Source of the DNA: Candidatus Manganitrophus noduliformans
Lineage (GTDB): Bacteria > Nitrospirota > Nitrospiria > SBBL01 > Manganitrophaceae
DNA length: 64,000 nucleotides
Reading direction: 5' to 3'
Assembly: GCF_012184425.1 (NCBI RefSeq)
Contig: NZ_VTOW01000007.1
Location: 1 to 64,000 of the forward strand
The translations under genes and the position numbers were made by a program. Under the pieces are notes generated by a model, which saw nothing but the letters and a program-made list of their open reading frames with translations, was not told where the DNA came from and searched no databases. Position 1 is the first letter of the stretch; every line of letters begins with the position of its first letter. This document shows positions 1-64,000 of this stretch, piece after piece.

Positions 1-126
1 CATCACCGCAGCATCCTTGGAAAAAACATCCCTGGCTGCGAAAGAAAAAAGAGCCCTGCGCTTCGTTATCCTAAAACCGGACATTTCTATCTTGGTAGGA
101 TTAGGACATTTCTACTTTGGCTTGAC
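1..126 (+). mobile_element. End of an IS (ISNCY/IS1202-like), cut by the window edge
   Basis: The stretch from about 70 to 126 is nearly the reverse complement of the left end of the complete IS at 46184-47600. It has the same outer motif (ggacatttctactttgg then cttgac), an inner copy of the same motif about 20 bp inside, and the same CCTAAAACCGG just after the transposase stop. Only the last part of the element is in the window, so its length and any target duplication cannot be seen. Together with the IS at 46.2 kb, in opposite orientation, it brackets the metal and chemosensory cargo. Confidence 0.8.
3..74 (+). CDS. Transposase C-terminus (partial, 5' end outside the window)
   Basis: The open frame from the window edge to TAA at 72 reads SPQHPWKKHPWLRKKKEP and on. 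The HPWKK motif matches HPWRK near the C-terminus of the transposase at 46236-47486, and both stop codons lie in the same conserved CCTAAAACCGG block. The remaining residues differ, so this is a related but different IS. The frame is too short for a domain call on its own; the assignment rests on the terminal repeat next to it. Confidence 0.6.
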   Translation, partial: SPQHPWKKHPWLRKKKEPCASLS

Positions 127-144
127 ACACGCCAAAGCCGTATC

Positions 145-173
145 TTGACATGCGTTTCGTCAAAGGCATAAAC
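145..173 (+). promoter_or_regulatory. Possible sigma70 promoter of the pco block
   Basis: TTGACA (145-150) is followed after 17 bp by ATAAAC (168-173), a poor -10. It lies just outside the IS end and 31 bp before the first gene of the copper block. No clear metal-regulator dyad was seen. Confidence 0.35.
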
Positions 174-203
174 TGAATCACGCGAGGTAAACGCGAGGCA
201 AAG

Positions 204-593
204 ATGTCCCATCTATCCAGAAAATGTTCGATGCTTCTTTTTCTGATCGTCTGGTTTTTCATCTGGGGGATCTGTCCCTGGAACAATGCCTCGTCCGTGG
301 CCCAGGCTGCCGAAGCGGCCCATGCCGAACATGGCCACCACGGGGAAGCCGACGACACCCACCATGCCTCCAAGGGATCCGAGCATAGCTGCACCGGGTC
401 GATCTCTTACAGCATGAAGCTCATAAACGATCGGCCGCCCGATCACAGCACCCCGATCCAGAATCTTACGTTGTCTACCGATTCTGCGATCCCTCTTCAC
501 CAGACCCATAGCCTTCCCAGGCCACTTCAAAGACACACCCTTCCGAAATTGTTGACCGAATATTATCAGCTCTACTCTGTCTACCGTATTTAA
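204..593 (+). CDS. Small His-rich secreted protein of the copper block
   Basis: This 129-residue protein has no family that I recognise. An N-terminal hydrophobic stretch (about residues 9-27, ending near QAAEA) looks like a signal peptide. It is followed by a His-rich segment (HAEHGHHGEADDTHHASKG, about residues 40-58) that could bind Cu or another metal in the periplasm, and a C-terminal part with no repeat. The start is chosen on GAGG a few bases upstream. It is the first gene after the IS end and lies about 100 bp before the multicopper oxidase, so a role in copper handling is an inference from context and composition. Confidence 0.55.
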   Translation: MSHLSRKCSMLLFLIVWFFIWGICPWNNASSVAQAAEAAHAEHGHHGEADDTHHASKGSEHSCTGSISYSMKLINDRPPDHSTPIQNLTLSTDSAIPLHQTHSLPRPLQRHTLPKLLTEYYQLYSVYRI

Positions 594-695
594 ATCTCTT
601 CCGAAAATGAGAAAATGACACCCATGGCGGGTCCGTTCGCCGCTTCCCGGCGGCGGATACGTCATCTTTATTTGATGTCGAGGGAGGATAACGCA

Positions 696-2597
696 ATGAA
701 AACCAACCGTATTTCTAGGCGTCAACTGCTGAAGCGCGCCGGGACGTTGGGGATGTTGGCGGTATTGGAACGCCTCGCGCCCGCCTACGTTTGGGCGAGG
801 CCGACGGAAGCCGCCCAAACTCCGCAACTGAGCGGAAAGGTCATCGACTTGACCATCGCCGAGACGCCGTTCCGTATCGGCGATCGGACCGGGACGGCGC
901 ATACGATCAACGGCACGGTGCCGGGACCGTTGCTTCGCCTACACGAAGGCGAAGAAGTCACGTTGAACGTGACCAATCGCTTGAGGGAGATCGCTTCGAT
1001 TCATTGGCATGGGATCCTTCTTCCTCCCGAGATGGACGGGGTCCCCGGGGTCAGCTTCGGAGGCATCAAACCTGGGACGACCTTCACCTACCGCTTTCCC
1101 CTCAAACAGAGCGGGACCTATTGGTATCATAGCCATTCGGGCTTTCAAGAACAATTGGGGGTCTACGCGCCGATGATTATCGACCCGGTCGAGCCCGATC
1201 CGGTCCAGTACGATCGCGATTATGTGGTGGTGCTTTCGGATTGGATGTTTGAGGACCCGATGAAAATGATGGGGAAGCTCAAGAAGCAGGCGGGCTACAC
1301 CAACTTCCAGAAACGAACGATGCGCGAGTTCCTCTCCGAGGCGAAGAAAAATGGCTGGCGCACGACGTTCGACGATTATCGGATGTGGGCGCAGATGCGG
1401 ATGGACCCGACCGATCTTGCCGATATCACCGGCCACACCTACACCTACTTGATGAACGGACGCTCTCCCGCCTCCAACTGGACGGGACTCTTTCGTCCCG
1501 GCGAGCGGGTCCGCTTGCGCTTCATCAATGCGGCGGCCATGTCGATTTTCGATGTCCGCATACCGGGTTTGAAAATGACGGTGGTGCAGGCCGACGGCCA
1601 GAATGTGCAGCCGGTCGATGTAGACGAGTTTCGGATCGCGGTGGCGGAGACGTATGATCTGATCGTCGAACCGAAGGAAGATCGCGCCTACACGATCTTC
1701 GCCGAGTCGATTGATCGCAGCGGCTATGCGCGCGGCACCCTCGCCCCGCGCGCAGGAATGAGCGCCGACATCCCCAAAGGCCGCCCCCGTCCGCTCCGGA
1801 CGATGGAAGAGATGGGGATGAGCATGGAAGGGATGGATCACGGAAAGATGAAGATGCCGGAGATGAAGCCGTCCGACGACGAGCAGATGGGGAACATGCA
1901 GCACGGCGCAGAGATGGAAGAGATGCCGGGGATGGAGCACGGAGAGGGAATGGAAGGAATGCCCGACAAGAAAGAGGAGCACGACATGCAAGATATGGAG
2001 GGCATGCCGGGGATGCCGATGGACAATCAGCGTCGCTCGGAAATTCCCGGCAGCACGCCGGTCAAGCACGGTCCCGACACGCACGGCTCCGGCAACCAAG
2101 CCACTCCCGATGTCACGCGCAGCCGCCTGGAGGAACCGGGCGCCGGACTGGGAAACGACGGGTGGCGGGTGCTCGTCTATACCGATCTGAAGAGTCTGCA
2201 TCCATACCCCGACCGGCGCGCCCCGGAGCGCGAGCTCGAACTTCACATCACCGGACATATGGAACGCTTCATCTGGTCGTTCGATGGAAAGAAGTTTTCG
2301 GAGGCGAAAGAGCCGATTCATTTCCGCTACGGCGAGCGGCTCCGCTGGACCTTCGTCAACGATACGATGATGGAGCATCCGCTCCACCTGCACGGTATGT
2401 TCATGGAGTTGGAGAACGGCGCAGGTCCCAATCTGCCCCGCAAGCATACGGTCAACGTCAAGCCGGCCGAGCGGGTGTCGGTGGCGATCACCGCCGATGC
2501 TCCAGGACCTTGGGCGTTTCATTGCCACCTCCTCTTTCATATGGAAGCGGGGATGTTCCGGGTCGTCGAGGTTTCAGAGCCGGAGGTGCGGTCATGA
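696..2597 (+). CDS. pcoA: Multicopper oxidase, PcoA/CopA copper-resistance type
   Basis: Periplasmic multicopper oxidase of 633 residues, known in this family for oxidising Cu(I) or binding copper. The ATG at 696 is chosen over an upstream in-frame start because AGGGAGG precedes it and a twin-arginine signal follows at once (SRRQLLK, residues 7-13). The copper-ligand motifs are all present: IHWHG near residue 102, WYHSHSG near 143, HPLHLHG near 561 and HCHLLFHMEAGM near 608. A Met/His/Asp-rich insert (about residues 370-442, with many GMxM and MEGM units) resembles the Met-rich segment of PcoA. Its stop overlaps the start of the next gene by 4 bp, as in pcoAB operons. Confidence 0.95.
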   Translation: MKTNRISRRQLLKRAGTLGMLAVLERLAPAYVWARPTEAAQTPQLSGKVIDLTIAETPFRIGDRTGTAHTINGTVPGPLLRLHEGEEVTLNVTNRLREIASIHWHGILLPPEMDGVPGVSFGGIKPGTTFTYRFPLKQSGTYWYHSHSGFQEQLGVYAPMIIDPVEPDPVQYDRDYVVVLSDWMFEDPMKMMGKLKKQAGYTNFQKRTMREFLSEAKKNGWRTTFDDYRMWAQMRMDPTDLADITGHTYTYLMNGRSPASNWTGLFRPGERVRLRFINAAAMSIFDVRIPGLKMTVVQADGQNVQPVDVDEFRIAVAETYDLIVEPKEDRAYTIFAESIDRSGYARGTLAPRAGMSADIPKGRPRPLRTMEEMGMSMEGMDHGKMKMPEMKPSDDEQMGNMQHGAEMEEMPGMEHGEGMEGMPDKKEEHDMQDMEGMPGMPMDNQRRSEIPGSTPVKHGPDTHGSGNQATPDVTRSRLEEPGAGLGNDGWRVLVYTDLKSLHPYPDRRAPERELELHITGHMERFIWSFDGKKFSEAKEPIHFRYGERLRWTFVNDTMMEHPLHLHGMFMELENGAGPNLPRKHTVNVKPAERVSVAITADAPGPWAFHCHLLFHMEAGMFRVVEVSEPEVRS

Positions 2598-3454
2598 ACA
2601 CTTCTCTGCAATTTCTCCTGCTGACCGCTCTCGTCTGGTTGATAGGCGCGCCGACTGCCTTCGCGCAGGCCGCGCCAGCCCCTTCCTCCACGGCGGATGC
2701 GCCTGCCGCACCCGCCACTTCAGCGGTGCAGGACGGATCGGGCGGACACGAGCGGATACCGTCCAACCTAAAACCGCAGCAGGATTGGCCCAGTCCGGTC
2801 GACGATATGGAGCGGTTCACCTTCGTTCTTGCAGACGTGCTCGAATACCGTCCGAAAGGAGATGAGAGCGATTTTCGATGGGATATCGAGGGGTGGCACG
2901 GCGGCGACTACAAACGCCTCTGGTTTAAGAGCGAGGGGGAGCGGAACACCGCGTTTAAAGCCGATTACGATATTGATTTCCAGTTACTCTACGGCCGCTT
3001 CTTCCGGAAGTACTATGATTTTCAGGCAGGCCTCCGGTCCGAAACGCAGACATTTGGAGGCCAAAACGTAACTCGGGTACAGACAGTCGTGGGGATTGAA
3101 GGACTTGCCCCTTATCGTTATGAAGTCGAGTCCGCTCTATTCATCAGTCACCGGGGCGATGTGTCGGTGCGTTTCACAATCACAAAAAATTTCCTGGTGA
3201 CTCAGCGGGTCGTTTTTCAGCCCCGCCTTGAGACCCACGCCGCCGTTCAGAGAGTCGAGCGGTTTACGACTGGTAGCGGCTTGAACAACATTGAGTTCGG
3301 ACTCCGCCTACGATATGAAATCCGGCGCGAGCTCGCCCCTTACATCGGCGTCTCGTTCGACCGAAGCTTCTCCGGCACTGCCGACCTCGTGCGGCAAGAA
3401 GGGGGCGACCCACGCCAGGTTCGCTTTGCCGCGGGCGTGCGGATGTGGTTCTAA
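2594..3454 (+). CDS. pcoB: Outer-membrane copper-resistance protein PcoB/CopB
   Basis: This 286-residue protein begins in an ATGA overlap with the oxidase gene, so the two are translationally coupled. It has a signal peptide (cleavage near AFAQA), a Pro/Ala-rich linker, and then the conserved CopB body with alternating beta-strand character: DMERFTFVLADVLEYRP, WDIEGWHGGDYKRLWFKSEG, and a C-terminal strand ending in GVRMWF. The terminal aromatic residue is typical of outer-membrane beta-barrels. CopB proteins act with CopA/PcoA in periplasmic copper sequestration or export. No PcoC or PcoD gene follows. Confidence 0.93.
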   Translation: MNTSLQFLLLTALVWLIGAPTAFAQAAPAPSSTADAPAAPATSAVQDGSGGHERIPSNLKPQQDWPSPVDDMERFTFVLADVLEYRPKGDESDFRWDIEGWHGGDYKRLWFKSEGERNTAFKADYDIDFQLLYGRFFRKYYDFQAGLRSETQTFGGQNVTRVQTVVGIEGLAPYRYEVESALFISHRGDVSVRFTITKNFLVTQRVVFQPRLETHAAVQRVERFTTGSGLNNIEFGLRLRYEIRRELAPYIGVSFDRSFSGTADLVRQEGGDPRQVRFAAGVRMWF

Positions 3455-3463
3455 ACCTTTCGG

Positions 3464-3490
3464 AAAGGATCTGTTTGATCCCTTTTCATT
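3464..3490 (+). terminator. Rho-independent terminator after pcoB
   Basis: Ten bases after the pcoB stop, AAAGGATC-tgttt-GATCCCTTTT forms a stem of about 8 bp with a T-rich 3' side. It separates the pco pair from the next promoter. Confidence 0.6.
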
Positions 3491-3584
3491 TTAAGCCCTC
3501 TGCGTTTAAAACTTTTCCTTTTCTACTCATTGAAGCTGGATGAGGCAGGTTCCGCCTTGTTCTTGCGGTGTAAGGACCCATACC

Positions 3585-3614
3585 TTGACACCGGCCGATG
3601 GAAATCTCTATGCT
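3585..3614 (+). promoter_or_regulatory. Sigma70-like promoter of the Cys-rich protein gene
   Basis: TTGACA (3585-3590), an 18-bp spacer and TATGCT (3609-3614). The expected transcription start falls at about 3621, which is the A of the next ATG, so the mRNA may be leaderless. No Shine-Dalgarno sequence precedes that ATG, which fits. Confidence 0.55.
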
Positions 3615-3620
3615 GATGAT

Positions 3621-4007
3621 ATGCGGTATTCTTTATTTTTTAATCCAAAATCAAAGTGGCTGGTGTTGATCATCTTGAGTTTTTCTTTTTTAACCCTCTC
3701 ACTGGCCAATGCCTGTATGGTCCCGGACTGGGCACCCGACGCGGAGGATTGCTGCGTGTTGCCGTGCAAGACGGTCTCCTCTCCGGAGCTGGCCAAAAGT
3801 TATTGCAATCTCTCCGATCAGCAGCGCTCCCTTCACGCTGGCCCTCAGCTCCCTCCGCCGGCTATTCTTGTGGAGGACGGGCTTGCTCTGATTGCCGCGT
3901 CGATAAAGCCCCCTCCCGCTCTTTTTGCGCCTCAATGTGATTTGAATTATCCCAAGAAAAAATCTTCTCAGGATCTCTCTATCCTTCACCATGCCCTCTT
4001 GATTTAA
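3621..4007 (+). CDS. Cys-rich secreted protein, copy 1 of a paralogous pair
   Basis: This 128-residue protein is of unknown family. It has a signal peptide (LVLIILSFSFLTLSLANA) followed by a compact Cys-rich segment: CMVPDWAP, then DCCVLPC and KSYC, giving five cysteines within about 35 residues. The C-terminal half is Pro-rich. A close paralogue lies at 25317-25691 and keeps all five cysteines. The Cys cluster, export signal and location in the metal island suggest a periplasmic metal-binding protein; this is an inference. The ATG at 3621 is chosen because the promoter ends just before it. Longer in-frame starts would lie upstream of that promoter. Confidence 0.7.
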   Translation: MRYSLFFNPKSKWLVLIILSFSFLTLSLANACMVPDWAPDAEDCCVLPCKTVSSPELAKSYCNLSDQQRSLHAGPQLPPPAILVEDGLALIAASIKPPPALFAPQCDLNYPKKKSSQDLSILHHALLI

Positions 4008-4124
4008 TCAAAACTTCCCAAAAGAAAATCTTTCTTCGCCGTTCATCCGCTCATTTTGGCCGTTTCCTATAAAAACTGTCTGATTGGAAGAATATCACGG
4101 CATCGGTTGTACGGAAGGCTTTTA

Positions 4125-4406
4125 ATGATCGGAATCAAATTATTTGATATGGAGGGTGATGACCCTACAAAGAAAATGGCTCTGGCTGGGCGGCACCGCC
4201 GGCCGCGGCTGCCGCCGCTTACGTTGTTGCTTCTCGCGCTCATCCTGGGCTGTCCCCTGGCCATGTACTACTTGGGCATGACCGGCCATACCCTGGGAGG
4301 AGAGGCGGCTCGCGACGGGATGCATGAACATTCAGATCGGTCTGCTTCCAAGCCGAAGAGAGAAGACTCGGAATACAAAAAGGGGAGAATAATGGGTGAA
4401 AAATGA
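4125..4406 (+). CDS. Small single-span membrane protein, unknown function
   Basis: This 93-residue protein has a basic N-terminal part (RHRRPRLPP), one membrane segment (LTLLLLALILGCPLAMYYLGM) and a charged His/Lys-rich tail. GGAAGG six bases before the ATG at 4125 decides the start; the later ATG at 4149 has no ribosome binding site. I do not recognise a family. It resembles the small membrane proteins often found in copper and silver islands. It is followed about 100 bp later by a SHOCT-domain protein. Confidence 0.5.
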   Translation: MIGIKLFDMEGDDPTKKMALAGRHRRPRLPPLTLLLLALILGCPLAMYYLGMTGHTLGGEAARDGMHEHSDRSASKPKREDSEYKKGRIMGEK

Positions 4407-4504
4407 AACGAACACCCGGAGCGTTTCTATCCATTTCACAAAATGATCACGGTGGCGGAGGACCGACTTCAGGAGCGCCACTTACCGTGAAGAAGGAGGG
4501 ATTG

Positions 4505-4756
4505 GTGCAAAACGGCGGGGAGATGATGTGTCCGATGTGTCTTTCGGTTTTATTGATCGGATTGCTCTGGGTTGTCCTCTTCATCCTGCTGATCGCGGGA
4601 ATCATCTGGGCAATTCGGCTGGCAAAACGGGAAGGATACTTCTATCGGAAAGCGCGGTCTGCCGATCGGGCCATCGCCATTTTGAAAGAACGCTACGCGA
4701 AGGGGGAGATCGATCAAAAAGAGTATGAGGAGAGAAAAAAGGATTTGGCGGCATGA
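4505..4756 (+). CDS. SHOCT-domain small membrane protein
   Basis: This 83-residue protein has CPMC near the N-terminus, one membrane span (LIGLLWVVLFILLIAGIIWAI) and a C-terminal SHOCT-type helix pair (AIAILKERYAKGEIDQKEYE). SHOCT motifs are usually oligomerisation elements at the ends of small membrane proteins. The GTG at 4505 is chosen because AAGGAGG lies 5-6 bases before it; the upstream ATG at 4403 has no such site and would add a low-complexity leader. The function is unknown. The location in a copper block is common for this type. Confidence 0.72.
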   Translation: MQNGGEMMCPMCLSVLLIGLLWVVLFILLIAGIIWAIRLAKREGYFYRKARSADRAIAILKERYAKGEIDQKEYEERKKDLAA

Positions 4757-4863
4757 TCTTTCATCAGAGACATCCTTTACTTTGAAAGTCAATGGAACTG
4801 CATTAAAGAAGTGGGAAGTTACCATACAAAGAGTATGAAAGTAATCAGCAAAGGAGGATGAAA

Positions 4864-5211
4864 ATGAAACGGTTATTTCAGTTTGCGCTGTTGGTCGTTC
4901 TGTTAGGGGGCATCGCGTTTGCCCCCGCTTTATCTCAAGAGCAGAACAAGAGAGGCCCCCATTTCCCGCAAAAGAAAACCGAGAAACAGGAAATGGGCGG
5001 AATGATGGACGATTCCATGATGTCCAACCAAAACGAAATGATGGCCAAGATGCTCGACACCATGAAAGAGATGGCCCAGATGATGAAAGATCAGGCAAAA
5101 GACCCCGATGCGAAGGCGAAGGCCGATCAAATGCTGACCCATATCGATCAAATGAAATCCCAGCATCAGATGATGATGGGAACAATGTCGGGCCGTGGCG
5201 GATCAAAATGA
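4864..5211 (+). CDS. Met-rich periplasmic protein, copy 1
   Basis: This 115-residue protein has a signal peptide (FALLVVLLGGIAFAPALS) followed by a Met-dense helical body: GGMMDDSMMS, then NEMMAKMLDTMKEMAQMMKD and HQMMMGTM. Met clusters of this kind bind Cu(I) or Ag(I) in known periplasmic copper proteins. AAGGAGG touches the ATG at 4858, so the ATG at 4864 with a 6-base spacing is preferred. A paralogue at 9629-10057 shares the MMDDSMM box and the helical repeat. A role in copper buffering is inferred from composition and position. Confidence 0.7.
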   Translation: MKRLFQFALLVVLLGGIAFAPALSQEQNKRGPHFPQKKTEKQEMGGMMDDSMMSNQNEMMAKMLDTMKEMAQMMKDQAKDPDAKAKADQMLTHIDQMKSQHQMMMGTMSGRGGSK

Positions 5212-5260
5212 AATCGTCTTTCTACCCGGGTCTGGCCCGTTTAGATGATCGGAGATGATT

Positions 5261-6700
5261 ATGAGAAAGATGGATCATATGAAAGAGATGGGCCATTCGA
5301 TCGGCTCGATGAAACAAGACGAGAAGTACTATATCGAACACCCCGGCGCCATGATGCTGGAGCATCCGAGCATGTACCCCTGGATTCAGCCGATCGTCAT
5401 GCTGCTCGGCGTCTGGCTGATCTTCAGTCCGATGACGCTGGGCTATCGGAGCCCGGCCATGACTTGGAGCGACATCATCAGCGGGGCGGTCGCAATCGCG
5501 ATCGCCCTCTTCGCTCTAATCTCACCCCGGCATGCTTGGGTTTCTTATGGCAACACCTTTGTCGGTCTCTGGCTTTTGTTCGCGCCGCTGATCTTTTGGG
5601 CATCAGATGCAGCGGCCTATGAGACCGATACGCTGATCGGAGCCTTCTTGATTCTCTTTTCCTTTATCATTCCGATGAGCATGGAGATGCCGGGGCCGGA
5701 GGTCCCGCCCGGCTGGTCATACAATCCATCGACCTGGGTCCAGCGGGCGCCGATCATTGCGCTCGGACTCTTCGGTTTCTTTCTGGCCCGCTATATGGCC
5801 GGCTACCAGCTTGGCTATCTCTCTTCCGTCTGGGATCCTTTTTTTGGAGAAGGAACGAACATCATCCTTAAGTCGGAGGTGTCGAAGGCCTGGCCAATCT
5901 CGGATGCCGGTCTGGGCGCGGTGGTCTACCTGATTGAGGCCCTCTCAGGGGCGATGGGGGATGCTCGCCGCTGGCGGACGATGCCCTGGATGGTGGCGAT
6001 CTTCGGTTTGGCGGTCATTCCGCTCGGTGTGGTCAGCGTGGCGCTGGTGATCATGCAGCCCTTAGTTATCGGACAGTGGTGCACGCTCTGTTTGGTTGCA
6101 GCAGGCGCGATGCTGGTGATGATTGCCCTCTCGCTCGACGAGGTGATCGCGATGATCCAATTTCTGGCCAAGAGCCATCGCGCCGGGAAGCCTTGGTGGC
6201 GGGTCTTCTGGACCGGCGGAACGCTCCCCGACGCGCAGGAGAAGGCGGGGCCCGACCGGCTCCCTTCCTGGGAGCCCTCTGCAATGGCGTGGGGGGTGAC
6301 CGCCGGATGGAATCTGATCGTCAGTACGGCGGTCGGAATCTGGCTGCTGTTCGCCCCTGCCCTATTCGGAATTGACACAAGATCGTCATCGGCCGATAGC
6401 GACCGCTTGGTCGGCGCGCTGGTAATCACCATTGCCGTCATCGCATGGGCCGAAGTTGGTCGGACGGCACGATATCTGAACCTTCTTCTCGGCGCATGGC
6501 TGGTTGTTGGAACCTGGTTTTTAAGTGGTGGATCGCCGGCGATCCATTGGAGCGATACGCTCTCAGGCCTCCTTTTAATTCTTTTAAGCTTCCCGTTGGG
6601 AAGAATCCGGGATGCGTACGGCAGCTTCGGTCAATATGTCACTTGGATGCCGGGTCGCAAAATAGAGAAGCCGGCCGAACGCCAAAGAAAGGCGGCATAG
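5261..6700 (+). CDS. SPW-repeat membrane protein with a VKOR-like core
   Basis: Polytopic membrane protein of 479 residues. Two SPW-type units with LLGVWLIFSP and WLLFAPALF patterns lie at about residues 40-145 and 345-460. They flank a vitamin K epoxide reductase-like core (about 175-300) with the redox motif C274-T-L-C277 (QWCTLCLV). VKOR homologues reoxidise disulfide-forming partners, but the loop cysteine pair usual in VKOR is not seen here. The N-terminus is Met/His-rich (MRKMDHMKEMGH). GGAG six bases before the ATG at 5261 sets the start. It is followed 6 bp later by a GH15 gene. Confidence 0.8.
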   Translation: MRKMDHMKEMGHSIGSMKQDEKYYIEHPGAMMLEHPSMYPWIQPIVMLLGVWLIFSPMTLGYRSPAMTWSDIISGAVAIAIALFALISPRHAWVSYGNTFVGLWLLFAPLIFWASDAAAYETDTLIGAFLILFSFIIPMSMEMPGPEVPPGWSYNPSTWVQRAPIIALGLFGFFLARYMAGYQLGYLSSVWDPFFGEGTNIILKSEVSKAWPISDAGLGAVVYLIEALSGAMGDARRWRTMPWMVAIFGLAVIPLGVVSVALVIMQPLVIGQWCTLCLVAAGAMLVMIALSLDEVIAMIQFLAKSHRAGKPWWRVFWTGGTLPDAQEKAGPDRLPSWEPSAMAWGVTAGWNLIVSTAVGIWLLFAPALFGIDTRSSSADSDRLVGALVITIAVIAWAEVGRTARYLNLLLGAWLVVGTWFLSGGSPAIHWSDTLSGLLLILLSFPLGRIRDAYGSFGQYVTWMPGRKIEKPAERQRKAA

Positions 6701-6706
6701 GAGAGA

Positions 6707-8603
6707 ATGGATCATTATCGGGCGATTTCAGACTACGGCGTGACCGGCAACCTGCATACGGCCGCTCTGGTCTCTTCGGGGGGATCGATTGATTGGGCCT
6801 GCCTCCCCTCTTTCGACTCCCCTGCTTTTTTCTGTCGGCTTTTGGATATCAATGTCGGAGGCTATTTTCAGATCCATCCGGTCGGAGTTTACAAGGTCGA
6901 ACGCGCTTATCTGGAGAGGAGCAACATCCTATCGACCACCTTCTCAAACGGTTTCGGAAAAGTGCTGCTCATCGATCTGATGCCGATCTCTGCAAACGAA
7001 GAAGCGCCCCGGGAAATCTTAAGAAAAGTGGAAGGAATCGAAGGGAAGATCGATCTGGAGGTGCTGTTCAGGCCGACGCCCCAATTTGCGAGGGTGACGC
7101 CGACCCTCTCTCCGAGGGAAAATAGGCTTTGGGTCGAGGGATCCGAACCTTTTGCCGCGCTTCGTACGGCCGGCTCTGCACGACCGCTGCAGACCATCGG
7201 CTGGAAAATTGAAAAGGGGCGGGCCGAGCGGATCGTTCGGGTAAAAGCGGGCGAGGCGCTCTATTTCCTCCTCTCCTACCATCAGAGAAAGGATGAAGAA
7301 GCGGCAGAAAATAATTTCTCGTTGCAGGCAATGGAGGCGCGGATTTCCCGGACGTTGGAGTACTGGCAGACCTGGGCGAAGAAGTGCCGCTATCATGGCC
7401 CTTATCAAGGGGCTGTTCTGCGGAGTGCTCTGACCTTGAAGCTTCTTACCTTTGCGTCGACCGGGGGGATTGTCGCCGCGGCGACGACATCGCTCCCCGA
7501 AGCGATCGGCGGGGTTCGCAACTGGGATTATCGCTTTGCCTGGCTGCGCGATTCGGCGCTCATCCTCTATTCGCTCATGGCGCTCGGCTATCAGGAGGAA
7601 GCACACGCGTTTTGTAAAAATGATAATGAAAGCCTGCGTCAAAAGCTGCATGAGGAATCAGCCGATCCAGATCATGTATCGGATCGATGGAGGAAGCGAG
7701 CTTCCGGAGCAGGTTCTCTCCCATTTAGAAGGCTACCGGAGCTCTCAACCGGTGCGGGTCGGAAATGCCGCGGCCAAGCAGCTTCAGCTCGATACCTTCG
7801 GCGAGCTGCTCCATTGCGTTTATACCCATCACTGGAGAGACCATCCCCCTCCCTCCAAGGAGGATCTGAAAGATCTCCTCTGCCTCATCTCTCATGTCAC
7901 CGATTTTGTGCTGACTCGTTGGAGGGAGCCGGATCATGGGATTTGGGAGTTCCGGGATCGGCCGAGATATTTTGTTTATTCGAAGGTGATGTCCTGGGTG
8001 GCGCTCGATCGGGCGATCAAGCTGGTCCGGGAACTTAAACTTCCTCTGGAGACCGGGAAATGGGAAGAGGCCGGAGAAGAGATCAGACGGACCGTTTTAG
8101 AGAAAGGATATGATCCGAAACTGGAAAGTTTCGTTCAGGCCTTCGATGAAACGGCGCTCGACGCCTCGGCGCTCCTCTTCCCGATCTTAGGATTTATCGC
8201 TCCGGATGATCCGAAGATGGTCTCCACCGTCGGAAAAATTCAGGAAGCGCTGAGAAGCCGGCACTTTTTATACCGCTATATCATGGATGACGGCCTCCCC
8301 GGTCGGGAGGGGGCATTCTTAGCCTGCTCCTTTTGGCTGGTCGATGCCTTTACCTTGATGGGGAGGGTGGATGAAGCCGAAGCCGAAGCCGAATTCGAAC
8401 GTCTTCTCACGTTTGCCAATGATCTCGGCCTTTATGCCGAAGAGATCGATCCGATCACCGAAGAGGCATTGGGTAATTTTCCTCAGGCCTTTACGCATGT
8501 CGGCTTGATCAATGCCGCGGTGAACCTGGAAAAGGCCAAGCAAGGAGAGCAAAGGGAAAATTTCAGCGAAGAGGCTGCAAAAGAGGGATCGTATGATGAA
8601 TAG
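6707..8603 (+). pseudogene. GH15-family glycosidase (trehalase/glucoamylase-like), broken by one frameshift
   Basis: The N-terminal frame (6707 to about 7610) carries the GH15 substrate domain with SSGGSIDWACLPSFDS, and the start of the alpha/alpha barrel with PEAIGGVRNWDYRFAWLRD. The next frame carries PIQIMYRIDGGSELPE, the rest of the barrel, and the late acidic motif YAEEIDPITEEALGNFPQAF. One extra base in the TTTT run at 7610-7613 explains the break. Removing it would give about 631 residues, normal for the family, with no other damage. It may be a recent mutation or a sequencing error. Such enzymes hydrolyse trehalose or alpha-glucans in the cytoplasm. AGGAGAGA precedes the ATG. Confidence 0.85.
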
Positions 8604-9591
8604 AGCAAATCAGTCAGAAGTCGTTGTCATCACCGGGGCCTCGGCAGGCATCGGACGCGCCGTCGTCCGGGAGTTTGCCAAGCGAAAGGCGCACATTGGG
8701 CTGGTTGCGCGCGGCCGGGACGGACTCGAGGGGGCGCGCAAAGAGGTCGAGGCGGAAGGGGGCAGAGCGCTGGTCCTGCCGACCGACGTCGCCGATCCTG
8801 AGCAGATCGAGATGGCCGCAGCGGCCGTCGAGGAGACCTTCGGGCCGATCGATATCTGGATCAACAACGCCATGGTCTCGGTTCTCTCGCCGGTCAAAGA
8901 GATGACCCTTGAGGAGTTTAAACGGGTGACCGAGGTGACCTATCTCGGCTATGTATACGGAACCCTGGCCGCCCTTCGCCGAATGCTCCCGCGAAATCGC
9001 GGGGTCATCGTTCAGGTCGGATCGGCCCTCGCCTATCGATCGATCCCTCTGCAATCGGCCTACTGCGGCGCCAAACACGCCGTCAAAGGCTTCACCGAAT
9101 CGCTCCGCTCCGAATTGATTCATGATGGAAGCCGTGTCCGGGTCACGATGGTGCAGTTGCCGGCGCTGAACACGCCGCAGTTCAGCTGGATCAAGAGCCG
9201 GATGCCGAATCATCCGCAGCCGGTCCCCCCGATCTTTCAGCCGGAGGTGGCGGCGGAAGCGATTGTCTGGGCTGCGCATCACACCCGGCGGGAGGTCCAT
9301 GTGGGAATGCCGGCGGTGAAAGCGATCTGGGGAGAAAAGTTTATCCCGGGCCTCCTCGATCATTATCTTGCCTCCAAAGGCTACAGCGGGCAGCTGACCG
9401 ATGACCCGGTCGATCCCAACCGGCCGATCAACCTCTGGGAGCCGCTGCAGGGCGATTATGGGGCGCATGGGATCTTTGACAGCCGGGCCAAAAGCAAAAG
9501 CATGCAGCTGTGGGTCACCACGCATCGCGGTTGGTTGGCCTTTGCCGGCGCCGCCCTTGCTATTGCTGCCATCATCGGGGTGGTGATTTGA
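8593..9591 (+). CDS. SDR-family oxidoreductase with C-terminal membrane anchor
   Basis: This 332-residue short-chain dehydrogenase has the NAD(P)-binding TGASAGIG motif at about residues 13-20, a NNAM variant of the NNAG motif, and the catalytic S-Y157-x3-K161 set (SALAYRS, YCGAK). A long C-terminal extension ends in a hydrophobic helix (GWLAFAGAALAIAAIIGVVI), which suggests membrane anchoring. The substrate is not evident. The gene overlaps the end of the GH15 frame by 11 bp, so the two were probably co-transcribed. Confidence 0.88.
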   Translation: MMNRANQSEVVVITGASAGIGRAVVREFAKRKAHIGLVARGRDGLEGARKEVEAEGGRALVLPTDVADPEQIEMAAAAVEETFGPIDIWINNAMVSVLSPVKEMTLEEFKRVTEVTYLGYVYGTLAALRRMLPRNRGVIVQVGSALAYRSIPLQSAYCGAKHAVKGFTESLRSELIHDGSRVRVTMVQLPALNTPQFSWIKSRMPNHPQPVPPIFQPEVAAEAIVWAAHHTRREVHVGMPAVKAIWGEKFIPGLLDHYLASKGYSGQLTDDPVDPNRPINLWEPLQGDYGAHGIFDSRAKSKSMQLWVTTHRGWLAFAGAALAIAAIIGVVI

Positions 9592-9628
9592 TATTCGGTT
9601 TTTTTACCAAAATAGAAAGGAGAAAGCC

Positions 9629-10057
9629 ATGAAACAGTTCTTACAGCTTGCACTGCTATCAATCCTGCTGGGAGGCCTCCTAGCGGGACCTGCTTGGTCT
9701 GAAGAGAGAAAGGCGAGCCCCGCGCAACTGCGACGGGACACCCAAGGCCCCTCTTCGTCTCAGGAGGAGGATAAAGGCTCCTCCTCACAGATGGAAGTGA
9801 ACGGGATGAAGGGTGGCATGATGGACGATTCCATGATGTCGATGATGTCCAGGCATCATGACATGATGGGAAACATGCTCAATACCATGAAAGAGATGAC
9901 TCAGGTCCTCAAGGAGGAGGCAAAAGGCCCTGATACCAAAGCCAGAGCCGATCAAATACTGGGTAACATCAAAAAGATGGAAAATCATCATAAAATGATG
10001 ATGGGCATGATGAATAGAATGATGCCCGACCATGGAGGAGGAACACCAAATAAGTAA
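9629..10057 (+). CDS. Met/His-rich periplasmic protein, copy 2
   Basis: This 142-residue protein has a signal peptide (LALLSILLGGLLAGPAWS), a Ser/Gln-rich spacer and a Met-dense body (GGMMDDSMMSMMSRHHDMM, HHKMMMGMMNRMM). It is paralogous to the protein at 4864-5211 in the MMDDSMM box and in the KAxADQxL segment, but longer and richer in His. AAGGAG lies before the ATG. Copper or silver binding in the periplasm is inferred. Confidence 0.7.
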   Translation: MKQFLQLALLSILLGGLLAGPAWSEERKASPAQLRRDTQGPSSSQEEDKGSSSQMEVNGMKGGMMDDSMMSMMSRHHDMMGNMLNTMKEMTQVLKEEAKGPDTKARADQILGNIKKMENHHKMMMGMMNRMMPDHGGGTPNK

Positions 10058-10123
10058 ACCTTAAATAAATTAAAAAACAACGAGGCATTTGAATAACCTC
10101 AAACGAACGAAGGAGGATGATCA

Positions 10124-10345
10124 ATGTGTATGATGTGTACGATGGATATGATGCACCGGCACAGGCCGGAAGAAGAAATGGAAGGGATGGGGATGTGCTC
10201 TATGTGCGGCGGGACCGGCATGACGAAAGGGGAGGTCAAACCGGAAGAGGCTAAAAAGACGTTAACAAAATATGCCGAGCAGCTCCGGTTGGAACTGAGC
10301 GACATCGAAAATCAACTTAAAGAGATGGAAAACAGGGCGGCTTAA
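10124..10345 (+). CDS. Small Cys/Met-rich protein
   Basis: This 73-residue protein has an N-terminus packed with thiol and thioether ligands (MCMMCTMDMMHRH, then CSMCGG) followed by a charged helix (about residues 45-72) with heptad spacing. It has no signal peptide, so it is probably cytoplasmic. AAGGAGG lies about seven bases before the ATG. It is placed directly before the copper ATPase, which suggests a cytosolic copper-binding or delivery role; this is an inference from composition and order. Confidence 0.65.
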   Translation: MCMMCTMDMMHRHRPEEEMEGMGMCSMCGGTGMTKGEVKPEEAKKTLTKYAEQLRLELSDIENQLKEMENRAA

Positions 10346-10419
10346 CTTACGGATGGGGAGGAACTTTTCGTCCTCATCCAAGCAGGTATGGAAGTTTCTG
10401 AGGCATAATAAGAGGAGAT

Positions 10420-13194
<2,775 letters not shown>

Positions 13195-13206
13195 GGAGAG
13201 GCTGAA

Positions 13207-15606
13207 TCAAGCCTCCAGCGCGGTATATCCGGCGTCATCGAGCGCGTTCTTGAGCTGCGGTTCTTTCACTTTTGCCGGCTCATACCGGACGACCAGATGC
13301 TTTTGCGCGACCTTCGGCTTGACTTCGCGTACACCGGAGATCGGCCTCAATCTTTCGCGGATCGTCTGAGCGCACCCTTCACAGACCATCTTCGGAATCA
13401 AAAACTCCACTTCGGCAAGTTGAACGTTTTCTTCCGCCTCGGCTTCATGCTCGAGCGGAATTCGGCGGATCCGAAGGGTGTTGAGGAGAATGGCGAAGAT
13501 GCTCAGGATCATGAAGCCGATCGCATAAAGCGGGGTAATGAGGCCGAGGGCGGCCAAGAGCATTCCGATGATATTGAAAAGCACCGCCACGACGACATTT
13601 CCGGTCATCGTGCGATAGGCCGCGCTGCCCAACGTCAGCGCATTCGCCACCTCTTCGAGCCGGTCGCTCACGAGGATCACCCCCGCCGATTCAATCGCCA
13701 CATCGGTTCCGGCGGCAATGGCGATTCCGACATCGGCCTGCGCCAGCGCCGGGGCGTCATTGATCCCATCCCCGACCATGGCGACTTTACGACCCTCTTT
13801 TTGGATCGATTCGATCGCAAAGACTTTTTCAGGAGGAAGGAGTTCCGCTCGGACCTCATCGATGCCAAGCTGTCCCGCGATTGCTTCTGCCACCGGCTTC
13901 GCGTCGCCGGTGAGCATGACCGTCCGGATGCCCTGTTCCTTTAACCGCTCGATCGCCCGCGTCGCCCCCCTTCTCGGCGTGTCTTGAAGCGCAATCATCC
14001 CGGCAAGATCCCTATCGCGGGCAAAGAGGACCACCGTCTTTCCCTGAGCGGAGAGCTGTCTTAACCGAAGATGGCCCCCCTCCAGAAGCGCGACCCCTCG
14101 TTCTTCCAGGAAAGAGGGCTTCCCTGCGAGAATCTCAACCCCCTCCACTTTTGCTGAAACCCCCTTCCCGGGAAAGGCCCGGAAGTCTTTCACTGCGACC
14201 GGCTTCGCCCCCTCTTTCTCGGCATAAAAGTGAATCGCCTGCCCGATCGGATGTTCGGAGGGGCCTTCGACAGCTGAAGCAAGGGCCAGAAGATCGGCTT
14301 CGTCCACGCCCAGAGGAACCACATCGGTGACCGTCGGGCGTCCGTAGGTTAAGGTGCCTGTCTTATCGAAGAGCACCGTGTCGGTGATCGAGAGCTCATG
14401 AAAGACTTCGCTGGCTTTCACGAGAAGTCCGATGGAGATCCCCTTGCCGCCGGCGATGGCGGCGAGCATCGGGGTGGTAATCCCCAAGGCACAGGGATAG
14501 CCCATGATCACCGTCGTCAGGAGAACGAGGACGGAAGCGACCCCGTTTCCGGTGGCAAGCAACCATCCAGCAAAGGCCACTCCCGCAACGATGAATACGA
14601 CCGGCCCATAATAGTTCATCAGGCGATCCGCCAGAAGCTCCAGGGGTGGCTTTCGGTCGGCGATCTGCGTCATCAGTCTAACGATCTGGTTCAAGAAGCT
14701 CTCTTCGCCGACTTTCGTGACGCGGATTTTGAGCTCGCCGTCGAGGTTGAGCGTTCCACCGATGACGTCGCTCCCCGCAGACTTGGCAGAAGGGACCGAC
14801 TCCCCGGTGAAGCTCGATTCATCGACGCTGGCGCCGCCTTCAATCACTTTTCCATCGAGCGGAATCCGCTCGCCCGGCCGGACGATCGTCACCTCTCCGG
14901 CTTCCACCTCACTGGTCAGCACTTCGACAGGGTGCTCCCCGCGCAACACCCGCGCTCTTGCCGGTTGAAGCGAGAGGAGTTTTCGAACCGCTTCGGCCGC
15001 TTTTCGCCGGGTGTCGAGTTTAAAGTAGCCGAAGAAGAGATGGAGCGCCATCAACCACGATGCCACAGGGAGGAAGTTCGGCCAACGGGGGTCGAAGAGG
15101 GAGAGAACCCCCACAATGAAAGAGCCCCAGGCGCCGGCGGAAAGGAGGACGTTGGCGTTGATGACCCGCTGACGAACCGCCAAGAGGGTTTTTCTCAGAA
15201 TCGGCTGACCGACCCAGAAAAGGATAAAGGCGGCCACCGCTAAGCTAAAATAAGCCCTCCACTGCTGAGGCAGCCCAAAGAGATTTAGAGGATCAATGAT
15301 CACATCGATCACGGCGAGGATCATTCCGAGCGTGCTTCTCCCTTTAATCAACTTGAAGAGGGCTTGATCAGTGGCGTATTGTTGCGTCTCCGTGGAGGAA
15401 ACGCTGTATCCCAGCTTTTCGACGGCCGCCGCGAGATCCGCTTTGCTGATTTGAGAAGTGTCGGCCTCCACGAGAACAATCCCATGAACAAGATTGACCA
15501 TCACTTTCTTTACGCCTGGATGGCGCTTCAGCGCTTTCTCCACGCTCATGGTGCAAAAGGAGCACATGAGCCCTGATACCTTCAGTTGTACCGTTTCTGT
15601 TGCCAT
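13207..15606 (-). CDS. Heavy-metal P-type ATPase with YPC motif and two HMA domains
   Basis: Inner-membrane P-type ATPase of 799 residues. It has an N-terminal HMA domain (C15-S-F-C18), transmembrane helices, the motif Y370-P-C372-ALG in place of CPC, then DKTGTLT, MLTGDAK and GDGINDAP, and a second HMA domain at the C-terminus (C742-E-G-C745). The last helices read FN and FMILSI rather than the YN and MxxSS of copper pumps. The metal is therefore uncertain. AGGAGG before the ATG at 15606 sets the start. It lies 82 bp downstream of merR on the same strand and is convergent with copA, 12 bp apart. Context suggests Hg(II), Pb or Cd transport. Confidence 0.88.
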   Translation of the reverse strand: MATETVQLKVSGLMCSFCTMSVEKALKRHPGVKKVMVNLVHGIVLVEADTSQISKADLAAAVEKLGYSVSSTETQQYATDQALFKLIKGRSTLGMILAVIDVIIDPLNLFGLPQQWRAYFSLAVAAFILFWVGQPILRKTLLAVRQRVINANVLLSAGAWGSFIVGVLSLFDPRWPNFLPVASWLMALHLFFGYFKLDTRRKAAEAVRKLLSLQPARARVLRGEHPVEVLTSEVEAGEVTIVRPGERIPLDGKVIEGGASVDESSFTGESVPSAKSAGSDVIGGTLNLDGELKIRVTKVGEESFLNQIVRLMTQIADRKPPLELLADRLMNYYGPVVFIVAGVAFAGWLLATGNGVASVLVLLTTVIMGYPCALGITTPMLAAIAGGKGISIGLLVKASEVFHELSITDTVLFDKTGTLTYGRPTVTDVVPLGVDEADLLALASAVEGPSEHPIGQAIHFYAEKEGAKPVAVKDFRAFPGKGVSAKVEGVEILAGKPSFLEERGVALLEGGHLRLRQLSAQGKTVVLFARDRDLAGMIALQDTPRRGATRAIERLKEQGIRTVMLTGDAKPVAEAIAGQLGIDEVRAELLPPEKVFAIESIQKEGRKVAMVGDGINDAPALAQADVGIAIAAGTDVAIESAGVILVSDRLEEVANALTLGSAAYRTMTGNVVVAVLFNIIGMLLAALGLITPLYAIGFMILSIFAILLNTLRIRRIPLEHEAEAEENVQLAEVEFLIPKMVCEGCAQTIRERLRPISGVREVKPKVAQKHLVVRYEPAKVKEPQLKNALDDAGYTALEA

Positions 15607-15688
15607 GCCAAAGTCCTCCTCGTCAGAAAAGCGACGAAATCGGCTCCGAGGGACGTGGCGATCTTCGGTAGCCGACTCTTGAATAAGA

Positions 15689-16090
15689 TCAATCTTCGTT
15701 CTTTGCTTCCAAGATGGGGCATTCGCTGGTGGGCCCACGCCCGCTGCAGGCGTTTGTCACCTTGACCAGGGCCTGTTTCATTCTTTTCAGGTCCGCTATT
15801 TTTACCTCGATGTCGGAAATTTTGGCTTCGGCCCGTTGTTTGACATCACTGCAGGTCGTATGCCGATCGACTCGCAAAGAGAGAAGCTCCAAGATCTCCT
15901 TGAGAGAGAACCCAAGTTCCTGGGCGCGCTTGATAAACTGAATGCGCGCCACGGCGTCTTCAGCGTACTGCCGGTAGCCCGACTCCCGTCGGGGGGGCTC
16001 CAGGATCAGCCCGCGCCTTTCATAATAACGGACCGTTTCAACCTTGACCCCTGCTCTTTTGGCCAACTGGCCGATGGTCAGACTCTTCAT
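15689..16090 (-). CDS. merR: MerR-family metal-responsive regulator
   Basis: This 133-residue protein has an N-terminal MerR winged helix (LTIGQLAKRAGVKVETVRYYERRGL), a dimerisation helix, and cysteines C80, C115 and C124. The spacing C-x34-C-x8-C is that of the Hg(II) site of classic MerR, and the CPIL ending fits too. Pb and Cd regulators of the same family can have similar spacing. It is divergent from merA and is the first gene of an operon with the YPC ATPase. Its own promoter has the 19-bp spacer and central dyad typical of MerR targets, so it probably activates its own operon when metal binds. Confidence 0.9.
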   Translation of the reverse strand: MKSLTIGQLAKRAGVKVETVRYYERRGLILEPPRRESGYRQYAEDAVARIQFIKRAQELGFSLKEILELLSLRVDRHTTCSDVKQRAEAKISDIEVKIADLKRMKQALVKVTNACSGRGPTSECPILEAKNED

Positions 16091-16108
16091 CTCTCAACTC
16101 CATTGCTA

Positions 16109-16139
16109 CTATAAACCCTGCACCTAGGTGTAGAGTCAA
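16109..16139 (-). promoter_or_regulatory. MerR-type promoter with 19-bp spacer and operator dyad
   Basis: On the minus strand, TTGACT (16134-16139) and TTATAG (16109-16114) are 19 bp apart. The spacer holds a near-perfect dyad at 16118-16133 with core CACCTAGGTG and one mismatch. A 19-bp spacer with a central dyad is the hallmark of promoters twisted open by MerR regulators. It faces merR and the YPC ATPase gene. Confidence 0.88.
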
Positions 16140-16184
16140 GTCCTTTATTTCTCCATTCACATCAGGATTCATTTTAACTTTTAG

Positions 16185-16212
16185 TTGTAAAATCAACTCA
16201 TATTGATATATT
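16185..16212 (+). promoter_or_regulatory. merA promoter with operator in the spacer
   Basis: TTGTAA (16185-16190), a 16-bp spacer and TATATT (16207-16212). The inverted repeat ATCAA-ctcata-TTGAT (16192-16207) fills the space between -35 and -10, the position expected for a repressor site. The ArsR-type protein encoded two genes downstream is the likely ligand. The 12-mer TCAACTCATATT within it recurs before the tolC-cusBA operon. Confidence 0.6.
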
Positions 16213-16249
16213 AAAAATAAGCGGCTCTATATGACAAAGGGAGGAAGAG

Positions 16250-17647
16250 ATGCGGCAGTTTGATCTGGTTATCTTAGGAGGAGGCTCCGGGGCCTTTGCC
16301 GCGGCAATCAAGGCGCGGGAGCTCAATCAGTCGGTGGCCCTCATCGAACGCGACCGATTGGGCGGCACCTGCGTTAACCGCGGCTGTGTTCCCTCAAAAA
16401 ATCTTCTGAAAGCGGGTGAGGATTTCTACTACCACCGCCGTTCTCATTTCCCGGGCATTCATCATGGAGAGGGCAGATTCTACTTTGAAGAGGTGATGGC
16501 GCAGAAGCGCCAGGTCGTCCAGAAAGAACAGAAGGGCAAGTATGCCGATGTGATCTCCCATCTCGGCATCACTTCCATTCCTGGAATGGGACGATTTGTT
16601 TCAGATCGAGAAATAGGGGTCAACGGCGAGCGGGTCGCCGGCGAGAAATTTATTGTTGCCACCGGGGCCAAGCCTGCGATTCCGCCGATTCCGGGGATCG
16701 AAGCGGTCGATGTCTTGACGAGCACGACGGCACTCGAACTCGAATCGCCTCCCGAATCGATGATCATTTTGGGGGGCGGCTTTGTCGGACTGGAGTTTGC
16801 CCAGATGTATCACCGATTCGGCTCGCGTGTCATTCTTCTGGAGATGAAGCCCCGCATCCTGGCGGAGCAAGAGGAATCGATTTCCGAACGGCTCACCCCG
16901 TACCTGAAAGAAGAGGGGATCGACATCGTCACCGGAGCAAAAGCGACCCGGGTGCAAGGCCGTGGCAGGATGAAGATCATCACCGCGGAGATCGATGGGA
17001 AAGAGAGAACCTTCGAAGGGGAAGCGCTGCTGGTCGGCGTCGGCATCACCCCCAATAGCAGAGAGCTTGGATTGGACAAAGCCGGCGTTGAGGTCACCCA
17101 AAAGGGATATATCCAGGTCGATGACGAGATGCGGACCACGAATGAGAACATCTATGCGGTCGGGGATGTGGCCTCAAAAATCGCATTGGAAACGGTGGCG
17201 GCCGCGCAAGGAAGCATTGCTGCGGAGAATGCCCTCACCGGAAGTCACCACACATTTGATTATCTCTCTGTCCCGAGCGCCGTCTTTACTCATCCGGAGG
17301 TCGCCTCGGTCGGCCTCACAGAGAGGAAAGCGGAAGAGATCGGGATCGCGTGCTCCTGCCGGAGCCTGGAGTTTAAGGTCGTCCCCAAGGCCGATCTGAT
17401 CCATGAAACGAAAGGCTACATCAAAATGGTCATTGAGGCGAAGACCGAGCGGGTGATCGGCGTGCACATTCTGGCTTCCGGGGCGGCCGATTTAATTCAT
17501 GCCGCGGTCATGGCGGTAAAGTTCAAGCATACGATCAGGGAGATTCGCTCCACCCTTTTCGTCTTTCCGACCCTGTCGGAGTCGATCAAGTTGGTGGCTC
17601 AATCGTTCACAAAAGATGTGGCCAATCTCTCTTGCTGCATTGAATAG
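16250..17647 (+). CDS. merA: Mercuric reductase, without N-terminal HMA domain
   Basis: Cytoplasmic flavin disulfide reductase of 465 residues that reduces Hg(II) to Hg(0) with NADPH. It has the FAD motif LGGGSGAFAA, the redox pair in GGTC41VNRGC46VPSKN, the second dinucleotide motif ILGGGFVGLEFA, and the FAD motif YAVGDV. The C-terminal vicinal pair C462-C463 (SCCIE) distinguishes MerA from lipoamide dehydrogenase. No NmerA (HMA) domain is present. GGGAGGAAG lies before the ATG. It is followed 15 bp later by an ArsR gene. No merT or merP is seen in the window. Confidence 0.94.
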   Translation: MRQFDLVILGGGSGAFAAAIKARELNQSVALIERDRLGGTCVNRGCVPSKNLLKAGEDFYYHRRSHFPGIHHGEGRFYFEEVMAQKRQVVQKEQKGKYADVISHLGITSIPGMGRFVSDREIGVNGERVAGEKFIVATGAKPAIPPIPGIEAVDVLTSTTALELESPPESMIILGGGFVGLEFAQMYHRFGSRVILLEMKPRILAEQEESISERLTPYLKEEGIDIVTGAKATRVQGRGRMKIITAEIDGKERTFEGEALLVGVGITPNSRELGLDKAGVEVTQKGYIQVDDEMRTTNENIYAVGDVASKIALETVAAAQGSIAAENALTGSHHTFDYLSVPSAVFTHPEVASVGLTERKAEEIGIACSCRSLEFKVVPKADLIHETKGYIKMVIEAKTERVIGVHILASGAADLIHAAVMAVKFKHTIREIRSTLFVFPTLSESIKLVAQSFTKDVANLSCCIE

Positions 17648-17662
17648 GATAGAGGAGGATTC

Positions 17663-18070
17663 ATGATCCAGGATGAACTGCTTTCTGCCCAGGTCGGCCT
17701 CTTCTCGGCGCTGGCCGATCCGACGCGGCTTCAGATCTTAGAGTTGCTTCACCAGAAAGGGCCGATGCACGTGACGAAAATCTACGAGGCGCTCGGCAAA
17801 CCGCAGAATCTCGTCTCCCACCATCTCAATTGTTTGAGAACCTGTGGATTGGCCGAAATGGAGAAACAGGGCCGGATGGCGATCTACCGGGTGGCAAATC
17901 CTGAGATCGATCGAATCCTCGATTGGGCGCATAAGCAGGTCATCGTGCAGGCGGAGCGATCTTATCTTGCAGCTTGGTGGGGAAGAAAGGACACACTGGA
18001 AAACGATCCGGGAAAAAATATGGCAAAAAGTGAAGTTTTTCTCAAGTTGTATTCCCTACGAAGAATTTAA
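17663..18070 (+). CDS. ArsR/SmtB-family repressor with CmtR-like Cys pair
   Basis: This 135-residue winged-helix repressor reads ADPTRLQILELLHQKGPMHV, then a recognition helix (QNLVSHHLNCLRTCGL). C57-L-R-T-C61 has the same spacing and numbering as the Cys57/Cys61 sensor pair of the Cd/Pb regulator CmtR. The third CmtR ligand near residue 102 is not a Cys here. AGAGGAGG lies before the ATG. It is co-transcribed with merA and likely represses the merA promoter until thiophilic metal binds. The last bases overlap the convergent gene at 18067. Confidence 0.88.
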   Translation: MIQDELLSAQVGLFSALADPTRLQILELLHQKGPMHVTKIYEALGKPQNLVSHHLNCLRTCGLAEMEKQGRMAIYRVANPEIDRILDWAHKQVIVQAERSYLAAWWGRKDTLENDPGKNMAKSEVFLKLYSLRRI

Positions 18071-18843
18071 AATCGGTCTTTCTCTTTGTTCTGGCTCTTT
18101 TCCCCTTTCTCATCAAAAAAGGAGAGGTCAGGTTTCCCTTGCGGCGTTAAAGCCAGCTCGGCGCGGCGCGCGCCGCTTTTGTCATAGAGCTTGAGGCCAG
18201 GGCTCCCATCCGGCTGTAGACCGAGCCCTGCGCGCAATTTGCCATTCCGGTCGGAGAGGATCATCGCCGAGCCGCCGTCTCCGCCGACTCCAAGCCCAAT
18301 ACGCACTTTATCCTTCGGATCGAAAAGACCCAAGCTTGGACTTCCATCGAGCAGAATCAGACTCATGCGCCGATCACTCTTCTGATCATAAAAGTATAGG
18401 CCCGGGTTTCCTTTGTGATTCAAGCCGAGACCAGCCCGCAATTTACCATTTTGATCATGGAATGCCAAACCGGGACTGCCGTCTTCCATCAGGCTCAAGC
18501 CGGCGCGGGGCCTGCCATTCTGATCTGCAAGATTAAGGACAGGGCTTCCATCTGCGAGCAGACCGACCGCAAGGCGGGGTCTTCCTTCTTGATCGATAAG
18601 GTGCAACCCCATGCTCCCATCTGGCTGGATTGCTAAGGACGCACGGACTTTGCGATCCTTATCTACGAGGGAGATCTCCTCCGCCGCAATCATTCTGGCG
18701 GGATGGGATTCTGTTTGATCAACGTCCGGGATCTTCTGGGCCGATGCGAGATTATCAAGAAGAAGCCAGGCCAAAAGACCACTGGCCAGGCCTGAGACCA
18801 TCGCTAAGCCGAGCATCACTGCATATTGGTTTCTGTTCATCAT
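18067..18843 (-). CDS. Repeat protein with eight 22-23-residue units, single membrane anchor
   Basis: This 258-residue protein has an N-terminal membrane segment (VMLGLAMVSGLASGLLAWLLL) and then eight tandem units, roughly DGSPGLxLxDQNGKxRAGLGL, from about residue 65 to 248. Each unit alternates hydrophobic residues and ends in a DxxG turn, which suggests a beta-solenoid facing the periplasm. The tail is highly charged. I know no function. It lies between the mercury genes and the cus efflux operon and is convergent with the arsR gene (4-bp overlap). AAGAGGA lies before the two ATGs at 18843 and 18840. Confidence 0.75.
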   Translation of the reverse strand: MMNRNQYAVMLGLAMVSGLASGLLAWLLLDNLASAQKIPDVDQTESHPARMIAAEEISLVDKDRKVRASLAIQPDGSMGLHLIDQEGRPRLAVGLLADGSPVLNLADQNGRPRAGLSLMEDGSPGLAFHDQNGKLRAGLGLNHKGNPGLYFYDQKSDRRMSLILLDGSPSLGLFDPKDKVRIGLGVGGDGGSAMILSDRNGKLRAGLGLQPDGSPGLKLYDKSGARRAELALTPQGKPDLSFFDEKGEKSQNKEKDRF

Positions 18844-18979
18844 TTTCGCGTCCTCTTGAAGTTCGCCAGAAAGAATTGAAGAACCCTGCCCCAGAGGGTG
18901 GGGATTCTTCGACCCGAGGGAAAAAGAACCACTTTTATTTATTCGATCGCCAACCTCGCTCTAGAAGGGCAAGGATTGC

Positions 18980-19002
18980 TTCACTGCGCTCAGCGAAGTG
19001 AA
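18980..19002 (-). terminator. Hairpin downstream of cusA
   Basis: TTCACTgCG-ctcag-CGaAGTGAA forms an 8-bp stem with one mismatch, about 50 bp past the cusA stop. It has no U-tract, so factor-dependent termination or RNA protection are also possible. A second hairpin (18878-18910, GAAGAA...CCCC/GGGG...TTCTTC) lies further on. Confidence 0.35.
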
Positions 19003-19053
19003 AAGAGGCACTATGCGCGTCTAATAGCTGCACTTTGCGCTTGCTGTGCGCGT

Positions 19054-22000
19054 TCAATGCGCCACCTCCTGCTCCACCCTTGGTCTCTTTTCGATCTGAT
19101 TCATCAGGCTCGATTTCCTCCAGAGAATGTAGATGACCGGCAGGACCAGAAGCTCCAGGATTGTCGCCGTGACCATCCCGCCGACCATCGGAGCGGCAAT
19201 CCGCTTCATGACATCGGCGCCGGTGCCGGTGCTCCAGAGGATCGGGACCAAACCTGCAATCGTGGTCGAAACCGTCATCAGCTTCGGGCGGACCCGCTGG
19301 ACCGCCCCTTCCATCGCCGCCGCATAGAGGTCGGAGAGGGTCGCCATTTTCCCTTCCTCCCTTCTCCGGTAGAAGGCTTCATCCAGATAAAGGATCATCA
19401 CCACGCCGGTTTCGGCATCGACGCCCGCCAGCGCGATGATCCCGACCCAGACCGCGATGCTCATGTTGTAGCCCAAAAGATAAATAATCCAGGTCGCGCC
19501 GATCAGCGAGAAGGGAATCGCCAGGAAGATGATGAGGGCCTCCTGAACCGATTTGAAGTGAAGATAAAGAAGCAGAAAAACAATCAGAAGGGTCAACGGG
19601 ACCACATACATCAATAGGCCCTTGGCGCGCTCGAGATATTCGTACTGTCCGGCCCAGATCAGGCCATAGCCGGCCGGCATCTTCACCTTTTCCGCCACGA
19701 CCTTTTTGGCCTCCTGCACAAAACCGCCGAGGTCTCTCCCCGCCACATCGACAAAAACGGTGCCGGAGAGCATCCCGTTTTCATTTTTTATCATCGGCGG
19801 TCCTTCCGTATATCCGATCTTGGCTACCTGCGCCAGCGGGATCTGTGCGCCGCTCGGCGTGGCTACAAGGACCCGTTTGAGTTTCTCGATGTCGTCCCGG
19901 TACTCCCTGGGATAGCGGACATTGATCGGATAACGCTCCCGGCCCGCGATGACCTGTGAGATGTTTTTGCCGCCGACGGCCGATTCGATCACTTCTTCGA
20001 TCTCCCCCACGGTCAGCCCGTATCGGGCCGCCTCCCGGCGGTTGATTTTAAAATCGAGGTAATAACCGCCGGTGACCCGTTCGAAGAAAGCGGAGCGCGT
20101 TCCGGGCACTGTCCCCATGACCCCCTCAATCTGGCGGCCGATCTTCTCGATCTCCTCCAGGTTTGCTCCGAGGATCTTGATCCCGACACTGCTTCGGACA
20201 CCGGTCGCCAGCATCTCGGTCCTCGTCTGGATCGGCATCCACCAGATGTTCGGCATTCCGGGAAATCGGAGTTTTTTGTCCATCTCGGCAATGAGCTTGT
20301 CCCAGGTCATCCCGGGCCGCCATTGATCTTTCGGTTTTAAGGTGATGGTCGTCTCCGTCATCGACAGCGGCGCGGGGTCGGTGGGGGTCTGCGCCTGGCC
20401 GATCTTGCCGAAGACCCGCGCAACCTCCGGAATCTCTTTGAGCATCTGATCCTGAAGTTTCAAGATCCGCGTCGCCTCGGTGATTGAAATACCGGGCAGG
20501 GTCGTCGGCATATAGAGGATCGTCCCTTCATTCAAAGGGGGCATAAATTCAGATCCCAGCTTTAAAAAAACAGGAACAGTGGAGAGAAGAAGCAGGACCG
20601 TCAGCGCCAGGACCGTCTTCGGCCATCGGAGGACCCATCGAAGGGCAGGATCGTAAATCGCAATTAAAAAGCGACTGATCGGATTTTGCGCTTCCGACCG
20701 AATCTTTCCCCGAATGAAAAGGACCATCAACACCGGGGTGAGGGTGATCGCAAGAAACGCGGAGAAGAACATGGCGAAGGTCTTGGTATAGGCGAGCGGG
20801 CTGAAGAGCCGCCCTTCCTGCCCTTGCAGGACAAAGATCGGGAGAAAACCGACGGAGATGATCAAGAGAGCGAAGAAGAGGGCCGGCCCGACCTCTTTGG
20901 CCGCGTCGATGATGACGTCGGTGCGGCTTCCAACTTTTCCATTCTCCTCCCACCGCTCCAGCTTCTTATGGGCATTCTCCACCATCACGATCGAAGAGTC
21001 GACCATCGCCCCGATCGCGATCGCAATCCCGCCGAGCGACATGATATTCGACGTAATCCCGAGGTAATACATCAGAATAAAGGAGATCAGGATCGCCACC
21101 GGTAGGGTAATGATCGCGACAAGGGCGCTCGGAAGATGGAAGAGGAAGACCGCCGTCACGATGCTCACCACAATCGCCAGTTTGATCAATTCTTCCTTCA
21201 AGGTATCGATGGAGGCATGAATCAGCTCCGAGCGGTCATACGTCGGCACAATTTTCACACCCTCCGGCAGGGAGGGTTCGATCTCCTTAAGCTTCGCCTT
21301 CACATTCTCGATCACCTCCAGGGCGTTTGCGCCATAGCGCATGACGATAATCCCGCCGACCACCTCTCCTTTTCCATCCAATTCGACCACCCCTCTGCGG
21401 ATGTCGGGGCCGAAGCTCACGCGCGCCACGTCGGCCACACGAATGGGGGTGCCTTGCTGAGTGGTCCCCAGCACAACGCTTCTGAGGTCGTCGAGGGACT
21501 GAATGTATCCCCGGCCGCGGACCATATACTCCCGGCCCGCCTGCTCAATGACCCGTCCTCCCACATCGTTGTTGCTCATCCGGATCTGCTCGGTCACCTC
21601 GCGAAGGGAGATGTTGTAGGCCAAGAGTTTATTCGGGTCGATATTCACCTGATATTGCTTCACGAAACCGCCGATCGAGGCGACCTCGGCCACTCCCGGC
21701 ACCGCCTGCAGCCAGTAGCGAAGCGTCCAATCCTGAAAAGAGCGAAGCTCCGCAAGGTCATGCCGGCCCGTCTCATCCACCAGCGCATATTCATAGACCC
21801 AGCCGACGCCGGTGGCGTCGGGACCCAATCGCGGCGTGATCCCTTCCGGGAGCTTGTCGGAGACCCCCTGCATATATTCCAAGACCCGGCTTCGCGCCCA
21901 ATACATGTCGGTGTCATCCTCGAAAATAACGTAGACGAACGAGAAGCCGAGCATCGACTGCCCCCGAACATTTTTCACCTTGGGGGCAGCGATCATCGAA

Positions 22001-22212
22001 GTGACGATCGGGTAAGTGATCTGGTCTTCGACCAGGTCCGGACTTCGACCGGGCCATTCCGTGTAGATGATCACCTGGACATCGGAGAGGTCGGGAATCG
22101 CATCCAATGGGACCTTCCGCATCGCCCAGATTCCCCAGGCCGAGAGGAAGAAGATCATCAAAAAGATGAGGAACTTGTTTTTTGCGCTGTATTCAATGAT
22201 TTTTGCAAGCAT
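19054..22212 (-). CDS. cusA: RND heavy-metal efflux pump, CusA/CzcA family
   Basis: Inner-membrane RND transporter of 1052 residues. The N-terminal helix is followed by VPLDAIPDLSDVQVII, the family opening. The two large periplasmic loops, the fourth-helix region (GGIAIAIGAMVDSSIVMVENAHKKLE) and the second half (MPPLNEGTILYMP, IWWMPIQTRTEMLATGVRSSVGIK) are all present. The last segment, with Met residues in the cleft, matches Cu/Ag pumps rather than Zn/Co ones. The ATG at 22212 is preceded by AGGAG, and the longer frame adds no family sequence. It is third in a tolC-cusB-cusA operon and drives Cu(I)/Ag(I) export across both membranes. Confidence 0.94.
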   Translation of the reverse strand: MLAKIIEYSAKNKFLIFLMIFFLSAWGIWAMRKVPLDAIPDLSDVQVIIYTEWPGRSPDLVEDQITYPIVTSMIAAPKVKNVRGQSMLGFSFVYVIFEDDTDMYWARSRVLEYMQGVSDKLPEGITPRLGPDATGVGWVYEYALVDETGRHDLAELRSFQDWTLRYWLQAVPGVAEVASIGGFVKQYQVNIDPNKLLAYNISLREVTEQIRMSNNDVGGRVIEQAGREYMVRGRGYIQSLDDLRSVVLGTTQQGTPIRVADVARVSFGPDIRRGVVELDGKGEVVGGIIVMRYGANALEVIENVKAKLKEIEPSLPEGVKIVPTYDRSELIHASIDTLKEELIKLAIVVSIVTAVFLFHLPSALVAIITLPVAILISFILMYYLGITSNIMSLGGIAIAIGAMVDSSIVMVENAHKKLERWEENGKVGSRTDVIIDAAKEVGPALFFALLIISVGFLPIFVLQGQEGRLFSPLAYTKTFAMFFSAFLAITLTPVLMVLFIRGKIRSEAQNPISRFLIAIYDPALRWVLRWPKTVLALTVLLLLSTVPVFLKLGSEFMPPLNEGTILYMPTTLPGISITEATRILKLQDQMLKEIPEVARVFGKIGQAQTPTDPAPLSMTETTITLKPKDQWRPGMTWDKLIAEMDKKLRFPGMPNIWWMPIQTRTEMLATGVRSSVGIKILGANLEEIEKIGRQIEGVMGTVPGTRSAFFERVTGGYYLDFKINRREAARYGLTVGEIEEVIESAVGGKNISQVIAGRERYPINVRYPREYRDDIEKLKRVLVATPSGAQIPLAQVAKIGYTEGPPMIKNENGMLSGTVFVDVAGRDLGGFVQEAKKVVAEKVKMPAGYGLIWAGQYEYLERAKGLLMYVVPLTLLIVFLLLYLHFKSVQEALIIFLAIPFSLIGATWIIYLLGYNMSIAVWVGIIALAGVDAETGVVMILYLDEAFYRRREEGKMATLSDLYAAAMEGAVQRVRPKLMTVSTTIAGLVPILWSTGTGADVMKRIAAPMVGGMVTATILELLVLPVIYILWRKSSLMNQIEKRPRVEQEVAH

Positions 22213-22282
22213 GGTGACTCCTGTCGGTAAATCGGCTTTCCGGAGGGGTCTGGGGATCATCCGCACGACCCCTCCGGCCCCA

Positions 22283-23917
22283 TCACATCCCAGGCATTCC
22301 CTCCATTCCTTCCATCTCGCCTCCGCCGGCCTCCAGGGTGAATTTTTCCTGGACCTCCGGCTTTCCGGGCGAGGTCACGATCGCGGTCACCTCCCACGTC
22401 CCGGCCATGCCGAACTTGGCTTTACCTTCATATTGGCCGTTTTTAAAGGAGGCCGGCGCCTTGACCGCCTTCATCCCCGGCATCGGCATGGTGTAAGAAA
22501 AGACGACCTTGGCGTTCTCAATCGATTTTCCGGAGGCATCGACCACTTTCAACCGAAGGAGGTTCTCCCCCTCTTTCGGAGGGGCTGGCTCGGTCGACAG
22601 GGTCAGTGTGAGATCGCCTGCCTTCTTGGTTTGGGGTCCTGTGGGAGCTTTCTCCCCCTTCATTCCTTCCATCCCTTTCATGTCCATGTCCATTTCACCC
22701 ATCTGGGCCTGCTCCATCTTGACGCCGGCCATCCCGAGCGCCCCCATCATGTTGGCCGACGCCATCAGCTTGCTTTCGGCATCGATCAGGAAATTGGCCG
22801 AGGTGACAATCCGCTCTCCCGCCGTGAGCCCTTCTAAAACTAGATAATCACCGTCAAGCCGGCGCGCCTTGATCTCGCGGGGCGCATACATCTCCATCCC
22901 TTTGTCAATGAAGACGATCTGGCGCAGGCCGGAGTCGAGGATCGCCGACTCGGGAATCACAAGTCCCTTCCCCACAGGAGACTTCAATTCCACCTGGGCG
23001 AACATTTCCGGTTTCAACTTAAAACCGGGGTTCGGCAGTTCCAGCCGGACACGCACCGTCCGGGTTTGGGGATTTAAAAAAGGATCGATGAAAGTAACCT
23101 TCCCGCGAAACTGCTCTCCCGGATAGGCATCGACCATGATGTCGGCCTCCTGCCCTGTTTTGATGTAGGAGAGCTCGTATTCATAGACATCGGCAAAGAC
23201 CCAAACCGTCGAGATGTCGGCAATTTCGTAAAGGGTCATCCCAGGGGTCACGCGCATCCCCCTGGTTCCCTCCCTTTTGGTCACGATACCGTTGATCGGC
23301 GCATGGATGGTCATATAGGTCTGGGGGGTGCCTCGCTTCTCAAGCTCCTGAATCTGTTTTTCGGTAATCTCCCACAAAAGGAGCCTCTCTCGGGCCGAAG
23401 AGACCAACGTCTCTCCGGTCTCCCGAACATCGGCGATCGGGCTTGCCGCAAGTTTTTCCTGACTCCTTTTAGCCAGTAGATACTCCTGCTGTGTGGAGAG
23501 CAAATCAGGGGAGTAGAGTGTGAAGAGCGGCTCTCCTTTTCTCACCTCCTGACCGGTGAAGTTGACAAAGAGGTCCTGGATCCAGCCATCGATCCGAAGA
23601 TTGATCTGAGCAAGCTTCCGCTCATCGTAAGCCACCCTGCCGACGGCTCGAATGACCTTCTCCGCCTCTTTCTCCTGGACCTGGGCGATTTTGACCCCGA
23701 TCAACTGCTTTTTTTGAGGGGTCAGCATCGCCATCGCCTGACCGGTCTCATTGGTCCCCATGTTCATTCCTTCCATCTCCTGCATCGCCTGCGCTGTTTC
23801 GGTGATCCCCATTGCCTGATTGTGGGTCATGCGCAAGGTGAAGAAAGCCCCAACCGCGATCATGACGAGCAAGAAAGCGATCTTCGCTGTTCTCCTCATT
23901 TTTTGTAACTTTTTCAT
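22283..23917 (-). CDS. cusB: RND periplasmic adaptor (CusB-like) with C-terminal YtkA/FixH-like domain
   Basis: Membrane fusion protein of 544 residues. It has an N-terminal anchor, a Met-rich stretch (AMQEMEGMNM), the barrel-sandwich hybrid (GRVAYDERKLAQINLRIDGWIQDLFV), a helical hairpin (about 130-190), the beta-barrel (IADISTVWVFADVYEYELSYIK) and the membrane-proximal part. A Met-rich linker (MGEMDMDMKGMEGMKG) then joins an extra Ig-like domain (about 430-535; LRLKVVDASGKSIENAKVVF and MPGM motifs) of the YtkA/FixH type. The tail is Met-rich too. AAAGGAGG eight bases before the ATG at 23917 sets the start. Confidence 0.9.
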   Translation of the reverse strand: MKKLQKMRRTAKIAFLLVMIAVGAFFTLRMTHNQAMGITETAQAMQEMEGMNMGTNETGQAMAMLTPQKKQLIGVKIAQVQEKEAEKVIRAVGRVAYDERKLAQINLRIDGWIQDLFVNFTGQEVRKGEPLFTLYSPDLLSTQQEYLLAKRSQEKLAASPIADVRETGETLVSSARERLLLWEITEKQIQELEKRGTPQTYMTIHAPINGIVTKREGTRGMRVTPGMTLYEIADISTVWVFADVYEYELSYIKTGQEADIMVDAYPGEQFRGKVTFIDPFLNPQTRTVRVRLELPNPGFKLKPEMFAQVELKSPVGKGLVIPESAILDSGLRQIVFIDKGMEMYAPREIKARRLDGDYLVLEGLTAGERIVTSANFLIDAESKLMASANMMGALGMAGVKMEQAQMGEMDMDMKGMEGMKGEKAPTGPQTKKAGDLTLTLSTEPAPPKEGENLLRLKVVDASGKSIENAKVVFSYTMPMPGMKAVKAPASFKNGQYEGKAKFGMAGTWEVTAIVTSPGKPEVQEKFTLEAGGGEMEGMEGMPGM

Positions 23918-23944
23918 GTGGATATCCTCCTTTATCATTTTTTA

Positions 23945-25198
23945 TTAAAACGCTCTTCCAACCACCTCTTCCAACTCGGCCAGGTTTTTGTTCACATCCG
24001 CCAGAAATCGAAAATAAGTGAGCTCCATTTCCCGTAGATTTTGCTGCGCCTCAACTAGCGTCAAGAAATCATTCTTCTTTGTCTGATATCCGACAGTCGC
24101 CGCCTCCAGCGATTGCTCGGCCAGCGGTAGAATGCCGTCTTCATAGAGTTTGACCAGCCGCCTGTTTGTCTGAAACCGGACAAAAAGATCTTTGACCCGA
24201 AACTGCGTTTCATTGATCGCCGCCTGATAGGCGGACTGGGCACGCATTCGCTCCGCCTCGTTTTCACGAATCCGGGCCTCATACTTTTTCTTATTGAACC
24301 AGGGGAGATTGATTCGAATCGTCGCCATCCATCGGTTGGGGCCGTCGTGGACATCCCAATAAGCAATCTCTGTCATAAAATCCGGAAAGAGGTCCCGTTT
24401 GGCCAGCTTCACCGCCTCGGCACCGCGCCGAATCGCCAGGACCTGCATTCGATTTTCGGGCCGCTCCTCCTCCGCCTCCTTTTGCAGCGTCTCCAACGGA
24501 AGCTCGAAGAATGGAACCGTGGGTGTTTGAGGCGCCCCCAGCGGAGATTGGGGCGGCCGATTCAAGAGAGCATTCAGTCGCGCCACGGCGGTCTCCCGCT
24601 CTTGCTCCAGAGTAATCAGCGCATTGGAAAGATCCAGCAGCTCCACCTGGGCGCGGATCACATCCTGCTGACCGACTTCCCCCACCGCAAATTTCTCCCG
24701 GGCAATTTGAGAGAATCGTCGGGCCAGTTCTACCTGCTCATGGTGAATGTCGAGCGCTTTATGCGCAAAAAAGAGGTCGTAGTAGGCCTGCTTGGCTTGG
24801 GCGATGATTCTTTTCTCCACGCCATGAAAATCTTCACAAGCCATCGCGCTTTCCAGCTTCGCGACCCTGCCTCGAAGCTCCCTTTTTCCAAAAAAGGGAA
24901 CGTTTTGAGAGACGATATACCAGGTCTCATTCGCATCAAACAGATTGAAGTTCGAAGGGATCGACCACTGCATCAGGCCGACCTGGGGATCGTCGAAGGC
25001 ACGGGCCTGTGGAATTCGCTCTTCCGCCGCGTCCACTTGTCTTCGTGCCGCTGAAATTTCCGGGTTCCTTTCGGCAACCTGTTGAAGGACCTCTTCCAAG
25101 CTGAGTGTTTCAAAAGATTCCTCCTCGGCGCCAAAAACGCCGACCGGCACCCCAACCGTGCAAATGAGAAAAATAAAGGACAAGAGAAGTCGTTTCAT
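23945..25198 (-). CDS. TolC-family outer-membrane efflux channel
   Basis: This 417-residue protein has a signal peptide (LLLSFIFLICTVGVPVGVFG) and two long helical repeats typical of TolC/CusC (SLEEVLQQVAERNPEISAARRQVDAAEE; SLEAATVGYQTKKNDFLTLVEAQQNL). It provides the outer-membrane exit duct for the CusBA complex. The ATG at 25198 with GGAG upstream is preferred over the longer frame, which would start before the promoter region. It is the first gene of the efflux operon; a candidate ArsR-type operator lies 24-35 bp upstream. Confidence 0.9.
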   Translation of the reverse strand: MKRLLLSFIFLICTVGVPVGVFGAEEESFETLSLEEVLQQVAERNPEISAARRQVDAAEERIPQARAFDDPQVGLMQWSIPSNFNLFDANETWYIVSQNVPFFGKRELRGRVAKLESAMACEDFHGVEKRIIAQAKQAYYDLFFAHKALDIHHEQVELARRFSQIAREKFAVGEVGQQDVIRAQVELLDLSNALITLEQERETAVARLNALLNRPPQSPLGAPQTPTVPFFELPLETLQKEAEEERPENRMQVLAIRRGAEAVKLAKRDLFPDFMTEIAYWDVHDGPNRWMATIRINLPWFNKKKYEARIRENEAERMRAQSAYQAAINETQFRVKDLFVRFQTNRRLVKLYEDGILPLAEQSLEAATVGYQTKKNDFLTLVEAQQNLREMELTYFRFLADVNKNLAELEEVVGRAF

Positions 25199-25221
25199 CG
25201 TAGACCACTCCAGCTTATTTA

Positions 25222-25233
25222 AATATGAGTTGA
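25222..25233 (-). promoter_or_regulatory. Candidate operator shared with the merA promoter
   Basis: On the minus strand this reads TCAACTCATATT, identical to 12 bases inside the merA operator (16193-16204). It is followed by an AT-rich stretch (TAAATAAG) and lies 24 bp before the tolC-like start. The second half-site is weaker than at merA. Confidence 0.45.
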
Positions 25234-25316
25234 GTAAATGTAGAGATGAGCAATCACCGCTCTGATTTTCAGACGAGCAGGCGATCACTTACGATTCGTT
25301 TTTGTAGGGGATTGAT

Positions 25317-25691
25317 TTAAAGCAGAAGGGTACGGTGGAGGATAAAGAGATCCTCTTGGGGCTGTTGTATGGAATGATCTAATTCAAATCGGGATAAGAA
25401 AACGGGAGGAGGGGCTTTGAGCGAGTGGGCGATCAGGGCAAGCCCATCTTCCACAAGAACTGCCGGCGCGGGGAGCTGGGGCCCGGAGTGCAGCGAGCGC
25501 TGTTGATTAGATAGATCGCAGTAACTCTTGGCCAGCTCCGGTGAAGAAACCGTTTTGCATGGTAAGACGCAGCAGTCATCGGCCTTCGGCGCCCAATCCG
25601 GAACCATGCAAGCGCTGGCCAATGAGAGGGTCAGAAAGGAGAACCCGAGGATAACGAGAATCAACAACTTTATTTTTCTACTCGAAAACAT
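25317..25691 (-). CDS. Cys-rich secreted protein, copy 2 of a paralogous pair
   Basis: This 124-residue protein has signal peptide LLILVILGFSFLTLSLASA and the same Cys-rich block as the protein at 3621-4007 (CMVPDWAP, DCCVLPCKTVSSPELAKSYC). All five cysteines are kept, and the two copies differ mainly at the C-terminus. GGGAGAG precedes the ATG at 25691; a TTG at 25703 is an alternative start. It has its own strong promoter. No known family is recognised; periplasmic metal binding or sensing is inferred. Confidence 0.72.
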   Translation of the reverse strand: MFSSRKIKLLILVILGFSFLTLSLASACMVPDWAPKADDCCVLPCKTVSSPELAKSYCDLSNQQRSLHSGPQLPAPAVLVEDGLALIAHSLKAPPPVFLSRFELDHSIQQPQEDLFILHRTLLL

Positions 25692-25713
25692 AAACTCTCC
25701 CAATGTCTACAAG

Positions 25714-25742
25714 AGAATACAGATTCGATTGGTTTATGTCAA
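25714..25742 (-). promoter_or_regulatory. Sigma70 promoter of the second Cys-rich protein gene
   Basis: On the minus strand, TTGACA (25737-25742), a 17-bp spacer and TATTCT (25714-25719), ending 22 bp before the ATG at 25691. No MerR-type long spacer and no clear dyad are present, so expression may be constitutive. Confidence 0.7.
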
Positions 25743-25830
25743 GGGATTGATGACCACCACCTTGTCCAGAGCGGGGATCGATATAAGATCAATTCACATC
25801 GGGTATATAAAGGATCAAGAGGTAGGCGGA

Positions 25831-26230
25831 ATGGAAGTCAAGCATACGATTTTAATTGTTGATGACGAAAGGGGTTCTCGGGAATCACTCAAGATGATCC
25901 TCACACCGCATTACCGCATCGAGGATGGCGGAAGAGGGTCTGCAGGCCCTGCAAATCATCCAAAAAAGAAAATCGATGTGGTGCGCTTGATCTGAGAATG
26001 CCGGGAATGGGTGGACTGGCTGTCCTGCGGGCAATCAAACCGATGATTCCCAAATTGAGGTCTTGATCATGACTGGATATGGGACGATCAAAAACGCGAT
26101 TGAGTTGGTTCGGCTCGGTGCGTGCGGTTATCTGACGAAGCCATTTAACATTTCTGAATTTACCAATGAGATTGTCCAGGCGATCGAGAAGAAAGGAAAA
26201 GTAGATCGGCTCAATCGGCAGTTCACATAG
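25831..26230 (+). pseudogene. Response-regulator receiver domain, relic with frameshifts
   Basis: The reading starts well (MEVKHTILIVDDERGSRESL) and then shifts frame at least twice. The other frames give RMPGMGGLAVLRAIKP, then VLIMTGYGTIKNAIELVRLGACGYLTKPFN and VQAIEKKGKVDRLNRQF. These are the phosphoacceptor-side loop, the conserved Thr and Lys regions and the last helix of a NtrC/AtoC-like receiver. The aspartate is not intact in the remaining frame. A second copy of its 3' end lies at 35190-35305. Confidence 0.75.
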
Positions 26231-26465
26231 AGGATGCTTCACCTTGCTGCTGTCTTCTCCTATTGCAGTTTCTCATAGTTTTTTTTCTGGAGGATTTCTT
26301 TCCCACCGGAAACTACGAATCGAGTCTCCCTGGTTTTTGATGAACTGAAGAGGAGGGACAATTCTCCCTTCAGTTAAGAATCATCCTTAGCGTTTTCTTT
26401 TGACTTTCGGTGACCGACTCGCTAAAATTCCGTACTGTTTTACCAATCTCTTCCAGGAGGGTTGT

Positions 26466-26744
26466 ATGAATAAAACAGATCTTATCGATGTGATTGCGAA
26501 AGCCCATGCGGGCAGTGGTCTCACCCGAAAGGCCGTCGTGGCGATTGTGGATGATACCTTCGCGGCGATCGCGAAAGGGGTGAAGAAGGCAGGTCGGTTC
26601 TCCTTTCCGGGCTTCGGAACCTTTACCGTGAAGGCCCGTGCCGCACGAAAGGGGAGAAATCCTCAGACCGGTCAGCCGATTAAGATCAAAGCGTCCAAAT
26701 CGGTGAAATTCAAGGCGGCGCCGGGGCTGAAAAAGAGTTTATAG
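26466..26744 (+). CDS. HU-family DNA-binding protein
   Basis: This 92-residue histone-like protein (MNKTDLIDVIAKAHAGSGLTRKAV) has the DNA-arm region GRFSFPGFGTFTVKARAARKGRNPQTGQPIKI and the usual VKFKAAPGLKKSL end. AGGAGGG lies just before the ATG at 26466; the upstream frame has no such site. Mobile elements often carry their own HU. It is followed 20 bp later by a LuxR-type gene and probably forms an operon with it. Confidence 0.9.
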   Translation: MNKTDLIDVIAKAHAGSGLTRKAVVAIVDDTFAAIAKGVKKAGRFSFPGFGTFTVKARAARKGRNPQTGQPIKIKASKSVKFKAAPGLKKSL

Positions 26745-26764
26745 ATCAGAGGAGAGAGGCGAAG

Positions 26765-27040
26765 ATGCCGACAGCATTGAAGAAAGCGGTGGTCGAGATC
26801 AAGAAAGAGGTCGTTCCAAATCCTGTCAAAGCGCGACAGATCACTCCCCGGGAGATGGAGGTGCTCCGGCTGGCCGCACTCGGATTTAAGAACAGGGAGA
26901 TCGCCGAACAGCTCGGCGTGCGGCCGAAGACGGTCGAAACGCACCGCGCGAACATCATGAACAAGCTCGCCTTCCGAAACGTCGCGCAGCTGGTCCGATA
27001 CGCCATCGCGAAGGGAATCATTCCCATCGACGCCGAATAG
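26765..27040 (+). CDS. Solo LuxR-type HTH regulator
   Basis: This 91-residue protein is almost only a LuxR/FixJ DNA-binding domain: ITPREMEVLRLAALGFKNREIAEQLGVRPKTVETHRANIMNKL. The first 25 residues are basic and show no receiver or ligand domain. Such solo domains act as small activators or antagonists. AGAGGAGAGAGG lies before the ATG. Targets are unknown; the palindromes at 28.2-28.6 kb are possible ones. Confidence 0.85.
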   Translation: MPTALKKAVVEIKKEVVPNPVKARQITPREMEVLRLAALGFKNREIAEQLGVRPKTVETHRANIMNKLAFRNVAQLVRYAIAKGIIPIDAE

Positions 27041-27071
27041 GCGTCCCATCTACCCCGGGAAGACCGCCGCT

Positions 27072-27380
27072 TTAAAAGAGCCGCTTCTGTTTGAGCCGAT
27101 TCGAGGCGATCTCATAGGCTTTCTCGAGGGTCAGTCCGTTCCGATGCATCGCGAGGATCTGTCGGAACAGCGGAATCTGCTCCCGATCATAGAGTCGTCT
27201 GGCCCGCTCCCGCACCGGTTTGGCGACCACCGTGAGATACTTCCGCTCGACCAAATAATGGACGGCGTCCCGAAATCTCACCTTCTGCTCCCGGGCGCCC
27301 GGGCAGGCGGCGAGAAATTTCCGAAGGGGAATAAACCGCTCATCCTTCGGAAGCGCGCTGACGAGCTTCACATGACTCAT
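27072..27380 (-). CDS. Hypothetical basic protein, perhaps MerR-like helix pair
   Basis: This 102-residue protein is of unknown family. It is basic and helical. The C-terminal part (ARRLYDREQIPLFRQILAMHRNGLTLEKAYEI) resembles the second half of a MerR-type HTH. The start at 27380 overlaps the stop of the previous gene as ATGA; longer starts at 27413 and 27443 lie inside that gene. It is third in an operon behind the AbrB-type gene. Confidence 0.6.
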   Translation of the reverse strand: MSHVKLVSALPKDERFIPLRKFLAACPGAREQKVRFRDAVHYLVERKYLTVVAKPVRERARRLYDREQIPLFRQILAMHRNGLTLEKAYEIASNRLKQKRLF

Positions 27381-27874
27381 CTTTTCCGCTCTTCGAATTC
27401 GTTCTGAAGCCATATCACCCCCTCGTATCCGATCCGAACACATTGACGTAATTTCCAGAAACCGCCCCCGTCGAGGAGGACCGAGATTTTCTTCCTCTCC
27501 TCCTCTCCCGAGGCCCCCTCCTGGCCGCTGACGAAAAAGCGCGCCGGCCCATCCATCGCGATATCGAGCTGCTTTCGTTTTTCGTGATACTCATGCAGCA
27601 GAGAGACAAGCGATCCCTTCTGCGGCTGCTCCAGCCCCCAGCCGATCTTGCCGAGATCATCGCTGCTTAAGCGAAAGACCAGCTTTCCCTCCCAATCGTA
27701 TTTGCGGCCGCCCGCTTTGGGGATGATCTTCTCTTTTCCCGGGAGCGCGCCCGCGAGCTCGAGCCAGACCCCATACTCGCCGCGAAAGTATTTCCCGCTC
27801 ATCCGCAGGGCGGCACTCCCTTTCTGCCAAATTTCTTCGAATTCCCAGACCCGAACGGCTTCCGTCTGATTCAT
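27377..27874 (-). CDS. Hypothetical protein with Whirly/PC4-like pattern
   Basis: This 165-residue protein is of unknown family. It begins VRVWEFEEIWQKGSAALRM and has a KYDWEGKLVFRLSSDDLGKI segment, then a loop and KISVLLDGGGFWKLRQCV with a final NEFEERK. The order (strands, YDW-K, LS-x-D-x-G helix, second sheet with DGxGF, EF near the end) resembles Whirly-type single-stranded-DNA-binding folds. This is a by-eye comparison and may be wrong. The gene starts 10 bp after the AbrB-type gene and overlaps the next gene by 4 bp, so all three share a promoter. Confidence 0.6.
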   Translation of the reverse strand: MNQTEAVRVWEFEEIWQKGSAALRMSGKYFRGEYGVWLELAGALPGKEKIIPKAGGRKYDWEGKLVFRLSSDDLGKIGWGLEQPQKGSLVSLLHEYHEKRKQLDIAMDGPARFFVSGQEGASGEEERKKISVLLDGGGFWKLRQCVRIGYEGVIWLQNEFEERKR

Positions 27875-27884
27875 CGGGATCCTT

Positions 27885-28166
27885 TTAAGATTTCGGTTTT
27901 CGGTGCCGGACCTTCGCGGGATCGATCCCCATCCGGCGCACCTCTTTCTCGGCCCGGGCGTAGTCCTTCTCGTTGGCGGCCGTCGAGAGCAGAATCTCGG
28001 CGCGCCTCTGCTGGCTGTCGGCCGGAACCACGACCGCGGGGCGAAGGACGATCCCCTCGTCTCTGATTTCGGCGAGGACGACCGATCCTTCTTCCAGGCC
28101 GAATTGCCGGCGCAGCGCCGCCGGCAGCACGATCGTTCCTCGCTTCCCGATCCGGACGACCTCCAT
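27885..28166 (-). CDS. AbrB/SpoVT-type DNA-binding protein
   Basis: This 93-residue protein has an N-terminal swapped-hairpin domain of the AbrB/MazE kind (MEVVRIGKRGTIVLPAALRRQFGLEEGS, VLAEIRDEGIVLRP). The C-terminus is helical and basic. AGGGAGCGGG lies before the ATG. It is the first gene of a three-gene operon whose promoter carries two nested palindromes at the start site, so self-repression is likely. It could be an antitoxin, but no toxin family is recognised next to it. Confidence 0.82.
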   Translation of the reverse strand: MEVVRIGKRGTIVLPAALRRQFGLEEGSVVLAEIRDEGIVLRPAVVVPADSQQRRAEILLSTAANEKDYARAEKEVRRMGIDPAKVRHRKPKS

Positions 28167-28186
28167 CCCGCTCCCTGTCGAATTGT

Positions 28187-28215
28187 CTGATTATCAGAAA
28201 ATCAGATAATCTGAT
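28187..28215 (-). promoter_or_regulatory. Two palindromic operators over the start of the AbrB-type operon
   Basis: CTGAT-T-ATCAG (28187-28197) and ATCAGAT-A-ATCTGAT (28201-28215) are both perfect dyads. TCTGATTAT is also repeated directly 24 bp apart. They cover the expected transcription start (about 28207) and the -10, the position of an autorepressor site. Confidence 0.75.
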
Positions 28216-28242
28216 TATAAAGACCTCGGCGCCGGGTGTCAA
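28214..28242 (-). promoter_or_regulatory. Consensus sigma70 promoter of the AbrB-type operon
   Basis: On the minus strand, TTGACA (28237-28242), a 17-bp spacer and TATAAT (28214-28219), a full match to consensus in both boxes and the spacing. The -10 overlaps the second operator palindrome by two bases. Confidence 0.85.
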
Positions 28243-28274
28243 TGAGAATCCCGCCCGCTTCCTTCCGAGTTAAT

Positions 28275-28300
28275 TTAACGGAACATTCCGTTAACGGAAT
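28275..28300. repeat. Palindromic site TTAACGGAA-ca-TTCCGTTAA, copy 1 (overlapping dyads)
   Basis: 28275-28294 is a perfect 9-2-9 palindrome. Its right half is reused in a second perfect dyad ATTCCGTTAACGGAAT (28285-28300). A further TTCCG follows. It looks like a high-affinity multi-site operator. Copy 2 is at 28542. Confidence 0.8.
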
Positions 28301-28541
28301 AATGATTCCGCCCGCCCCCCGGCATCTTCCCGCCCTCGCACGCGGAGACCCTGCCGCGCCCGTCTTGCCTTTCCTATCGGCCCGTTTTCGAGTTTTCGAG
28401 AATTTTGAGAGAGTTTTGTCGCCCTTTCGCGTGTGTGCCGGGGGGAGGAGCAGGGAGGGCCGCGAAGGGGATGGAGCGCTCGCGCGGGGTATGCGGGCGG
28501 GGGAGGGGTGGGGCCCGTAGGGACGCGGAATGGGAGTGGGG
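28301..28541. other. GC-rich spacer between two identical palindromes
   Basis: No convincing gene. The 94-residue frame over 28236-28520 has no ribosome binding site and low-complexity Arg/Gly-rich sequence. The strand is very G-rich from about 28435 to 28540. No tRNA or iteron array is seen. Confidence 0.5.
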
Positions 28542-28561
28542 TTAACGGAAGGTTCCGTTAA
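28542..28561. repeat. Palindromic site TTAACGGAA-gg-TTCCGTTAA, copy 2
   Basis: Perfect 9-2-9 palindrome, identical in both arms to copy 1, with only the two central bases different. The two copies are 267 bp apart, start to start. Confidence 0.8.
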
Positions 28562-28726
28562 ATAAAAGGGGATAGGCTGATTTTAGACTGAAAGCACTTC
28601 AATGGATGGGAGAGCGCCTTTTTCTTCGCTGGATGAAGGATGGAGAGCAGCGGGTGTGACTCTCAGAGAGCACTTTCGGCAGTTATTCGTCTTGTGCTGG
28701 AAGTTCGGGCGATGTATCGGATGTTG

Positions 28727-29008
28727 TCACTCAGTGGATTTTCCGTGAACAAGTCTGGCACTCAGAAGAATCTCTTTAGCGCTGATGAGTGCGGTCCTGG
28801 CCAATTCTTTCTGTTCTGGATTAATTGGTGCAGTTTCGAGCAGAGCCTCAATCTCTGAAATGCACTTGAGGATCGACCGATAATCTTCATCGTTGATCCG
28901 GTTCTCTCCTGAGGCATCACTTCTGAAGCTCGATTGGACGAGGGAGATAAGGCGCGCTTTGATTAATTCCAGCCGCGCGAGTGCATTTTCGGTCTCATCG
29001 GGCTGCAT
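28727..29008 (-). CDS. Hypothetical helical protein
   Basis: This 93-residue acidic, mostly helical protein has no signal peptide or membrane segment (ALARLELIKARLISLVQSSF, YRSILKCISEIEALLE, ARTALISAKEILLSARL). No family is recognised. No strong ribosome binding site is seen; the weak GGGAA is about 8 bases from the ATG. A competing plus-strand frame looks like a shadow. Confidence 0.45.
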   Translation of the reverse strand: MQPDETENALARLELIKARLISLVQSSFRSDASGENRINDEDYRSILKCISEIEALLETAPINPEQKELARTALISAKEILLSARLVHGKSTE

Positions 29009-29143
29009 CGAGATTCCCGAACGAGATACGAAAAAAGACGAGCGATTTTGTTCCTGTGCCTGACGAATTCATAAGCATGTTGCTACCGATTTCTGAAAAG
29101 TCCATGGCGGTGAGTGGTCGTATGGCAAGGGGAACGCATCCGG

Positions 29144-31015
29144 TTAATGTTTAGCCAATGAACCAGACTGATTGCCTCCGACCTCCAGGACTTCGAAGGC
29201 GAATTGAAGCATTCTCTCTTGATACAGGATGAGTTGCTTCACTTGAGCCGCAATGCCAAAATGACCTGCATCTACCCAATGAACTTCGATCGTCTTGCCA
29301 AGCGATCGCATCTTCTTCTCATAAAATTCGATTTGGCGAGCGGGGGTTCTTGTATCGCTCTTGCCTTGAAAGATCAGTAATGGAGCCTTGACCTGTTCGG
29401 CGTAGGTCATCGGGGAGCTTGCGGCATATTGCTCGGGCCGCTGCACCGGACTCCCCCCGAAGAAGGCATCCGTATAGGCTTTGATGGTGTCGGCGGAGTC
29501 CTCATAGGCCAGCGCCCAGTCTGCGATCGCCGTTCCGGCCATGCCACCGGCCCAGAGAGCAGGATATTTTCCCAAAGCCAGAAGAGTGAGGTAGCCGCCA
29601 TACGACCAACCGGTGAGGAAGATCTGGTTGGGATTGGCGATTCCCTCCCGGACCAACCACGTGTGAGCGGCCGCGAGATCTTCCACTTCCCAGTATCCGG
29701 GATTCCCCCAGATCTTCTCTTGAAAGGCGCGCCCGAAGGTCGTCGAGCCGCGGTAGTTGATCGTGAGGAAAGCAAATCGGTGATCGAGCCATGCCTGACT
29801 CCAAACAGAGAAGCACTCCGTGAGGGCCATCTCGGGTCCACCATGGATGGAGAGAATCGTCGGGAAGGGACCATCGCCCTCCGGTAGAGCCAACCAACCT
29901 TGAATCGGTTCTCCATCCGATGATTGAAATGTGATCGACCTCCAGGGTCGCGCGGGTATCGCCGGACCAGCATTAAGTGCCGATTTTTTCCGAGCCCCTG
30001 TCTTTCCATCCAGAATAATGACTTCGGCCGGATGCGTCGCATCCTGCCATCGAAAAAAGAGATCTCCGTTTATCCCAAAACAGGTGCCGCCGCCGAGGGG
30101 GCCGAAGGTCCCACTGGGGTGAGTGAGCCGGGTGAGTCTATTATCGGTTATGTCATAAAGGTAGAGTTGCTGGACGGCCCGGTTCATCTGCATGAGGAGC
30201 AGGCGTCGTCCGTCGGCGGACCACGCCACAGGAAGCAGCGCTCCATCGATCTCATTGAATTCCAAATCCCGGCGCTCTTTGGTGCGGGGATTCCAGAGCA
30301 GCGGCCGCTCGACCCCAGACCGCGTCGTCGAGGCCAGTAGACGAAAATCGCCTGAAATCGGGGAGAAAGCCACCCCCCTCAGGGTATCCTTCGCTCCGTC
30401 TTGAAGTGTTGCGATCCGGTTTCCTGAGGTCGTATCGTAGGCCGTCAGAGAAATATGAAGCTGTTCTCTCTGCTCGGTGGATCCCGCCACGACGATCTCT
30501 CCCCCGAAAGAAAGAGAAAGACCCAGAAGCGCCTGCGCACTATGGTGGATGAGGCGGGGCGCTCCGATGGCGCCTCCTGGTCCGAGGTTAATGCAATAAA
30601 GGTGGAAGAGACCTTCCTTTGCGAGAAGGATCCCGAAGACGTTTCCGGACGGGCTGAACGCGTAGTCGAAGGTCGAATAGGGGGGTAGATTCGGGGTGAG
30701 ATCCTCCGGGGCGCCTCCATGAAATGGAACGCGCACCAAACGTCCGATCTCGTTACCCTGATTGTCCTGAAAATAGGTGACATACTCTCCCTCTGGAGAA
30801 ATCAGACCATGCATGACCCCCTCGGGGGCGTCGGTCAGAGTGCTGAGCGCTTCTCGCATAAGGTCCCACGCATATAGCTGGAAAACACCCGTTTTGTTTA
30901 GACAAACCAGGCCTCGGGAGGGGTTGGAGCTGGCTAACTGGACGCATGAGAGAATGGGAGCACGGAATCGTGATCTCCACAAAGAAGCTTCATCGCGCTG
31001 AAGGCGCTTGGTCAT
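29144..31015 (-). CDS. S9-family serine peptidase (acylaminoacyl-peptidase-like)
   Basis: This 623-residue protein has an N-terminal beta-propeller (about 1-370; GLISPEGEYVTYFQ, FDYAFSPSGNVFGI, VAWSADGRRLLLM) and a C-terminal alpha/beta-hydrolase domain. The triad motifs are GWSYGG (Ser near residue 470), GKSDTRTP (Asp) and DAGHFG (His). No signal peptide is seen, so it is likely cytoplasmic and acts on short peptides or acylated amino acids. A 116-bp relic copy of its 3' part lies at about 35377-35492. Confidence 0.9.
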   Translation of the reverse strand: MTKRLQRDEASLWRSRFRAPILSCVQLASSNPSRGLVCLNKTGVFQLYAWDLMREALSTLTDAPEGVMHGLISPEGEYVTYFQDNQGNEIGRLVRVPFHGGAPEDLTPNLPPYSTFDYAFSPSGNVFGILLAKEGLFHLYCINLGPGGAIGAPRLIHHSAQALLGLSLSFGGEIVVAGSTEQREQLHISLTAYDTTSGNRIATLQDGAKDTLRGVAFSPISGDFRLLASTTRSGVERPLLWNPRTKERRDLEFNEIDGALLPVAWSADGRRLLLMQMNRAVQQLYLYDITDNRLTRLTHPSGTFGPLGGGTCFGINGDLFFRWQDATHPAEVIILDGKTGARKKSALNAGPAIPARPWRSITFQSSDGEPIQGWLALPEGDGPFPTILSIHGGPEMALTECFSVWSQAWLDHRFAFLTINYRGSTTFGRAFQEKIWGNPGYWEVEDLAAAHTWLVREGIANPNQIFLTGWSYGGYLTLLALGKYPALWAGGMAGTAIADWALAYEDSADTIKAYTDAFFGGSPVQRPEQYAASSPMTYAEQVKAPLLIFQGKSDTRTPARQIEFYEKKMRSLGKTIEVHWVDAGHFGIAAQVKQLILYQERMLQFAFEVLEVGGNQSGSLAKH

Positions 31016-31068
31016 CGAAGGGCCTTTTTGATTTCTAATTCTTTAGGAAAGCATCCGGGATTGTTGCT

Positions 31069-31269
31069 TTAGATCGTATTCTTATTAAGTTCCAATTTTA
31101 GCCGCCTGATGATCTCCTCTACTTCTCGTTCTTCTTTTTGAACCCTCTCGATCCGGGGAATATACTTTTTGGAACCACAGCCGGCACAAGGATTCCTCAA
31201 ATTCAGAACTTCTATTTCACAGAAAAAACATAAATAGCGAATGTGTTTTACGGTGACTTTGTCGCTCAA
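31069..31269 (-). CDS. Small zinc-ribbon-like protein
   Basis: This 66-residue protein has two CxxC knuckles (LCFFCEIEVL and NPCAGCGSKKYIP), a likely zinc site, followed by a charged helix (VQKEEREVEEIIRRLKLEL). The function is unknown. No clear Shine-Dalgarno is visible. Confidence 0.5.
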   Translation of the reverse strand: MSDKVTVKHIRYLCFFCEIEVLNLRNPCAGCGSKKYIPRIERVQKEEREVEEIIRRLKLELNKNTI

Positions 31270-31306
31270 TTCAATAACTCCGCAACTCCGCGGTCAGTTT
31301 TCAGTA

Positions 31307-31516
31307 TTAGATTGTCTCTCTTTTAACGAGCGTCCGTGTTAACACAGCGCCATGCTCTTCATGAAGCATCTTGAGTTCGCTGTGATAGTGGCTTGCCTCC
31401 GCCCTGGCCCTGATCCCGTCGTTTCGAAAATTGATCGCTGTGATTCCCAAAAAAATGATGAGCGCTGTTTGCAGTACAATCACACCGACGAGCAAGATTC
31501 TCTTTGTGGTAATCAT
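31307..31516 (-). CDS. Small single-span membrane protein
   Basis: This 69-residue protein has ITTKRILLVGVIVLQTALIIFLGITAI as its membrane helix, then a charged periplasmic or coiled part. GGAGGAGGG before the ATG at 31516 decides the start. The function is unknown. Confidence 0.5.
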   Translation of the reverse strand: MITTKRILLVGVIVLQTALIIFLGITAINFRNDGIRARAEASHYHSELKMLHEEHGAVLTRTLVKRETI

Positions 31517-31666
31517 ACCCTCCTCCATAAAGCGCGTTGTGATAGGCACATTACCCCGGAGGATACCCATTACGCCCAAAAAAAATCAATGGGAAAATGA
31601 ACCGAAATGGCATTGAAGTATTGTTTGGCTCATTCTATGATGCTGTACCACTGTGGAGGAGAGATG

Positions 31667-32059
31667 ATGGATATAAATTGGGAAGAATTGGAAAGACAGA
31701 TTAAAGAATTTCGAATGGCCGAGAAGGTCGAAGCGGATATCAATTCCAAATATGGAATCTTGGTGAACGATTTCACAAAGGAGAAATTTCCAGAGTGGCA
31801 GAAAAAGATGGGACCAATCGTGCGCGATATGATCCAATCGAATAAGGACGATCCAGAGGCAGCGGCAGAGGCCCTGATTTTAATTCTTCTGCAAATGGTT
31901 CATCAAATCGCCCAACATGAGGTTCTGCTGGAATATGTCGAGAACTATAATGCGAAGATGCTCCAGCAGCTTAGAGCCATGGATGAAAGAACAGTTTCAT
32001 TGATTCAAGTACTCGCTGCGAAAGGGGTGATTTCAGAGAAGGACTTTCATGCGGAATGA
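31667..32059 (+). CDS. Hypothetical helical cytoplasmic protein
   Basis: This 130-residue, all-helical, acidic protein (INWEELERQIKEFRMAEKVE; AEALILILLQMVHQIAQHE) has no signal and no recognised family. GGAGGAG lies about six bases before the ATG at 31667; the longer upstream frame is not supported. It stands alone between short genes and a relic. Confidence 0.6.
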   Translation: MDINWEELERQIKEFRMAEKVEADINSKYGILVNDFTKEKFPEWQKKMGPIVRDMIQSNKDDPEAAAEALILILLQMVHQIAQHEVLLEYVENYNAKMLQQLRAMDERTVSLIQVLAAKGVISEKDFHAE

Positions 32060-32186
32060 TAAATCGGCACGATTATAAAAGCTGATACTGATCTGTATGA
32101 ATAAACTAAATTATTCCGATTAATCAGAAGGTATTCGGTATGAACTTCAGCCCTTTGATGAACCTTCTCGAAGGTTGATCACAGTG

Positions 32187-32345
32187 GCGATGGAGAGGCT
32201 GGACCTGTCTGCGCGAGCATACAACCGTATTTTGAAAGTGGCGCGGACGATTGCTGATCTGTAGGGGCGGGAGATCATCTCCTCGCCGGATATTTCTGAA
32301 GCGGTACAGTACCGGAGTTTGGATCGGAAGACCTTCGGGGAGTGA
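32187..32345 (+). pseudogene. C-terminal relic of a ComM/YifB-type AAA protein
   Basis: In one frame it reads [19 protein letters not shown], then RTIADL, a TAG stop, and GREIISSPDISEAVQYRSLD. This is the conserved C-terminus of the Mg-chelatase-like ComM (YifB) family. The rest of the gene is missing and the remaining part has an in-frame stop, so it is a dead fragment. Confidence 0.7.
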
Positions 32346-32360
32346 GGAAGGTTGGCAAGG

Positions 32361-34067
32361 TTATTTCAATCTCCAGGAGGATTCCCGCAGCCAACGGGTA
32401 AGATCCTCAGCCGGCACCGGCCTGCTAATAAAGTAGCCTTGAGCCTCATCACAACCAAAAGCGGATAACTTCTCCAAAAGGTCGCCGCTCTCCACCCCCT
32501 CAGCCACAACATTGAGACCGAGATGATGGGCCAATCCAATGGTCGATTTTACGATCATCGCATTCTTATTTTCAGTCATGCCTAGAATGAAGGATTTATC
32601 AATTTTAAGCGAACTCACCGGTAGCTTCGCTAGTGAAGACAGGGATGAATAGCCGGTACCGAAATCATCAATCGAAATCTGGATCCCCATCCCGCTCAAG
32701 CGGGTTAGAACTTCCACCGCATGTGTAGGATCTGACATGATTGAGCTTTCTGTAATTTCTAATCCCAAACAGGTCGGTTCGAGATGATAGGTCAATAATA
32801 GCTGTGCAATGAGGTCCGGAAGCTGTGAGTCCTGGAGATTCCGCCGAGACAGGTTGACGGCCACATTGATTTGGATGCCTTGTTGCTGCCAGGTATGGCA
32901 CTGTTGAAGGGCGGCATTGAGGACCCACTGAGTCAGTGGCTTGATCAAGCCACTTTTTTCCGCAGGAATGATAAACTCATTCGGGGGAATGAAACCATGC
33001 TCCGGATGCTGCCAACGCGCGAGTGCCTCCACGCCGACGACACAGTCCGACTCCAGATCGACTTTTGGCTGGAAGTGCAGCAGCAACTCGTTTTTGTCGA
33101 TTGCATGTCGCAATTCTCCCAACAGGACGAGCCGACGGGGGCTATATTGGTTTAGCTTCTCTTCATAGATGGCGTAGCCATTTCCGTTTTCCTTGGCGGT
33201 ATACATCGCTACGTCCGCCCGCTGAAGAAGCGTTTCGGGATTTGCGCCATGGTCGGGATAAATCGCGATTCCTATGCCGAGCTCTACTTCGATGGGCAGG
33301 CCTTCAATCATCATCGGTTTCTCCAGCGCATGGAGGATCTTCTGCGCAACCGCGTGAATATCGTCTTTTCCGGTGAGTCTCGGCAGCAGCACCGCAAACT
33401 CATCCCCGCCGAGCCGGGCGACGAGATTCGGTTCGAATAAAATGTCGGAGAGAAGCAGGCCGACCTGCTGTAACAGGTAGTCCCCTCGATGATGCCCCAG
33501 TGTATCGTTAATCTCCTTGAATCGATTCAAATCCATCAGTAAGAGGGCCAGCGGATAGTTTCCAAACTGCGCCGCGGTAATGGCCGCCTGCAGACGGTCC
33601 TGAAGCAGCGTCCGGTTCGGAAGCACCGTCAGCGCGTCATGATATGCCAGGTGTTTCACCATCACCTCCGACTTACGGTGTTCCCGACGCAATTTCGCCT
33701 GGTCCAGTTCACGCGCCATCGTGGGAACAAGCCGCTTCAGATTCCCTTTGATGATGTAGTCGTTGGCGCCGGTTCTCATCGCGGCAACTGCGATCTCCTC
33801 GCCGATCGTCCCGGATACGAATATGAACGGAAGATCGGGATTGTCCTCTCTCAACAGCAGCAATGCCTGCCCGCCGTTGAAATGCGGCATGCTGTAGTCA
33901 GAAAACACGATATCCCAAGCCTGCTGGTCCAATGCTGCTGCCATCTTTTCTGCGGTATCCACCACTACTATCTGAGGATCATACCCCCCCTTTATGAGCT
34001 CCTGGGTCAACAGCTCCGCATCTTCATAGGAATCTTCAATAATTAAAACCCGGATTATCTCACCCAT
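32361..34067 (-). CDS. Response regulator with GGDEF and EAL domains
   Basis: This 568-residue cyclic-di-GMP protein has a receiver domain (residues 5-120; DSYEDAELL, phosphoacceptor in VFSDYSMPHFNG), a GGDEF domain (about 145-305, with intact LGGDEFAV) and an EAL domain (about 320-560, with intact VEALARWQHPEHG, ITESS and IDDFGTGYSSL). Both motifs are complete, so synthesis and hydrolysis are both possible. AAGGAG lies before the ATG. It is divergent from, and about 1.8 kb away from, the Wsp-like operon, which lacks its own diguanylate cyclase. Confidence 0.92.
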   Translation of the reverse strand: MGEIIRVLIIEDSYEDAELLTQELIKGGYDPQIVVVDTAEKMAAALDQQAWDIVFSDYSMPHFNGGQALLLLREDNPDLPFIFVSGTIGEEIAVAAMRTGANDYIIKGNLKRLVPTMARELDQAKLRREHRKSEVMVKHLAYHDALTVLPNRTLLQDRLQAAITAAQFGNYPLALLLMDLNRFKEINDTLGHHRGDYLLQQVGLLLSDILFEPNLVARLGGDEFAVLLPRLTGKDDIHAVAQKILHALEKPMMIEGLPIEVELGIGIAIYPDHGANPETLLQRADVAMYTAKENGNGYAIYEEKLNQYSPRRLVLLGELRHAIDKNELLLHFQPKVDLESDCVVGVEALARWQHPEHGFIPPNEFIIPAEKSGLIKPLTQWVLNAALQQCHTWQQQGIQINVAVNLSRRNLQDSQLPDLIAQLLLTYHLEPTCLGLEITESSIMSDPTHAVEVLTRLSGMGIQISIDDFGTGYSSLSSLAKLPVSSLKIDKSFILGMTENKNAMIVKSTIGLAHHLGLNVVAEGVESGDLLEKLSAFGCDEAQGYFISRPVPAEDLTRWLRESSWRLK

Positions 34068-34845
34068 GGGAAACTCCTTCCATACTTGATCATGAGAATC
34101 GATCTGTCTCTCATGTGCACTCCGCGCCGCCGTTAAGAAGACAAATGAACGAACATCCGAGAATATGAACTCATACAGGCGTTTCCAGGTTGTGTAGGAG
34201 AGGTAGGCATCGTAGCTAACCGTTAAATCTCAGCGTGAGAATATTCCACAGTAGAATAATTTAACTATACCATTCGATCAGAGAATAGGAATCAAAGAAA
34301 AGACGTAGGTTTTAAGACTCAGAGAACCCAGGAAAATTAAATCAACGGAAAAAGGCAGCGACCTGTTCTCTTTGGGGGATAGGCAGTCCTCCATCTGGAA
34401 AACCTATTGTCAGCGGCAAGAAGTATTACCAGATCGACGGGCCGTCTCGGCGTTTGATAGAGATGGAGATCGAGCGCTTGGGGCTCTCCGCTTCTGACAA
34501 ACGAACAAACTGTTTTCAAAGCCTATTATTTTTCTGATCATTCTCTATCGGAATGTTTTTTTTTGACATGTTTTGAAAGGGTATGGTAAAGATACCGGCC
34601 AAATTACATTAAGGGACTAAGCTCTCGTAAAAATCAGTGTGGTAAAAATTTATTGTAGACTTCTCGCTGTACTCCGGCCAAGGATGGCTGTTGGTTTTTC
34701 ACTGTTCCATCGCTCTGAGGAATTCTTTGAGACTGATCGCCGGTCGGGAAAGCAGCAGCTTCTGTATCCGCCCAAAAGGTACTTTATCCTCCCACCTTTT
34801 TGTTTCTAGCAACCTGCTCTTGTTTTTAGAAATAGATTCCACCGC
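34068..34845. other. Non-coding or decayed region
   Basis: No intact gene. A short plus-strand reading at about 34397-34500 (GKPIVSGKKYYQIDGPSRRL) and a minus-strand reading at about 34630-34790 (GTVKNQQPSLAGVQREVYN) look like remnants of coding sequence, with stops nearby and no recognised family. The region near 34200-34320 is AT-rich and may hold the promoter of the GGDEF-EAL gene. Confidence 0.5.
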
Positions 34846-35183
34846 TTGATTGGCTTTGCTGCATTCATCTTTCTCTGCCTTGCTTTATTCACACCGGACT
34901 CCGTTCGAGCACAGACGAACGGGAAGATTCTCTAAAGCATTTCAGGTGATACGACTCCAGGATGCGGGACTACATCGACTCAACCAATGCGTTCGGTGTT
35001 GCAGCAAACACGTTTGCTGGCGGTACCGCCATTCAGTCGGTGTTGTGTGCTTCGCCGACGAAGAATGAGCTTATCGCCGGGTATGTGAATGCTGCCGGGG
35101 TGCTACAGGTGATGTGCTTCAAGGGGACGGCCTGGAGCAATGAGTGGTCGATCACCGTCGGCGCCTCGGGACCCTTACTATAA
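34846..35183 (+). pseudogene. Broken secreted-protein gene
   Basis: The first piece (34846-34935) encodes a signal peptide (LIGFAAFIFLCLALFTPDSVRA, given here in part) and QTNGKIL, then a stop. The second piece, in another frame from 34962, reads MRDYIDSTNAFGVAANTFAG, then NELIAGYVNAAGVLQ and WSNEWSITVGASGP. The two parts fit one beta-rich repetitive secreted protein that is now frameshifted and cut off. No family name is certain. Confidence 0.55.
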
Positions 35184-35189
35184 TTGTGT

Positions 35190-35305
35190 TCGTAACTGCC
35201 TATCTGACAAAGCCGTTTCACATTTCCGAAGTTATCCATGAGATCGTCCAGGCGATCGAGAAGAAAGGAAGAATCGATCGGCTCAATCGGCAATTCATCG
35301 GATAA
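35190..35305 (+). pseudogene. Second copy of the response-regulator 3' relic
   Basis: It reads AYLTKPFHISEVIHEIVQAI then EKKGRIDRLNRQFIG and a stop, matching the tail of the relic at 25831-26230 (YLTKPFNISEFTNEIVQAIE). The similarity runs on past the stop (CTCTCCTATTG in both). It is a duplication of non-functional sequence. Confidence 0.7.
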
Positions 35306-35376
35306 TGTTTCAGTTCGCCTCTGTCCTCTCCTATTGTCGCAAAGAGAATCTATGAGAAACGTTATCGATGATACCT

Positions 35377-35492
35377 TTTGGCGAGCGGGGGTTCTTGTAT
35401 CGTTCTTGCCTTGAAAAATCAGAAGAGGAGCCTTGACCTGTTCGGCGTAGGTCATCGCGGAGATTGCGGCATATTGTTCGGGCCGTTGTCGA
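35377..35492 (-). pseudogene. Relic of the S9 peptidase gene
   Basis: On the minus strand it reads MTYAEQVKAPLLIFQGKNDT then RTPARQ, matching the S9 peptidase at about 29330-29445 with scattered base changes. Sequence on both sides is unrelated. It is a partial duplicate. Confidence 0.75.
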
Positions 35493-35868
35493 ATGATTCT
35501 TCATTTCCCTTCAGCATGTCCACAGAAAATATGCCAACCCCAACGTTCGCCTTACGGAATCGGTGGATATTGAGGCTTCCCGATATCAGTTGAGAAAATG
35601 ATATCTGAGGTCTGGAGGGGAACCTGACAGATAGGGACGTTTTCCGGTTGCACCCGCATCAAGCGGATCCACTCAGCGGTCTCACTCATCAGAATCATCA
35701 GGAAAGCATCGCAGCTCCCATTTTTACCTGCACAAAACTCTGAATGTCACCCCCGCGCGTGCCCAGTAGGGCACAAACATCTGAGTTCTAAGGTATACTT
35801 AAAAGGCTAATCCTCTCAAGATCGGATATCCGCGTCGTAACAGCATGATTCATTAAAGTCGGGTCGTC
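35493..35868. other. Region upstream of the chemosensory operon
   Basis: No intact gene. The minus strand between about 35570 and 35713 is open (FLMILMSETAEWIRLMRVQP) but has no start or recognised family. A perfect hairpin GTGCCC-agta-GGGCAC lies at 35759-35774. GGTATACTT further down may be part of a promoter for the operon. Confidence 0.45.
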
Positions 35869-36354
35869 ATGATTTTCACAGAAGATGATCAATCAGTGAA
35901 ACGTTTGAATCAGTTTCTCGGGTTTTCACTGGAGGAGAACCAATACGCGCTTCGTCTCTCGGTGGTGGATAGAACCGTTCGCGTGGTGGAGGTCACTCCT
36001 CTTCCGAAAGGACCGGAGATCGTCTGCGGCATTGTCAACGTACACGGAGTCATCCTCCCTGTCGTCAATATCCGCAAGCGCTTCGGCTTGCCGGAGCGGG
36101 CGATTCATCTGAGCGATCAGCTGATCATTGCACATACCCCAAGCCGGCCTGTTGCGCTGATCGTGGACGCAGTGAGCGGCGTCGTTGAGCGCCGGGAACA
36201 GGAGCAGATCGCTGCGGAGAAGATCGTCCCCGGCCTGGAATATATCGAAGGCGTCGTAAAATTCAAAGATGGAATGATTCTTATTCACGATCTCAACAAG
36301 TTCCTTTCCTGGGAAGAGGAAAGGGCACTGAATGAAGCGATGAAGAAAATCTGA
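35869..36354 (+). CDS. CheW-type scaffold protein (WspB-like)
   Basis: This 161-residue CheW domain reads FLGFSLEENQYALRLSVVDRTVRVVEVTPLP, then IVNVHGVILPVVNIRKRFGLP and VDAVSGVVERRE. It couples the MCP to the CheA kinase. It is first of seven genes on one strand in the order of the Wsp operon. The Shine-Dalgarno site is weak. The next ATG lies 11 bp after the stop. Confidence 0.92.
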   Translation: MIFTEDDQSVKRLNQFLGFSLEENQYALRLSVVDRTVRVVEVTPLPKGPEIVCGIVNVHGVILPVVNIRKRFGLPERAIHLSDQLIIAHTPSRPVALIVDAVSGVVERREQEQIAAEKIVPGLEYIEGVVKFKDGMILIHDLNKFLSWEEERALNEAMKKI

Positions 36355-36364
36355 ATTGGAAAGA

Positions 36365-37894
36365 ATGGACATCGGGCCCTTAGACATCGAGCTCTCTCGT
36401 CTCAGCGACTTTATCGCTTCTCGCCTAGGCTTGCGCTTTCCAAGAGAACGCTGGCGCGACCTCGAAAGGGGAATCGGCTCCGCCGCCCGTGATCTGGGCT
36501 TTCGGGATATCGGATCGTGTATCCAATGGCTCCTCTCCTCCCCGTTGACCCAACGCCAGACCGAGATTTTAGCAAGCCACCTTACCGTCGGAGAGACTTA
36601 CTTCTTCCGGGAGAAAAGAAGTCTCGCGGTCCTGGAGGAATCGATCTTTCCCGAGTTCATACGCGCGCGCCACATAGCGGAGCGATCCTTAAGGATCTGG
36701 AGCGCGGGATGCTGCACGGGTGAAGAGCCCTACTCCATCGCGATTCTGCTCGATAAGTTAATTCCCGATCTGCAGAATTGGAACATTACAATCCTGGCGA
36801 CCGACATTAATCCCCGGTTTCTTCAAAAAGCCTCCGAAGGGCTGTATACCGAATGGTCCTTTCGCGATAGCCCCTCCTGGATTAAGGAGCGGTATTTTGA
36901 AAGAAAAAAGGGGGATCGTTTTGAGATCTCTCCAGAGATCAAGAAGAGGGTTACATTCTCCTATCTGAATCTGGCCGAAGATGTCTATCCGTCGCTGACG
37001 AACAATACCAACGCGATGGATGTCATCTTCTGCCGGAACGTCCTGATGTATTTTGCTCCGGAGCGTACGAAGAAGGTCGTCGATCGTTTTTACCGCTCTC
37101 TGATTGACGGCGGGTGGTTGATCGTCAGCCCCAGCGAGACTTCACAGGCGCTTTTTGCACAGTATGCAACCGTCAATTTACCCGACGTAATTCTTTATCA
37201 GAAGGAGAGCGATCTGTTGAGGACGACTCCATCGGCGGAAGCGTTCCCGGCGATACCGGTTGAAGCGCCGAGGAGTTCATTTCATCCACCGGTTCATTTC
37301 CTTCCGGAGCCTGCGGCGGAGGTTGTCCTCGCTCAAGAAACGGGAATTTTTCTTCCATTAGAAGATCAGAAACAGAGGACGGCGGAGACCCGGCCGGATT
37401 CTTATGCAGAGGCCGCGGCGCTGTACGACCAGGGGCGTTATCCGGAGGCGTCTGAAAAAATTGCCGGGCTGCTTAAAGATCATCCGGATAACGCGAAGGC
37501 GATGACTCTCTTGGCCCGGGTCTACGCCAATCAAGGCAACCTTGCTGAGGCGCTCCAGTGGTGTCAAAGAGCGATTGCTGCAGACAAACTGTCTGCGGAG
37601 GGCCATTATCTACTGGCCACTGTCCTCCAAGAGCAAGGTCACATTGCGGACGCGGTCCTCTCACTGAAGCGGGCGCTTTACCTTGACCCCGACTTTGCAT
37701 TGGCGCATTTTGCCTTGGGAAATATGACCCGACAGCAAGGCAATTTCAAAGCGTCGGAAAAACATTATGCGAACGCCCTCTCGCTTTTGAATGCGCGCCG
37801 GTCGGAAGAGGTCCTGCTGGCGTCCGAGGGAATGACGGCCGGGAGACTCGTGGAGATCATTCGATCGACGACGTTTAAGGAGACGGTCGCATGA
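36365..37894 (+). CDS. CheR methyltransferase with C-terminal TPR (WspC-like)
   Basis: This 509-residue protein has an N-terminal CheR domain with the SAM-binding motif SAGCCTGEEPYSIAILL (about 112-128), LATDINPRFLQKA and VIFCRNVLMYF (about 221). A Pro-rich linker is followed by TPR units from about 344 to 480 (AAALYDQGRYPEASEKIAGL, AKAMTLLARVYANQG). The CheR-TPR fusion is characteristic of WspC in alternative-function chemosensory systems. It methylates the MCP. The ATG at 36365 is preferred over the TTG at 36356. It overlaps the next gene by 4 bp. Confidence 0.93.
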   Translation: MDIGPLDIELSRLSDFIASRLGLRFPRERWRDLERGIGSAARDLGFRDIGSCIQWLLSSPLTQRQTEILASHLTVGETYFFREKRSLAVLEESIFPEFIRARHIAERSLRIWSAGCCTGEEPYSIAILLDKLIPDLQNWNITILATDINPRFLQKASEGLYTEWSFRDSPSWIKERYFERKKGDRFEISPEIKKRVTFSYLNLAEDVYPSLTNNTNAMDVIFCRNVLMYFAPERTKKVVDRFYRSLIDGGWLIVSPSETSQALFAQYATVNLPDVILYQKESDLLRTTPSAEAFPAIPVEAPRSSFHPPVHFLPEPAAEVVLAQETGIFLPLEDQKQRTAETRPDSYAEAAALYDQGRYPEASEKIAGLLKDHPDNAKAMTLLARVYANQGNLAEALQWCQRAIAADKLSAEGHYLLATVLQEQGHIADAVLSLKRALYLDPDFALAHFALGNMTRQQGNFKASEKHYANALSLLNARRSEEVLLASEGMTAGRLVEIIRSTTFKETVA

Positions 37895-38529
37895 AGAACC
37901 GGAAGATAACCCCGCGGCGAAATCAGACGACGCCTCTCGATTGGGACGAAGTCCGCCGCCGCATCAAAACTGCGCAATCGGCGCTTGAACAAAGATTGAC
38001 ACCGACGCCCGATGAACAGCGAGAAATCCTCAAAATCCGGGCCAGGGCGCTGGCCCAGGAGCCCGGAGCGAAGAAAGCCGCCGAAGCGGATCTCGATGTC
38101 GTAGCGTTTTTGTTGGCTGATGAGAAGTATGGCATCCAAGCATCCTATGTTCGTGAGGTCTATCCGTTGAAAGATCTCACGCCGCTGCCGGGGACGCCGC
38201 CGTTTGTCCTTGGGATGATCAATCTCCGCGGGCGGATCCTCTCGGTCATTGACATCAAGAAGTTCTTTGATCTTCCGAAGAAAGGGTTGACCGATCTGAA
38301 CAAGGTCATCATCATTTACTCGGATAAAATGGAGTTTGGTATTCTTGCGGACGGTATTTTGGGTGTGCGCGGCATTCCGCTTGGCGACATTCAGCCGCCG
38401 CTCCCGACGCTGACGGGCATTCGGGAGGAATATCTGAAAGGGGTCACGGCGGAACGGATCGTGATTTTGGACGCGGAGAAGCTCTTATCGCACCCTGCAA
38501 TCCTTGTGCATGAAGAAATGGAAACATAA
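37891..38529 (+). CDS. Second CheW-type protein (WspD-like)
   Basis: This 212-residue protein has an N-terminal charged extension (about 65 residues) and then a CheW domain (VVAFLLADEKYGIQASYVREVYPLKDLTPLPG, INLRGRILSVIDIKKFFDLP). Two CheW proteins around CheR is the Wsp arrangement. It starts in an ATGA overlap with the CheR gene. Confidence 0.92.
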   Translation: MKNRKITPRRNQTTPLDWDEVRRRIKTAQSALEQRLTPTPDEQREILKIRARALAQEPGAKKAAEADLDVVAFLLADEKYGIQASYVREVYPLKDLTPLPGTPPFVLGMINLRGRILSVIDIKKFFDLPKKGLTDLNKVIIIYSDKMEFGILADGILGVRGIPLGDIQPPLPTLTGIREEYLKGVTAERIVILDAEKLLSHPAILVHEEMET

Positions 38530-38623
38530 GCCGGGAGAAATAGAAAATGCTTCAATTCTCGCCAGATCTCCGGCGGACCGTAGGAGCGGTCGGCTGTTCA
38601 GTTGAAAAAGGAGGGGTTAAACC

Positions 38624-40084
38624 ATGACGATCGGAAAAAAGATCATCGGCGGCTACGCAGTGGTGTTGGTGATCCTGGTGATTGTGACAGCAACCGCGTT
38701 TTATTCCCTCAGCGTCATTGAAGAAGCCTACACTAACTTTATCGATGTAGAAGCGCAGGCGATTCTCGCCGCCACGACGCTTCAGCTGGAAGCGAGAAAC
38801 CAGACGGCTCAGTATCGTGGGCTCCTCCTTTTTCCTGAAGACCAAAGTCGGTTTTTGAACGACCTGCGAGACAGTTCAGGACAGTTTAACGCGCTGGTTG
38901 AGGGTTTACGAAAACTCTCTGTGTCTGAAGACGGGCGGCGTCTTATCGAAGAGATCGCAGGAATCCAAAAGAAATTGAGAGAGGCGCAGGAAAGGGGTGT
39001 TACTCTGGTCCAGCAAGGAAAACGAAGCGAGGCGGTTGCTTTGAGCGATAAAGAAACGCTTTCCCTGTCTGTCGAATTGCGGGAAAAGTCCGGCCAGTAT
39101 ATTGAACTTCAGCAGAAACGACTCGCCGACGGACGCGCCGATATTTCAAGAACACTGGGTCGTTCCACATTTTTGCTGATGACTGCGTCGCTCCTTGCTC
39201 TGATTTCCGGCCTGACGATCGGCGTTCTTCTTACGCGATCGATCACGCGACAACTGCGTGAGGCGATCGCGCAACTCTCTTCTTCCTCGGCGGAGATCTT
39301 GGCGATGACGACGCAGGTGGCGGCGGGTGCGGCGGAGACGGCGACGGCGATCAGCGAGACGACCACGACCGTGGAGGAGGTGAAGCAGACGGCTCAGGTG
39401 GCCAGCCAGAAGGCGAAGTATGTCTCCGAGACGGCGCAGAAGGCGTCGCAGAGCTCTCAGACCGGTCGCAGATCGGTGGAGGGGTCGATCGAGGGGATGG
39501 GCCGAATTCGGGAGCAGACGGAGTCAATCGCGGAGAGCATCGTGCGGCTGTCCGAGCAGAGCCAGGCGATCGGGGAGATCATCGCGACAGTGAGCGATCT
39601 GGCGGAGCAGTCGAATCTTCTGGCGGTGAATGCCTCGATCGAGGCGGCGAAGGCGGGGGAGCAGGGGAAGGGCTTTGCGGTGGTGGCGCAGGAGGTGCGG
39701 AGTCTGGCGGAGCAGTCGAAGCAGGCGACGGCCCAGATACGGACGATCCTAAGCGACATCCAGAAGGCGACGAGCGGGGCGGTGATGGCGACGGAGCAGG
39801 GGAGCAAGGCCGTGGAGGCGGGGGTGGCGCAATCGACGGAGGCGGGGGAATCGATCCGGGTGCTGGCGGAGAGCATCGTGGAGGCGGCGCAGGCGTCGAC
39901 GCAGATTGCGGCATCGAGCCAGCAGCAGTTGGTGGGGATGGATCAGGTGGCGATGGCGATGGAGAACATCAAGCAGGCGAGCACGCAGAACGTGGCCAGC
40001 ACGAAGCAGGCGGAGACCGCGGCGCAGGGTCTCCACGAGTTGGGACAAAAGCTCAAGCACCTTTTGGAGCGGCAACAGGTTTAA
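38624..40084 (+). CDS. Methyl-accepting chemotaxis protein (WspA-like)
   Basis: This 486-residue receptor has a first membrane helix ([18 protein letters not shown]), a periplasmic four-helix-bundle sensor of the 4HB_MCP kind (about 30-180), a second membrane helix ([21 protein letters not shown]) and a long cytoplasmic coiled coil with the hairpin tip [39 protein letters not shown] (given in part: [18 protein letters not shown]). A very repetitive GAG/GCG-rich stretch encodes the signalling helices. AAGGAGGGG lies before the ATG. Confidence 0.94.
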
Positions 40085-40148
40085 GATCGCAGGGCCAGCG
40101 CTTTGGGTACGAATTGGCACCGAATCCGGAACCGAATGGAAGGTTGTC

Positions 40149-42419
40149 ATGCCTAAAAAGGATGAGGACTTTTTAAAAAGACTTCTGGAGACGTTTAAGG
40201 TCGAAGCACAGGAACACTTAAGTGCCCTATCGTCCGGTCTGCTTGAATTGGAGAAATCGCCGGATCGGGTCAGACGGACAGCGCTCGTCGAGATGGTTTT
40301 TCGGGAGGCGCACAGCCTGAAAGGGGCCGCCCGGTCGGTCAACGCGGCGGAGGTAGAGGCCGTGTGCCAAGCCATGGAAAATGTCCTGGCCGGTTTGAAA
40401 CGGGACGACATCGCTCCATCGCCGGAGTTGTTCGATCTGCTCCACCAGGCGGTGAATGGCCTTGAAGGACTTCTCGCCGCGCCGGAATCGGGCCGAATCG
40501 ATGTGAAGTTAAAGGTGCAAACGCTGATCCGGCAGATGGAGAGCGCGTTGAGGTTGGCGCCGCCTGCCTTCCAGAAAGAGATTCCCAAACCAACCGAAAG
40601 CAACCTGCAGGTTGCACCCGAGAACCGCTCCTTCACCGAAACGATTCGGATTCCCGCGGCGAAGTTAGACGCGGTTTTGCTTCAGGCGGAAGAGCTGCTT
40701 TCGGCAAAACTGACGACGAGTCAGCGCGCCGGTGAATTGCGAGAGATCCGCGCCCTGCTATCGGCCCGAAAAAAGGAGCGGGCGAAAATCGATCCTATTT
40801 TTAGAGCCATCCAGCCGTCGGCCGAAAAGAAGGGCCCGCGAAACGGCGCGGCCCCGCCGGACCCGAAAATCATGAAGCTCCTTGAATTTCAGCAACAGGA
40901 CGTCGTCCTGATGCAATCGCTTGAAAACAAACTCGCCGAATTGATCCTATCGACCGACCGCGATCAACGGTCGCTGGCCGGGATGGTGGATAACCTTCTC
41001 GATGACGCGAAGAAGATTTTGATGTTTCCTTTCTCCTCCCTCCTGGAAATCTTTCCGAAGCTGGTTCGCGATCTCTCTCGGGATCGGGGCAAAGAGGTGG
41101 AATTGATCATTCGCGGGGACGAGATTGAAATCGATCGGCGGGTTTTAGACGAAGTCAAGGACCCGCTCATTCATTTAGTGAGAAACGGGATCGATCACGG
41201 CATTGAAAAGCCGTCGGAGCGGGAACAAAAACGCAAATCACCTCGAGGAACGATCACCATCGCCGTCTTGCAAAGAGACGGCGGCAAGGTGGAGGTTCTG
41301 GTCACCGACGACGGCGCCGGGATTGACGGTGAGAAGGTCAAACCGGCCGCTCAAAAACTCGGCCTTGTTTCTCCGGAAGAAGCCGGGCGCCTCAGCGAGC
41401 AGGAAATTGCGGGACTCATTTTCCAGTCCGGACTCTCCACGAGCGCCATCGTTACCGATCTCTCCGGCCGCGGCTTGGGCCTGGCGATCGTCCAGGAGAA
41501 GGTCGAGAAGCTCGGCGGGGTGGTGACGGTGGAAACGAATCCGGGGGTCGGGACGACGTTCCGGATGGTTCTTCCATTGACGCTCGCCACGTTTCGAGGA
41601 ATTCTGATCCGTGTGGAGGAGCACCTCTTTGTTCTTCCCTCGACCCATGTCGATCGGGTGGGGAGGGTCGGCAGAGGGGAGATCAAAACGGTAGAAAACC
41701 GGGAGACCATTCGGCTGGATGGACAAGCGGTTTCGCTGGTACGAATGAAAGATGTGCTCGGTCTTTCCGGAAAGAAGGCCGTCGCCGAATCGACCGACAA
41801 CGTCCGGATTGTCGTCCTCGGTTCGGCCGGAAAGCGGATCGCATTTTGGGTAGATGAAATTCTCTCCGAGCAGGAGGTGCTGGTCAAGGGGCTCGGCAGG
41901 CAGCTTTCCCGCGTGCGGAACATCGCCGGGTCCACCATCCTGGGGACAGGCAAGGTGGTGGCGATCCTGAATGCGCACGATCTGATGAAATCGGCGGTCA
42001 AGCGATCCGCCTCCCCGGCGGGAGCCGCGGCGACTCCGGAAGAGGTCAAGGAGAGAAGGAAATCGATTTTGGTGGCGGAGGATTCGATTACCTCCCGGAT
42101 GTTGGTGAAAAACATTTTAGAGGCGGCGGGATACGACGTCAAAACGGCCGTGGACGGCTTGGAGGCGTTTACAACGCTCAAGACGGAACCATTTGATCTG
42201 CTGTTGTCGGACGTGGAAATGCCGAGGATGAGCGGGTTTGAGCTGACAGCGAAGATTCGGGCCGATATCAAGCTCTCGGAGCTGCCCGTTGTGCTGGTGA
42301 CGGCCCTCGAATCGCGTGAGGACCGGGAACGCGGGATTGATGTTGGCGCCAGCGCGTATATTGTGAAGAGCAGCTTTGACCAGAGTAATTTGTTGGACGT
42401 CGTTCGACGGCTTATTTGA
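40149..42419 (+). CDS. CheA-type hybrid histidine kinase with receiver (WspE-like)
   Basis: This 756-residue kinase has an N-terminal HPt domain with phospho-His55 (FREAHSLKGAARS), a dimerisation and ATPase core (about 260-477; HLVRNGIDHGIEKPSE, DDGAGIDGEKV, GRGLGLAIVQEKVEKLGG), a CheW-like domain (about 480-615) and a C-terminal receiver (about 638-754; VAEDSITSRM, phosphoacceptor in LLSDVEMPRMSG). This layout is that of WspE. GGAAGG precedes the ATG at 40149; the longer upstream frame overlaps the MCP gene. Confidence 0.93.
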   Translation: MPKKDEDFLKRLLETFKVEAQEHLSALSSGLLELEKSPDRVRRTALVEMVFREAHSLKGAARSVNAAEVEAVCQAMENVLAGLKRDDIAPSPELFDLLHQAVNGLEGLLAAPESGRIDVKLKVQTLIRQMESALRLAPPAFQKEIPKPTESNLQVAPENRSFTETIRIPAAKLDAVLLQAEELLSAKLTTSQRAGELREIRALLSARKKERAKIDPIFRAIQPSAEKKGPRNGAAPPDPKIMKLLEFQQQDVVLMQSLENKLAELILSTDRDQRSLAGMVDNLLDDAKKILMFPFSSLLEIFPKLVRDLSRDRGKEVELIIRGDEIEIDRRVLDEVKDPLIHLVRNGIDHGIEKPSEREQKRKSPRGTITIAVLQRDGGKVEVLVTDDGAGIDGEKVKPAAQKLGLVSPEEAGRLSEQEIAGLIFQSGLSTSAIVTDLSGRGLGLAIVQEKVEKLGGVVTVETNPGVGTTFRMVLPLTLATFRGILIRVEEHLFVLPSTHVDRVGRVGRGEIKTVENRETIRLDGQAVSLVRMKDVLGLSGKKAVAESTDNVRIVVLGSAGKRIAFWVDEILSEQEVLVKGLGRQLSRVRNIAGSTILGTGKVVAILNAHDLMKSAVKRSASPAGAAATPEEVKERRKSILVAEDSITSRMLVKNILEAAGYDVKTAVDGLEAFTTLKTEPFDLLLSDVEMPRMSGFELTAKIRADIKLSELPVVLVTALESREDRERGIDVGASAYIVKSSFDQSNLLDVVRRLI

Positions 42420-42464
42420 GCGGCCGATCGGTGGGCGTGACAAGATCCTAAACCGGAGTGATCG

Positions 42465-43517
42465 GTGATCAATGTGCTGGTGGTGGAAGATTCCCGCGTT
42501 GTGCGTGAGTTCCTGATTCATCTTCTCGGTTCCGATCCGAACATTCGGGTGATCGGGGCGGTGGCCGATGGGGAGGAGGCCCTTGAGGCCGTCGCGCGTG
42601 AAAGGCCCGATGTGGTTACGATGGACATTCATATGCCGAAGATGGATGGCCTGGAGGCAACCCGCCGGATTATGGAGACAAATCCGGTGCCGATCGTAAT
42701 CGTGAGCGGGAGCGGGGATCCCAAAGAGGTCGCAACGACTTTCCGCGCCATGGAAGCGGGCGCGCTGGCCGTTCTGCCGAGACCGGTGGGGATGAACCAT
42801 CCCGAATATGAGGCGATGGCGAGAGAATTGGTGCAGACCGTCAAACTCATGTCCGAGGTAAAGGTCGTCAGGCGATGGGCGCGGATTCAGCGGAATGGGG
42901 CGATTGTAAGCGCCGTTCGTGCCCCCCCCCTGCCCAAACAATCCTTGGCGGAAATCAAGCTCGTCGCCATCGGCGCTTCGACCGGTGGACCGCTGGCGCT
43001 TCAAACCATTCTATCCGCGCTTTCAAACCGCTTTCCGGTTCCCGTTTTGATCGTTCAGCACATGGTGGCCGATTTTATTCCCGGTTTTGTCGAATGGTTG
43101 GATCAAACTTGCTCTCTTCCGGTCCGTGTGGCCGCGCATGGCGAATCTATTCTTCCCGGTCATGCCTATATGGCCCCCGGCGGATACCAGATGAAAGTAG
43201 AAACGGGACAGAAGATCTCGCTGACCAGGGATCTGCCCGAGAACGGTCATCGCCCGTCGGTGTCCTCTCTCTTCCGCTCGGTTGCACAGGTCTTCGGAAG
43301 CCGCGCCGTCGGCGTGCTGCTCACCGGTATGGGGAAAGACGGCGCCGAAGAATTGCGGTTGATGAAAGACCAAGGAGCAATGACATTCGCGCAGGATGAA
43401 GAAAGTTCGGTGGTTCATGGAATGCCGGGGGAAGCGATCAGGCTTGGCGGGGCGGCCTATGTGCTCCCCCCCGATAAAATCGCCGCCGCGCTGACCAGTT
43501 TGGCAAATAAGAAATGA
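42465..43517 (+). CDS. cheB: CheB-type methylesterase (WspF-like)
   Basis: This 350-residue protein has a receiver (1-115; VVEDSRVVREFL, phosphoacceptor in VTMDIHMPKMDG) and a CheB methylesterase domain (about 163-348) with the nucleophile in GASTGGP, the catalytic His in IVQHMVADFIPGF and the catalytic Asp in LTGMGKDGAEEL. It removes methyl groups from the MCP. The start is a GTG at 42465 with GGAG about 7 bases upstream. Confidence 0.94.
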   Translation: MINVLVVEDSRVVREFLIHLLGSDPNIRVIGAVADGEEALEAVARERPDVVTMDIHMPKMDGLEATRRIMETNPVPIVIVSGSGDPKEVATTFRAMEAGALAVLPRPVGMNHPEYEAMARELVQTVKLMSEVKVVRRWARIQRNGAIVSAVRAPPLPKQSLAEIKLVAIGASTGGPLALQTILSALSNRFPVPVLIVQHMVADFIPGFVEWLDQTCSLPVRVAAHGESILPGHAYMAPGGYQMKVETGQKISLTRDLPENGHRPSVSSLFRSVAQVFGSRAVGVLLTGMGKDGAEELRLMKDQGAMTFAQDEESSVVHGMPGEAIRLGGAAYVLPPDKIAAALTSLANKK

Positions 43518-43584
43518 GTCGACGCGAGATCGGGAACCCGGGCGCTCAGCCGGCTCTGCTCTTGTTCCTAAAGGAGAATTGAGA

Positions 43585-45360
43585 ATGCCGTCCCCAAAAG
43601 AAATCAAGAACAGTGGTATCGAGATCCTGATTGCCGAGGACAGTCCGACGCAGGCCGAAGCGCTGAAACTCATCCTCGAGCGACACGGTTACCAAGTGAC
43701 GATCGCGGCCAACGGCCGAAAGGCGGTTGCCGCGGTTTACGAACGGAAGCCGGCGGTCATCATCAGCGATATTATGATGCCTGAAATGGATGGATATGCC
43801 TTCTGTAAGGCGGTCAAATCCGACGAGCGGATTAAAGACATCCCGGTGATCCTGGTGACGACGCTGACCGATCCGAGAGACATCGTCAAGGGATTGGAAT
43901 GCGGCGCCGACAATTTCATTCGTAAACCGTATGACGAGAAGTACCTGTTGTCGCGGATCGACTGTCTCCTCATGAACCGGGAGCTGCGCAAAAGTGAAAA
44001 GGTGCGGTTCGGGATGGAGATCAGTCTCATGGGCCAACGGCATAATATCACCTCGGAACGGCAGCAGATTCTCGATCTGCTCATTTCGACCTACGAGCAA
44101 GCGGTCCATATCAACGAGGAGCTGGAGGCCCGGCAGAAGGAGCTCGCGCATTCAAGCCAAGTGCTCCACGGCTTGTACCGCATCGCTGAGGGTCTCAACC
44201 GGTGTACGAGTGAGCAGGAAGTGGCCGATAAGGCGTTGGAGCGTGCAATGGAATTGCCCGGCGTTCAAGCGGGATGGTTCTCTCTTCGGGACGGGGTGTC
44301 CGGTTTCCATGTCGCCGCGGTCCGAGGCGTGCCTCCTTCGCTGGAGCTTCCCGGTGCCATGGAAGGAGATTGCCTCTGTCGCCGAAAACTCCTCTCCCAC
44401 GATCTGGGCCACGTGACGAACATTCTCGAATGCGAGCGGCTCCAGAAGGTGAAAGACGATCTGCATGGGTTGCGCGGCCATGCCAGCATTCCTTTGAATA
44501 TCGGCGACCAGACGTTAGGGGTGATGAACTTGGCGGGACCGGATCGGGGATTGTTTGACGACGACGATCTGAAAGTATTGTACAGCGTCGGGAATCAAGT
44601 TGCCATCGCGCTGGAGCGGGCGCGGCTGCATGCGCGGGTCCTCGACCGCACCGCGCAATTAGAGGCGGCGAATAAAGAACTGGAAGCCTTCTCCTACTCG
44701 GTATCGCACGATCTAAGGGCGCCGCTGCGCCATATCAGCGGATTCGCTGAAATGCTCAAAGAGAACCAAGGGGCGGCGTCGGACGAAGAGAGCCAACGCT
44801 GCATCAACACCATCATGAATTCGTCAAAGAAAATGGAGCGATTGATCGACGATCTGCTGGCCTTCTCACGGATGGCGAAGACCGAGATGCATCTCGAAAA
44901 AGTAAATCTGGATCAACTCGTCCAAGAAGTGATCAAAGATTTACAACCGGAGATCGAGCGCCGCGAGATCGCCTGGGTAATCGGTCCCCTGCCGGACGTG
45001 GAGGGAGATGGGGCGATGTTGCGGCAGGTCTGGGTCAATCTAATCGGCAATGCGGTGAAGTATACCGGGACCCGCGTGAAAGCCGAGATTGAGATCGGCA
45101 GCCGGCCGGCGGGGCAGGAGCCGCTTTTTTTTGTTCGAGACAATGGGGTGGGATTTGACCCGCAGTATGCCGACAAGCTCTTCGGCGTGTTCCAGAGGCT
45201 GCACCGATCGGACGAGTTTGAGGGAACCGGGATTGGACTGGCCAACGTCCGTCGGATCGTCCACCGCCATGGAGGCCGGACCTGGGCCGAGGGAAGGGTG
45301 AACGGCGGCGCGGTCTTTTATTTTTCCTTGCTCAGCAGAGACAGGCATTCCCTTGAGTGA
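43585..45360 (+). CDS. REC-GAF-histidine kinase, output position of the Wsp-like operon
   Basis: This 591-residue protein has a receiver (about 10-130; IAEDSPTQAEAL, phosphoacceptor in IISDIMMPEMDG), a short coiled segment, a GAF domain (about 190-355), a HisKA domain with H375 (FSYSVSHDLRAPLRHI) and an ATPase domain (NLIGNAVKYTGT, DNGVGFDP, GTGIGLANVRRI). It lies where WspR would be in a Wsp operon, so it is a likely phosphorylation target of the CheA-type kinase. AAGGAG eight bases before the ATG at 43585 sets the start. Confidence 0.92.
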   Translation: MPSPKEIKNSGIEILIAEDSPTQAEALKLILERHGYQVTIAANGRKAVAAVYERKPAVIISDIMMPEMDGYAFCKAVKSDERIKDIPVILVTTLTDPRDIVKGLECGADNFIRKPYDEKYLLSRIDCLLMNRELRKSEKVRFGMEISLMGQRHNITSERQQILDLLISTYEQAVHINEELEARQKELAHSSQVLHGLYRIAEGLNRCTSEQEVADKALERAMELPGVQAGWFSLRDGVSGFHVAAVRGVPPSLELPGAMEGDCLCRRKLLSHDLGHVTNILECERLQKVKDDLHGLRGHASIPLNIGDQTLGVMNLAGPDRGLFDDDDLKVLYSVGNQVAIALERARLHARVLDRTAQLEAANKELEAFSYSVSHDLRAPLRHISGFAEMLKENQGAASDEESQRCINTIMNSSKKMERLIDDLLAFSRMAKTEMHLEKVNLDQLVQEVIKDLQPEIERREIAWVIGPLPDVEGDGAMLRQVWVNLIGNAVKYTGTRVKAEIEIGSRPAGQEPLFFVRDNGVGFDPQYADKLFGVFQRLHRSDEFEGTGIGLANVRRIVHRHGGRTWAEGRVNGGAVFYFSLLSRDRHSLE

Positions 45361-45468
45361 GCCGAACCGATAGGGGGCGTTGAGGATTCAGAGAATAAAT
45401 AGAAAAGTGGAAGCCTGTGAGTGTAAAACGGGAACGATGAAAGCAGGTCTCGGGACGAATCCGATGCT

Positions 45469-45816
45469 TTATTTATCATCGTCGGGACGCGCTCCTTCAG
45501 GCGATGAGGGCTTTGGGAAAGTAAAGGATCTCGCACCGTGACGCACGGTAAGGATCTGGACCGCTGATTTTCCGGGTAAGATCCTGTAAATAATGCGGTA
45601 GTTCTCTACGATCAACTCGCGGAGACCAGAGGAAGGAAATTCCGGTACGAAGCGGCCTGATTTCGGAAACCGAGCCAGGCGGGAAACCTTTGTTTTGATC
45701 TGTTTGACGAGCTTTCTGGCTGCGGTAGGATTGTCGGCTTGGATATACTGCGCAATTTCCAATAAGCTCTGAAGCGCAGGATTCGTCCAGGCAATGGCGT
45801 AAGGCCGCTTAGCCAT
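45469..45816 (-). CDS. ParE/RelE-family toxin
   Basis: This 115-residue toxin reads YAIAWTNPALQSLLEIAQYIQADNP, then ARFPKSGRFVPEF, LRELIVENYRIIYRI and ILTVRHGAR, which is the RelE/ParE pattern. ParE members inhibit gyrase and RelE members cut mRNA; which applies here is not clear. The C-terminus has a charged 15-residue tail. It overlaps the antitoxin gene by 8 bp and is translated after it. Confidence 0.9.
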   Translation of the reverse strand: MAKRPYAIAWTNPALQSLLEIAQYIQADNPTAARKLVKQIKTKVSRLARFPKSGRFVPEFPSSGLRELIVENYRIIYRILPGKSAVQILTVRHGARSFTFPKPSSPEGARPDDDK

Positions 45817-46087
45817 TTAGCAGCGAATCCAGTCGCCGCATCGCATCCTTGTGCGAGACCACTTCGCCTCGCTCGGCCGCCTGAAGCCCTCGGACGATTG
45901 CCTCCAGCAGTTCCAAGCGCTCGAGTCGATCCTCATACTCCTTCATATCCTCAACAACTGCGGCGGACCGGCCCCTCTGTGTCAGGATCAGTGGACGGCG
46001 CGTTTTTTTAATCTTCTCAAGCAGCTCAGCCGCATTGGTGCGAAAATCGGTTACGGGAATGATATCCTCAGTCAGTTTTGCTTTCAT
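45809..46087 (-). CDS. Phd/YefM-type antitoxin
   Basis: This 92-residue protein reads IIPVTDFRTNAAELLEKIKKTRRPLILTQRGRSAAVV, the Phd/YefM DNA-binding fold, followed by a helical toxin-binding tail. It is the first gene of the pair and is expected to repress the operon. AAAGGA lies about 10 bases before the ATG. Confidence 0.9.
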   Translation of the reverse strand: MKAKLTEDIIPVTDFRTNAAELLEKIKKTRRPLILTQRGRSAAVVEDMKEYEDRLERLELLEAIVRGLQAAERGEVVSHKDAMRRLDSLLNG

Positions 46088-46137
46088 TCAAATATTTCCT
46101 TTAAAAAGTCTTTCTCTAGTACTTCTGAATATCCTTA

Positions 46138-46166
46138 AAAATACCTCAAAATTCAAGTAAAGTCAA
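46138..46166 (-). promoter_or_regulatory. Promoter of the toxin-antitoxin operon, abutting the IS target site
   Basis: On the minus strand, TTGACT (46161-46166), 17 bp, TATTTT (46138-46143). The -35 touches the left copy of the IS target duplication (46166-46183), so the IS entered just upstream of this promoter and left it whole. Confidence 0.55.
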
Positions 46167-46183
46167 TCTAATACCAAACTGGT
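46166..46183. repeat. Left target-site duplication of the IS
   Basis: ATCTAATACCAAACTGGT, identical to 47601-47618. The bases flanking the two copies differ. Confidence 0.85.
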
Positions 46184-47600
46184 GTCAAGCCAAAGTAGAA
46201 ATGTCCTCTTTCTACCAAAATAGAAATGTCCGGTTTTAGGTGGGTGGGGTGGGCACTCTTTTTTCTGCCCGACCGAACTGAAACTTCCTCCACGGATGCT
46301 CCGAGCAAGGCGTGCTGCTCTTGGGGGTTTGGCTCCTGTTGGCAGGGGGCTGCACTTTGACCGGTCGGGTGAGAATCTCTGAGTAGCGAAGACTCCTGCC
46401 TTGATGCATCAGATGCAACGAGCCGTCCAGTCGCTCTTCGATGCAGAGCCTCTCTGCCCGGATATTCTCCTGAATCTGATACAGCTTGCCTTCATAGCAG
46501 AGCGTCCAATCCTTCCTCAGTACCCGCTCGCTCTTAATGCAGAGAATCCGATCCAACTCTCTTGCTGGGGGAGCCGTCCGATGCAGGTCTGCCGCCTTGG
46601 CGGGGGCAACCTCGAATCGCTTGTTGTAGATCAGAAGATACTTCTCTAAGAAGCGATTTGCCTCTTCAATGCTGGCGATCTTCTCTAGCCGCATCTCCTT
46701 AATCAGCCGGTCCTGAAAGGTGCGAAAGAGCCGCTCAATTCTCCCTTTGGCCTGCGGGGAGTCCGCATGGATGACTTCGACCCCCAATTCAGCAAGACTT
46801 CTCTGAAATTGGCTCATCGGCTTACTATCCAATAGCTGCTCTTCTTCGGTCTGCTTGGCAGTCGATTTGTAGCTCGAGTGCTTGTCGAGGTAGATCCCCA
46901 AGGGAACCCCATACTGCCGGATGTAGCGCCGAAAGCTGTCCATGGCAGGGTAGGTGCCTTCGTACTCATAGAAGCGGGCATACACGCGGCTGGTGGCATC
47001 GTCGATGTAGGCCATCAGCACACAGTGCGGGCCTCTGCCTTCCAGCCAATCGTGATGCGAGCCGTCCATCTGCAACAGCTCCCCCCATTGCGCTCTTCTC
47101 TGTCTCCATCGCCGATGCGGCCGCCTCTTCCTGCTCGGATAGACAACTCCTTCTGCTGCCAGCCACAGTCGCAGCGTCTCATCGCTGATGGCAATCTTAT
47201 CTCGCTCAGAGAGCTTCTCGGCCGCAAGCGTCGGCCCAAAGCCCGCATACTGCTCGCTGTAGAGCACCAAGATCTTCTCTTTGCGCTTAGGCGCAATCCG
47301 ACGGTTCGAGGGCCTGCCTCGGCTGCGATGACACAGCCCCCGCTCCCCTTCCTCTGACAGCCGCTTCTCAAGCCTGCGGATCTGCCGCACGCTTAACCCC
47401 AGATGCTCCGCCGCTTGCTGCTGCGTCAGTTGCTTCTCAATCACCTGCTCGATAATATGCAGCCGTCTGGCTTCCTTGCTCCTCATCACCAAAATATCCT
47501 CCAAAGCTCCCCTGCCTCCTCCTTAAAAAAAGAAAACAGTGTAGCTCACATGAGGACATTTCTACTTTGGTAAAAGCGGACATTATCACTTTGGGATTAC
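46184..47600 (-). mobile_element. Complete IS, 1417 bp, ISNCY/IS1202-like
   Basis: The ends are imperfect inverted repeats: left gtcaagCCAAAGTAGAAA and right (reverse complement) gtaatcCCAAAGTGATAA. Each end carries two tandem copies of the motif CCAAAnTnnnAATGTCC. The element has one transposase gene on the minus strand and is flanked by an 18-bp direct repeat. Because of a shared GT at the left border the duplication could also be 16 bp. Long duplications of this size are known for the ISTde1/IS1202 part of the former ISNCY group. Confidence 0.88.
46236..47486 (-). CDS. Transposase, DDE type with N-terminal HTH
   Basis: This protein of about 416 residues has an N-terminal helix-turn-helix (EQVIEKQLTQQQAAEHLGLS, VRQIRRLEKRLSEEG), a basic linker and an rve-type catalytic domain. 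Likely catalytic acids are in LQMDGSHHDW, GIYLDKHSSYKS and KGRIERLFRTFQ. The C-terminus ends with an EHPWRKF motif shared with the partial IS at the left edge. GGAGG lies 8-11 bases before the GTG/ATG starts at 47489 and 47486. Confidence 0.9.
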   Translation of the reverse strand: MRSKEARRLHIIEQVIEKQLTQQQAAEHLGLSVRQIRRLEKRLSEEGERGLCHRSRGRPSNRRIAPKRKEKILVLYSEQYAGFGPTLAAEKLSERDKIAISDETLRLWLAAEGVVYPSRKRRPHRRWRQRRAQWGELLQMDGSHHDWLEGRGPHCVLMAYIDDATSRVYARFYEYEGTYPAMDSFRRYIRQYGVPLGIYLDKHSSYKSTAKQTEEEQLLDSKPMSQFQRSLAELGVEVIHADSPQAKGRIERLFRTFQDRLIKEMRLEKIASIEEANRFLEKYLLIYNKRFEVAPAKAADLHRTAPPARELDRILCIKSERVLRKDWTLCYEGKLYQIQENIRAERLCIEERLDGSLHLMHQGRSLRYSEILTRPVKVQPPANRSQTPKSSTPCSEHPWRKFQFGRAEKRVPTPPT

Positions 47601-47618
47601 ATCTAATACCAAACTGGT
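47601..47618. repeat. Right target-site duplication of the IS
   Basis: ATCTAATACCAAACTGGT, identical to 46166-46183. Confidence 0.85.
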
Positions 47619-47729
47619 AGTTCGAGGCATGGAATAGGCAATGTCGCATAACAAACATTATGTAAAGCATTATAATTAGGTAATCTCTTAGTTCCTTGAC
47701 TCCGCTACTCACCTTTTCTGCAAGAAGTC

Positions 47730-47843
47730 TCAACGAAAAAAATGGGCAACGAACGGGCTCATCTCGCGCTTGGCGAGCGGCAATGCGGAGTTCATATATA
47801 TGAACTCCATCCGCTCAGGCCAATCGTTATCTGTTTTCTTCAT
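47730..47843 (-). CDS. Possible 37-residue small protein
   Basis: ATG at 47843, with GGAGTAGGTG directly before it, opens MKKTDNDWPERMEFIYMNSA and continues LPLAKREMSPFVAHFFR to a TGA. Part of it is encoded by the 22-bp palindrome at 47787-47808. No family is recognised; it could be a remnant cut by decay. The remaining sequence from 47619 to 47729 holds no gene. Confidence 0.3.
   Translation of the reverse strand: MKKTDNDWPERMEFIYMNSALPLAKREMSPFVAHFFR
47787..47808. repeat. Perfect 22-bp palindrome
   Basis: GGAGTTCATAT followed directly by its reverse complement ATATGAACTCC. With no loop it cannot form a good terminator, so a protein-binding site is more likely. The ATATGAA core resembles sites of ArsR/SmtB-type and some HTH repressors. 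Confidence 0.7.
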
Positions 47844-47953
47844 CACCTACTCCAATCTCTCTCCAGGCTCGATATATCGATTTTGGAACACTCGAGGGTC
47901 GGCACGATCCGAATTTTTTCCCGAGATATTCGGCCTATAAAGTTTCGCTTTCG

Positions 47954-48181
47954 CTAGGATCTCAGGTCGATCGGTTGAATATCGACCTTTACATTTGAAT
48001 TCAAGAAATACCGAATCCCGTCCCGCATCACATCTTTGATGGGACACTTTTTCCGATCCGCAACGATCGTTAAGAGCGCTTGCTCGGTCGGGGCGAAATC
48101 TTCCAGGGAAACCGCGTGTGAATCGGCGGATACCCTCCGCCTACCGCTTCGCTTGCGGATTAAAGCTGTGTCCTCTGCCAT
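47954..48181 (-). CDS. Small hypothetical protein
   Basis: This 75-residue protein has a basic start (LIRKRSGRRRVSADSHAV), then APTEQALLTIVADRKKCPIKDVMRDGIRYFL. The second part looks like the helix region of a small DNA-binding protein (ribbon-helix-helix-like), but this is weak. AAGGAGAAAG lies before the ATG. The next gene upstream ends 45 bp away. Confidence 0.55.
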   Translation of the reverse strand: MAEDTALIRKRSGRRRVSADSHAVSLEDFAPTEQALLTIVADRKKCPIKDVMRDGIRYFLNSNVKVDIQPIDLRS

Positions 48182-48226
48182 GATTGCTTTCTCCTTATCG
48201 AGTAAGTGCGATTGATCGGCTTGCCG

Positions 48227-49231
48227 TTAGGGTTGTTCCACCTTCCTCTTGCTTCCGTTCAAGAGCTCCCGGATTCCACCCAGGGCCGATAGGATGCCGG
48301 TGGCTTCGTAAGGAACCATGATGAGCTTGCTCTTCTCCCCTCCGAGGATCGTCTTCGAGGCTTCCAGGTATCGCATGGCGATGAGATACTGGATGGCATT
48401 TTGGTCCGGCGATTCCTTGGTCGCATTGATGATTTGCGCGATTGCCTTCGCTTCTCCTTCTGCCGCCTTCTGGCGGGCCTCGGCTTCCCCCTCCGCGATG
48501 AGAACCTGAGATTCTTTAAATCCTTCGGCTTTGGTAATCTCCGCGGTCTTGATCCCCTCTGCCTCGAGAATCCTGGATTGCTTCATTCCCTCCGATTCGA
48601 GGACCGCGGCGCGCTTGGCTCGCTCCGCACGCATTTGCGCCTCCATCGCATCCCGGATACTCGCGGGAGGGATGATGTCTTGTAGTTCAACGCGATTGAC
48701 CTTGATTCCCCACTTTCCTGTCACATCGTCGAGGGTAGTCCTGAGCTTTTTATTGATCTGATCGCGTGAAGAGAGCGTTGCGTCTAAATCCAGCTCTCCG
48801 ATCAAGTTTCTGAGCGTCGTCTGTGTTAGTTTTTCAATCGCATCCGGCAGATTCGCGATCTCATAGACCGTCTTTACAGGATCTGTGATCTGAAAATAGA
48901 GAACCGCATTAATGTCGATCTGGACATTATCTTTGGTGATCACCGCCTGTTTTGGAAAATCATAGACGGTCTCCCTCAGATCGATCCGGCTGATCCGTTC
49001 TTTTTTGATGATCGTTCTTCCATCGATATCGGTGACGGCATAGCGCCAGTCGATCTCCCGCGGCTTGTCAAGCAAAGGGATGATAAAGTTGATTCCGGAT
49101 TTAAGATCTCGATGATAGGAGCCGAGGCGTTCAATCACAATCGTCTCCGCCTGTTGCACGATCCTCATGCCGAGAACCGCAATAAGAAGGAGAAATCCGG
49201 CAACCAGGATAAAGAGAGCGACGCTAGCCAT
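48227..49231 (-). CDS. SPFH/Band 7 (stomatin-like) membrane protein
   Basis: This 334-residue protein has an N-terminal membrane helix (VALFILVAGFLLLIAVLGMRIV), an SPFH domain (QQAETIVIERLGSYHRDLKSG, DVTGKWGIKVNRVELQDIIPP) and a long Ala/Glu-rich coiled coil (about 190-270). It is a relative of QmcA/HflC and stomatins, which form ring-like scaffolds in membranes. GGAG six bases before the ATG at 49231 sets the start, which overlaps the end of the NfeD gene by 8 bp. NfeD-SPFH pairs are a known functional unit. Confidence 0.92.
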   Translation of the reverse strand: MASVALFILVAGFLLLIAVLGMRIVQQAETIVIERLGSYHRDLKSGINFIIPLLDKPREIDWRYAVTDIDGRTIIKKERISRIDLRETVYDFPKQAVITKDNVQIDINAVLYFQITDPVKTVYEIANLPDAIEKLTQTTLRNLIGELDLDATLSSRDQINKKLRTTLDDVTGKWGIKVNRVELQDIIPPASIRDAMEAQMRAERAKRAAVLESEGMKQSRILEAEGIKTAEITKAEGFKESQVLIAEGEAEARQKAAEGEAKAIAQIINATKESPDQNAIQYLIAMRYLEASKTILGGEKSKLIMVPYEATGILSALGGIRELLNGSKRKVEQP

Positions 49232-49688
49232 TTTGGACTCCATTTAAATGGGCTTTCTTTACGGTCAATTCAGTTCCTTGGACATGGATTACCTCGATCA
49301 CTTCATTGAGCTCTATCGGCGCATTCTTTTCCGAGATCGCTTTCCAGTCATCACCTCCGACAAGCACCCGCCCGCGGCCGATCTCCGGGTCGATTCGTTC
49401 ACATACTCTTCCCTTTTGGCCGATTAAAGCTTCGGCGTTCGTTTTTTGGCGGCCGGCAGGAAGATAGAAATATTTCTCCACGATCGGCTTGACCGTGTAG
49501 AGGAACGCAGCTGAGACGATAAAGAACGTGAAACTCTGCGCGGCAAAACCAAGTTCCAACCCGGCTGCGAGCGCGGCGGCGAGGCAGCCGACCCCGGCGC
49601 CGGCGAGTGCGAACCCGGCCGTGAATATTTCGGCGGCCAGAAGGAGTATTCCCGCGATGAACCAGATCTGCCAAGGTGCGAAATCCAT
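49224..49688 (-). CDS. NfeD-family membrane protein
   Basis: This 154-residue protein has two or three membrane segments (IWFIAGILLLAAEIFTAGFA; FFIVSAAFLYTVKPIVE) and a C-terminal OB-fold-like domain (GQKGRVCERIDPEIGRGRVLV; WKAISEKNAPIELNEVIEV). It is the short NfeD form without the ClpP-like protease. It is translated with the SPFH protein. In this family the pair probably organises membrane microdomains or protein turnover. Confidence 0.88.
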   Translation of the reverse strand: MDFAPWQIWFIAGILLLAAEIFTAGFALAGAGVGCLAAALAAGLELGFAAQSFTFFIVSAAFLYTVKPIVEKYFYLPAGRQKTNAEALIGQKGRVCERIDPEIGRGRVLVGGDDWKAISEKNAPIELNEVIEVIHVQGTELTVKKAHLNGVQNG

Positions 49689-49714
49689 TTCTGCTCACAA
49701 TTTGCTGGCGCCGG

Positions 49715-50218
49715 CTATCCCAGATGAATTTCGATCGACTTGCTATCGCACAGCATCGCCGCATTCTCATCGAAGATGCACGCCCTGCCGATCGCCAGGA
49801 GATTCCCCGTCCGGCTGATCTCTTTTGACTCTGTGGGGCTGTCACTGCAGGTAAGGCTCGCCGACTCACTGGAATCCCGCCCACCGTATTCACAGACCCG
49901 GAGCGCCATGCCCTCGCTCTGACAACTGGCGTGCAGCGGGCAATTCAGGCTAAATACCCGCGTTTGATCGGAGAGTGCGAGGGCGTCTTCGCCCACGTGT
50001 AACTCAAAGGTATACAGTCCGCTCGGGCTCGAGTACGATACATCCCACCCCACCTGAATCTGTTTTCCGTCATCGATGATCGCGGGGCTGATCGAGAGCT
50101 CTTTCAGATTCACGAAGGAGTCTGACCGGCGCTCGCCCTCCCGCTGCAAGCCACAGGCTGCCAGGAAAAATGTCCCGATCATCACCATTCCGAGAAGAGA
50201 TCTGGGGCATCTCTTCAT
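49715..50218 (-). CDS. Lipoprotein of unknown function
   Basis: This 167-residue protein has a lipobox near the N-terminus (GMVMIGTFFLAACGLQ, Cys about residue 22), then a beta-rich body with several cysteines (SLNCPLHASC, VCEYGG, LTCSD, ACIFDENAAMLCD). No family is recognised. GGAGAAGCAGG before the ATG at 50218 sets the start. It sits at the end of the conjugation block. Confidence 0.6.
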   Translation of the reverse strand: MKRCPRSLLGMVMIGTFFLAACGLQREGERRSDSFVNLKELSISPAIIDDGKQIQVGWDVSYSSPSGLYTFELHVGEDALALSDQTRVFSLNCPLHASCQSEGMALRVCEYGGRDSSESASLTCSDSPTESKEISRTGNLLAIGRACIFDENAAMLCDSKSIEIHLG

Positions 50219-50271
50219 CCTGCTTCTCCGCCGATCCGATCGAGCAAACAACCGCTCTTGGGGTATATCCG

Positions 50272-50820
50272 CTAACGACTTGCCGACCGAGAATCCATCT
50301 CCACCATGGAACGAAGCATCCGGTATATGAACCGTTCGTATTTCCTTCTCTTCTGATCGCTTCGCGCGTTATAACAACCAACTGCGGTCCAGTTGTAGCC
50401 GTATTGCGTAATGCATCCTGAGAGAATCCAGGCGCCCACCTTTACGTTCTGGCACGGATTGCTGAGCGATTTCCAAATACTCTCACCCAGATGGTCCGCC
50501 CATGACGAGTTGATCTGCATCAGCCCGTAGTCATAGGTCCCGTTTGCATTCCGGTTGATCGCTTCGGGGTCCAGCCGCGATTCATGGCGGGCGATCGCCT
50601 CGAGTAGCTTCGGAGAGATCGCGAACATCCGGCCCGCTTCGTCGAAGCAGAATGCCTCCACATTTTTGGACGAGACGAGAAAGAGAAGTAGAATCGCCGC
50701 CGTGAAGAACCGCCGCGAGGCCCGCCTGCGTCTGAGGGTATCTGCGCGGGGTGTTGTCTCCGAGAGAATCGGCCGCCCGAGGCCATTTTGCATCGTTCGT
50801 TTTGACTTTCTCATCTGCAC
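50272..50820 (-). CDS. Lytic transglycosylase (VirB1-like)
   Basis: This 182-residue protein has a membrane or signal segment (FFTAAILLLFLVSS), then an SLT fold: ISPKLLEAIARHESRL with catalytic Glu80, GLMQINSSW and AVGCYNARS. It opens peptidoglycan for the conjugation channel. The long basic N-terminus before the signal may not be translated; a start at 50793 is an alternative. Position directly after traG supports the role. Confidence 0.88.
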   Translation of the reverse strand: MQMRKSKRTMQNGLGRPILSETTPRADTLRRRRASRRFFTAAILLLFLVSSKNVEAFCFDEAGRMFAISPKLLEAIARHESRLDPEAINRNANGTYDYGLMQINSSWADHLGESIWKSLSNPCQNVKVGAWILSGCITQYGYNWTAVGCYNARSDQKRRKYERFIYRMLRSMVEMDSRSASR

Positions 50821-50914
50821 TTGCTACCCTATTTACATAGGAAAGAGTCGAGATGATTCTGATCGCCCATCTTAAGCCCGAGAGGGTGAATCGAATTTCG
50901 GAGCGTGCTCATCC

Positions 50915-51118
50915 ATGAAGACCCTCCTTTTGATTCTTGCCGCCATCATCGTCTACGTCCTCTCAAGCCTCTTCCGTTCGCGAAGCGGAAGCCGCGTGAT
51001 CTCCCGCCTCGAAGAGGAGGAAGAATACCTCGATGATCTTGGTCGGCGCCGAGAGGCGGAAGAGCACGATCCCTCCATCCCCGGCAGTACGGCCTGGTTT
51101 ACGCACGACACAGACTGA
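50915..51118 (+). CDS. Possible small membrane protein
   Basis: This 67-residue frame has an N-terminal membrane helix (TLLLILAAIIVYVLSSLF) and an acidic tail (RLEEEEEYLDDLGRRREAEEHD). It is the only plus-strand candidate within the tra block. No good ribosome binding site is seen. Confidence 0.4.
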   Translation: MKTLLLILAAIIVYVLSSLFRSRSGSRVISRLEEEEEYLDDLGRRREAEEHDPSIPGSTAWFTHDTD

Positions 51119-51150
51119 CCGCCTCCGATCAAAAAAATCTTCAACCCCCA

Positions 51151-54100
51151 TCATCTGCTCCGGTCACTTTGCTTCTCGCTTCCGCCTTCTTGGCTCTCCT
51201 GTCGATGCATCCAGCCGTCAACATAGCTGGCGACGGTGGAGAGGACGCTCAGCGCGCTCTGTTTTAAATCTTTTGCCTCTTCGACCTTCTGGTAAAGCGG
51301 CCGGGTGAATTCTCCGGCCCTTCGCGCGATCAACTCAAATGCTCGCGAATCAGACAACCCCTTCTCCTCCGCCTCCGAGACCGCGTCTTTTAAAACACGG
51401 CTATAGGCGGCGCCGACCAGATTGACGGTTTCAACCGTGCGATAATCAAGGCCGGCCGCGCCTTTAGGCCGGATCGGCATGGCGAAGTCCCCGGGAGCCC
51501 TCACATCGACGGCGCCCCCCGCATGCATCGAATCTGTCTGGAAATGCTGCATGAGGACCTTCCAGTCGTTGACCAAGCCGCTGACCGTCCCGGCGACCGC
51601 CGCGTCATATTGGAACCGATCGAATCTTTCGGGATTCGACTGGTGCTGACCCTGCTCCCAGACCTTCTTCGCCAGTTTTGGATTGTCGGTGAGCGCCATC
51701 TGCAGGGCGTTTTGTAATAAGAAGCCGGCGCCGATGATCTCCTGCTCAAGATCCTTATGAAGATGCTCGCGCCCGCTCGCGCTGCTGACAAAGTCTTTCG
51801 ATGCGATGGAGCCGCCGCTGGCGACCGCAAGATCGCCTGGCATCGTCCCTTGGCTGGGGTAGTGACCCTCCACGCGGGCCGATCTTCCCTGATCGGCGAT
51901 ATTTCTTAACCCTTCGACGATGTTCGGAAGGATTCCGCGCTCCTCCAGAACATTCGCCAAGCTCTTGAGCTGCTCCGGCTTAAAAGTCCCCGTGAGCGTC
52001 ATTCCCTCTTCCATGGACGCTTTTGCGACGTCAAGCCCGACCCGCCGGATGTCCCCCTGACTGTCCTGGAGCATGTTGGTTCGAATGGCGCCAGGAGAAG
52101 CGGGTTCGTCCGGACCGAGATTGAATTCAGCCAGGGCGGCACCTCGATCGGCACTGAAGACAAAGGTTCCGTCCCCATTGCTCTTCGGTCCAGGAAGGAT
52201 CGCATAGTCTTTAAGGCTTCCGACCAAACTCATCCGCATGCCGTTGGAGATCCCTTCGATTTGGACCGTCCCGCCTCGAACGGAAACGGTGCCGCTGCTG
52301 AATTCAAAACTCCCCTGCTGCGTGTCAACCACCAGCCCCTTCCGGGGGTCGATCTCCTGATACGAGACACGCTCCTGGATCGCCTGCTCACCGCGATAGA
52401 GGGAGGCGGCTACAAGCGCCCCCGAAGGGCTGAATTGATACTCAAACTTCATGCCGGGCGCGATCGCCTGCGCCACCCGCGTCATGCCGGCCGCTTCCGC
52501 GTCGGACTTTAGCGCGCCGACGTTCTCTTCATCGGTAATCCCCGTCTTCCTGAGAACGCCGCCTTTATACTCTTCGGAGCCTTGGCTATCGGTTGTGGAG
52601 GCCTCCACGATGCGGCCGCCCGAAATGGTCATTCTTCTCTCGCGCCCGTTCTCATACCCCTGAATCGACCCGCTCACAATCTGCTCCGCCCCATCGCCGT
52701 CTTTCGCTACGATCAAATCGGAAGCGGCGCTAAACACGCCGCCGTTTTCCGAGCGGAACGTGCTCCCTTTCTCGTAAACCGCCGACTCTCCGTTGTCTGT
52801 TTTCTGACCCCGCATGACTCCCACTCGGCCCTGGAAGCCGCTTTGGAAATCACGCGCGAATCCCTCTCCGACAGGGGTGGCGGCGCTGATCGAGGAGGTC
52901 TGAATGGGGCTGCTGAATGAGCCTGTCTGTTGCGCGTAGCTGTGTGCGGCGCGTGTTGAATCCCAGGTGTTGCTTCCGGCGGAGAACCGCGCGGCGCTGC
53001 CGGTTCCGAGGTAGCTTGAATAATCCTGCCTGTTTGCTTTCGCCGAGTTGTAATGGAGGTTTCCGTATGAGGCGCTCCCCGCGGCCATCTCCCCCGCGGG
53101 TCCTCCCGCCTGGCCGCCGATCGAGCCCGCCGCCGCGCCGCTGATCGCGGAGAGGGCGACGAATGAAAAACCCCCGGCGACAAACGCGGCCATGGTTGGA
53201 ATCATCCAGTAGAGAGAGCCGGCCATGTTCACATAGTCGAGCAGACTGCTGTCGACGATCTCTTTGGACCGGATGATGTAGTTCCCTCCGGCCGAGACCG
53301 TGAGAAAATGGCTTGCCTTCACATTGATGATCAGATTGAGGATTACATCCCCCAACTGCCAGAGGGAGAGCCACAGAAGGGTGAAGAGAAAACCGAGAGC
53401 GACCTTCCCCATCATCGGCGTGAGAAGAAGCAGAATGAGGAGCGGGATGAATGTGACGAGAATGACCGTTAAGATCCCTTTCAACACCGGAATGTATTTC
53501 GAGCCGAGGATGCCGGTCAACGCGAGGTTCTGGCGGACCGTCTCCTCCGCTTTTCCGCTCCCATAGCCGAGCTGGGTTGCGGAGATGCCGTGCGCGGCCG
53601 CCCAGCTGGCATACCCTTCTCTTAGGTGATTCATCGAGATCGACTGCAGAAGGAAGCCTTCTCCGGTGGCGGTGTAATTCAGAAAATAAGGAGATGCGAC
53701 ACCGATAACATTCGACAGCTGCAGCGAAGAATACCCGCCCAACGAGGCGCCGGCGTATGGAAGGCCGGTGTCGGTGATATAGGTGCTCAGCCGCCCGGTG
53801 AGCTGCGTGTACGCATTGAGGCAATGATCGACGGCGCCGTTGGTATTCGCGCTGTCATAGAGGAGGGTGGTTCGAGCCGGGTTCGTGTTTCCGAGATCTT
53901 CCCAGAGGGTGCCGGAGGAGACCAGCGCGCCCTCGTTTTTGGTCCCATCCAAAACGTCCGGAACGACGCAGTCGACGACATACGCGTTGATCGAGAGGTA
54001 GAGATAAGGGTCGATGATCCGCTGCTGTCCCGCCTGAAGAAGCGCTCCGATCCCGGAGAAGAATCCGGAGTTCGTGTATTTTAGATCATCCGGGAGCGAG

Positions 54101-54549
54101 AAGACCGTCTCCATCCGCTCTCCCATGACTTTTTGCAGGAGCGAGAACCAGGCGATCGGCCGCGCGACGCCGATCGGGACCTCGGTGATGACCTGGTCGT
54201 AGGCCGCGTTCTGCCGATCAATAATGACGACATCGGTCTTGACGGCGGTAAACAGAGACCAGACCAGAATTTGCGCGATGTAGACCTTCGGAAGCATGAA
54301 AGGGTCCGCTCTGGTAAACAGGTTGCCGGAATAGGTGACGATCACGTACACCAGCGATAGCAGGGCGACGATTTTGAAGAGGCCGATGAAATCGCCCGTG
54401 CCGATCAGCCATTTCGTTCCGTTGAGGACCTGCGCGATAATATCGCCGTAGCCCCAGGTGTAGATCGTCTCATCCGCGAAGCTGGTTTCCGGAAGAAGAA
54501 GGAGTAGAGTCGCTGCAAGCGAGACTAACCGCAATGTTCGGTTCATCAC
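51151..54549 (-). CDS. traG: Conjugal transfer protein TraG (mating-pair stabilisation)
   Basis: This 1132-residue protein has a signal-like start and a TraG-N membrane part (to about residue 475), with segments IVALLSLVYVIVTYSG, VILVTFIPLLILLLLTP and MIPTMAAFVAGGFSFVALSA. It is followed by a Gly/Ser/Ala-rich linker and a long soluble C-terminal region. F-type TraG acts in pilus assembly and, through its C-terminus, in stabilising mating pairs and entry exclusion. It starts in a 4-bp overlap with the upstream lipoprotein gene. Confidence 0.88.
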   Translation of the reverse strand: MMNRTLRLVSLAATLLLLLPETSFADETIYTWGYGDIIAQVLNGTKWLIGTGDFIGLFKIVALLSLVYVIVTYSGNLFTRADPFMLPKVYIAQILVWSLFTAVKTDVVIIDRQNAAYDQVITEVPIGVARPIAWFSLLQKVMGERMETVFSLPDDLKYTNSGFFSGIGALLQAGQQRIIDPYLYLSINAYVVDCVVPDVLDGTKNEGALVSSGTLWEDLGNTNPARTTLLYDSANTNGAVDHCLNAYTQLTGRLSTYITDTGLPYAGASLGGYSSLQLSNVIGVASPYFLNYTATGEGFLLQSISMNHLREGYASWAAAHGISATQLGYGSGKAEETVRQNLALTGILGSKYIPVLKGILTVILVTFIPLLILLLLTPMMGKVALGFLFTLLWLSLWQLGDVILNLIINVKASHFLTVSAGGNYIIRSKEIVDSSLLDYVNMAGSLYWMIPTMAAFVAGGFSFVALSAISGAAAGSIGGQAGGPAGEMAAGSASYGNLHYNSAKANRQDYSSYLGTGSAARFSAGSNTWDSTRAAHSYAQQTGSFSSPIQTSSISAATPVGEGFARDFQSGFQGRVGVMRGQKTDNGESAVYEKGSTFRSENGGVFSAASDLIVAKDGDGAEQIVSGSIQGYENGRERRMTISGGRIVEASTTDSQGSEEYKGGVLRKTGITDEENVGALKSDAEAAGMTRVAQAIAPGMKFEYQFSPSGALVAASLYRGEQAIQERVSYQEIDPRKGLVVDTQQGSFEFSSGTVSVRGGTVQIEGISNGMRMSLVGSLKDYAILPGPKSNGDGTFVFSADRGAALAEFNLGPDEPASPGAIRTNMLQDSQGDIRRVGLDVAKASMEEGMTLTGTFKPEQLKSLANVLEERGILPNIVEGLRNIADQGRSARVEGHYPSQGTMPGDLAVASGGSIASKDFVSSASGREHLHKDLEQEIIGAGFLLQNALQMALTDNPKLAKKVWEQGQHQSNPERFDRFQYDAAVAGTVSGLVNDWKVLMQHFQTDSMHAGGAVDVRAPGDFAMPIRPKGAAGLDYRTVETVNLVGAAYSRVLKDAVSEAEEKGLSDSRAFELIARRAGEFTRPLYQKVEEAKDLKQSALSVLSTVASYVDGWMHRQESQEGGSEKQSDRSR

Positions 54550-54872
54550 GAAGATCCCTCACCGCCGGGCAACGCCGAGGCCTTTGAGAAAATCTCGTCG
54601 GGTGGGTAGAGCGTCCCCACGAGAAGATGCCCGGACTCCGGATAGAAGTAGACCGTATTCTCTTCCGTATCGACCTCAAACAGGCCCGGGATCGCGGTCG
54701 CCTTCACTTCTCTGAATCCAAACTGAGGATGGCGTCCGAGGAAAGCGCGCTCTACCTCGACGAGCGAGGGGCGACCGACCGGAGGGATAACGCACCCCTG
54801 GAAATCATCGGCCGCGCTGCATCCGACCAGCAGGGCGAGAAAACACCCGGCCAGCCTATTTCGACTCCCCAT
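54546..54872 (-). CDS. Lipoprotein with a DsbC-N-like domain only
   Basis: This 108-residue protein has a lipobox (FLALLVGCSAAD), then VEVERAFLGRHPQFGFREVKATAIPGLFEVDTEENTVYF (given in part: KATAIPGLFEV), which resembles the DsbC dimerisation domain. The thioredoxin domain with CxxC is absent. GGGGGATCTGCG lies before the ATG at 54872. It overlaps traG by 4 bp and the OmpA-like gene by 17 bp. It may assist folding of secreted Tra proteins, or be a shortened relative. Confidence 0.65.
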   Translation of the reverse strand: MGSRNRLAGCFLALLVGCSAADDFQGCVIPPVGRPSLVEVERAFLGRHPQFGFREVKATAIPGLFEVDTEENTVYFYPESGHLLVGTLYPPDEIFSKASALPGGEGSS

Positions 54873-55368
54873 CGCAGATCCCCCTTTCCGAGACACACAC
54901 CCGCCGGCACTTCCAGGCGGATTCTTCTTCCTCGTTGCAGCGCTCCGCGCCGGTACTCACGATGCGATCGATCACGACACCCCGGCGCAAGAGCATCGCC
55001 TCGGCCGCCTTCGCCCGCCGGCGCGAGAGGGCGCGATTCTGATCCGCCGATCCCTCCGGCGAGGCCATTCCGATTAAAGTCACCCGATCTCCCTGGGTGA
55101 ATAGATCGAGCTTAACGCGCTCGTCGGCGCGGACTTCAGCGGACTGACGATCAAAGTAGAGAACGACTTCTTTTGTCCGCGCCGTCTCCGTCCTCTCGTC
55201 GGAAGAAGCCTCGTTTGTCGCTTCGGGCGGAGCCAATCTGATCGCCACCGCCGGTCTTTTTAATAAAGGATGCAGGCTGATCGACTGGTGATGCTCGACG
55301 AGGACATGCTGCTCGACATGTAGATAATGTTCGATGCCCGTACCTGGTACGTCGAATCCAAAGACCAT
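54856..55368 (-). CDS. OmpA-like peptidoglycan-binding protein
   Basis: This 170-residue protein has a His-rich N-terminal part (IEHYLHVEQHVLVEHHQSISLH) and an OmpA-C-type domain (VVLYFDRQSAEVRADERVKL; VTLIGMASPEGSADQNRALSRRRAKAAEAMLL). No clear signal peptide is visible with the start at 55368. AGGGGGGGGAAAG lies before it. Such domains tie envelope complexes to peptidoglycan. Confidence 0.7.
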   Translation of the reverse strand: MVFGFDVPGTGIEHYLHVEQHVLVEHHQSISLHPLLKRPAVAIRLAPPEATNEASSDERTETARTKEVVLYFDRQSAEVRADERVKLDLFTQGDRVTLIGMASPEGSADQNRALSRRRAKAAEAMLLRRGVVIDRIVSTGAERCNEEEESAWKCRRVCVSERGICDGESK

Positions 55369-55399
55369 GCTTTCCCCCCCCTTTTTTAGGAACAGGTTT

Positions 55400-55906
55400 C
55401 TAAATAATCGGCCGCATCCGGTGAACGATGAATTTCTCATCGACCAAACCGTAATAGCGGCTGTCATAGCTCATCGGATGCGACGCCAAGACGAAATACG
55501 ATTTCTCCGGGATCGTTCCGTCGTATGTCATGATCCGCAAGGGCCGGCCTGCGCTGTCTTTGAATTGCGCTCTGGCGATTTCCCTCCCATTACAGTAGAA
55601 GACCCCCTCTTCGACCCGAAGATAATCCCCCCCTCGGCAGGCGACCTGCTTTATCAAAAATCGAACATGCTCCACATATCGGTTCTGAAAGAAGACCCTC
55701 AATTCGACATACTCTCCCGTCCGGTAGTTGCTTCCGGGCGGAGATTCAATCCAGATCCGCCAGGGAAATGAGCGATCTTTGGTCGCCACGATCTTGTAAG
55801 GCAGCCGCTCGTAGACGACGGGAAGAGCCGCGAAAACAATCAGAGCGGCGAGAAAGACCGCGCTGATCTTAATTTTTCTGCTCAAAGCGGGCTGTGATAT
55901 CTTCAT
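55400..55906 (-). CDS. TraF/TrhF-type S26 signal peptidase
   Basis: This 168-residue protein has a membrane anchor (ISAVFLAALIVFAALPVVY), the box with a candidate nucleophile S55 (IWIESPPGSNYRTGEYV), a candidate general base K86 (FLIKQVACRGGDYL) and the late box SHPMSYDSRYYG. This fits S26-type peptidases that mature pilin or cyclise it in conjugation systems. The start at 55906 has GGGAAAAC upstream and overlaps trbI by 38 bp. Confidence 0.82.
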   Translation of the reverse strand: MKISQPALSRKIKISAVFLAALIVFAALPVVYERLPYKIVATKDRSFPWRIWIESPPGSNYRTGEYVELRVFFQNRYVEHVRFLIKQVACRGGDYLRVEEGVFYCNGREIARAQFKDSAGRPLRIMTYDGTIPEKSYFVLASHPMSYDSRYYGLVDEKFIVHRMRPII

Positions 55907-56180
55907 GTTTTCCCAACACGCATTGTTTGATGAAGACGAGCGGCTCTTCTTGAAGATCCCGCTCAAGCTGTCCGAGGAACGCCTTCTGGCGCGCGAGCGC
56001 TTCATCAAAGGTGATCTCTCCGTCTTTGGCCAGCTTCACCCATTTCGCCTTCTGATGATCGATCAGCGCCACGGTATCGACGACGCGGATCTTTATTAAT
56101 GCGTGCTTCGTCACCCAGAGCGTCGCGATGTTCGAGAAGATGATCAGAACGACAATGAGGCTCCAGCCGTACCATTTCAT
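55869..56180 (-). CDS. trbI: Conjugation protein TrbI (F type)
   Basis: This 103-residue protein has one membrane helix (WSLIVVLIIFSNIATLWVTK) and a helical periplasmic part (VVDTVALIDHQ, FLGQLERDLQEE). F-type TrbI affects pilus retraction. GAGGAGG lies before the ATG, and the start overlaps traC by 4 bp, as in F-like operons. Confidence 0.82.
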   Translation of the reverse strand: MKWYGWSLIVVLIIFSNIATLWVTKHALIKIRVVDTVALIDHQKAKWVKLAKDGEITFDEALARQKAFLGQLERDLQEEPLVFIKQCVLGKHEDITARFEQKN

Positions 56181-58660
56181 TTGAGCGCCTCCTCGATTTC
56201 ACGCACGGCTTCCGTGAAAGTTCGGCCCGCGGCGACAAGCTGTTTGATCTTGTGGCGCACCTCATCGTCGGTGAAGAACATCGCTTTCAAGAAGGAATCG
56301 AGAACCACCCTCCCTTTGGTCCGGATCCCCTCCGCGCAGATCAGAACCTCGCTGAACTCCCCTCGCACGAGTTTCACGCTGTCCATGAGGGATTCCTCAT
56401 AAGGGGTGAAGGAGAACTGATTGCTCTTCTTTAAGGCTTGGCGCGAAGTGGCCTGCTGCAGGGTAAAGAGCTGCCAGGCGCTATTCTGGACCACCACGCG
56501 CCCCGCGCGGGAGAGACCATCGGCTCCTTGGAAGTCTTCATATCCCTGGGTGCCGAGCATGATCGCCGCCCCGTGTTTTCCGAACCGGCGGTAGGCCTGC
56601 TCGATGAAGAGGTCGATCCGGGGGGTGCCGAGGAATTTGTGGGCCTCATCGATGATCACGATGTCGCCGGCATATTTGTGCGACTCGACGCGATAGATCT
56701 CCCGAGAGATGTGAAACGTCATCAGCATCAGCGCCGGATCCCGAAGCTCCGGGATGTTCTCCAGCGTATCGTTCTCCATCACGACGAGCGGCGACGTGAA
56801 GCGTATCTTCGACTCCCGATTGAAGAAAGCGCCGTACTGACCCTTGGAGCGATAGGGCTTCAGCGTGGTGATGAAATCGCGGACCCGGTTGTCATGGCTG
56901 ACCTTCTCGAGCATCTCGCAGGTGCTGTCGATGTCGCTCTCCTGCGCGTATTTCTGAAAGCTCTCCTGGATGGCGTCCGCCAGATGCGACGAAATCAGCT
57001 TCTCCAGCTGCTCGTTTAACACCCGCTCTTTCGGGGAGCCCATCAGAAAATAGAAATCGCAGAGGAATTTCAGATACTCGTTGAGCATCGCGGCATCAAG
57101 GATGGTGGTGAATGGGTTCATGCTCTTGGCGCGATCCAGGCGCTGCTCGAAGAACTCGCCGTCAAAGATGTGGGCGAGGCGCTCGTAGGAGCGTCCGATA
57201 TCGACGATCCAGCAGCGATAATTCGCGAGGAGGTACTTGGCCGAGGTGAGCTGCAGCAACACGCTCTTTCCGGAGCGTGTGGTGCCGACGACGTAAGCGT
57301 TGAATCCCCCGCGGGGGCTTGAAAACAGATCCCATCCCATCAATCCGCCCCGGGGGGAGGTCAGTAGGACCTGGGGCTTTGTACCGCTCCAGTCGGCTGA
57401 GATCGGCGCTAATGTCGCGACGTTTTCCTCGAAAACGACACGACCTCGATTGAGAAATCCCGCCGTCGTGGCATCGTATCCGAACGGGAGATTCGAAAGC
57501 AGAACCGGCAGGTGAATGTAGAGGTCCTCTTCCAGTCGGAATCCCAGCCCCCTGAAATAGCTTGTGAACGATCCGGCGGCGGTGTTCAAGTGATTGGGAT
57601 CTTTTGCGAAGATCATCAAGGAGAGGTTCACGCGGTAGCATCTTCCCCCCTTCTCGATCCTCTCTTTGGCGGGCTGCAGGTCCATATGTTTGAATTTCAG
57701 CCGGGGAAAGAGGGCGTACGGATATTTTTGGGAGAGCACCATCGACGCATTCGAGTCGATCCGCCGCATCTCGTTATCGGTGAGCTTGATGGCGTTCAGC
57801 ACGATCAGAAAGGGGTGGTCGTGATTCTGGTCGGTGAATATATTCCCCGTATAATCGAGAACCTGGCCGAGCGACCACGCTTCCGGGTACTCCTTGACGT
57901 TGAGCGACTTGACGCAGATATCATCGACGCTGACATATTCCCTGTCGCGAACCACTTCCGTGTCGTTCGCGATGCACATGTCGGAGATGCGGGCGCCGTC
58001 CCACTTCGGCTTATGACGCATGTCGTGCCTCCCGTTCAGGAGGGGATAGACAAAACCGATCAAGCCGTTCGGATCAAGCGGCGCCGGATTGAGAAACGCG
58101 CCCTTCAACGCTCCGGTGAACTTATCCTTCAGATCGCAGGCCTCCTTATAGCGCGTCTCATCGGAGAGCGGAGTATGGCCGTTCGCGTGCTTCTTCCCGA
58201 AGATCGCTCTCAGAAATTGATCAAACAGGGTGTGTTCTTTCTCTTTGCCGCCGATCTTCACCGTGATGACCAGACGGAACGTTCGAAGCGGCGCGGTAAA
58301 GTGCTTGGAGATCTTCGACCAGGACGCTCTTTCCAGAAAGGATTTGTAATTCTCAACGACCTCCCCGCAGAGGCCGTCACGGCGTGTCTTCAGTTGCAAC
58401 CAGCGGTCGATGATCGGAGTAGAGTCGGGCGAGGAGAAAAGAATGAACTGAACCGCGGCCCCTCCGGGGATACAGGCCAGCGTGGAGAGCAGTCCCTTGT
58501 AGACTTTGTCGTCAACCACCGGAAGCGGAGTGCATTCGACGGCGAATCCGAGCCCGCCGTCTGAGAGAATATACATCCCATGCCCCGTGTAATCTTGATA
58601 CGGCAGAAAATCCGCGAGGTCCTTTCGGGCGAGTAAATGTTTATACTGTGTCGCGTTCAT
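56177..58660 (-). CDS. traC: Type IV secretion ATPase TraC (VirB4 family)
   Basis: This 827-residue ATPase powers pilus assembly at the inner membrane. The N-terminal TraC-F domain (DYTGHGMYILSDGGLGFAVE) is followed by the motor domain: Walker A GTTRSGKS (about residue 458), Walker B IVIIDEAHKFLG (about 668) and the QGYEDF and NSAWQLF segments of the family. It lies between trbI and traV as expected for F-like systems. Confidence 0.93.
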   Translation of the reverse strand: MNATQYKHLLARKDLADFLPYQDYTGHGMYILSDGGLGFAVECTPLPVVDDKVYKGLLSTLACIPGGAAVQFILFSSPDSTPIIDRWLQLKTRRDGLCGEVVENYKSFLERASWSKISKHFTAPLRTFRLVITVKIGGKEKEHTLFDQFLRAIFGKKHANGHTPLSDETRYKEACDLKDKFTGALKGAFLNPAPLDPNGLIGFVYPLLNGRHDMRHKPKWDGARISDMCIANDTEVVRDREYVSVDDICVKSLNVKEYPEAWSLGQVLDYTGNIFTDQNHDHPFLIVLNAIKLTDNEMRRIDSNASMVLSQKYPYALFPRLKFKHMDLQPAKERIEKGGRCYRVNLSLMIFAKDPNHLNTAAGSFTSYFRGLGFRLEEDLYIHLPVLLSNLPFGYDATTAGFLNRGRVVFEENVATLAPISADWSGTKPQVLLTSPRGGLMGWDLFSSPRGGFNAYVVGTTRSGKSVLLQLTSAKYLLANYRCWIVDIGRSYERLAHIFDGEFFEQRLDRAKSMNPFTTILDAAMLNEYLKFLCDFYFLMGSPKERVLNEQLEKLISSHLADAIQESFQKYAQESDIDSTCEMLEKVSHDNRVRDFITTLKPYRSKGQYGAFFNRESKIRFTSPLVVMENDTLENIPELRDPALMLMTFHISREIYRVESHKYAGDIVIIDEAHKFLGTPRIDLFIEQAYRRFGKHGAAIMLGTQGYEDFQGADGLSRAGRVVVQNSAWQLFTLQQATSRQALKKSNQFSFTPYEESLMDSVKLVRGEFSEVLICAEGIRTKGRVVLDSFLKAMFFTDDEVRHKIKQLVAAGRTFTEAVREIEEALK

Positions 58661-58678
58661 CGCACGCTTCCTATCGGT

Positions 58679-59056
58679 TCACTTCCCTAGCCGGGCCGGC
58701 TTCGCGCTCTCCAGTGGCTTGAGCTCTTTGATCTCGGGCCGGCGCTTCGAGAGCACCTGGTTATCCAATATCCAACGGCCCTCATCCTCTGTGATGAATT
58801 TGTACTTATCGCCGTTAAAGCCCCCGCCGCGATCGACATAAGGGAGAATATGAATGCGCAACACGGTCGGGGGCACCCGCAGCGGTGTCGGCGGCGCCTG
58901 CAGCAGCTTCGCCATCGCTTCCTCGCGCTCGCTGTCATATACACTTTTTGCAGCTGGTTTTTGGTCGGTCTCATGATCGAGCGTTTTTATTTTCGGCTTC
59001 GCGCTCGCGCAAGAAGCCAGTAAAAAGACGCTGACGACGATCGCTGTCATTTTCAT
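58679..59056 (-). CDS. traV: TraV C-terminal half, as a separate lipoprotein
   Basis: This 125-residue protein has its own lipobox (VVSVFLLASCASAK). The body matches the second half of TraV: PTPLRVPPTVLRIHILPYVD, NGDKYKFITEDEGRWIL. TraV is the outer-membrane lipoprotein ring of F-type channels. It starts in a 4-bp overlap with the upstream small lipoprotein, which carries the TraV N-terminal Cys block. Confidence 0.75.
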   Translation of the reverse strand: MKMTAIVVSVFLLASCASAKPKIKTLDHETDQKPAAKSVYDSEREEAMAKLLQAPPTPLRVPPTVLRIHILPYVDRGGGFNGDKYKFITEDEGRWILDNQVLSKRRPEIKELKPLESAKPARLGK

Positions 59057-59259
59057 TTTGCCTCTTTCTCCTTCGAGAGATGTTTCGGATGCCGCGCCGG
59101 ACGCTCATCCAGGGTATATTCATAGACTTCCGACATCGAGGCGCAAACGCCTTCGTCGACCCCTTTCCGACAGTTCGCCTCCTCTTCGTACGGCAGCAGC
59201 ACCTTGCTGCAGCCGCCGAAGAGAAAGCAGATCGATAAGACGAGCGCGGTTGTCTTCAT
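59053..59259 (-). CDS. TraV N-terminal half, as a separate small lipoprotein
   Basis: This 68-residue protein has a lipobox (ICFLFGGCSK) and the TraV N-terminal pattern LLPYEEEANCRKGVDEGVCASMSEVYEY (key residues Cys-x8-Cys). It ends in a charged tail. With the next gene it makes up the parts of one TraV. It overlaps traB by 4 bp. Confidence 0.72.
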   Translation of the reverse strand: MKTTALVLSICFLFGGCSKVLLPYEEEANCRKGVDEGVCASMSEVYEYTLDERPARHPKHLSKEKEAK

Positions 59260-60416
59260 TGGAGCACCTCCTGTTCGAAATCAAGTCCGCTGATAAACAC
59301 CACATCGACCTCACGGCCCGCCGCGACTTCAATGACGGGAAAAGTGTCGTTGACGAGCTTCATGTAGAAGTCGGCGAGCTTCTCCGCGGCGCTGGCCGAG
59401 CCCGCGAAGAGGCCGGCCTGAAGCGCCTTGCCCGAATCGATGGTCGAGACGGTGCCGGTCGGCTGAATCGAGACGATCGTGGCTTGCTGTTCATAAATCC
59501 CCGCCAGTCCGTCGAGGAAGCCGGCCACCAAGGTCCGGGCCAGGAGCGCCCCCTGCTTGCTGTAGACCCGGCCTAAAAGACCGTCTTTTCCGTCCTCGCC
59601 CGCGACATAGCCATCGACCTCCTTTTCGATTCGCCTTCCGCTCGGCGTGAGGCAGGAGAGGACCTTGGTTTGGAAATACACCCTCTCCCCGGAGAGATCC
59701 GCTCTTGCAAAGCCTCCGACGAAGCACTCGCGCAGATCGGCGCTCCCCCTGTTCGGAAGGACCGTTTTCCCCGTCAACTTCAGCAGCGCGGGTCGCGGGT
59801 CTCCTTTTGCGTTCTGCTTGGTCGGCGCATCCACCCCTGAGATCAGAAGCGCTTTTGTGAAGGACCAGGCGGGAATGCCGACGCTCGCGGGCTTTTCCGG
59901 CTTTTTGTCATCCGTTTTCTTCTCTTCGAATTTCGGCCGCTCCGAAGCGATCAGTCCCGTGAGGAGCCGCTTGCTCGGTTTGCTGGGCGCCTGGATCCCC
60001 GCCGTGCGGGCCGGTGATGGAGGCGGCACCATCGGAGCACCCGTCACCGGCGGTCGCGGCGCCAACTGGTCCAGGGCCGGTAGAGGACCGGCCGCGGCGT
60101 CTTCCGGTTCAGGCGATTTAAAAGAGAACCGAGGCCCGCCTGAAGAGCGCGATACTTTCTCATTCGAGATCTCCTTCTGGAGATTCTTTACCGTCTGCTC
60201 CAGATCGGTGATCCGATCGCCCACCGTCTTGTTGAAGCTCTCCTCCGAGAGTTTTCTCTCATCGACCACTCTTACCGGCGGCCCGGCGGAGCGGCCCGGC
60301 TCCGCGGTTCCGGTAAAGATCATCGGAAGCAGAAAGAGGATTGCGACCAGAACGATCAGAACCATCCCCAAAACGATATATTTTCGGTTTTTTTCTTTTT
60401 GGGAGTTTTCGATCAT
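59256..60416 (-). CDS. traB: Conjugation core protein TraB (VirB10 family)
   Basis: This 386-residue protein has an N-terminal membrane helix (YIVLGMVLIVLVAILFLLP), a coiled coil (DRITDLEQTVKNLQKEIS), a Pro-rich linker (about 95-150), and then the C-terminal VirB10-like beta domain (GIPAWSFTKALLISGVDAPT; AFVGGF-like ECFVGGFARADLSGERVYFQ; DVVFISGLDFE end). It spans the periplasm between the inner membrane and the TraV/TraK ring. Confidence 0.92.
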   Translation of the reverse strand: MIENSQKEKNRKYIVLGMVLIVLVAILFLLPMIFTGTAEPGRSAGPPVRVVDERKLSEESFNKTVGDRITDLEQTVKNLQKEISNEKVSRSSGGPRFSFKSPEPEDAAAGPLPALDQLAPRPPVTGAPMVPPPSPARTAGIQAPSKPSKRLLTGLIASERPKFEEKKTDDKKPEKPASVGIPAWSFTKALLISGVDAPTKQNAKGDPRPALLKLTGKTVLPNRGSADLRECFVGGFARADLSGERVYFQTKVLSCLTPSGRRIEKEVDGYVAGEDGKDGLLGRVYSKQGALLARTLVAGFLDGLAGIYEQQATIVSIQPTGTVSTIDSGKALQAGLFAGSASAAEKLADFYMKLVNDTFPVIEVAAGREVDVVFISGLDFEQEVLQ

Positions 60417-60420
60417 CGCG

Positions 60421-61182
60421 CTACTCTTTTCTCGTGACCACGATCATCCGAGAGGATTCGTTCTCGGAGAGCCGAGGTTTCACGATGGTGATGGCGAGCG
60501 GATTTTTAAGATACGGCACGAAGAGCGCGTCACTGATCTCCTCGATCGCCCGATTTGTCTTGATGAGATAGACCGAGACGATAAATTCAGCGCCTTTATA
60601 TTGTGTGGTGAGCAGCAGGTCGAGCTCCTCGAAGCGCATCGCCACCTCCTCGACCTTCACCGGCTGATATCCGTCCGGTGGCTCCTCACGATAGGCGGCC
60701 CGAATCAGCCGCTCCAGGGTTTCCTCATACTCATTTCCTTTTTCAAATTGCCGCGCTTTCTCCTGATCGACAAGCGGAACCCGCAGCACCACCGTGGTGG
60801 TCTGCATCTCCTCTTTTGGAAGCAGAATGAGGGAGAACACTCTTCCCCCGCACTCCAGATAAAGATCCCGGGGCATGCTCGAATACGACAGGCTCATCTC
60901 GCCATCCGGACGGGTGATCTCCGAGGGGAGAAATTTGATATAGGCGTTCTTCCCTTCAAGGGTGACCTCCATCTCCTTCTCGGCCGAGTATTTCTTGCTG
61001 GTAAAAGGCTCAGGGCAGACCACGCGAATGAGTCCTCTTAGGGCGACCCCGACGTAGTGATAGCCGTCTCCTTCCACCGTCTGGATGCTCTCTTCGGCCG
61101 AGGCCGCCCCGACCGCGATGAGAAAGCATGCGACCGCGGTCGCGATCGGAATTCCCAAGGAGCGAAGGATCGTTTGATTCAT
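60421..61182 (-). CDS. traK: Conjugation protein TraK (VirB9-like)
   Basis: This 253-residue protein has a signal peptide (ATAVACFLIAVGAASA), then a TraK domain with GLIRVVCPEPFTSKKYSAEK, KFLPSEI and LYLECGGRVFSLILLPKE. It is a secretin-like periplasmic part of the channel. It lies 4 bp before traB and 1 bp after traE. Confidence 0.88.
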   Translation of the reverse strand: MNQTILRSLGIPIATAVACFLIAVGAASAEESIQTVEGDGYHYVGVALRGLIRVVCPEPFTSKKYSAEKEMEVTLEGKNAYIKFLPSEITRPDGEMSLSYSSMPRDLYLECGGRVFSLILLPKEEMQTTTVVLRVPLVDQEKARQFEKGNEYEETLERLIRAAYREEPPDGYQPVKVEEVAMRFEELDLLLTTQYKGAEFIVSVYLIKTNRAIEEISDALFVPYLKNPLAITIVKPRLSENESSRMIVVTRKE

Positions 61183-61183
61183 C

Positions 61184-61735
61184 TTAGTCCGCCTCGATTT
61201 TGGTTACGAGAAATCGTCCGTTTCGGACGATGAAATAAAATGCGATCCGCTTGGTTTCCTCCGGCGGCTTATAAATATTCCCGATGATCCGGCGCAATGC
61301 GCCTTCAACCACAATCGTGCCTTTTTGTTCGGAAATCATGTATTTCATCGGGTAGAAGATCTGATAGGTGTCGGTCTCCTCGATCACCTTCGCCTGCCGG
61401 TTGAGCTCTTCGCGGATGATCTTCACCAATCCGGGGTCGGTCGTAAGATACGGGAGAATCATGTCGAAGGACTGTCGTGCGTTCGCGGGACTGACCGATA
61501 AGAGCCGATCGGCCAAAAACGCGGATGTCTGCTCAAGATACGATCGGGAGACACGGTCCCCCGCGACCTGATATTCCCGCTCGAAGCTGGGCGGGGTCAC
61601 CGTGACCGCTTTGTTCGTATACAGCCGGTAGAAGGCGAAGCTCATCACCGTCAAGGCAAGCGCCATCGCCAGGCTCATGACGCTGAGAATATAGTTCTCC
61701 TTCCCTAGTTTCGTCCATTCGTTATACCAAGACAT
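61184..61735 (-). CDS. traE: Conjugation protein TraE (VirB5/VirB8-like)
   Basis: This 183-residue protein has WTKLGKENYILSVMSLAMAL with one membrane helix, PPSFEREYQVAGDRVSRSYLEQ, and a C-terminal domain ending RNGRFLVTKIEAD. It is an inner-membrane anchored assembly factor for the pilus. The start at 61735 begins the TraE homology; the longer frame reaches into traL. Confidence 0.88.
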   Translation of the reverse strand: MSWYNEWTKLGKENYILSVMSLAMALALTVMSFAFYRLYTNKAVTVTPPSFEREYQVAGDRVSRSYLEQTSAFLADRLLSVSPANARQSFDMILPYLTTDPGLVKIIREELNRQAKVIEETDTYQIFYPMKYMISEQKGTIVVEGALRRIIGNIYKPPEETKRIAFYFIVRNGRFLVTKIEAD

Positions 61736-61776
61736 TTTCCGCCCCTTCGATTGATGAACCGGCTCGTTTGTCCCGA

Positions 61777-62055
61777 TCACCGGATGAACTGCACAATCCA
61801 AAACTCCGGAATCCGGGCCGGAATCCCATACAGCCCGTATGAGTAGAGCAGGTGCCAGACGAACCCCGGCTGCTTGTTTTCTTTGGCTCGGGTATAGGCT
61901 TTCAGGAAGAGAAAGCCGATGCCCGCTCCGATGATCGGGTGCTCCGTGAGAATGCCGACCAAGGGCCCCCCGGCGAGGAATAGCAGCTCATCCAGCTCCC
62001 ACCAGAGTATCTGCGGCATCGCGTCCAGATATTTCGGGATATAATGCGGATCCAT
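61777..62055 (-). CDS. traL: Conjugation protein TraL
   Basis: This 92-residue small membrane protein (YIPKYLDAMPQILWWELDE; PIIGAGIGFLFLKAYTRAKE; GFVWHLLYSYGLYGIPARIP) matches the TraL pattern. AAGGAG lies before the ATG. Confidence 0.88.
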   Translation of the reverse strand: MDPHYIPKYLDAMPQILWWELDELLFLAGGPLVGILTEHPIIGAGIGFLFLKAYTRAKENKQPGFVWHLLYSYGLYGIPARIPEFWIVQFIR

Positions 62056-62066
62056 CGGGAATCTCC

Positions 62067-63143
62067 TTATTCTGCGATTCGCTCGCTCTGCAACGCCGTC
62101 GCGATCCGTCGCAGAGCGCCGCTTCCTGATTTCTCCTGAATCTGTCCGATCAAAAACTCAAAAGAAGCATCCCCATCGATGTGGTAATACGTCCCTACCT
62201 CCGCGTTTTCGATCAGGCCCTCTCCCCCGGAATCCTCCGAGACCCGAATGGATGGAACATAAACAAGGGCGGGAACCTGGTGGATGTTGTAGCGCCGGAA
62301 CAGATTCGGATCGATCTCAAGGCGCACTGAAAACCGCTCGCACGCCGTTTTATGTGCGAGGCAGTCCGGATTTTTTAGCAGAATGCCCATGGCGAATTCC
62401 TGCAGCGGCTTGCTTCGCTTCATTCCTCCGACATAACCTCGCAACACCATCACGATATTCGGGTCATGCAGCCGAGCCAGCGCCGCGGCGTAGGTGCGAA
62501 GGGTTTCTTGCGGCAGACTCGATGAGATAAAAAGATAGATCCGCTCGGAGGAAGGGAGGATTCCGGCCGGGGGGCGCGCCGGGATCTCCCGGTTGAGGCT
62601 GTCGGAGGCGTCGGGGTGGAATCTCCGGCCGATCGCCTCCTGACCTCTTTTGATTCGGTCCTGCGTCTCGTCGGAGCGGAAGGAATCGACACTCCTCCCG
62701 GCGCGCTCCTCCATCTCCCGCGTCGTGAGATTCTCCGGCACGGTCAGGCGATTCGCGCCGATCTTCGCCTCGTTCATAGATTGCCTCAGTGATTCCGGAT
62801 CGCTCGATCCGACATATTGCGCTCTCCAGAACTTTCCATTCACATAGATCCGGATCACCGCGACGGATGGATCGAGTCGCGCGGTCAATTTTCCCGCCGC
62901 CAGGTCGCATTCGAAAGAGGCCGACCGAAGATAAATCGACTCTCCTTCGATCGCTTCGATTTGGTCGCATCCGCTCTGCGGCTCGAATTCGATCGCGCGA
63001 GCCTCCCCCCCCGCCTCGGATCGCCAGCCGAAGATGAACACCGCCAGAAGCAGAAGAGAGAGGATCATGATCAGAAGACCGCGGCGGCTGAGGATCGAAT
63101 GAGGGGTGCCTCGGCCCGCTTGCTCGAATATTCTAGAGCGCAC
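62067..63143 (-). CDS. trbC: Conjugation protein TrbC (F type), with long N-terminal part
   Basis: This 358-residue protein has a membrane anchor (LLIMILSLLLLAVFIFGW), about 150 residues of unassigned N-terminal domain with DQIEAIEGESIYLRSASFECD, and then the TrbC domain: ERIYLFISSSLPQETLRTYA, MVLRGYVGGM, RFSVRLEIDPNLFRRYNI and VPALVYVP. It acts in pilus assembly. It overlaps traU by 11 bp; in F, trbC also follows traU. Confidence 0.85.
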   Translation of the reverse strand: MRSRIFEQAGRGTPHSILSRRGLLIMILSLLLLAVFIFGWRSEAGGEARAIEFEPQSGCDQIEAIEGESIYLRSASFECDLAAGKLTARLDPSVAVIRIYVNGKFWRAQYVGSSDPESLRQSMNEAKIGANRLTVPENLTTREMEERAGRSVDSFRSDETQDRIKRGQEAIGRRFHPDASDSLNREIPARPPAGILPSSERIYLFISSSLPQETLRTYAAALARLHDPNIVMVLRGYVGGMKRSKPLQEFAMGILLKNPDCLAHKTACERFSVRLEIDPNLFRRYNIHQVPALVYVPSIRVSEDSGGEGLIENAEVGTYYHIDGDASFEFLIGQIQEKSGSGALRRIATALQSERIAE

Positions 63144-64000
63144 AGCATTTTCTCCGATTGAAAATGACCCAAAGAAAATTGTCGTTCACGTTTCCTCCCG
63201 CCCGAAAGGGCGGGTTTTTCATGCTCCCCCAGATCAGGCTGCTTCGTCCGATCGGCTGGCAGGTGGAATCGCGCACCGGCTTCGCCATCTGAATCCGGTA
63301 ATTGTGCTTCACCCAGATCGGTGTGGGGACACAGGCGCACAGATTGATTCCGGCATCACAAACCAGCAATTCCCGAGACAGTTTATAGATCATCCTGGCG
63401 GCGATCGCCGCGTTGGCCTGAATATAGGCATCCTCATTGACGTGTCCCGTGAGCGGATAGGCGGAACCCCACGACCCCATGCACCAGAACAGCGCGGAGA
63501 GAGGCAGCCCGCTGTTGGCCGCGACACTGTCCGCGATGCAAGAGAGCTGCGAGACGGGGTTGGCGAAGAGCAGCGCCTCCGGATTGATCATGAAGGCGAG
63601 CATGTCGTTGTTCCAAAGGGGGTCGATTTCCGTGATGTAGGCCAGATCGAATCCGGAGTGCTCCACACAGACGTAGTCGACGAGCAGCTCCAGGATGGCC
63701 CAGACCGGAAAGATATAGTAATGCGCCTGGGCGAAAGTGCTCACGCCGGCATGCTGCTGACTTCCGACCCGGCTGTTGGCCCCTCCGAAGAAGCCGTTCG
63801 AGGGATTCGCGAAGGAGGCCCCCAGCGCCGGAAAGTAGTAGGGATCCTTCACCGTTTCCACCAAGCGGCGGGGCTCCCAAAAGCTGATCGGGATTCCGGG
63901 CCGAAAGAAGACCGGCGGCGGGGCCGGACAGATGCAGGGGACGAATTCGGCGTCGGGTGGATCGGGCATATCGCCGGGGATGGCGGTAATCCCGCCGATC
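63133..64000 (-). CDS. traU: Conjugation protein TraU, cut by the window edge
   Basis: At least 289 residues. The frame stays open from an internal ATG at 63969 to the edge (IGGITAIPGD before it), so the true start lies outside. TraU features: VPCICPAPPPVFFRPGIPISFWEP, GGANSRVGSQQ, WAILELLVDYVC, LSCIADSVAANSGLPLSALFWCMG and CACVPTPIWVKHNYR, with many paired cysteines for disulfides. It is a periplasmic F-type specific protein needed for DNA transfer. Confidence 0.92.
   Translation of the reverse strand, partial: IGGITAIPGDMPDPPDAEFVPCICPAPPPVFFRPGIPISFWEPRRLVETVKDPYYFPALGASFANPSNGFFGGANSRVGSQQHAGVSTFAQAHYYIFPVWAILELLVDYVCVEHSGFDLAYITEIDPLWNNDMLAFMINPEALLFANPVSQLSCIADSVAANSGLPLSALFWCMGSWGSAYPLTGHVNEDAYIQANAAIAARMIYKLSRELLVCDAGINLCACVPTPIWVKHNYRIQMAKPVRDSTCQPIGRSSLIWGSMKNPPFRAGGNVNDNFLWVIFNRRKCCAL

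Follow-up and report, generated by a model that had tools for sequence, protein, structure and literature searches.

The 64-kb window (the whole stretch of 64,000 nucleotides that was analysed) of the manganese-oxidising Candidatus Manganitrophus (Nitrospirota) carries a merR gene and a gene for a P-type ATPase with a YPC motif, divergent from merA and arsR. On balance, we favour the view that the ATPase is induced by Hg(II) and, working beside MerA, exports soft metal ions (probably Hg(II)); we infer both the substrate and the direction of export. The basis for reading the locus as a mercury cassette is observed: its gene content, a metal-site signature found throughout the clade of the pump, linkage to mer genes and the form of a promoter. 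More broadly, the YPC pumps probably form a P1B subtype whose link to mercury genes extends over two domains of life. Mercury resistance in its textbook form consists of import by MerT/MerP followed by reduction; to our knowledge, mer systems are not taken to include a dedicated mercury pump powered by ATP. A lineage that predicts MerA, in two domains, and in which copper-site residues have changed in concert offers a direct test of metal choice in P1B pumps, and it would be a further marker for use in biosensing and in the study of mercury resistance.

The merR-ATPase and merA-arsR units

A preliminary description of this DNA had proposed a merR/P-type ATPase operon divergent from merA and an ArsR repressor, and both the coordinates and the layout were correct (Table 1). 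merR lies upstream of the ATPase gene on the minus strand with 82 bp between them, merA is followed by arsR on the plus strand after 15 bp, and the divergent gap between merR and merA is 159 bp. The 799 aa ATPase is predicted to begin with the ATG at 15606, a start codon served by a GAGGAGG ribosome site. A longer GTG reading frame, to 15738, would overlap merR. The convergent neighbour of the ATPase gene is a gene for a CPC-type CopA.

Table 1. Genes and candidate regulatory sites of the cassette (positions in the window).
Feature	Position	Strand	Evidence
YPC-type P1B ATPase, 799 aa, HMA domain at each end	13207..15606	-	TIGR01525 P1B profile, 530 bits (cut-off 346)
merR, MerR-type metalloregulator, Cys80/Cys115/Cys124	15689..16090	-	TIGR02051, 151.9 bits (cut-off 150.85); C115-x8-C124 spacing
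merA, mercuric reductase without N-terminal HMA domain	16250..17647	+	TIGR02053, 528 bits (cut-off 454.45)
arsR, ArsR/SmtB repressor, CLRTC motif	17663..18070	+	Winged-helix profile NF033788, 86.8 bits (cut-off 55)
MerR-type promoter of merR-ATPase: TTGACT, 20-bp spacer, TATAGT	16108..16139	-	Both hexamers kept in three Manganitrophus genomes
9-4-9 palindrome ACCCTGCAC-CTAG-GTGTAGAGT, likely MerR operator	16115..16136	.	Likeness to the firmicute MerR(Hg) signal (PMC1526738)
Candidate merA promoter: TTGTAA, 16 nt, TATATT	16185..16212	+	Weak; consensus scan only

The cassette also occurs in at least two further Manganitrophus genomes, with neither merT nor merB in those, and the closest named relatives of the ATPase (94% identity) are on Manganitrophus plasmids. 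No merT, merP or merC is present at the locus itself, and no MerT, MerP or MerB homologue was detected in the window except the HMA domains of the ATPase. The earlier statement that merT, merP and merC are missing thus stands for the locus and, as to MerT and MerP, for the window, but the genome does have merT, in a second mer operon. Similarly, the suggestion that the pump is there in place of merT/merP fits the locus but is weakened by this merT and by merT/merP at many YPC loci of other organisms.

The second mer operon is of the classical kind (arsR-merF-merT-merB-merP-like-merA-merR-thioredoxin-like) and is located on contig 1 (L168:5806-10917). Its first gene (L168:5806-6177) encodes an ArsR that shares 77% identity with the window ArsR across 111 aa, and judging from sequence this ArsR subtype is therefore likely to act in mer systems. 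The dual control by MerR and ArsR regulators that had been proposed is backed by the anatomy of the locus, and both regulator families are found together in the second operon too. Located 2.3 kb past the last recognised gene of the classical operon is the decayed C-terminal part of another YPC pump, with a frameshift; it is 78% identical to a YPC protein and at best 48% identical to any other P1B protein. A published mer survey includes MerA, and apparently MerB, of the Mn-oxidising Nitrospiraceae Mn-1, with the ATPases unmentioned (PMC8261052).

Among the regulators, MerR passes its NCBIfam equivalog cut-off by about 1 bit, and this narrow margin counts against a reading specific to Hg(II). 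Its residues C80, C115 and C124 are the equivalents of C79, C114 and C123, cysteines that occur in Cd/Pb sensors too. ArsR scores far below the equivalog model for CmtR-type Cd/Pb repressors (NF047906; 53.2 vs 150 bits). In MerA, C41 and C46 form the redox pair, Y98 is present and the C-terminal cysteines are C462-C463; the Y605 position is occupied by Phe (F439), as it is in haloarchaeal MerA.

The firmicute MerR(Hg) signal is a 9-4-9 palindrome, ACCGTGTAC-4-GTACAGGGT, within a 20-bp spacer, while CueR and proteobacterial MerR use a 19-bp spacer (PMC1526738). The site upstream of merR shares the 9-4-9 form and the 20-bp spacing of the firmicute signal; its hexamers and palindrome arms are kept in three Manganitrophus genomes, and the differences fall in the central 4 bp. 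An AGTTG-N6-CAACT inverted repeat upstream of merA was considered as an ArsR operator and set aside, as it is broken in a sister genome.

Signature, distribution and phylogeny of the YPC pumps

The ATPase has invariant P-type catalytic motifs and contains just five cysteines, four of them in the terminal CxxC domains (CSFC 15-18 and CEGC 742-745), leaving C372 of the YPC motif as the sole cysteine in the membrane. The preliminary description had noted these domains, the Y370-P371-C372 motif and altered motifs in the last helices, all of which are present: FN (F677-N678) replaces YN, and MILSI, with M699-x2-S702, replaces MxxSS. An AlphaFold model (pLDDT 80.6) shows the P1B fold, and in it the helix of TM6 is interrupted at Y370-P371.

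A similarity search retrieved nine YPC relatives, each with MGYPCA or LGYPCA. All 45 of the 45 YPC proteins compared share a joint signature, namely [ML]GYPCA, N(x)6FN in place of YN, and MxxS with the second Ser replaced, and N678, M699 and S702 are invariant across the lineage. Figuratively, the tyrosine "shifts" from TM7 to TM6. Further diagnostic residues, defined as present in at least 95% of the 45 YPC proteins and at most 10% of 84 others, are H41 (in the first HMA domain), A159, H189, F304, P320 and F402.

A DNA pattern for [ML]GYPCA-type motifs, which as an exact pattern misses variant codons and residues, was run over more than 1000 genomes. Matches came from 12 of 350 genomes in a first proteobacterial class, 5 of 240 in a second (one by chance), 2 of 197 archaea, and 5 of 296 genomes of the phylum of the host, the window genome included. 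The reversed control pattern gave one match in total. The chance match, at G534/L110, encodes no YPC protein and was dropped; in all other cases the frames read GYPCA within a P-type ATPase context.

In phylogenetic trees the YPC proteins fall on one side of a branch (FastTree support of 98, and 91 in a quick ML tree without the motif columns), apart from Cu (CPC), CPH and ZntA-type Zn/Cd pumps. Judged from these trees and from the motif alignments, the YPC proteins do not amount to a trivial variant within a Cu or Zn/Cd/Pb group; a placement of that kind would have spoken against the preliminary proposal. In the best tree all YPC proteins arise once, and a single origin seems likely; the subclade of the window ATPase has a long stem, and two origins, with alternative placements of this subclade (including with CPC pumps, p=0.29), are not rejected by the AU test (p=0.29-0.30).

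The lineage is apparently undescribed. In the literature searched we found no description of it and a single functional mention (CopAL6, PMC11082258), although an earlier naming in a P1B subtype survey is possible; the string "YPCALG" did not occur in any of the papers searched. Database labels for YPC genes read just "heavy metal" or "cation-translocating P-type ATPase".

Linkage to mercury genes

We compared 29 genomes with a YPC gene to 40 without one. MerA above its curated cut-off was present in 21/29 YPC genomes and 3/40 non-YPC genomes (Fisher p=2e-8), in a sample of mixed groups and sizes with several incomplete assemblies and phylogenetically correlated gene families, and with the 40 non-YPC genomes hand-picked (size among the criteria) rather than random. 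Neither of the two controls was enriched in the same sample: the copper oxidase CopA was found in 11/29 and 14/40 genomes, and the arsenite pump Acr3 in 16/29 and 16/40. The MerA link is thus not explained by a general richness in metal genes, as far as these two markers reflect it. merA lies within 18 kb of the pump in 12/29 YPC genomes, where about 1% would be expected by chance.

The neighbourhoods of 48 YPC genes and 75 other P1B genes differ in the same direction. YPC genes more often have a MerR neighbour (32/48 vs 3/75), a CcdA-like neighbour (29/48 vs 2/75), or MerA, MerT or MerB within 6 kb (15/48 vs 1/75), and CsoR is rarer beside them (4/48 vs 32/75); a TrxHMA query, which matches any HMA domain, was left out. 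The link between YPC ATPases and merR/merA that had been suggested for this locus therefore recurs widely in other genomes. On haloarchaeal plasmids, four of the five loci examined have the order merA-HTH-YPC pump-HMA with merT not nearby. Across Bacteroidota, Proteobacteria and Bacillus, the pump is found in modules with CcdA and small HMA proteins, often with merT/merTP or a whole mer operon.

The linkage is not uniform. For more than half of the YPC loci there is no mer gene within 8 kb. The MerR relatives next to proteobacterial YPC pumps fall short of all metal-specific cut-offs; some are nearest ZntR and some just under MerR. Taken together, this suggests that the wider family may serve other metals and may not be uniform in substrate. 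These regulators, and the frequent location of YPC genes on plasmids near ars, cop and czc genes, are what would be expected of a Zn/Cd/Pb-type exporter under a ZntR/CadR-like MerR that rides with mer genes on mobile multi-metal islands. We nevertheless regard such an exporter as unlikely, given that MerA co-occurs with the pump while copper oxidase and Acr3, the only markers used as controls, do not exceed background in the same genomes. An alignment with E. coli ZntA points the same way: CPC, the TM7 Lys and the TM8 Asp of P1B-2 (Zn/Cd/Pb) pumps are all absent from the window ATPase, which does not group with ZntA.

Substrate, direction and comparison with known systems

By fold and sequence the ATPase is nearest CopA/ATP7B, whose structures rank first in a Foldseek search with the model. 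It also retains N678, M699 and S702, and has the CPC CopA gene as a neighbour. These features would suit a descendant of P1B-1 pumps that has drifted and still exports monovalent Cu(I)/Ag(I) through one cysteine, but we consider this improbable. The Cu(I) site of AfCopA consists of C380, C382, Y682, N683, M711, S714 and S715, and mutating the CPC cysteines impairs Cu binding (PMC9433437). Throughout the YPC lineage the P1B-1 motifs are changed, with YPC for CPC in TM6, FN for YN in TM7 and MxxS-I/V/L for MxxSS in TM8; these changes fall on the Cu(I)-binding residues of CopA and were counted in favour of a non-Cu site. The lack of enrichment of the copper-resistance marker and the scarcity of CsoR neighbours compared with CPC pumps and other P1B genes also argue against copper.

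The metagenomic CopA-like protein CopAL6, with a YPC motif and HMA domains at both ends, did not rescue an E. coli copA mutant: Cu resistance was lowered, not raised, and Cu accumulation went up (PMC11082258). CopAL6 probably belongs to the YPC lineage, judging by its described YPC motif and terminal HMA domains rather than by its sequence. Its effect on accumulation implies that some YPC proteins may at least bind Cu, and could also reflect sequestration. Given the altered site, the missing copper linkage and the behaviour of CopAL6, Cu(I) is disfavoured as the substrate.

With C372 as the only membrane cysteine, and with merB in the same genome and adjoining a YPC gene in Paraburkholderia, the pump might act on one-ligand mercury such as methylmercury or an adduct with glutathione, which a site with one cysteine could accommodate; merB is missing from most YPC loci examined, however, and we give this reading a low probability. 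It is very improbable that the ATPase is an importer or metal sink that feeds MerA and does the work of MerT/MerP, despite the linkage to merA without merT in the window and the raised Cu accumulation with CopAL6: export is the direction of all well-studied P1B pumps, overexpression of metal-binding domains by themselves can raise the metal content of cells, and merT is present too at many YPC loci.

Under the favoured reading, Hg(II) export, the two divergent units would form one mercury-resistance cassette. MerR would sense Hg(II) and activate its own operon, merR-ATPase, while a mer-type ArsR would control its own operon and release merA-arsR. Cytosolic MerA would reduce Hg(II) that enters the cell to volatile Hg(0), and the HMA domains of the ATPase, or thiols, would hand Hg(II) on to the pump, which would expel it past C372/M699 by ATP hydrolysis. 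In place of the two cysteines of the Cu(I) site, the membrane site would have one, C372, together with N678, M699 and S702, and the substrate would be either Hg(II) alone or a few soft divalent ions with Hg(II) among them. The direction is deduced from the P1B family, and MerT/P import Hg(II), so the ATPase is more likely to be a companion efflux route than a replacement importer. Against Hg(II) export, an exporter beside merT-driven import would be partly futile, and two-coordinate Hg(II) is poorly served by a single cysteine unless a further ligand takes part. Extending this reading to the whole lineage, we tentatively propose that YPC pumps may be a P1B subtype dedicated to mercury (Hg(II) or one-ligand adducts), an export pump within the mer systems of both Bacteria and Archaea whose specificity switch would be the exchange of C for Y in TM6 and of Y for F in TM7.

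Among known systems, P1B-2 pumps (ZntA, CadA) resemble the YPC system in divalent-metal efflux and in being often MerR-regulated; the YPC pump differs in its metal-site residues, and ZntA and its relatives form another branch. P1B-1 pumps (CopA, ATP7B) share with the window ATPase the fold, the catalytic motifs, the N-terminal HMA domain and the Asn, Met and first Ser of the Cu site, whereas the window ATPase has YPC, FN and MxxS-I/V motifs and an added C-terminal HMA domain, and the YPC pumps are a separate lineage with MerR/mer rather than CsoR neighbours. CopAL6, the counterpart from the literature, was assayed for copper only. The cassette resembles the classical mer operon (merRTPCA, or the firmicute type with merR as the first gene) in its MerA, its MerR and the palindrome in a long promoter spacer. 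It differs in that a P-type ATPase takes the position of MerT/P at the locus, with no linked merT/merP in the window, and in that merA belongs to a separate divergent unit with arsR.

YPC pumps in other organisms

A block of merA, HTH, YPC pump and HMA genes is conserved on haloarchaeal megaplasmids from several genera (L105, L158, L159 and L163). CcdA-like, thioredoxin, small HMA and MFS genes frequently flank the YPC pump at further loci (L106, L108, L149-L157 and L160), forming a module. On the Manganitrophus GAC4 plasmid CP114563.1 (L104), merA is annotated as three overlapping pieces (L104:9961-11354) and the reading of merR is spread over two frames, which reflects either sequencing errors or decay.

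Neighbours of the window cassette

The YPC gene and the CPC-type CopA-like ATPase gene are convergent, with a gap of 12 bp. A gene for a repeat-built protein, which had no Pfam or NCBIfam matches, separates arsR from a CzcA-type efflux gene.

Features in the window and on L168 (contig 1 of the same genome, G000)
Feature	Location	Strand	Details
CopA-like ATPase, CPC-type	window 10420-13194	+	Pfam cupredoxin domain fused ahead of HMA domain
Repeat-built protein, 258 aa	window 18067-18843	-	repeats (DQNGKLRAGLGL...)
Classical second mer operon	L168:5806-10917		arsR-merF-merT-merB-merP-like-(small ORF)-merA-merR-thioredoxin-like
Remnant of another YPC-type ATPase	L168:13198-13690		frameshifted; last two helices and C-terminal HMA

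A second mer operon in the same genome

The YPC remnant on L168 is closest to a Deinococcus YPC-type ATPase (78% over 54 aa). The merA of the classical operon on this contig bears an HMA domain and, like the window cassette, the operon contains both ArsR-type and MerR-type regulators.
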